In this document: positions 1 through 22,500 of the stretch, piece after piece
How positions within the stretch are numbered: the stretch's first letter is position 1
Layout of the letters: each line of letters opens with the position of its first letter
Origin: a virus
Direction: 5' to 3' (one strand)
Length of the DNA stretch: 22,500 bases
IMG/VR virus record: IMGVR_UViG_3300044641_003988
Location: 1 to 22,500 of that record
Made by a program: the position numbers and the translations under genes
The notes under the pieces: generated by a model
Told to the model about the DNA's origin: nothing
The model's input: the letters and a program-made list of their open reading frames with translations, nothing else
The model's database searches: none

Positions 1-1008
1 TAAACCACCATCGACAATATCTATTCTACTAACAACCGAATATAGCCTTGCAGTTAATTTAGTTGTCGTAAATTTTTCGCCTGTAAGTAATATAGTTTTT
101 GTTGCTGTAATTTGTTCATCTGCTAAAAATTCGCCAGATATACTAGTTGTATCTAACATCAATTCATATACATCAAACCCGTTTAAATCAATTTTAATTA
201 CTTTATTAACAATTGCTTTTGCCTTTGAAGTTACGCCAACTATTTCGGTATTTTCAAAATCAAAAATGTTTTGTCTACCAGTAATTTGTTTAACTCTTAA
301 AGCTCTCGGAGTAACCAATTTTCCATCAGACGTTTTCAATACAATATCATACGGATAGAAAAAATCTATAGATTCTTTGTATAGAACATTAAACAATATT
401 CTATATGCCGGTTCAGTTCCTTTTTTACTATAGATTTCACGAATCTTCTTTATCAATAATCTATTATTTGCACTACTTGATACTGTCAAATCGTTTGCAT
501 AGTTTTGTATAAATCTAGTAACTAAGTTTTCTGTTGTTTCATCTATGTCTGCATACTTTGAAATGTCTTGCAAAATTTCTTGAGCTTGATTGTTTTGCTC
601 TAAAAATTCATAATATGCTTTTATGAATGTTACAAACATTCCATAGTCAGATTGAATAAAATCAGGTAACTGATCTTCGACTAAAATTGATAATCTATTC
701 TGTATTCGTTTAAATGGATTCTCCGCACCGTTACCTTCATATAAAGTATAAATTAAAGGATCTTTTAATTGAGCTAAATTTTTAAAGCTATCTGGAATAT
801 AGAATTCGCCAGTACGACCATAAAATGTTATGGTTTGATAAACGCCTTTACCTGTTCTATCTATATCTGCTTGGATTGCTTCTTTACGTGTAGTGTATAA
901 AGGATAAAACCAACCTGTTTGGTAGCCAGCAAAACTCTCGGGCTTTGACGTCCCGTATAATTTTAAAGGACCCAATAAAGTATCGGGCACAAAAATATTT
1001 TCTGCCAT
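1..1008 (-). CDS. Partial baseplate wedge / tail structural protein (gp7-gp8 region)
   Basis: The frame is open from ATG at 1008 to the window edge (336 codons), so the C-terminus is missing. It begins MAENIFVPDTLLGPLK. About 40% in comes a segment (AYYEFLEQNNQAQEIL, then RLLIKKIREIYSKKGTEPAY) of a type I recognise from large virion proteins that follow gp6 in marine T4-like phages. It starts 2 bases after the gp6 stop and so belongs to the same late operon. Position in the T4 order (5-25-6-7-8) points to the wedge proteins gp7 or gp8, but the sequence does not let me choose, and a fibre-attachment protein is also possible. That it is a structural gene is well supported by context; the exact identity is inference. 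Confidence 0.6.
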   Translation of the reverse strand, partial: MAENIFVPDTLLGPLKLYGTSKPESFAGYQTGWFYPLYTTRKEAIQADIDRTGKGVYQTITFYGRTGEFYIPDSFKNLAQLKDPLIYTLYEGNGAENPFKRIQNRLSILVEDQLPDFIQSDYGMFVTFIKAYYEFLEQNNQAQEILQDISKYADIDETTENLVTRFIQNYANDLTVSSSANNRLLIKKIREIYSKKGTEPAYRILFNVLYKESIDFFYPYDIVLKTSDGKLVTPRALRVKQITGRQNIFDFENTEIVGVTSKAKAIVNKVIKIDLNGFDVYELMLDTTSISGEFLADEQITATKTILLTGEKFTTTKLTARLYSVVSRIDIVDGGL

Positions 1009-1009
1009 T

Positions 1010-2854
1010 TTATTGTGTTGTTACTGTTACTGTTAAACCGGCTAAACGCTTAGATGTTGTATCTAATGTGCCGTCATCTATAATAAGTATCAAATCTTTT
1101 GTAGCATTAATATCTAATTCTTCAATTTTAGCATAGAATCGAATGTCGCTGCTATTTTCAATATAACCAGCAGGATTTAAGCTTGCAATAGATATTGTTC
1201 CATTAACATAATCAACGGTTCCTAAAGATGATACTAATAAACTATCTGTATATAGGTCGTATAAATTTAAGTTGCTAGTACCAGACGTTGTTAGCACGTC
1301 TTTAAAATATACTGCTTTTATTTCGTCATTTATTTTGTAATAGAACCCCGTAGACTGTATGGTTCCTGATAATAATTTATTTGCAAATTTTATAATTGTT
1401 GCACCGGCATAACTATTTGATATATTAACTACGGGCGTTATTCTTTTATGTACTCTAAAACTTGTTACATTACCAACAATAGATGAATTAATAGAATCTA
1501 TTGTTTTAGATAATCTAGAATATACAAAATCTTTATCAAATTTTTGTAGTTCTACAGAAAAATATTCCTCAATTTTTGCTTTAACTAAGATTTGTATTTC
1601 CGGCGGTGTATATCTTGAATTTGCAGGATCAAATTTTACTTTTGTGTCCAAAGTAATATGTAGGTAATTTGGATCAACAAATTCAGGTATAATAGACATT
1701 ATCTTTTTATCTTGCAGTATGTCTTGCAGAATTTTATTCTTAAGTTCTGTATTGATAGTATACCCAAAATATGGTTTTAGCGAAATAATAACCTTACCAT
1801 ATTTTGGAGGAATGTTTTCTTCGCCGCCCCAAACAGATACAGATTCTACCAAAGGATAATTTGACTCAATAATTGCTTTATAATCTTTTGCTGTTACTGC
1901 TCTATTGAATGAAGATAAGAAACGAGGAGCTTTAAATTTAATATCTTCCAATGTGTCTGGTTCATCTCCACCTGATGAGTTTGTTGCTGCAATTATAGAA
2001 GAAGCTAAAGAGACCCCTCCAACCTGTACACCTAACGAAAATCGTTGTTCTATTTCCCCAGATACATTACAAAAAGAACCATTGCTAATTAGATATTCAA
2101 TTTTTACTAAGTTGCCGGGAAACAATCTTTTTCCTAATACATTATCACCGAAGAAAATTTCATAAAACCCCGATGGGTTTTCTTCCAAGAAAAATACTTT
2201 TGATTCTGAATTCAATGCTTCTAAATTGTCTGTTAAGGTGTAACTTTGTGTCACTAAATCAGTATAAGAATTTTGTACTGTTACTCTAATTGTAGTTGTA
2301 TCTATATTTTTATTTGGTATAGTATATTTTTCATCTGGTCCAGACAAATCAACTCTATAAACATAACTTAATGCTTCGCCCTCTGTTATTTCAACATCTG
2401 TAAATGTATAAACACCGTTAGTTGGTTTAATTGATATTGCATCTAAATTTGAAAACGTATACTGTGTATTGTTGATTGTTGTAGTAAACGGCGAAAACTT
2501 AGGCAATGTTAAAGTTGGCGGCGTATCTACGGGATTATTAATTGTGAAAGAAACTTTTGCTTTAGCGCTTCTATAAGATAATGGTCGATACCCTAAATGT
2601 TTTGCAATTGATACTGCAGATTCTCGTTTTACTACAGAATCTAAAAACATCTCATTGGCAACCATGTTTGCTAAATAAGCATTGTAGTGTGTATTGTATG
2701 ATAACAAATCTAACAGTATAGATAAACTAGACGCTTCAAAATCATAATCTTTAAAAATAAGATTATTATCTTTATCTCTATAGTTTGTTAAAAATTGTTT
2801 GAGATTGACTTTAATATCATCAAAGTCTAATTCTGCTAATCTGTAATTTGCCAT
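1010..2854 (-). CDS. 6: Baseplate wedge protein gp6
   Basis: A 614-residue protein. In T4, gp6 dimers form the ring of the baseplate that joins the wedges around the hub and drives the hexagon-to-star change. The N-terminus (about residues 1-75: LAELDFDDIKVNLKQFL, then DYDFEASSLSILLDLLSYNT) is the hallmark I recognise for gp6 of marine T4-like phages. The middle (about 300-370) carries the baseplate J/gp6 pattern, including FNRAVTAKDYKAIIESNYP followed by VSVWGGEE. Its ATG directly follows the gp25 stop (TAAATG), so the two are translationally coupled. Length is close to T4 gp6 (660 residues). Confidence 0.88.
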   Translation of the reverse strand: MANYRLAELDFDDIKVNLKQFLTNYRDKDNNLIFKDYDFEASSLSILLDLLSYNTHYNAYLANMVANEMFLDSVVKRESAVSIAKHLGYRPLSYRSAKAKVSFTINNPVDTPPTLTLPKFSPFTTTINNTQYTFSNLDAISIKPTNGVYTFTDVEITEGEALSYVYRVDLSGPDEKYTIPNKNIDTTTIRVTVQNSYTDLVTQSYTLTDNLEALNSESKVFFLEENPSGFYEIFFGDNVLGKRLFPGNLVKIEYLISNGSFCNVSGEIEQRFSLGVQVGGVSLASSIIAATNSSGGDEPDTLEDIKFKAPRFLSSFNRAVTAKDYKAIIESNYPLVESVSVWGGEENIPPKYGKVIISLKPYFGYTINTELKNKILQDILQDKKIMSIIPEFVDPNYLHITLDTKVKFDPANSRYTPPEIQILVKAKIEEYFSVELQKFDKDFVYSRLSKTIDSINSSIVGNVTSFRVHKRITPVVNISNSYAGATIIKFANKLLSGTIQSTGFYYKINDEIKAVYFKDVLTTSGTSNLNLYDLYTDSLLVSSLGTVDYVNGTISIASLNPAGYIENSSDIRFYAKIEELDINATKDLILIIDDGTLDTTSKRLAGLTVTVTTQ

Positions 2855-3253
2855 TTATCGTACTCTACTTAGTAAAGTTGTAATTGTTATTGGTTTGTCT
2901 GTGTTCTTTAAAGCAAATACTATATTCACAAGTAGGTCATTGGATTCTACAGTTTCTTTAACCTGCACATCTATTAGTCTTACTCTAGGTTCAAATTTCA
3001 TTATTGCTTCCTCAATCGTTCGTTCCATTGCAATTTTTGCAGCAGGGGAAAAATTTTCAAATAATAGTGAATAAACTTGAGTACCTATTTCAGGGTGAAA
3101 GGGTCTTTCAAAATTTCGTGTTTGTATAAGATGTTTTAAAGCTGTTTTAACTGCTTCTTCATCTGTTTTTAAATACAGGTCTTTAGTAAAAGGATTAACC
3201 TTAAACGAGAGATCTAAATCTACAAAAGCTTTTGCTGTTTTTTGTGTTGCCAT
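2855..3253 (-). CDS. 25: Baseplate wedge protein gp25 (gpW/gp25 family)
   Basis: A 132-residue protein with the standard gp25 layout. After a short N-terminus come NPFTKDLYLKTDEEAVK and LKHLIQTRNFERPFHPEIGT, followed by the conserved YSLLFENFSPAAKIAMERTI stretch. The ERPFHPEIGT segment is the recognisable core of the gpW/gp25 family, related in sequence to phage lysozymes but structural in the baseplate, where gp25 joins the sheath initiator and gp53 in the inner wedge. T4 gp25 is also 132 residues. It lies between gp5 and gp6, as in T4. No Shine-Dalgarno sequence is visible before the ATG. Confidence 0.9.
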   Translation of the reverse strand: MATQKTAKAFVDLDLSFKVNPFTKDLYLKTDEEAVKTALKHLIQTRNFERPFHPEIGTQVYSLLFENFSPAAKIAMERTIEEAIMKFEPRVRLIDVQVKETVESNDLLVNIVFALKNTDKPITITTLLSRVR

Positions 3254-3265
3254 AATTGATATTTA

Positions 3266-5842
3266 TTATGCTAGATTTACCAATTTAGTATACCTAGATT
3301 CGTTATTTACAAATGTTTGAACGGGCGCCTTTGTTGACCGCACCAATTTGCCGTTGTCAGATAAGAAAGCAACGTGTATCCACGCAGATTTAATTTTATC
3401 GGTACCAGCATTTGTAGTATATTCTAAAAGAACTTGTCTGTGAGGTACATTTGCAACAATCCATTCGGCTATATCTTTTAAATCGCTTTTTTGTCTGTTA
3501 GGCCATTGTAAATCTGCAGCAGCCCCTATTCCATGGTCGCTATTATTTGGTCCAACAATTTTGCCTGTTTGTGGATTAATTGCGTTTTCTGATCTAAATC
3601 CACTACTAACAATCATTCCTGGATATTTTGCATTAATAGGTTCTAAAACATTTTCCGCCAACTGCATTAGATTACAAACAATATCTTGCTCCTGTAATCC
3701 TCGTTGCGCTTGTAAGGGTGGTCCTAAATTTCCAGGAATCAAACTACCCAGAGTAAATAATTTTGATAATTTAAATGATCTAGGAAAGCTGTTATTAAAC
3801 TTATAACATATTTCACAATCTGCTTGTGATATCTTTGAACTAGACGCAACTCCTATACTTCTCGTAATAGCTAAATCCGACGCCTTCGGAGTTAATTGAA
3901 TATCGTTTGATATTTCCCCCGCCGCCTCTCTTTGCGCATTATATGCGGCTGCTTGTGGTTCTCCGGAATCGAATAAAAATGATTCGTCATTGAAATCTTT
4001 TCTTTGTAACACTGGTATCTGTGTTGTATTAGGAGTCTTCTTAGAAGGAGGTGTTAATATACCCAATGTTATAGCTTTTATAATATTTGCACCCATTTTT
4101 GTTTTAACTATAGCTGCATCGATTAATACTGTTAAGCCGCCTTTCAAGCTCAATGCTCCAGTGGCACTAGACTGAAGATTTAAATCCGCACTAGATTTAA
4201 TATTAATTGCCCCACTACTAGATCGCATACTTATACTTTTACCTTGTATGTTTACAGCGCCTTCGGATGCAATATCCAATCCGTTTTTTGTAGTTACAGC
4301 CGCAGTGTCTGCAACTACGGCAATATAGCCTGCAGATTGCACTAAAGTATTTCCGCGACCTGTTACAGATAAATCACCTTCTACTTCTATAACAGCATTG
4401 TCTTTAACTAATATACTTGTTTTGCCTTCTACAGTTAAGCAATGAGCACCCTTAACATATACAAAATTATTACGATCCATTATCTCATAATTTTCGCCTA
4501 CTGTTTTTCTAACCATTGAACCATTAACATCTATTTCAATGTATGTTCCTTTTTTGTGGAACACCTGTATTCTTTCAGCGTTAGGTGTACTATCTATTTC
4601 TATAACATGACCAGCTTCTGTTTCTATTACTTGATTATACGGATAATTCCCGCCAAATGCTGGTTCTGGCTCATCCCAAGTTTGGGATGTTTTTGCTAAT
4701 TGTATTTTTTCTATTTTATTATTTTCTTTTATTTGAAAAGATAAGTGTGACCTATCACCTACTGCAAGTTTATTGATATCTGATAATCCGGCGTATTCAA
4801 ATTTAGGGTATTTTTTATTTGGATCTTCAAACCCCTTTACCTTGGCTAGATCTTCATTATTTAGTGTGGATGTATCTGGTAAGTAATTTCCTGCTTCTTC
4901 ATATGTTCTAAGAAACTCTGTAGAGTCGCCACCGAGTATAGAATTGCCAATAATAAAAAAGTCTCTTGCCTTTGCACCAGCATATGTTTTTTTATCTAAC
5001 TTATCAGAATTCTTTGCTCCCATTATGTGAGCAGATGCCAATAATCCACCAACCACTTGGTAATTATCTGTTTCTTTTACCTTACCTAATCTAACTAAAG
5101 TATCATAGTTACTTTTCGTATAATCAAACATTGCTGTTTCTTGAACAGTTGTACTAGCTAAAAAAGCACTTTTAGATTTTATGCCACCCTTATTTGTCCA
5201 ATTGGAATCCATATCTGCTATATCACTAGTGATAATTCCACCGGGTGGTCTTCGTAAATATCCAAGATCAATTAATGTGGATAGAGATAACTGATATTTT
5301 CCCAATTCACCGCTATCACCGACTTTGGTGTAAACACCCGCAGATAGAGTATCACCTAGTGCTTTAGTTAATTTTGTTAAATCTTGTGATTTTAAAGGTA
5401 ATAAAGTTTCTGTAACATCTAATTGTACAGTATCATTATTAATAGCATTGCCTTGTTGGTCATATACTATTTTGTTTCTGGTGTCTTTTAATGTGTTTGT
5501 TTCTGTACTTGCTTGAGTTTGTTTTGCTTTTGTTTCTGCATTTGACGATGGTTTGCCTGCAAGCGTGCCCATTATTATAGGTCTTTGTGCCTCTTCACCA
5601 TCTAAAAACCAGCCAACAACCCATGTACCAGTAACTACCCCAACCGGAGTTGCCCCTACTCCTGATGTTGCTGCAGAAGTTATTGGTTGAATAGGTATTG
5701 CCCATGGTAAATCTTTTGTGGGCAATTCTCTAATGTCGCTAGTATGATAACCAAATATCCTTACGCGGCATCTTCCTAATTTTTCTGGATCATCTCTATC
5801 TTCAACGACCCCTGTCCACCAATTTAAATTTTTATTTTTCAT
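3266..5842 (-). CDS. 5: Baseplate central spike / hub protein gp5 with cell-wall hydrolase domains
   Basis: An 858-residue spike protein, larger than T4 gp5 (575). Residues 1-95 form the OB-fold (WWTGVVEDRDDPEKLGRCRV, later MGTLAGKP). About 165-300 looks like a glycan-hydrolase insert: GKYQLSLSTLIDLGY, then TTVQETAMFDYTKSNYDTL and LLASAHIMGA. About 400-575 is a repetitive, small-residue-rich stretch (VEGDLSVTGRGNT, AVNIQGKSISMRSSSGAINI) as expected for the triple beta-helix. The C-terminus (about 690-858) is an M15-type D,D/L,D-peptidase domain: SGFRSENAINP, SDHGIGAAADL with H770 and D777, and WIHVAF with H823 as likely zinc ligands. Its ATG overlaps the gp27 stop by 4 bases. The spike assignment is secure; the enzyme activities are inferred from motifs. 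Confidence 0.88.
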   Translation of the reverse strand: MKNKNLNWWTGVVEDRDDPEKLGRCRVRIFGYHTSDIRELPTKDLPWAIPIQPITSAATSGVGATPVGVVTGTWVVGWFLDGEEAQRPIIMGTLAGKPSSNAETKAKQTQASTETNTLKDTRNKIVYDQQGNAINNDTVQLDVTETLLPLKSQDLTKLTKALGDTLSAGVYTKVGDSGELGKYQLSLSTLIDLGYLRRPPGGIITSDIADMDSNWTNKGGIKSKSAFLASTTVQETAMFDYTKSNYDTLVRLGKVKETDNYQVVGGLLASAHIMGAKNSDKLDKKTYAGAKARDFFIIGNSILGGDSTEFLRTYEEAGNYLPDTSTLNNEDLAKVKGFEDPNKKYPKFEYAGLSDINKLAVGDRSHLSFQIKENNKIEKIQLAKTSQTWDEPEPAFGGNYPYNQVIETEAGHVIEIDSTPNAERIQVFHKKGTYIEIDVNGSMVRKTVGENYEIMDRNNFVYVKGAHCLTVEGKTSILVKDNAVIEVEGDLSVTGRGNTLVQSAGYIAVVADTAAVTTKNGLDIASEGAVNIQGKSISMRSSSGAINIKSSADLNLQSSATGALSLKGGLTVLIDAAIVKTKMGANIIKAITLGILTPPSKKTPNTTQIPVLQRKDFNDESFLFDSGEPQAAAYNAQREAAGEISNDIQLTPKASDLAITRSIGVASSSKISQADCEICYKFNNSFPRSFKLSKLFTLGSLIPGNLGPPLQAQRGLQEQDIVCNLMQLAENVLEPINAKYPGMIVSSGFRSENAINPQTGKIVGPNNSDHGIGAAADLQWPNRQKSDLKDIAEWIVANVPHRQVLLEYTTNAGTDKIKSAWIHVAFLSDNGKLVRSTKAPVQTFVNNESRYTKLVNLA

Positions 5843-7179
5843 CGTAATTCAGATGCCTTAAAGCAATCTTTAGTGACGGTCATTTTGATAAAATGTCCTA
5901 ATGCATTTACTTTATGATTCAAAGCAGTTATTAAATAGTATCCAGAATACAAATCATCTTCTGAAGTTTCAAGATTATTTTTTTCAAATGTTTTTTGATC
6001 TGGCAAAAGAATTTGAATAATATTACCTACTTCCACATCTGTCCTGCCGGGTATCGTTATGCTCATATTAAAATTTCCAAGTTCTATCAAATTTGATCTT
6101 CTATTCCCCGATATGTTTTTAATTATTTCATCAAAGTTATTATCTATATCTGTATGTAATTTTGCATGACTATAGTTTAATTTTTTATATGAATCAGGTA
6201 TTCTTGCAGTATTTACATCAAATAACGGGGTAACTTTGCCTGTTTCCAGATGAGTATAATTTGCAAACTTCTGCGCATGGTCATAGTCATATACCTCATA
6301 CTTTTTATTGTATAAGTCCACATTTATTAATCTACTTGCAAGGTATCCATTATTGTTATTAGATAATTGATCAAAATTTTTCTTAATAGATAACTCTCGT
6401 ATAGACATCATCTTTTGTGCGGTATTTCCGGGGTCTGAATTATTCACATATGTTTGCGAATATATGTATTTGCCTATAGAAATATTAGTTTTATTTTTAA
6501 ATAAATTATCTAAATTACCAAAATAAAATCCTTTAGTTGTTTCCCAAAACAAATAGTTTGCTGCCAAATTATTTTCAGGAACAGATTTACCTGCTATCCA
6601 ATTTATGCATTGAACAGCCGACCATCCTGGACTAACAAATTTTATTACATTTGTAGTTTTGCCTATAATATTAAGCGGAGTTTTAGTGTCATCAGGTGGT
6701 TCATTATCGACAGTTGCATTTCTAGTATGAGCTAGATAATCATTGTAAATTGTTTTGACTATGTCTTCAGGCGAACCTTCAAACGCTTGATAAATTGCAG
6801 ATGTAATATCTCTTACTGTTTCAACCGAACAGAAATTTAAAATATAAACTTGAGTACTACCATCTTTTGCATAATATTTATCTGCTATACCCGTTATTCT
6901 AAATGTTTTGTATATACTAAGATTGTCATCAAATGTTGGCGTTTTAAAATCTACTAATAATAATTCTTCACCCAATATTGGCAAATCTTTTATTAAATTT
7001 CTACTGTCGGATAATGTAATTGTGCCTGATATGCCCGGTGAAAATAAATTTTCGTAGATATTTAATTCGGCTAAATAATCTCGCAAATCTATGTATCTAC
7101 CTTTATTAGGTGATACCATGTAAAGACGATTTATCTTTACATTGCCTGGTGACAGTATTTGTTCTTCAATATTTGCCAT
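5839..7179 (-). CDS. 27: Baseplate hub protein gp27
   Basis: A 446-residue protein immediately before gp5, the partner it binds in T4: trimeric gp27 is the torus through which DNA passes and onto which the gp5 spike docks. The opening, with YMVSPNKGRYIDLRDYLAEL then NIYENLFSPGISGTITLSDS, is the typical beginning of gp27-like hub proteins in marine T4-like phages. A later stretch, SMSITIPGRTDVEVGNIIQI in sense, matches the C-terminal tube domain of such hub proteins. The start is fixed by TAATG overlap with the gp53 stop, and its own stop overlaps gp5. T4 gp27 is 391 residues. Confidence 0.8.
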   Translation of the reverse strand: MANIEEQILSPGNVKINRLYMVSPNKGRYIDLRDYLAELNIYENLFSPGISGTITLSDSRNLIKDLPILGEELLLVDFKTPTFDDNLSIYKTFRITGIADKYYAKDGSTQVYILNFCSVETVRDITSAIYQAFEGSPEDIVKTIYNDYLAHTRNATVDNEPPDDTKTPLNIIGKTTNVIKFVSPGWSAVQCINWIAGKSVPENNLAANYLFWETTKGFYFGNLDNLFKNKTNISIGKYIYSQTYVNNSDPGNTAQKMMSIRELSIKKNFDQLSNNNNGYLASRLINVDLYNKKYEVYDYDHAQKFANYTHLETGKVTPLFDVNTARIPDSYKKLNYSHAKLHTDIDNNFDEIIKNISGNRRSNLIELGNFNMSITIPGRTDVEVGNIIQILLPDQKTFEKNNLETSEDDLYSGYYLITALNHKVNALGHFIKMTVTKDCFKASELR

Positions 7180-7787
7180 TACTGCGTAATTATAGTTTTA
7201 AAATTTGTTAGAACATCTTGCACAAAGTCTGGTTTCATTATACGTATCATTCTGTAGCTTTCATTTTTATTCTGTTCAATTTCAAAATTACTTTCAAACT
7301 GAACTATTGTATTTGATTCTAGATATGCAATTGGAGTATTAATTGAATCCGGATCGTTGTCTTCAAACAATAGTCTAACAGGTTCTTTATGTGTAGACTC
7401 TTCTGAAAGAAGGAAGAATGTTTCTACCTGGTATCCTTTTGCATTCGTTGCTCTATTGATAGTAAACACATTTTTATCTTCGCCATATTTGTCAGAAACA
7501 ATTTTGAATAAATTTTCTTCAGATACCGGCCAATTAAATCTTGGGTCAATTACATCATTTACCATTAGTATTAACCAATGTAAATTTTGTGTGCCGTAAA
7601 ATCTATAAGACAACTCTTCAGGAGTTTCACCGTGAAGAACTTCATACTCAAAATAATATGACGTGTTTTCTTTAAATTCTTTAGATAAGACTACTCGCTT
7701 AAAAATATCAACAACAACTTGTTCGCTATCATAGTCATCTAAAGTATATGATATTCTCGGGAAATCTACAAATAAATTAGTAGCCAT
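7179..7787 (-). CDS. 53: Baseplate wedge protein gp53
   Basis: A 202-residue protein (T4 gp53 is 196). The N-terminus has FVDFPRISYTLDD; the centre has YYFEYEVLHGETPEELSYRF, then YGTQNLHWLILMVNDVIDPR and FNWPVSEENLFKIV. This LysM-like block with LHWLILMVNDVIDP is diagnostic for gp53. In T4 it clamps the wedge core (gp6, gp25, gp7) to the hub. Its start overlaps the preceding gp48-like gene by 11 bases and its stop shares bases with the gp27 ATG, so it is expressed as part of the late baseplate transcript. Confidence 0.88.
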   Translation of the reverse strand: MATNLFVDFPRISYTLDDYDSEQVVVDIFKRVVLSKEFKENTSYYFEYEVLHGETPEELSYRFYGTQNLHWLILMVNDVIDPRFNWPVSEENLFKIVSDKYGEDKNVFTINRATNAKGYQVETFFLLSEESTHKEPVRLLFEDNDPDSINTPIAYLESNTIVQFESNFEIEQNKNESYRMIRIMKPDFVQDVLTNFKTIITQ

Positions 7788-8892
7788 ACTTTATTCCGTC
7801 TGTTGTTATTTGTTCTATTTCTCTAAATGTTAGAGTCATACCTATTTCAACAGGCGCGCCATTTTCAAAAGTCGAGAACTGATCGCCGCCATATTCCACT
7901 GACATATCTGTTAATACGCAAGTTGCAAATTTGTGTAGCCAATCATTTTCTTTATCTTTATAAAAATATCTAAGCGAAAACTCCGAAGGATATACATAGA
8001 ACATTTTTTGTTCACTTAATTCCGGGTGCATATGGTATTTAAACAGGCGTATAATTGAATGTACTTTATTAGATTCTGATAAATCTTTTGGGAAAAATTT
8101 ATATCTAAAACTAAAAGTTCTATAATCTACTGATTCAAAAAATACTTCTTTAAATGGATTTGTTCTTGTGGCAGTTGCCGCTTCTCGAACATTGTTTAAA
8201 TCTAGTCCAAAAATAGATCCTGGCAATTTTATTGCCTGCGCTAGCACTCTAGCAACCCCCTCGCCCGCAACATCTTTTATTGACTGAGCAACAGACCCCT
8301 GCATCAATAAACCAGCCAATGTTCCTAGATCTTTTTCAGTATAGTTTGCTCCATATTTTACTGTGGGTCTGTCTTCAATATGAAGAGTTATTACATCCTT
8401 TAATCTAGATGTGGTGTTCCAATCAAACGCTTGATTAGTATCTAATTTTCTAAAAACGTCTATTCCTACGGCGGTACCGAAGCCTGCAGCAACACCTACA
8501 CCTGCTGCCCCAAGTGTTGACTTGATACCTTTTTTAGGGATTGATAAAAAGGTTGCAAGCCCCGCGAGTTCTGGTAGATTATTAACAATAGTTTTGGCGC
8601 CGGCTCGCGTTGCTTCGGGTGTTAGATTAGAAGCTCTTCTTTTTTCTTCAGGACTGCTCTCAAAAGTCCTACCTTCATCTTTAAGCTCTTTACCCGCACT
8701 TGTTTTATCTCGAACATTGATGTAAAATGCAATATAATGTTGCAAATCTGGTTTTGTTCTTAGCCCCGCAGGATATTCATATGTACCAATAGAATAACCC
8801 TTTGATTGATCGGTATTCGTGTATTTTATGTCATACTTAGATCTTTGCTCATTTACAAAGTCTTTTTGTGCCGAATTTAAATTTTGTGCCAT
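7777..8892 (-). CDS. 48: Baseplate tail-tube cap protein, gp48-like
   Basis: I place the start at ATG 8892 (MAQNLNSAQKDF, 371 residues). The frame extends to a TTG at 8949, but that codon lies upstream of the late promoter at 8925-8932 and so outside the expected transcript. The middle has an Ala/Gly-rich, possibly membrane-like stretch (about 120-145). The C-terminal 120 residues carry the tube fold signature of gp48/gp54: FFESVDYRTFSFRYKFFPKD, HMHPELSEQKMFYVYPSEF, then LTDMSVEYGG and GAPVEIGMTLTFREIEQIT. In T4, gp48 sits on the hub and starts the tail tube. It is the first gene of the minus-strand baseplate operon. gp54 is the alternative name, but the plus-strand tube protein fits that role better. 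Confidence 0.75.
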   Translation of the reverse strand: MAQNLNSAQKDFVNEQRSKYDIKYTNTDQSKGYSIGTYEYPAGLRTKPDLQHYIAFYINVRDKTSAGKELKDEGRTFESSPEEKRRASNLTPEATRAGAKTIVNNLPELAGLATFLSIPKKGIKSTLGAAGVGVAAGFGTAVGIDVFRKLDTNQAFDWNTTSRLKDVITLHIEDRPTVKYGANYTEKDLGTLAGLLMQGSVAQSIKDVAGEGVARVLAQAIKLPGSIFGLDLNNVREAATATRTNPFKEVFFESVDYRTFSFRYKFFPKDLSESNKVHSIIRLFKYHMHPELSEQKMFYVYPSEFSLRYFYKDKENDWLHKFATCVLTDMSVEYGGDQFSTFENGAPVEIGMTLTFREIEQITTDGIKYGY

Positions 8893-8901
8893 ACCGTTGG
8901 T

Positions 8902-8909
8902 GATAAATA
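8902..8909 (+). promoter_or_regulatory. Possible late promoter for the plus-strand gp4 cluster
   Basis: The plus strand reads GATAAATA, one mismatch from TATAAATA and a fit to the looser NATAAATA form used in marine T4-like phages. It is 27 bases upstream of the gp4 ATG at 8936 and faces away from the minus-strand promoter at 8925-8932. Together they form a compact divergent promoter pair. It is weaker than the minus-strand match. Confidence 0.4.
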
Positions 8910-8924
8910 TTGTTGGATCATAAT

Positions 8925-8932
8925 TATTTATA
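8925..8932 (-). promoter_or_regulatory. T4-type late promoter for the baseplate operon
   Basis: The minus strand reads TATAAATA, a perfect match to the T4 late promoter box recognised by gp55 with gp33 and the sliding clamp. It ends 33 bases before the chosen ATG of the gp48-like gene (8892), so a start about 7 bases downstream would give a short leader. It also lies only a few bases from the plus-strand gp4 ATG (8936). This phage encodes gp33 at 15200-15466, consistent with T4-style late transcription. Confidence 0.65.
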
Positions 8933-8935
8933 TAG

Positions 8936-9391
8936 ATGACGTATACCAAAACCTACAAGGGCAAATTTAGAGTCGATAATCCCGGCAAATATAAGGGCGA
9001 TATAAGCAATATTGTTTATAGATCTCTATGGGAATTGCGATTTATGAAATGGTGCGATAAGAACCAATCCGTTGAAGAATGGGGTTCTGAGACTGTTATT
9101 GTGCCCTATATATCGCCGATTGATAGAAAAGCACATAGATATTTTGTAGACTTTTATGTTAAAGTTAGAAACAAAAATGGTAGTCTGCAGAAGTATCTAA
9201 TAGAGATTAAACCCGAGAGATTCACAAAACCTCCGGCAATACCAAAGAAAAAGACTAAACGGTTTATAGATGAAGTCTTCCAATATAGTGTAAATGACGC
9301 AAAATGGAAAGCTGCTTTTGAATTTTGTAAAGATAGAAACATGACTTTTATGATATTGACAGAAAAAGACCTAGGAATAATCAATGGCTGA
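8936..9391 (+). CDS. 4: Head completion protein gp4 (gp50/gp4 family)
   Basis: A 151-residue protein, about the length of T4 gp4 (150). It contains the recognisable family core: GKFRVDNPGKYKGD, NIVYRSLWELRFMKWCDKN, then EWGSETVIVPYISP and HRYFVDFYVKVRNKNG, with YLIEIKPERFTKPP. The spaced D, E and K residues (FVDFYVK, LIEIKPE) resemble a PD-(D/E)XK nuclease core, as noted for this family, though an enzymatic role is not established. gp4 acts at the end of DNA packaging to ready the head for the tail. It heads the plus-strand cluster and its stop overlaps the next gene's start by 8 bases. Confidence 0.9.
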   Translation: MTYTKTYKGKFRVDNPGKYKGDISNIVYRSLWELRFMKWCDKNQSVEEWGSETVIVPYISPIDRKAHRYFVDFYVKVRNKNGSLQKYLIEIKPERFTKPPAIPKKKTKRFIDEVFQYSVNDAKWKAAFEFCKDRNMTFMILTEKDLGIING

Positions 9392-9959
9392 AAACATTTT
9401 TAAAACAGTTAATATGAAAGCTGGCGATGCCCAGAAGTCATACACCTGGTATAGAAATCAGGTAAGAAACTTGGGTTCTGGTGTATCAGGGTTGCAGTTA
9501 ATACGTAACGAAACATTAACTAATAGAATAAAACCTGGCGAAATGTACTTGTTTATGTATGATCCAAAACATAAAGATACATTACCATACTACGATGCAA
9601 TGCCGTTGGTGCTTCCTTTTAGGCAATTGCCCGATGGATTTTTGGGTATTAATTTGCACTATTTGCCTTATCTAGCTAGATTCAATTTATTGGGCGCGCT
9701 CAATAATTTGGCAACAGATAAGAATATGAATGAAAAAACACGAATACAAATTTCGTGGCAAATATTAAACGGTTCAACAAAATATCTAGCTGCAACTGCG
9801 TGTGTGAAGCATTATCTAAACGATCATTTAAGAACAAGATTTTTAAAAATAGACTATCAAGATTGGGTAACAGCAGCAATGTTGCCAGTTGAAAACTTCA
9901 AGAAGGCAAAGAAAGAAGTTGTATGGCAAGACACAAAAAACAAATACAAGTGGTATTAA
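9384..9959 (+). CDS. 2: Probable DNA end protector, gp2-like
   Basis: A 191-residue protein next to gp4, as T4 gene 2 is. Recognisable blocks are PGEMYLFMYDPKHKDTLPYY, PLVLPFRQLPDGFLGINLHY, and DHLRTRFLKIDYQDWVTAAM followed by LPVENFKKAKKEVVW. The YDPKHKDTLPYYD and GFLGINLHYLP blocks are what I associate with proteins annotated as DNA end protector in T4-like phages. T4 gp2 is longer (274). In T4 gp2 binds packaged DNA ends and shields them from RecBCD. The neighbour supports this, but the name rests on remembered motifs, so it is moderate. The gene is sandwiched without gaps between gp4 and the tube protein (TAA directly followed by ATG). Confidence 0.55.
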   Translation: MAENIFKTVNMKAGDAQKSYTWYRNQVRNLGSGVSGLQLIRNETLTNRIKPGEMYLFMYDPKHKDTLPYYDAMPLVLPFRQLPDGFLGINLHYLPYLARFNLLGALNNLATDKNMNEKTRIQISWQILNGSTKYLAATACVKHYLNDHLRTRFLKIDYQDWVTAAMLPVENFKKAKKEVVWQDTKNKYKWY

Positions 9960-10691
9960 ATGGCTAATTATTTTTCCTTAAAGAATTTTCAAGCAGAAGT
10001 ACGATCTCGAGGATTATCAAAACCAAATAGGTTTGAAATAATTTTTCCGCCGCCATTGGCAATGATCAATAAATTTGTAGATATAAAACCAGTTTTATTA
10101 TATTGCGAATCTACAAGTTTGCCACCGCAAAACATAAGCGTAAAAACTCAAAGAATTTATGGCCCGGGTTATCCTAGACCAGTAGGCACCGACTACGGTG
10201 GCGATGGTATTACTATGACCTTTTTGCTAGATCAACCCATGGATATACGCGCATTTTTTGATCTGTGGCTTTCTAGTATAGTAGACCCAAACCAATTTTT
10301 TGTTAATTATCAATCTAACTATGTTGTACCTATAAAGATAAACCAGCTTAATATGCAAGATCAGATTGTATATTCTGCTACTTTAGAAGATGCGTTTCCT
10401 CGTAGTGTTTCGTTATTGGAATTAAATCAAGGCAATCAAAATAGCGTACATAAATTAAGTGTGACATTTGTTTATAGGCGCTGGAGACCCGAACATAGAT
10501 TGACTGATACTTTGCAAAGTAATATGTCATCATCCAGAAACAATCCATTGCTTATTAAACCTGAAACAGAAACGTATCAAGGTGCCAAAGTTAATCTTGT
10601 AAGAGATGGATGGCGAGATTTACAAGACGACAACCCCCTTGCCTGGGGATATTTGTTTAACCCAGTAAGTCGCGACACAACTAGAAATTAA
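9960..10691 (+). CDS. Tail-tube-fold protein (gp54 tube initiator or gp19-like)
   Basis: A 243-residue protein with the tail-tube pattern. The N-terminus has KNFQAEVRSRGLSKPNRFEI. The middle has the conserved turn YGPGYPRPVGTDYGG, then TMTFLLDQPMDIRAFFDLWL. The end of the fold is DAFPRSVSLLELNQGNQNSV then LSVTFVYRRW. A C-terminal extension of about 55 residues follows. The fold is shared by gp19 (major tube), gp48 and gp54. Because it sits among hub genes next to the tape measure and not next to the sheath or portal, I favour gp54, the tube initiator. gp19 cannot be excluded without seeing the rest of the genome. Confidence 0.65.
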   Translation: MANYFSLKNFQAEVRSRGLSKPNRFEIIFPPPLAMINKFVDIKPVLLYCESTSLPPQNISVKTQRIYGPGYPRPVGTDYGGDGITMTFLLDQPMDIRAFFDLWLSSIVDPNQFFVNYQSNYVVPIKINQLNMQDQIVYSATLEDAFPRSVSLLELNQGNQNSVHKLSVTFVYRRWRPEHRLTDTLQSNMSSSRNNPLLIKPETETYQGAKVNLVRDGWRDLQDDNPLAWGYLFNPVSRDTTRN

Positions 10692-10704
10692 GGAAATATA
10701 AATT

Positions 10705-11397
10705 ATGTCATTGCCAAAATTGGAAACACCAATCTATGAATTGGTTCTGCCCTCAACCGGAGAAAAGATAAAATATAGACCATTTCTTGTACGTGAATAC
10801 AAGATACTATTAACCACATTAGATTCTGATAGTGAAGAAATACATCGTGTAATTACAGAATTAGTTGATGTGTGTACGTTTAAAAAATTAAAGATAGACA
10901 CTCTTGCAAATTTTGATATCGAATATATCTTTTTAAATATGCGAGCTAAGTCAGTTGGTGAAGTTGCTAATATAACAGTAAAATGCACAAACTGCGAAAA
11001 CAAGATAGATGCGGAAATGGATCTTACAAAGGCAACAATCGAAAGATCAGCCGACCACACGCAACGAATACTTATTACAGATACAATAGGTATAGAAATG
11101 CGTTATCCAAAATTTGAAGAAATGATAGAAATATATCAAAACTTTAAATCTGATAAGATTGTAGAAATGTTGTGTTCATGTATTAGTACAGTTTTTACCG
11201 AAGAAGAATTGTATAATGATTATACAAATGAAGAACTAATAGAATTTGTAAATTCATTCTCAAAAGAACAGTTTGAGAAGTTAGAACAATTCTTTTTGAC
11301 TATGCCAAAGGTTGTACAGCATATAGAAAAAGATTGTGATAAATGCGGCACACATAATAATATTAAATTGGAGGGTCTCCAAAATTTTTTCGTCTAA
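10705..11397 (+). CDS. 26: Baseplate hub assembly protein gp26 (T4 baseplate family)
   Basis: A 230-residue protein with the T4 gp26 signature. The N-terminus is LPKLETPIYELVLPSTGEKI followed by YRPFLVREYKILL. A CxxC pair (VKCTNCENKID) and a second (KDCDKCGTHNN in sense; C211 and C214 region) suggest a zinc knuckle. T4 gp26 is 208 residues and needed for hub assembly. A clear Shine-Dalgarno (AAGGA) precedes the ATG. The 3' end holds two overlapping -1 slippery heptamers and a short read-on frame, so this is probably the unshifted product of a frameshift pair that chaperones the tape measure. Confidence 0.8.
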   Translation: MSLPKLETPIYELVLPSTGEKIKYRPFLVREYKILLTTLDSDSEEIHRVITELVDVCTFKKLKIDTLANFDIEYIFLNMRAKSVGEVANITVKCTNCENKIDAEMDLTKATIERSADHTQRILITDTIGIEMRYPKFEEMIEIYQNFKSDKIVEMLCSCISTVFTEEELYNDYTNEELIEFVNSFSKEQFEKLEQFFLTMPKVVQHIEKDCDKCGTHNNIKLEGLQNFFV

Positions 11398-11585
11398 CTC
11401 TTTCCCATGAAGGTTTACTTAATTATTTTCAATTAAATTTTTCGTTAATGCAGAATCACAAATACTCATTAACTGAAATAGAAAATATGATACCGTGGGA
11501 AAGAGATATATACGTTACTATGTTGATTAATCATATGAATGAAGAAAATGAGAGATTGAAACAAAAGAAATCACTTAAGAGATAA
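11367..11585 (+). CDS. Small tape-measure-chaperone-like frame, read by -1 shift from gp26 (gp51 position)
   Basis: This is the -1 frame relative to gp26, open from 11367 (TAA just before it at 11364) to TAA at 11583-11585. There is no gene-like start: the first in-frame ATG (11448) would give only 45 residues and has no Shine-Dalgarno. Entered by slippage at 11382-11391 it extends gp26 by 64 residues to about 293. The extension contains HEGLLNYFQLNFSLMQNH, KYSLTEIENMIPWERDIYVT and then MLINHMNEENERLKQ. The IPWERDIYVTMLI motif is what I recognise from the small protein between gp26 and the tape measure of T4-like phages. It sits 4 bases before the tape-measure ATG, exactly like the T part of lambda G/GT. 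Confidence 0.7.
   Translation: MGGSPKFFRLTLSHEGLLNYFQLNFSLMQNHKYSLTEIENMIPWERDIYVTMLINHMNEENERLKQKKSLKR
11382..11391 (+). promoter_or_regulatory. Predicted programmed -1 ribosomal frameshift site
   Basis: In the gp26 frame the codons read CAA AAT TTT TTC GTC TAA. This gives two overlapping X-XXY-YYZ heptamers, A-AAT-TTT and T-TTT-TTC, both in the correct phase, six to ten bases before the gp26 stop. An internal Shine-Dalgarno-like GGAGGG at 11370-11375 lies about 10 bases upstream of the second heptamer, a spacing known to stimulate -1 shifting in dnaX. The -1 frame then stays open to 11585. No strong downstream pseudoknot is obvious, only an AT-rich hairpin. Confidence 0.65.
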
Positions 11586-11588
11586 TAA

Positions 11589-13163
11589 ATGGCACTACCA
11601 CAATTACAAAGCACCGCCGAGGGAAGACAATTCTTAGATTTGATGAAAGATCAAAAAGAAAATATTGTTTCTCAAACTAAGATAATGCAGTCTATCTCAG
11701 GATCAATCATTCGCCAAGGCAGAGAGGCAACAGAATTACGTAAAGAAATAGCAAATCTTCGTAAGGGGTTTGTCACAGGCAAATCTAGTAATTCTGAAGA
11801 TATTAAAAAATACTTTGCTGTCAATAAAAAAGACGCGCCCGCAGAAAAAGAAAAAGCATCGGATAAAGGATTTTTTAAAAATGCGCTAGGTAAAATTTTT
11901 GGTCCGTCAGCATATCAACAAAAAATGCTAGATGATACTAAAATTATACGTATGTTAACAGATACACAAACATTAGATATTGCCTTTATTAGAAAGTCAT
12001 ATGAAGAAGAAACTAAGAAAAAAGACAGAGAATTGCTCGCAGAAGCCATTGCAAGTAAAATTAATATGTCTAGCAGTGAAGGTGGAATGGGGGAATTGTT
12101 TGCCGGATTACTCGCAGGCATTGTGGCTGGGTTAGCAACACTTGGCAGAGGTATAGTATCAAGCTTAGTTACTGCAATGGAGCAAATTGTTTCTAAGATA
12201 GCGCAGATGGCGTCTGCATTGGGTCGTGCTATTGGTGCAATACCTGGTGGGGGAGGCATGGGTCCGATGTTAGGTAATTTGGGTGGTGCGCTGATGGCCA
12301 GCCGCCACCCTGTGGCAATGGCGATAGGGGCGGCAATTAGCGCGGCGGTAGCAATGACGCCAAGTGAAGAAACCGAAGCTGAAAAAGCGTCCAAAGCATA
12401 CAAACAAGATTATAACAGTAATTATGACGAGTTAATTAAAGACAGTAAAAATAAAGTAACAGCTGAGCAATATAAATTCTTAGAATCAAGTATGTCCGAA
12501 AAAGACAAAGCTGCAATAGAAAATGCAGGTCCCCCTGGTTCAATGGAGCAGATACAAGCAATGCGCGAATATGTTGACACACATAACAAGGTATTTGCGG
12601 ATGATAAAAAATTGCTTGAAAAAATGAACGATATTAAGACTGATGTTTTGCAACAGCAACACGCAAAGTATAATCTTGAAGCTGGTAAGACTTCAACGGG
12701 CGAAGATTACGACTATTTAAATTACGCAGATCAAAAGAAAAAAATTGATAATGCTGTATCAGAGTCAACATCTATATTTGATTCTATGACTGAAGGGGCG
12801 GCAACTCTAGGCAACAAAATGAAAGATTTTCTTACTGAATTCGATTTTAGGGGCCATGTCGATCCAGAGGCTAAAAATTTCTTAAACAACTTGGGAAAAC
12901 TTAAATTGAGTAATGGTGAAGAATTGAATCTGTTGCCAGGATTAGGCGATTCGTTAGAAACAGTACTTAAAAATGCTGGAATAGTTCATGGATCTTTAGC
13001 AGATTCATTAGAAAATCAAGGTGGCGGTAGTGTTAATGTAAACACAGTAAATCAAACAAGTATGACTAGTGGCGGACAATCATCTATAAACTATCAATCT
13101 GCAAATTCAAATAATGATAGCGAAGTCTGGAAAGAGTATGTTCGTAGCAGAGGTATATATTAA
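11589..13163 (+). CDS. 29: Tail tape measure protein (gp29-like)
   Basis: A 524-residue protein (T4 gp29 is 590), directly after the hub/chaperone genes. The N-terminal 75 residues are helical and coiled-coil-like (MKDQKENIVSQTKIMQSI, then EATELRKEIANLRKGF). About 165-260 is a long hydrophobic Gly/Ala-rich section (LFAGLLAGIVAGLATLGRGI, later VAMAIGAAISAAVAM) typical of the membrane-active part of tape measures. The rest is charged and helical, ending in a Ser/Asn/Gly-rich tail (about 480-510). At 1.5 angstroms per residue the length suits a tail of roughly 75-80 nm, which is arithmetic, not measurement. Context makes tape measure the best call. Confidence 0.72.
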   Translation: MALPQLQSTAEGRQFLDLMKDQKENIVSQTKIMQSISGSIIRQGREATELRKEIANLRKGFVTGKSSNSEDIKKYFAVNKKDAPAEKEKASDKGFFKNALGKIFGPSAYQQKMLDDTKIIRMLTDTQTLDIAFIRKSYEEETKKKDRELLAEAIASKINMSSSEGGMGELFAGLLAGIVAGLATLGRGIVSSLVTAMEQIVSKIAQMASALGRAIGAIPGGGGMGPMLGNLGGALMASRHPVAMAIGAAISAAVAMTPSEETEAEKASKAYKQDYNSNYDELIKDSKNKVTAEQYKFLESSMSEKDKAAIENAGPPGSMEQIQAMREYVDTHNKVFADDKKLLEKMNDIKTDVLQQQHAKYNLEAGKTSTGEDYDYLNYADQKKKIDNAVSESTSIFDSMTEGAATLGNKMKDFLTEFDFRGHVDPEAKNFLNNLGKLKLSNGEELNLLPGLGDSLETVLKNAGIVHGSLADSLENQGGGSVNVNTVNQTSMTSGGQSSINYQSANSNNDSEVWKEYVRSRGIY

Positions 13164-13174
13164 TACATGGAAAA

Positions 13175-13191
13175 CCTGGGACTTGCCCAGG
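13175..13191 (-). terminator. Terminator hairpin for the gp32 transcript
   Basis: A 6-bp GC-rich stem (CCTGGG / CCCAGG) with a 5-base loop lies between the converging tape-measure and gp32 genes. On the minus strand it is followed at once by TTTT, so it should end the minus-strand gp32 transcript. On the plus strand only CTT follows, so it is at best a weak terminator for the tape-measure transcript. Confidence 0.6.
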
Positions 13192-13212
13192 CTTCAAATT
13201 AGATTTAACTAA

Positions 13213-14142
13213 TTAATCTTCAGCTAATTTAGCGAAGTAGGATAACGATTCTTCGTCATCGTCAAAGTCGATATCTTTAGGAGGCGCTTTAACTGGCGCC
13301 TTTTCTACGACTGGTCGATTTGCTTTAGGTGCAGACTCAACTTGTTCATTTAAGTCTGTTTCGTCAGCACGCTTGCCTGGTGCAGTACCACCTGCTAGTC
13401 CCATGACCATAACAAATTTCTTTTTCAATTCGTCATAAGATTTAAAGTGTTTCTCATCTAAGAACTGTGTCAAAGAATGTTGCTTACCCCAGATGCTTTC
13501 GATGATAGAATCATCTTCAGAGATAGCACTTGCAGCTTCGAACTCAGACTTATCATAATTACGATAGCCTTCAACATTGCGAATCTTCAACTTGAAGTTT
13601 GCGCCTGTATCAAAGTCAAATACATTGACTGGCTTTTCGTCTTGAAACTGAGGTTCAGCCATATCTTTAATTTTATCAAAGATTTTCTTACCGAATTTAT
13701 AAAGGAATACTTTACCTTCATTTTCGGGATGTGCTGGGTCTTTAATTACTAAGATGTTAGTAATGTAACTTAGCTTGCGCTTTTGTTTACGAGCAATTTC
13801 TTTATTTGCTTCTGAGCCTGAATTCCAGAGTTCTGTGTTGTACTCCGAAACAGGATCTGCTTTACCCAATGTGGTCAAAGAATTCTCGATGTACCATTTA
13901 CCACCTGGGCCTTGGAATCCGTGATTCCAAACGCGAACCCAAGGTAGATCTTCGCCTTGAGGTGTCGGCAAGAATCGAATAACAGCATAGCCGTTACCTG
14001 CCTTGTCTACTTCCGGAGACCAGTAACGATCATCCGCGCCTCGAGATTCCGATTGGGGGTTTGCGATCTTTTCTACCTCTTTCATGAGGCTGTCAAATCC
14101 GCCGCGGGATTTTCTAAGATCAGATAGTGAGTTGATTGCCAT
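13213..14142 (-). CDS. 32: Single-stranded DNA-binding protein gp32
   Basis: A 309-residue protein (T4 gp32 is 301) that coats ssDNA in replication and recombination. It has the three gp32 parts. The basic N-terminus (SLSDLRKSRGGFDSLMKE) serves cooperativity. The OB core includes YWSPEVDKAGNGYAVIRFLP, FQGPGGKWYIENSLTTLGK, then KRKLSYITNILVIKDP and KFGKKIFDKI. The tail (about 255-309) is Ala/Pro/Lys-rich and ends strongly acidic (DIDFDDDEESLSYF); in T4 the acidic tail binds gp59. There is no cysteine in the protein, so the T4 zinc site (His/Cys3) is absent. A good Shine-Dalgarno (AAGGA) precedes the ATG. The order gp33-gp59-gp32 matches T4. Confidence 0.95.
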   Translation of the reverse strand: MAINSLSDLRKSRGGFDSLMKEVEKIANPQSESRGADDRYWSPEVDKAGNGYAVIRFLPTPQGEDLPWVRVWNHGFQGPGGKWYIENSLTTLGKADPVSEYNTELWNSGSEANKEIARKQKRKLSYITNILVIKDPAHPENEGKVFLYKFGKKIFDKIKDMAEPQFQDEKPVNVFDFDTGANFKLKIRNVEGYRNYDKSEFEAASAISEDDSIIESIWGKQHSLTQFLDEKHFKSYDELKKKFVMVMGLAGGTAPGKRADETDLNEQVESAPKANRPVVEKAPVKAPPKDIDFDDDEESLSYFAKLAED

Positions 14143-14186
14143 AATATTTCCTTTTCGTATTTACGGTGTATAAAAGTATGTTTGTA

Positions 14187-14381
14187 TTAACGTCGTTTAA
14201 TTTTAATATAATTCGCATATTCATAATCAAAGTCATCTTCAGTATCATCCAATTTTTTAGATGATGCTATATTATATATAAGTTTCTTATGCTTGTCAAT
14301 AGCAGTTTTCTTAGATATATTCTTTATTTTGCCTTCTCGGTAGTCATAATCGGAAGACAAATTTCGTTTTTTAATACTCAT
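14187..14381 (-). CDS. Small hypothetical protein, highly charged
   Basis: A 64-residue protein I do not recognise. It is rich in lysine, with a central KNISKKTAIDKHKK stretch, then a short acidic patch (DDTEDDFDYE) and a basic end (IKIKRR). There are no cysteines and no membrane segment. It lies between gp32 and the coiled-coil protein in the same direction with short gaps, so it is co-transcribed with replication genes. The basic character would allow nucleic-acid binding, but this is only inference. No strong ribosome-binding site is visible next to the ATG, so the start is not certain. Confidence 0.5.
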   Translation of the reverse strand: MSIKKRNLSSDYDYREGKIKNISKKTAIDKHKKLIYNIASSKKLDDTEDDFDYEYANYIKIKRR

Positions 14382-14407
14382 ATTAAAAAGTGAGGTTCCT
14401 TTTACCT

Positions 14408-14629
14408 TTATGTTTCGTCATTCTTATTTGAATGCACTACAATGTACGGCCAATGTGAAATTTTCTTCGTTAATTCGGCTTGGTTGTACGCCATCTTCAT
14501 TAAATATCTCTGTGTCTCTTTTAGAGACTCAATTGTATTACCTAGTAATTCTCGAGTAACCAATAATTCTTTTTCAAGAGTTTGAATCTTCTGTGTTGTT
14601 ATGTCCAACTCTTCGTCTAAATATTGCAT
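14408..14629 (-). CDS. Small coiled-coil protein overlapping gp59
   Basis: I choose ATG 14629 (73 residues, MQYLDEELD) because AGGGA lies about 9 bases before it; the frame could begin at TTG 14647 but that has no such signal. Residues 3-45 form a heptad-like helix (TTQKIQTLEKELLVTRELL, then NTIESLKETQRYLMKMAYNQ), followed by a short C-terminal motif (HWPYIVVH). I recall similar small proteins beside gp59/gp32 in marine T4-like phages, but know no function. Its 5' end overlaps the end of gp59 by about 56 bases in another frame, implying translational coupling. Confidence 0.65.
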   Translation of the reverse strand: MQYLDEELDITTQKIQTLEKELLVTRELLGNTIESLKETQRYLMKMAYNQAELTKKISHWPYIVVHSNKNDET

Positions 14630-15197
14630 CGAATTTTTCCCTATCAAACTTTAAAAACGGTTTGTATTTTCTGATTAGCCTTGAGATATCTGGCCACATA
14701 ATTTTGTCTTGTATTTCAGAATCAAATGTGTCTAGATACGGGCGTATTTTTTCGAGAATAACTAGAGTCTCTAAACTGATAGTTTTTCTAAGAAATGCTT
14801 TTATTATATATGGATGATATGCTTTTGTGATTTTAAAAGAATCATCGAAAGTTAGCCCCTCTGAGTCTAATTCTTCAATCAATCGATCAATATCATTAGT
14901 AAAGATGTATGTTAAACTCTCTACTCGCTTTTTCCAATCTGTATATCTTTGATTTGCCTCTGAGTCAAACATCCCGCCCCAGCGATCGCCAGACACGAAG
15001 TTGGCTATTAAGAAGTTAGCTACTTCTTCGTCAGAGTAGGTTTTAGAAACTTTTTTAATGGAGAACAAATCTTTTCTCTTCGCAAAAGCCTGACGACTTG
15101 CTCTTACTCTTCCGCGCTGTTGAATCGCATCATAATTTTCTGTAGTGAAATGTAACTTTAATGCTAAGTACATTTTATACACTGAATATTCGTCCAT
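14574..15197 (-). CDS. 59: Helicase loader gp59
   Basis: About 207 residues from ATG 15197 (MDEYSVYKMYLALKLHF); a GTG at 15203 overlapping the gp33 stop is the alternative. T4 gp59 is 217 residues, loads the gp41 helicase on gp32-coated forks and helps replication restart. The SVYKMYLALKLHF start parallels SVYKLYLMIKQHM of T4, and features such as EEVANFLIANFVSGDRWGG, YHPYIIKAFLRKTISLETL and the tail FLKFDREKFDAIF align in layout with the all-helical gp59 fold. Gene order gp33-gp59-gp32 is as in T4. Confidence 0.88.
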   Translation of the reverse strand: MDEYSVYKMYLALKLHFTTENYDAIQQRGRVRASRQAFAKRKDLFSIKKVSKTYSDEEVANFLIANFVSGDRWGGMFDSEANQRYTDWKKRVESLTYIFTNDIDRLIEELDSEGLTFDDSFKITKAYHPYIIKAFLRKTISLETLVILEKIRPYLDTFDSEIQDKIMWPDISRLIRKYKPFLKFDREKFDAIFRRRVGHNNTEDSNS

Positions 15198-15199
15198 AA

Positions 15200-15466
15200 T
15201 CACAATGGTAATTTTCCTCGTTTTTTCAAATAATTTTGATCTTCAGCCTCTGATTGAATCTTATCTTTTAGTGACTGATTAATCAATTTAGACACAGACT
15301 CGACGTCAATGTCTACTTCATTGCAATACTGTATAACAGCATCCATATAACCGATCTTTTCTCTAAACACTCGTTCTTCAATGTGTAGTGAGAATTCATT
15401 AGGTGATCTAAATTTTTTAGTAATGATCAAACTATCAGTTAAAATATATTGTACTTCTTCGTTCAT
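15200..15466 (-). CDS. 33: Late transcription co-activator gp33
   Basis: An 88-residue protein, shorter than T4 gp33 (112). It has the core pattern KKFRSPNEFSLHIEERVF, then KIGYMDAVIQYCNEVDIDVE and SVSKLINQSLKDKIQSEAE, ending LKKRGKLPL, which I recognise from gp33 of T4-like phages. gp33 bridges RNA polymerase (beta flap) and the gp45 sliding clamp for late transcription. Whether the short C-terminus holds the clamp-binding motif I cannot tell. Its ATG overlaps the stop of the bilin reductase gene by 4 bases (ATGA), tying it to the pigment genes upstream. Confidence 0.85.
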   Translation of the reverse strand: MNEEVQYILTDSLIITKKFRSPNEFSLHIEERVFREKIGYMDAVIQYCNEVDIDVESVSKLINQSLKDKIQSEAEDQNYLKKRGKLPL

Positions 15467-16134
15467 TGTGTTTCCGGGAAAAGAACCTCATCCATAAAAT
15501 TCATAAACACATCTCTATCTACTCCGAAGTTAATCATCATTGCAGGTGTATGTGGATTTAATTTTTGGTTCTTACAGTAATTGTTGTGTGCTTCTTTATA
15601 ATCGTCTTTTGACTCTATACCTACATTATATAGGTAATAGTCTAGATTGTCAATAACTGTAGATGCTAGTTGATCAAATTCTTCTTGAGTTTGAATGTTT
15701 CCCGCTGCTAACATATTTGGACTGAAAATACGCTTAGCCCAATCGGGCAATTCTCTTGGTTTGTTCCAAGTAATTTTTGACATCTTATCCTGATACCAAT
15801 CATATGTTTTCGAATCACCAGTATGTGAGAAATCGTGGAATGCACCTGTAATTTTGTTTTGTCCGCATACTATGTCAAATCCAAAAATAGGATCTGGGGA
15901 ATTATGATGCGGGAAGATACACATATGCATGACCCACATCTTTTTATGTTTCGTAGCATCAACAATCTCAATGTGTGCTCTGCGAAATTTGTCAGACGTC
16001 CAAATATAGTTTTCCCAGGTAAAATTATCAGACTCATGCCTGTATTCTGGTTTTAGATCTTCTGGTGTGTATGACTCTAATTTTTTAATAATATCTTTTG
16101 CAAGCTTATTCGCTTGTGGCCACACTTCAATCAT
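15463..16134 (-). CDS. Ferredoxin-dependent bilin reductase, PcyA/PcyX type
   Basis: A 223-residue enzyme of the family that reduces biliverdin IXalpha to phycobilins with electrons from ferredoxin. Aligning by eye with Synechocystis PcyA: KFRRAHIEI matches its QFRKMHLEL block, VMHMCIFP its LHCVMFP block, FGFDIVCG its FGCDIVAG block, and RELPDWAKRIFS its RELPPWGEIFS block. This puts Glu56, His70 and Asp87 at the PcyA Glu76-His88-Asp105 triad, so all three catalytic residues appear present. The protein is shorter than cyanobacterial PcyA (about 250). Product could be phycocyanobilin (PcyA) or phycoerythrobilin (phage PcyX). The gene overlaps heme oxygenase by 8 bases and gp33 by 4. Confidence 0.88.
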   Translation of the reverse strand: MIEVWPQANKLAKDIIKKLESYTPEDLKPEYRHESDNFTWENYIWTSDKFRRAHIEIVDATKHKKMWVMHMCIFPHHNSPDPIFGFDIVCGQNKITGAFHDFSHTGDSKTYDWYQDKMSKITWNKPRELPDWAKRIFSPNMLAAGNIQTQEEFDQLASTVIDNLDYYLYNVGIESKDDYKEAHNNYCKNQKLNPHTPAMMINFGVDRDVFMNFMDEVLFPETQ

Positions 16135-16660
16135 TATAATCTTTCAACATATTGATATTATGTTCAAATGCAACATTAGCTTCTTCTGCTAATGATACAT
16201 CTAGTTTTTGTCTTACGTTCGTAATCAGTTGTGGTAAATTTTCAAACTGAAACATTCTATTACTACCAGGCAACAATTTAGCTAGCATTTGTCCGCCGAA
16301 CATATCACCCATGTGTCTAACATAGATATGAGCTAACATTTTATTTGCGTCATCTTTAATTGTTTCTAGATAATTGATATAGTTGATAGTTGAAGTATTT
16401 ACTTTACCGCTGGATACAGATTCACCTATCAATTCATAATAATCTAATTCAATTGCTTTTGCTCTTTTAATATTATCTATACCTTTAAAAATACCTAGTC
16501 GTGTGCCGTGCCACTCTAAATTTTGATACAATACCAACAATTGATATAAGTAATCAATGTATTTGTCTCTATCAACTTGACCTTTGAAAATTGATTTGAT
16601 AAAAGGTTGCTCTTCAGCTTCCTTATGTTTTTCCGAAGTTAATTCTTTTAATGTGCTCAT
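16127..16660 (-). CDS. ho1: Heme oxygenase (HO-1 type)
   Basis: A 177-residue heme oxygenase that opens heme to biliverdin IXalpha, Fe2+ and CO, the substrate source for the reductase encoded next. The proximal heme ligand is His12 in LTSEKHKEAE. The distal helix is YVRHMGDMFGGQML (113-126), matching the GDxxGGQ motif of the family. It is shorter than plant, cyanobacterial or human enzymes (usually above 210 residues); the C-terminus stops soon after the conserved NVAFEHNINML helix. It overlaps the 2OG oxygenase by 4 bases (ATGA) and the reductase by 8, so the three are translationally coupled. Confidence 0.93.
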   Translation of the reverse strand: MSTLKELTSEKHKEAEEQPFIKSIFKGQVDRDKYIDYLYQLLVLYQNLEWHGTRLGIFKGIDNIKRAKAIELDYYELIGESVSSGKVNTSTINYINYLETIKDDANKMLAHIYVRHMGDMFGGQMLAKLLPGSNRMFQFENLPQLITNVRQKLDVSLAEEANVAFEHNINMLKDYND

Positions 16661-17265
16661 AACCCTCCCATTCCACCGCTCGGTGGTGGAAATCCCAAAT
16701 ATGGTCTGTGGTCATATTTGTAATCCCTATAATTACCAAATTTATCTACATAATGTAGAAACGCTTGTGTTTGTCTTTCACCTTTGTATTCATCTCGCCA
16801 ATGTGGTAAGATATCACCCTTATAAACGATAAGATCTCCTGGTTCTAAAAAGATAGGAAAACGCTCACCTTTTAAATTATCAAACCAAATTTCCCAAGGT
16901 TCAGGATCTACAGAAATATTAACAGTAGTTGAAAATTCGCAACTTGGTCTATCAGTATGTTCCGTCATTATTGCACCTTTATAATATATTCTAGCGTAAG
17001 TATAAGTATTATAAAGTTTCTTGCCTGTTACCTCTTCCATCATTGGTAACATTTGTACAGATAATGTTTCAAAACAAGCCGCGGAATAATAAGCAAAACT
17101 ATTTGTTACTTGGGTATCACCAAACATAAATTTGTTTTCCTCACTTTGACCACCCTTCATATAAGTTACTCTTTTTAGTAACTCAAATTCTAAATCTAGA
17201 TGTTCTAATAATTGTGGTTGAATTGCGCCTCTCACAACTTCATATAGATTGTCTTTAAATGACAT
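16657..17265 (-). CDS. 2OG-Fe(II) oxygenase
   Basis: A 202-residue protein with the double-stranded beta-helix iron motif: His103-x-Asp105 in MTEHTDRPSCEF and a distal His155 in ILPHWRDEY, followed by Arg164 in GERQTQAFLHYVD as likely 2-oxoglutarate ligand. The strand before the iron motif (YTYARIYYKGAIM) and LEPGDLIVYKG are also typical. Such genes are common in marine T4-like phages; the substrate is unknown. It is the first gene of the overlapping string oxygenase - heme oxygenase - bilin reductase - gp33, so a link to bilin chemistry is possible but unproven. AAGGA lies 8 bases before the ATG, just beyond the tmRNA terminator. Confidence 0.85.
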   Translation of the reverse strand: MSFKDNLYEVVRGAIQPQLLEHLDLEFELLKRVTYMKGGQSEENKFMFGDTQVTNSFAYYSAACFETLSVQMLPMMEEVTGKKLYNTYTYARIYYKGAIMTEHTDRPSCEFSTTVNISVDPEPWEIWFDNLKGERFPIFLEPGDLIVYKGDILPHWRDEYKGERQTQAFLHYVDKFGNYRDYKYDHRPYLGFPPPSGGMGGL

Positions 17266-17284
17266 AGTATTCCTTAATAAAAAA

Positions 17285-17313
17285 GTAGGTTATTCTGTTA
17301 CGAGGAAACCTAC
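17285..17313 (-). terminator. Terminator of the tmRNA gene
   Basis: On the minus strand GTAGGTT (17313-17307 side) pairs with AACCTAC (17291-17285 side) in a 7-bp stem, followed at once by TTTTTTATT. It closes the coding piece of the tmRNA. The 2OG oxygenase Shine-Dalgarno follows within a few bases, so read-through may supply the next operon. Confidence 0.65.
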
Positions 17314-17331
17314 CGAAACCCTAAGCAGCGT

Positions 17332-17364
17332 TTAGGCTGCTAAAGCGAACTGTTCGTCGTTTGC
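17332..17364 (-). other. tmRNA proteolysis tag frame, ANDEQFALAA-stop
   Basis: The minus strand reads GCA AAC GAC GAA CAG TTC, then GCT TTA GCA GCC TAA. The bases before GCA (ACGUAAAU) line up with ACGUAGUC before the E. coli resume codon, so GCA at 17364-17362 is the resume codon. With the charged alanine the tag is A-ANDEQFALAA, close to E. coli ANDENYALAA, and ends in ALAA as ClpXP requires. The stop codon lies in the loop of the AGCAGC/GCUGCU stem. Confidence 0.9.
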
Positions 17365-17458
17365 ATTTACGTTTTTTGCTTCTTCGGCCAAGTTACCTCA
17401 ACCCTGCGGGTTTCACATTCCCGAGCTGTCTACTCTGTTACTAATTGCCCTGTCGAAA

Positions 17459-17641
17459 CTATTCAGGCCCTTCAAAAAGATTCTTCCATCTGTCTAATGC
17501 TTCGAAGTAGCTAATCCAGACACATCCTTCACATCCTCTACCACAACAAGTAGTTGGCTCTTGTGGTCTTGGATAAAAATCCTTTTGGTGGACCTGGGGG
17601 GATTCGCACCCCCGTCCAGAACACCGTTCTCTTTGCTTCAT
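17459..17641 (-). CDS. Cys-rich 'oxidoreductase-like' ORF inside the permuted tmRNA
   Basis: A 60-codon frame from ATG 17641 to TAG 17459. Residues 1-21 are encoded by the tmRNA acceptor piece and look like no protein family. Residues 24-60 lie in the intervening segment: [19 protein letters not shown] then [16 protein letters not shown]. This matches the short oxidoreductase-like domain I know from bacteria and mitochondria (P-x-P/E, CC-x-x-GC-x-x-CVW, YxEALxRW), whose function is unknown. The final codons GGG CCT GAA TAG are the 5' end of the tmRNA coding piece. No other start (ATG, GTG or TTG) occurs in frame. The ATG is 4 bases after the upstream gene's stop, so coupling is possible, but translation would run through the T-arm. 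Real gene, relic or coincidence is open. Confidence 0.45.
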
Positions 17642-17645
17642 ACAG

Positions 17646-17855
17646 CTATAAAATATTAGTTAAATCTCCAACATGCACATAACCATCAACTTTTAGATTC
17701 GGATCACTAATACATTCTAGCAATACATGACGCTTATCGATATCTTCAGGATGAAAGTGTTTAACAACAAATTCATGTCCTCGATATTTGTCATAAAAAG
17801 GTTTGAATGGTGGTTTGTAAACCTTATCTAAAAATTTAACTTTTTGTGATAACAT
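17646..17855 (-). CDS. Small hypothetical protein upstream of tmRNA
   Basis: A 69-residue protein I do not recognise. It has aromatic and basic residues near the N-terminus ([20 protein letters not shown]), a middle [20 protein letters not shown] and an end [14 protein letters not shown], which reads like a small beta-barrel or SH3-like fold; that is inference only. No Shine-Dalgarno is visible before the ATG, and the upstream DNA is very AT-rich (ATATATAATATG). Its stop codon (17646) almost touches the tmRNA acceptor piece, so it may be transcribed together with it. Confidence 0.6.
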
Positions 17856-17891
17856 ATTATATATTGTCTAGAATTGAAAATCTATTATATA

Positions 17892-17918
17892 GTTGATCTT
17901 TTATTATACTAGATCAAC
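17892..17918 (-). other. Hairpin across the exonuclease stop codon
   Basis: GTTGATCT and AGATCAAC form a perfect 8-bp stem around an 11-base AT loop, overlapping the exonuclease TAG at 17909-17911. There is no T-run after it on either strand, so it is not a classical terminator. The minus-strand loop also contains TATAAT (17908-17903), a possible -10 box for the following gene and tmRNA, though no good -35 is seen. Confidence 0.45.
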
Positions 17919-18562
17919 TTCCATTTCTTATATTCTGCTCTTAGCTCTTTAAATCCATCAATCCACTTGTTTCGTTTTTCTACAAACACTAATGGCTTTT
18001 CATCATCTACTGCTATGAGCACTACTAATTGTGGTACTGGTATTTTGGTCATCTCTTCGAAAGCAACAGCATATGCCGCACATTGCATAAAATAATCATG
18101 AATATCGTCACGATGTTTTATACGTCTAGATGTTTTGAAATCTATTACTGACATTTTACCATTGTATTCGCCTATACAATCCACAGTCCCTGCGACTTCC
18201 AAATGATCTGAATATAATGGTTGTTCTAAAGCGTGAATATTGTCAATGCTATGTAACACTGGTTTCATATTTTGCCACATCTCAACATCAAACATATTTG
18301 GAACGATTTCCTTGTTTAAAAGATATTGTTCGCATAAGCCGTGAATGCGTGTACCTCGGCTTGCTGCCTTGCTAGATATTTTGTTTGCTTCTTCTTCGCC
18401 TACTTTTTTGCGCCATTCCATAATTGCTTGTTTTTTAAGCAATCCGGTGACAGTAGTAACGGATGGGTATGCTTTACCCGATGGTGTTTCATAAACACGG
18501 CTACCGTTATCAGCGGTAACCCGTTTTAGTTTAGGAAATTCAAGTTGTACATGATTAAACAT
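17909..18562 (-). CDS. PD-(D/E)XK exonuclease (RecB/Cas4/MGME1-like)
   Basis: A 217-residue nuclease with the full motif set: His74 in RGTRIHGLCEQYL, Glu113 in ALEQPLYSDHL, Asp128 in VAGTVDCIGEY, Asp141-x-Lys143 in SVIDFKTSRR, and Gln160/Tyr164 in FMQCAAYAVAFEE. This is the order in RecB-type nuclease domains; single-domain versions are widespread in marine T4-like phages and resemble the mitochondrial exonuclease MGME1. It should degrade or trim DNA ends during recombination, replication or host DNA breakdown. Its ATG overlaps the end of the MazG-like gene by 8 bases. Confidence 0.88.
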   Translation of the reverse strand: MFNHVQLEFPKLKRVTADNGSRVYETPSGKAYPSVTTVTGLLKKQAIMEWRKKVGEEEANKISSKAASRGTRIHGLCEQYLLNKEIVPNMFDVEMWQNMKPVLHSIDNIHALEQPLYSDHLEVAGTVDCIGEYNGKMSVIDFKTSRRIKHRDDIHDYFMQCAAYAVAFEEMTKIPVPQLVVLIAVDDEKPLVFVEKRNKWIDGFKELRAEYKKWKLI

Positions 18563-18905
18563 AGGGTTTTAGATTTGGAGGTTTCCATCCTTCTGGTTTT
18601 AATATTTTACCATCTTCGCGACGAATTACTTTACCAGTTTTATAGTCAATTTTACTTAGATTGCTATCAGCAACTTCTTTCCAAGCACCCCTAACATCAA
18701 ACCCTTTCATGTGGCAATAACCTAGAATAACCCAGATCATATCCATACACGCATCTAATTGCTCTACATCGTCTCGCATAACCGTTGCTTGACGGAATTC
18801 ATCATATTCTTCGGCAATTAAATCGCGATACAAATTAACATTTTCCTCACACGGTTTTTGTTCACACGCTTTCAAAAACACATCCACATCAAGTATCATT
18901 GACAT
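18555..18905 (-). CDS. mazG: MazG-like nucleotide pyrophosphohydrolase
   Basis: A 116-residue protein with the all-alpha NTP pyrophosphohydrolase signature: E32-E33-x-x-E36 in IAEEYDEFRQA and a second acidic helix with D51 and D55 in LDACMDMIWVILGY. The ending AWKEVADSNLSKIDYKTGKV followed by REDGKILKPEGW is typical of phage MazG-like/PRA-PH proteins. It would hydrolyse (d)NTPs or alarmone-like nucleotides to monophosphates, feeding the nucleotide pool; the substrate cannot be read. AAAGGT precedes the ATG. A second ATG lies two codons downstream. Confidence 0.82.
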   Translation of the reverse strand: MSMILDVDVFLKACEQKPCEENVNLYRDLIAEEYDEFRQATVMRDDVEQLDACMDMIWVILGYCHMKGFDVRGAWKEVADSNLSKIDYKTGKVIRREDGKILKPEGWKPPNLKPYV

Positions 18906-18917
18906 AATTTACCTTTA

Positions 18918-19544
18918 TTAGCCGGCCAAAATTTCTAAATTGTGCTCGTAATGTTTTTTACGATCTTCTAATCCTATTGTACCACCATTAATCTTCTTTG
19001 TCAATAGTAATATATCCTTATTATCTGCAATAGCATTTAATTTGTTTTTTGTCCAGAACCAACAAGCAGATTCAATAGCACCATCCATTGTTTCGCAATA
19101 ATGAACAGCATCTTCTAATGTTAGCCCAATAGAGTTAGCAAATGCTTGATAATTTAATTTACCTGTAAGTTGAATAGCACCACGGCCTCTATGAGCATAA
19201 CCATCACCTGAAGCTTCGGGTCCGTTACCCATTCTGTTTGCGTAAATTCTGTTTGCAATCTTTTCAGGCTTGCGCTCATATTCTTTTGCTAATGCCTCTG
19301 TTGGAAAATACTTTTTAAACAATCCTAACAAGCCTTTAGCACCATAATTTAAATTTTCTTGTAGTATAGTAAAGTCTAAAGACTCATGACCACACTGTGC
19401 TAAAAATGCAGCAACTCTCTCAACAGTTGTTATCTCATACTTCGGCAACACATTTTCAAGTGCCTCGAATAAGACAGGGATGTTCTTATTTCTAGATAAA
19501 CATTGCTGTAACTTTTCTTCAGTAAACTCAAACTCAAAACTCAT
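18918..19544 (-). CDS. Endolysin, GH19 chitinase-like
   Basis: A 208-residue lysozyme of the GH19 type, used to break peptidoglycan at lysis. Motifs are FLAQCGHESLDFTILQENLN with Glu54 as likely catalytic acid and Glu63 as partner, the YAHRGRGAIQLTGKLNY block, and SACWFWTKNKLN. There is no signal peptide or membrane segment, so export would need a holin; none is recognisable in the window. A strong Shine-Dalgarno (AAGGAG) precedes the ATG, suggesting high expression. Confidence 0.9.
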   Translation of the reverse strand: MSFEFEFTEEKLQQCLSRNKNIPVLFEALENVLPKYEITTVERVAAFLAQCGHESLDFTILQENLNYGAKGLLGLFKKYFPTEALAKEYERKPEKIANRIYANRMGNGPEASGDGYAHRGRGAIQLTGKLNYQAFANSIGLTLEDAVHYCETMDGAIESACWFWTKNKLNAIADNKDILLLTKKINGGTIGLEDRKKHYEHNLEILAG

Positions 19545-19554
19545 TTTATTCTCC

Positions 19555-20109
19555 TTATACTTCTATATAATTTCTATCTTTAGTAAACCAAATTGGCATT
19601 GTATATCTAGTACCAACAACTGTACTAACGCCGTGACTATATTCGATACCTGCGGGATATAGTGCCAATTTGCCCTTCATAGGTTTAATAAAATGTGGTC
19701 CGTGCCCAGGAAAGAAGGTTTCGCCTCCAGCAAAATCATCGTTCAAATATAATACTCCGGAATAATTCCTCCAAGAACAGAAATTAGGATTTCCTTCTTG
19801 ATCGCAGTTGTCTGCGTGTAAAATCATACCGGAGCCACTTTCCCAAGAAACCAAATCTGTGTAATCTGGATATAGATACTCTTCGTTGAATACTTTTTTT
19901 GCTACGGCTGTTGCATCAAACTTAAATGCATTAACCCAGCGTTTAATTGCGTAATCCTGAATGTTACTGTAATCTATAGTTTTACCGTTGAATAATCTAT
20001 TGCGCCCACTTACGTTCATCTTTGGTCTCGTGCTAAACCAAGCAACTATTGTGTCGCATAAATCATCTGGCAAAAAATTCTCAAATTCATAGATTTGATT
20101 GTCTCTCAT
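19555..20109 (-). CDS. 2OG-Fe(II) oxygenase, prolyl-4-hydroxylase type
   Basis: A 184-residue oxygenase. The iron ligands are His98-x-Asp100 (MILHADNCD) and His159 (IEYSHGVS), with Arg168 (GTRYTMPIWFT) for 2-oxoglutarate. The strand GVLYLNDDFAGGETFFPG and the KGKLALYPAG block are typical of P4H/PKHD-type enzymes. Similar proteins are frequent in marine T4-like phages, with unknown targets. It differs clearly from the oxygenase at 16657-17265. AGGAG precedes the ATG. Confidence 0.9.
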   Translation of the reverse strand: MRDNQIYEFENFLPDDLCDTIVAWFSTRPKMNVSGRNRLFNGKTIDYSNIQDYAIKRWVNAFKFDATAVAKKVFNEEYLYPDYTDLVSWESGSGMILHADNCDQEGNPNFCSWRNYSGVLYLNDDFAGGETFFPGHGPHFIKPMKGKLALYPAGIEYSHGVSTVVGTRYTMPIWFTKDRNYIEV

Positions 20110-20117
20110 TTTAACTC

Positions 20118-20870
20118 CTAATTTGTTTCATATTTATTTTCATATTCTAGTCTCGCTAATATATATTCCTTAACTATAGAAGATCTTACAATGTCACCTG
20201 TGCCGAATTCAAAAGTCTTAAAACTTGGCATCATGTCTGCAATTGCCATAAACTTCTTTAATCCAGACATATCGGTCTTTTTGTATAAATCAGTTTGTCT
20301 AAAGTCTCCACAAAATATGATCTTTGACCGTGGCCCTACTCTGGTCATTATGGAATTCAATTCCATGTCAGTCATATTTTGACACTCATCTACAATTATG
20401 ATAGAATTACTTAAAGTGATACCTCTAACAAAAGAGGTTATCATAAATTGTACTGCCTTTTGCTCTACAAGTCTTGTATATGCGTCTGGCCTATCAAATA
20501 AGTCTTGACAAATTTCTACATATGGTGCGGTATATACTTCTGTTTTTTCTTTCTCGTCTCCAGGCAAATGCCCGATTTCCCTACTAGGTACTGCTGATCT
20601 AACTATTACTATCCTTTGATATTGATTTCGTTTATCTAAAACCTCATCTAATGCATGGTATAACGCTATGTATGTTTTTCCTGTTCCTGCAACTCCGTGT
20701 AACAACGAAACTTTCGATTTCTCATATGCATCAAAAAACCCTTTCTGATTGTCAGTTAATGGCTTAATGGTCTTCATATCTGATAAACATAACTTCAACT
20801 TATTATTAGTTATAGTAAGTTGGGGTGTTTGATTATTTTGAATCTGAAGGTTAGTTCTTGCTTTTGCCAT
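20118..20870 (-). CDS. phoH: PhoH-like ATPase
   Basis: A 250-residue P-loop NTPase. Walker A is GVAGTGKT (59-66) and Walker B is IIIVDECQN (D161), with VRSAVPSREIGHLPGD and IFCGDFRQTDL as further PhoH blocks. PhoH proteins are frequent in marine phages; suggested roles are RNA-related and not settled, and the link to phosphate starvation is only by name. The upstream leader holds a hairpin whose 3' arm is complementary to the ribosome-binding site GAGGAC. Confidence 0.92.
   Translation of the reverse strand: MAKARTNLQIQNNQTPQLTITNNKLKLCLSDMKTIKPLTDNQKGFFDAYEKSKVSLLHGVAGTGKTYIALYHALDEVLDKRNQYQRIVIVRSAVPSREIGHLPGDEKEKTEVYTAPYVEICQDLFDRPDAYTRLVEQKAVQFMITSFVRGITLSNSIIIVDECQNMTDMELNSIMTRVGPRSKIIFCGDFRQTDLYKKTDMSGLKKFMAIADMMPSFKTFEFGTGDIVRSSIVKEYILARLEYENKYETN
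20131..20138 (-). promoter_or_regulatory. Possible late promoter before the 2OG oxygenase and endolysin
   Basis: The minus strand reads AATAAATA, one mismatch from the T4 late box TATAAATA and a fit to NATAAATA. It lies at the end of the PhoH frame, about 22 bases before the oxygenase ATG (20109), with a Shine-Dalgarno (AGGAG) between. It would give late expression of the oxygenase and of the endolysin that follows, which suits a lysis gene. Confidence 0.4.
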
Positions 20871-20874
20871 GTGC

Positions 20875-20923
20875 GTCCTCTTTGGATAGTACGAAATGAG
20901 GACAATTTCTAAGGATTGTCCTC
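20875..20923 (-). promoter_or_regulatory. PhoH leader: hairpin with alternative pairing to the ribosome-binding site
   Basis: On the minus strand GAGGACAAT (20923-20915) pairs with ATTGTCCTC (20906-20898) in a perfect 9-bp stem with an 8-base loop. Downstream, GAGGAC (20880-20875) is the PhoH Shine-Dalgarno, 4 bases before ATG. The GTCCTC arm could therefore pair with either GAGGAC copy: with the first, the ribosome site is free; with the second, it is hidden. No T-run follows on this strand. A regulatory role is inference. Confidence 0.45.
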
Positions 20924-20958
20924 CCGGTTTTTAAAGTGGGATACTAGCATCATATAGT

Positions 20959-21219
20959 TTAGCGTCTGCTCAATTTATCTGAAAGATTAGCTTGACGACC
21001 GTTAGTCGAATTAATCTTAGATAAAACTTCCCTAAATCCGTTGTCTATAGTTCGTACGCCTAAACGGACAGGGTCGCCGAAGGGAATCGGCGTTGTGTGG
21101 TGAGATTCGTATTTGGTAGAATTGCAGGTAGGGCAATGTTGATTTTCCCTTTCCGAAATTCGACACATAACTTCAAAAATGTTTGAGCACTCAGAACATT
21201 TGAAATCGTAAAATGGCAT
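20959..21219 (-). CDS. FmdB-type zinc-ribbon protein
   Basis: An 86-residue protein that begins MPFYDFKCSECSNIFEVMC and has two CxxC pairs (C8/C11 and C29/C32), the zinc ribbon of the FmdB family. The C-terminal half (FGDPVRLGVRTIDNGFREVL, then KINSTNG) is the extension found in the versions carried by marine T4-like phages. The FmdB name comes from a putative regulator; in phages the role is unknown. AGGAG precedes the ATG. Confidence 0.85.
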   Translation of the reverse strand: MPFYDFKCSECSNIFEVMCRISERENQHCPTCNSTKYESHHTTPIPFGDPVRLGVRTIDNGFREVLSKINSTNGRQANLSDKLSRR

Positions 21220-21259
21220 TAATTAGCTCCTAATACAATTATATATTAAATTGTAAGTT

Positions 21260-22273
21260 TTAATTTGGATGAGGAATAGAATCCACAATATTTGTCAATG
21301 ATTGATCAAATGTGTACTTAGGTGTCCATCCAAGGTCGTTTCCTATATTATTTATGCTAGGAACACGACTTGTAACGTCTTGATACCCTGCACCGTAAAA
21401 TTCTCCGCTAGATTTAACACTAATTGTAGCTTTTTGTTTAGTTAATCCTGCATCTTCTAATTGATCAATTACTTTTAAAGCAACTTCTCTTACAGATAGA
21501 TTATTCCATGGATTGCCTACATTATAAATTTTACCATTAGATATTTCTTCATTTAGAAGAATTTCTTTTAACGCTGCGACGCCATCTCTAACATCTGTAA
21601 AGCATCGTTTCTGATGACCACCATCGACCAATGTTACTTCACCCCTAAATAAAGCATCTCCGATTAATTGTGTAATTAATCTTGAAGAACCTTCTGATGT
21701 TGCTTCTAATGTATCAAGATATGGGCCTACCCAGTTAAATGGTCTAAATAATGTAAAGCGAAAACCGTCTCGTTGATTCATTGCAAAGATTACACGATCA
21801 AGTAATTGTTTGGAGCAAGCATAAATCCAACGAGAATACTTAATAGGACCATATACCAAATCTGTAGTATCTTCGTCAAACGGTGCTTCACCTTTACCAT
21901 ACACTTCAGAAGTAGATGGAAATAAAACACGCTTACCTAATTTTTGTGCCAATTTAATTACGCGAAGATTTTCTTCAAAGTCTAATTCAAACACGCGCAT
22001 TGGTTGTTCAACATATAGCTTAGGTGTAGCAATAGCAACAAATGGTAATAACACATCGCATTCTTCAATTAACTTATCAATAATATTATGATCTTCCATG
22101 ATATTCAATTGATGGAATTCAAAACGATCATCCTGTGGTAACATATCGGTGCGAGTCTTGTACTTGTCGACACCTACAATTTTTACATCGCTAAAACGAT
22201 CATCTGCTAAAATCGAATTACTCAAGTGATATCCGATAAATCCATCGGATCCTAAAATTAAAATTTTCATCAT
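21260..22273 (-). CDS. NAD-dependent epimerase/decarboxylase resembling the ArnA dehydrogenase domain
   Basis: A 337-residue extended SDR enzyme. The NAD motif is GSDGFIG (8-14). It follows the ArnA C-terminal (UDP-glucuronate decarboxylase) domain closely: LPFVAIATP, RVFELDFEENLRVI, FPSTSEVYG (Ser122, Glu123), RWIYACSKQLLDRVI (Tyr151, Lys155), FTLFRPFNWVGP, GGHQKRCFTDVRDG and GYQDVTSRVPSI (Arg303). Ser/Glu/Tyr/Lys/Arg match the ArnA catalytic set. The formyltransferase half of ArnA is absent. A likely reaction is oxidative decarboxylation or epimerisation of a nucleotide sugar, perhaps for surface-glycan modification. ATG 22273 overlaps the upstream stop; a second ATG follows at once. Confidence 0.85.
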   Translation of the reverse strand: MMKILILGSDGFIGYHLSNSILADDRFSDVKIVGVDKYKTRTDMLPQDDRFEFHQLNIMEDHNIIDKLIEECDVLLPFVAIATPKLYVEQPMRVFELDFEENLRVIKLAQKLGKRVLFPSTSEVYGKGEAPFDEDTTDLVYGPIKYSRWIYACSKQLLDRVIFAMNQRDGFRFTLFRPFNWVGPYLDTLEATSEGSSRLITQLIGDALFRGEVTLVDGGHQKRCFTDVRDGVAALKEILLNEEISNGKIYNVGNPWNNLSVREVALKVIDQLEDAGLTKQKATISVKSSGEFYGAGYQDVTSRVPSINNIGNDLGWTPKYTFDQSLTNIVDSIPHPN

Positions 22274-22500
22274 AACCTTTCAAGTCGTATTTTCTTTTCA
22301 TTAGAAACAATCTCATTAATCATTTTACTCACGGTGTCTTCACCTCTAGAGGACAAAATAATTTTTTGCTTGTTTCTTTTACTTTTCATTGTCATACTGT
22401 TCATAGCTTTAGTAATAATAAACTCGCCAGTATATAATTCTGTTTCTATTTGTATTTTCAATCTTCTTTGAAATTGTTTTGAAATATTCACTGTAGAAAT
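22270..22500 (-). CDS. Basic hypothetical protein, probably cut by the window edge
   Basis: The frame ends with TGA at 22270, overlapping the epimerase start by 4 bases, and stays open to the right edge. The only start inside the window is GTG at 22491 with no Shine-Dalgarno, so the gene may begin outside. The visible part (about 73 residues) is Lys/Arg-rich (FQRRLKIQIETELYTGEFII, then KSKRNKQKIILSSRG) with a helical end (SKMINEIVSNEKKIRLERL). I do not recognise it. Coupling to the epimerase suggests co-expression, not a shared function. Confidence 0.5.
   Translation of the reverse strand: MSTVNISKQFQRRLKIQIETELYTGEFIITKAMNSMTMKSKRNKQKIILSSRGEDTVSKMINEIVSNEKKIRLERL

Follow-up and report, generated by a model that had tools for sequence, protein, structure and literature searches.

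Few described systems come close to the locus analysed here. LAGLIDADG homing endonuclease genes have been reported in 23 of 844 group I introns of intron-form tmRNA genes (Mao et al., 2025; PMC11915505), and there too the tmRNA precursor loses a segment that contains a protein gene. These introns are self-splicing, sit in the T-loop and carry a selfish element's own endonuclease, whereas the intervening sequence (IVS) of the present gene would be cut out by tRNA-type processing and the proteins encoded in such segments are diverse. For permuted tmRNA genes, the same part of the paper reports one tRNA gene and one repeat in IVSs, with no mention of a protein gene there (PMC11915505). The tRNA gene, a tRNA-Ala gene in one nominally archaeal case, resembles our locus as a second gene nested in an IVS, but it is an RNA gene found in one genome, whereas protein genes are nested here. 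Aquatic phages, among them the OM43 phage Melnitz, also carry two-piece tmRNA (PMC9004378). Melnitz shares with our locus a permuted tmRNA borne by an aquatic, T4-like phage; its tmRNA belongs to the alphaproteobacterial type and comes with a glutamine riboswitch, and the accessible part of that report mentions no protein gene in the IVS. In the open literature, subscription journals and preprints being outside the scope of the search, no report of a permuted tmRNA with a protein gene in its IVS was found. Endonuclease genes in tmRNA group I introns and the two-piece tmRNA of aquatic phages are known, and protein genes in the IVS appear to be new.

The window, i.e. the whole stretch of 22,500 nucleotides that was analysed, contains on its minus strand a permuted (two-piece) tmRNA gene, to which ARAGORN assigned positions 17241-17678 and the tag ANDEQFALAA. 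With Rfam, RF04321 matched positions 17332-17647 (minus strand) at 121.4 bits (E = 1.2e-23; gathering cut-off of 47 bits) and RF01850 (beta_tmRNA) matched positions 17260-17709 at 98 bits. The acceptor (tRNA-like 3') piece, delimited from the Rfam alignment and the sequence (17586-17647, minus strand), precedes the coding piece and has a T arm and a CAGGTCC-ACCA end; in the acceptor stem, GGGCCTG pairs with CAGGTCC at all 7 of 7 positions, G3.U70 being kept. As the CCA end falls at 17586 and the acceptor stem resumes at 17470, this pairing sets the IVS at exactly 115 nt (17471-17585, minus strand), in agreement with the approximately 115 bases given by an earlier, sequence-only reading of this DNA. 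The 5' part of the coding piece matched by RF04321 runs from GGGCCTG to the tag stop codon (17332-17470, minus strand), and the complete piece extends to about 17241-17260 according to ARAGORN and Rfam. The tag frame, ANDEQFALAA*, lies at 17332-17364 (minus strand; ARAGORN positions 315-347), with a resume codon and a stop. Very long tags of around 27 amino acids, such as ANVNKTVTVSGKNIKFSARSAKEALAV, were predicted by ARAGORN in the permuted tmRNAs of L012, L017, L052, L053 and L388; the long tags of related phages end in LAV or LA, not LAA.

A reading frame of 60 amino acids (17459-17641, minus strand) crosses all parts of this gene, starting at an ATG in the acceptor piece (17641-17639), which the Rfam model places in a single-stranded linker, and having its body in the IVS. 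Its stop codon TAG (17461-17459), already located by the sequence-only reading within the start of the coding piece, corresponds to nucleotides 10-12 of that piece. The same reading had proposed a Cys-rich oxidoreductase-like domain in the IVS, for which an HMM search was suggested; when this search was run, residues 24-54 of the frame (17480-17572, minus strand), with the motif CCGxGCExCVW, matched the Oxidored-like family PF09791 at 44.8 bits (E = 1e-11), above the curated gathering cut-off of 24 bits. This was the single PF09791 match in the whole record of the window. Two other groups of nested Oxidored frames matched the family at 41.7 and 39.9 bits (E = 9e-11 and 3e-10), and a profile of the phage family matched a single PDB sequence, chain o of 7zm7, an 'oxidoreductase-like domain-containing protein' (E = 9e-8), in an alignment covering the CC..GC..CVW..Y..W motif.

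The motif P-x-x-P...CCG-x-GCE-x-C-V-W..Y..W was present, and in the numbering of the aligned window fragment P6, P9, C12, C13, G14, G16, C17, E18, C20, Y25 and W32 were invariant among nested and free copies, with the V and W of the motif nearly so. The known PF09791 proteins, which comprise small bacterial proteins and a fungal protein (7zm7 chain o), share with the window protein the CCxxGCxxCVWxxYxexxxxW motif and its four Cys; they are encoded by free-standing genes or form domains of larger proteins, whereas tRNA-like RNA would be the template for the N-terminal third of the window protein. The name of the family is no proof of oxidoreductase activity, and any activity or metal binding is putative. 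An AlphaFold2 model of the 60-aa protein contained one helix (43-56) and had a mean pLDDT of only 68, too weak for a fold search, and therefore no argument from the fold is made. No family for the window protein was found in PHROGs.

A search of viral contigs yielded 43 loci (L002-L044) with an Oxidored ORF in the IVS of a permuted tmRNA. They form three sequence groups with different acceptors and with IVSs of either 115 or 109 nt, a difference of 6 nt that preserves the frame. When the domain alone was searched for, starting from relatives of the nested copies, 66 loci were found, of which about 50 were nested and 10 lay directly upstream of a permuted tmRNA, and at 6 no permuted tmRNA was detected within the fetched DNA; with that seeding, around 60 of the 66 copies were either nested or immediate upstream neighbours of such a gene. 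Only one PF09791 copy was present in each of the Oxidored-bearing phage records examined, the 347-kb one among them, and it was nested in all of them except G007, where it was free-standing, and G008, where it was upstream of the tmRNA. All the relatives are metagenomic viral contigs.

The conservation of the frame in related phages, which the sequence-only reading had made the test of its proposal, was borne out. None of the 31 distinct Oxidored-bearing segments had a stop in the nested frame, whereas both other forward frames had stops in most or all of them, and no frameshifted copy was present among the copies found. In related phages without the domain (L050-L081), the IVS was an unrelated segment and not a decayed copy. 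Substitutions were mostly synonymous, with 12 synonymous and 1 nonsynonymous between the window and L010 (dS 1.10, dN 0.011, p = 9e-10) and 13 versus 5 between the window and L018 (p = 2e-8). The window group compared with the L020 group gave dS 1.58 and dN 0.21 (p = 2e-5), and values across the Oxidored groups ranged from 0.7 to 2.2 for dS and from 0.2 to 0.3 for dN; these p-values were obtained pair by pair with Fisher tests on site counts, for pairs that are not independent of one another. Among the members of the window's group, the variable columns at codon positions 1, 2 and 3 were 6, 6 and 25 of 37 each. This pattern, with dN/dS far below 1, shows strong purifying selection on the nested reading frame, and a chance ORF is ruled out by the family match together with the codon statistics.

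The DNA is constrained twice, because the ends of the IVS form a conserved helix besides the selected reading frame. IVS nucleotides 1 to 8-11 (5' strand AAAGGATTT, 17577-17585, minus strand) pair with a strand that ends 4 nt before the coding piece (the AATCTTTTT region, 17475-17483, minus strand, where the end of the protein, L-F, is encoded as well), so that the acceptor stem continues beyond an internal loop (ACCA/UGAN). This end helix had a mean of 9.2 pairs in 88 IVS clusters versus 4.5 when ends were swapped between IVSs, and at least 7 pairs were formed in 80% of the clusters versus 17% with swapped ends. In the Oxidored set the helix covaries (A-T/T-A at pair 0; T-A/C-G/T-G at pair 6), and the protein encoded by both of its strands is kept despite the covarying pairs. 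Pairing and covariation of the ends, and the presence of the same helix in short IVSs without ORFs, would suit a segment constrained as RNA structure only, with the open frame as a by-product. However, RNA structure yields neither a family match such as that to PF09791 nor the uneven variability of the codon positions and the synonymous excess (p down to 1e-10), so that this explanation is refuted for the body of the domain and, for the locus, is scarcely credible.

The opposite possibility, that the tmRNA is dead and the locus serves solely as a protein gene, would fit the 5 of 43 scanned nested-domain loci at which ARAGORN returned no tmRNA, but at least one of these five is cut by a contig end and another, L019, is still matched by Rfam. 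Moreover, the G3.U70 acceptor stem, the T arm, the pseudoknot-bearing coding piece and the 10-aa tag are intact in the window and in most relatives, and conservation is far stronger in the acceptor sequence than in the IVS, which makes a dead tmRNA very unlikely. One and the same stretch of DNA apparently is both an RNA gene and a protein gene.

The start site is the weakest step. As the sequence-only reading had stated, the only start codon lies in the acceptor piece: in the window the acceptor ATG is the sole in-frame ATG, GTG or TTG before the domain, and in all three Oxidored groups the IVS lacks such a codon in this frame. The ATG is also present in tmRNAs without the domain, and it is therefore the tmRNA's own, taken over and not made for the gene. 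Among the listed members it is absent only from L018, which has ACG at this place and in-frame TTG codons upstream, so that the start codon is not conserved in all members. No clear Shine-Dalgarno sequence precedes the acceptor ATG. In the window, a 69-aa upstream gene (17646-17855, minus strand) ends at a TAG (17648-17646) situated 4 nt before the acceptor ATG, and translational coupling of this gene to the nested frame is possible. In L007 the upstream gene encodes a thioredoxin and overlaps the nested frame as ATGA, whereas in several other groups 20-63 nt separate the upstream stop from the acceptor ATG, and coupling is therefore not general. An own promoter of the tmRNA was also considered and rejected, as the late-promoter-like TATAAATA near -20 to -22 of the ATG was mildly enriched only, and weak in the window.

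The gene could be real while its translation begins at another place, either at a non-canonical codon within the IVS or at an upstream in-frame TTG as in L018, the acceptor-encoded residues not belonging to the protein. Free-standing copies begin with M-Y-P exactly where the IVS begins, a place at which nested copies have F-Y-P or another first residue, and most of the other nested genes described below begin inside the IVS behind AAGGA; the lack of the acceptor ATG in L018 points the same way. On the other hand, the IVSs of the three groups lack any in-frame ATG, GTG or TTG, the position of the ancestral ATG reads TTT, and AAGGA has been lost in several members. Such a start is thus improbable, and initiation at the acceptor ATG is preferred.

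The nested gene pointed out by the sequence-only reading proved real, but it is not a single odd case, since protein genes recur in the permuted tmRNAs of phages, most of them with a ribosome-binding site and a start of their own. IVS clusters from three scans were tested for ORFs that begin within the first 35 nt and run to the end of the segment. Such ORFs spanned 9 of the 14 clusters of at least 160 nt versus 0.16 expected from dinucleotide shuffles, 7 of 16 at 110-159 nt versus 1.8 expected, and 13 of 31 at 80-109 nt versus 5.5; the Oxidored clusters, with their start in the acceptor, fall outside this criterion. After the addition of scans for AAGG-ATG behind CCA, which were selected for ORFs and kept out of the excess statistics, 120 nested ORFs were grouped into 46 sequence families, one large family probably being two joined by shared tmRNA-derived tails. 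Many of these families are orphans. Matches above the Pfam cut-off were obtained for a staphylococcal-type nuclease (SNase) nested in an IVS of 455 nt (L294, E = 2.6e-12), CxxCxxCC proteins (L060, E = 1e-6; L096, E = 1e-5), a thioredoxin with WCGPC nested in 268 nt (L515, E = 4e-21) and a DUF2061 protein nested in 220 nt (L485, E = 3.5e-20), and the tmRNAs of all four kinds of nest were confirmed by RF04321. The CxxCxxCC genes of L060 and L096 differed with a dS of 2.18 and a dN of 0.14 (p = 9e-15). An HNH-like protein nested in L617 scored just below the Pfam cut-off, and the assignment of a 122-aa nested protein to HTH_45 was dropped (E = 0.009, below the cut-off). A tblastn search with the domain, the CxxCxxCC protein and the 122-aa protein gave no credible match in 50,697 isolated-phage records.

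Most nested genes start 9-14 nt past the CCA behind AAGGA and end at a TGA 1 nt, or at another stop 12 nt, before the coding piece, and therefore fit wholly in the excised segment. The Oxidored class differs in that it borrows the acceptor ATG and spans the acceptor, the IVS and the coding piece. Four families, i.e. the thioredoxin, a 52-aa family (L193/L573), the L512 family and CxxCxxCC, were found inside the IVS of some phages, and in other phages they lay directly upstream of the tmRNA, with BLASTP E-values of 4e-5 to 2e-44 between nested and upstream copies, and the Oxidored gene likewise occurs in both places. This exchange might plausibly have come about by local recombination at conserved tmRNA segments. 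In L386 (3001-4600) and L387 (2203-3800), an Oxidored-like gene is followed by a broken acceptor fragment, and the complete permuted tmRNA lies about 1.4 kb beyond, a layout that would be left by a duplication or recombination at the tmRNA.

Other arrangements were also observed. In L046 (4998-5339), the acceptor is overlapped, in another frame, by an Oxidored-like gene, and a second small gene, for a membrane peptide of 38 amino acids, lies in the IVS of this tmRNA. The 256-nt IVS of L140 has two tandem genes for small membrane proteins, each of which occurs alone in the IVS of L113 and L065, respectively, and hydrophobic peptides of 22-26 residues ending at the TGA beside the coding piece are a common nested class (e.g. 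L268, L486, L491, L562, L605, L642). A 119-aa protein without a Pfam match (LYHATYRPLLKSIRQHGL...VYLALDP), nested in the 373-nt IVS of L489, may recall ADP-ribosyltransferase-like proteins, which is an impression only.

The best explanation for the locus, and in our judgement a likely one, is a working permuted tmRNA gene whose IVS became a protein gene, translated first and processed afterwards. The sequence itself establishes the tmRNA and its nested domain, the selection acting on the reading frame, a conserved helix at the IVS ends and the recurrence with other genes; from these we infer synthesis of the protein, its start codon, the coupling and the order of translation and processing. 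On a transcript in the order acceptor piece, IVS and coding piece, ribosomes would initiate at the acceptor ATG before the precursor folds and is cut, in this phage probably by re-initiation, with the upstream gene stopping 4 nt earlier. The ribosome would cross the acceptor and the IVS and stop at the TAG just within the coding piece, releasing a 60-aa protein whose last two thirds would be the Cys-rich Oxidored-like domain. The ends of the IVS would then pair, prolonging the acceptor stem, and processing nucleases would excise the IVS while maturation yields the two pieces of the tmRNA. Across phages, the IVS of permuted tmRNAs would be a protected slot for small genes.

As it spans all three parts and would be destroyed by processing, the Oxidored class must be read from the unprocessed precursor. 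Protein making and tmRNA making possibly compete, as the sequence-only reading proposed, and translation first with processing later on one transcript would fit equally well. In L384, L388, L390 and L392, an upstream Oxidored gene with its own ATG continues in frame through the acceptor and stops just after the CCA (around 3001-3216); therefore, the acceptor is translated in such loci if the gene is expressed. The nesting might itself be functional and do more than save space, with a translating ribosome keeping the precursor unfolded, protein synthesis and tmRNA maturation regulating each other, and the protein acting in the phage tmRNA pathway (ribosome rescue or redox), a proposal that we regard as speculative and rather unlikely.

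A segment regarded as discarded RNA would thus be a phage gene slot, reused many times for unrelated proteins, in which the acceptor ATG, the purine-rich strand of the extended stem and the UGA beside the coding piece would have been co-opted as signals for the start, for ribosome binding and for the stop. With the space commonly attributed to RNA, such nested genes may be overlooked by gene callers and tmRNA annotators. The sharing of one transcript by translation and RNA processing becomes testable, and the same RNA with dozens of different inserts offers a comparative system for the maturation of permuted tmRNA.

The virus is probably one of aquatic bacteria, and a betaproteobacterial affinity is suggested by the RF01850 match and by Burkholderiales plasmid homologues of the domain. 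Scans of genome contigs for a host tmRNA and a cellular context gave no match at all, and the nesting described here comes from viral contigs. Two neighbouring genes on the minus strand of the window encode a ferredoxin-dependent bilin reductase (15463-16134; PF05996, E = 4e-22) and a heme oxygenase (16127-16660; PF01126, E = 1e-21), a combination described as a phage bilin cassette (PMC11480375).
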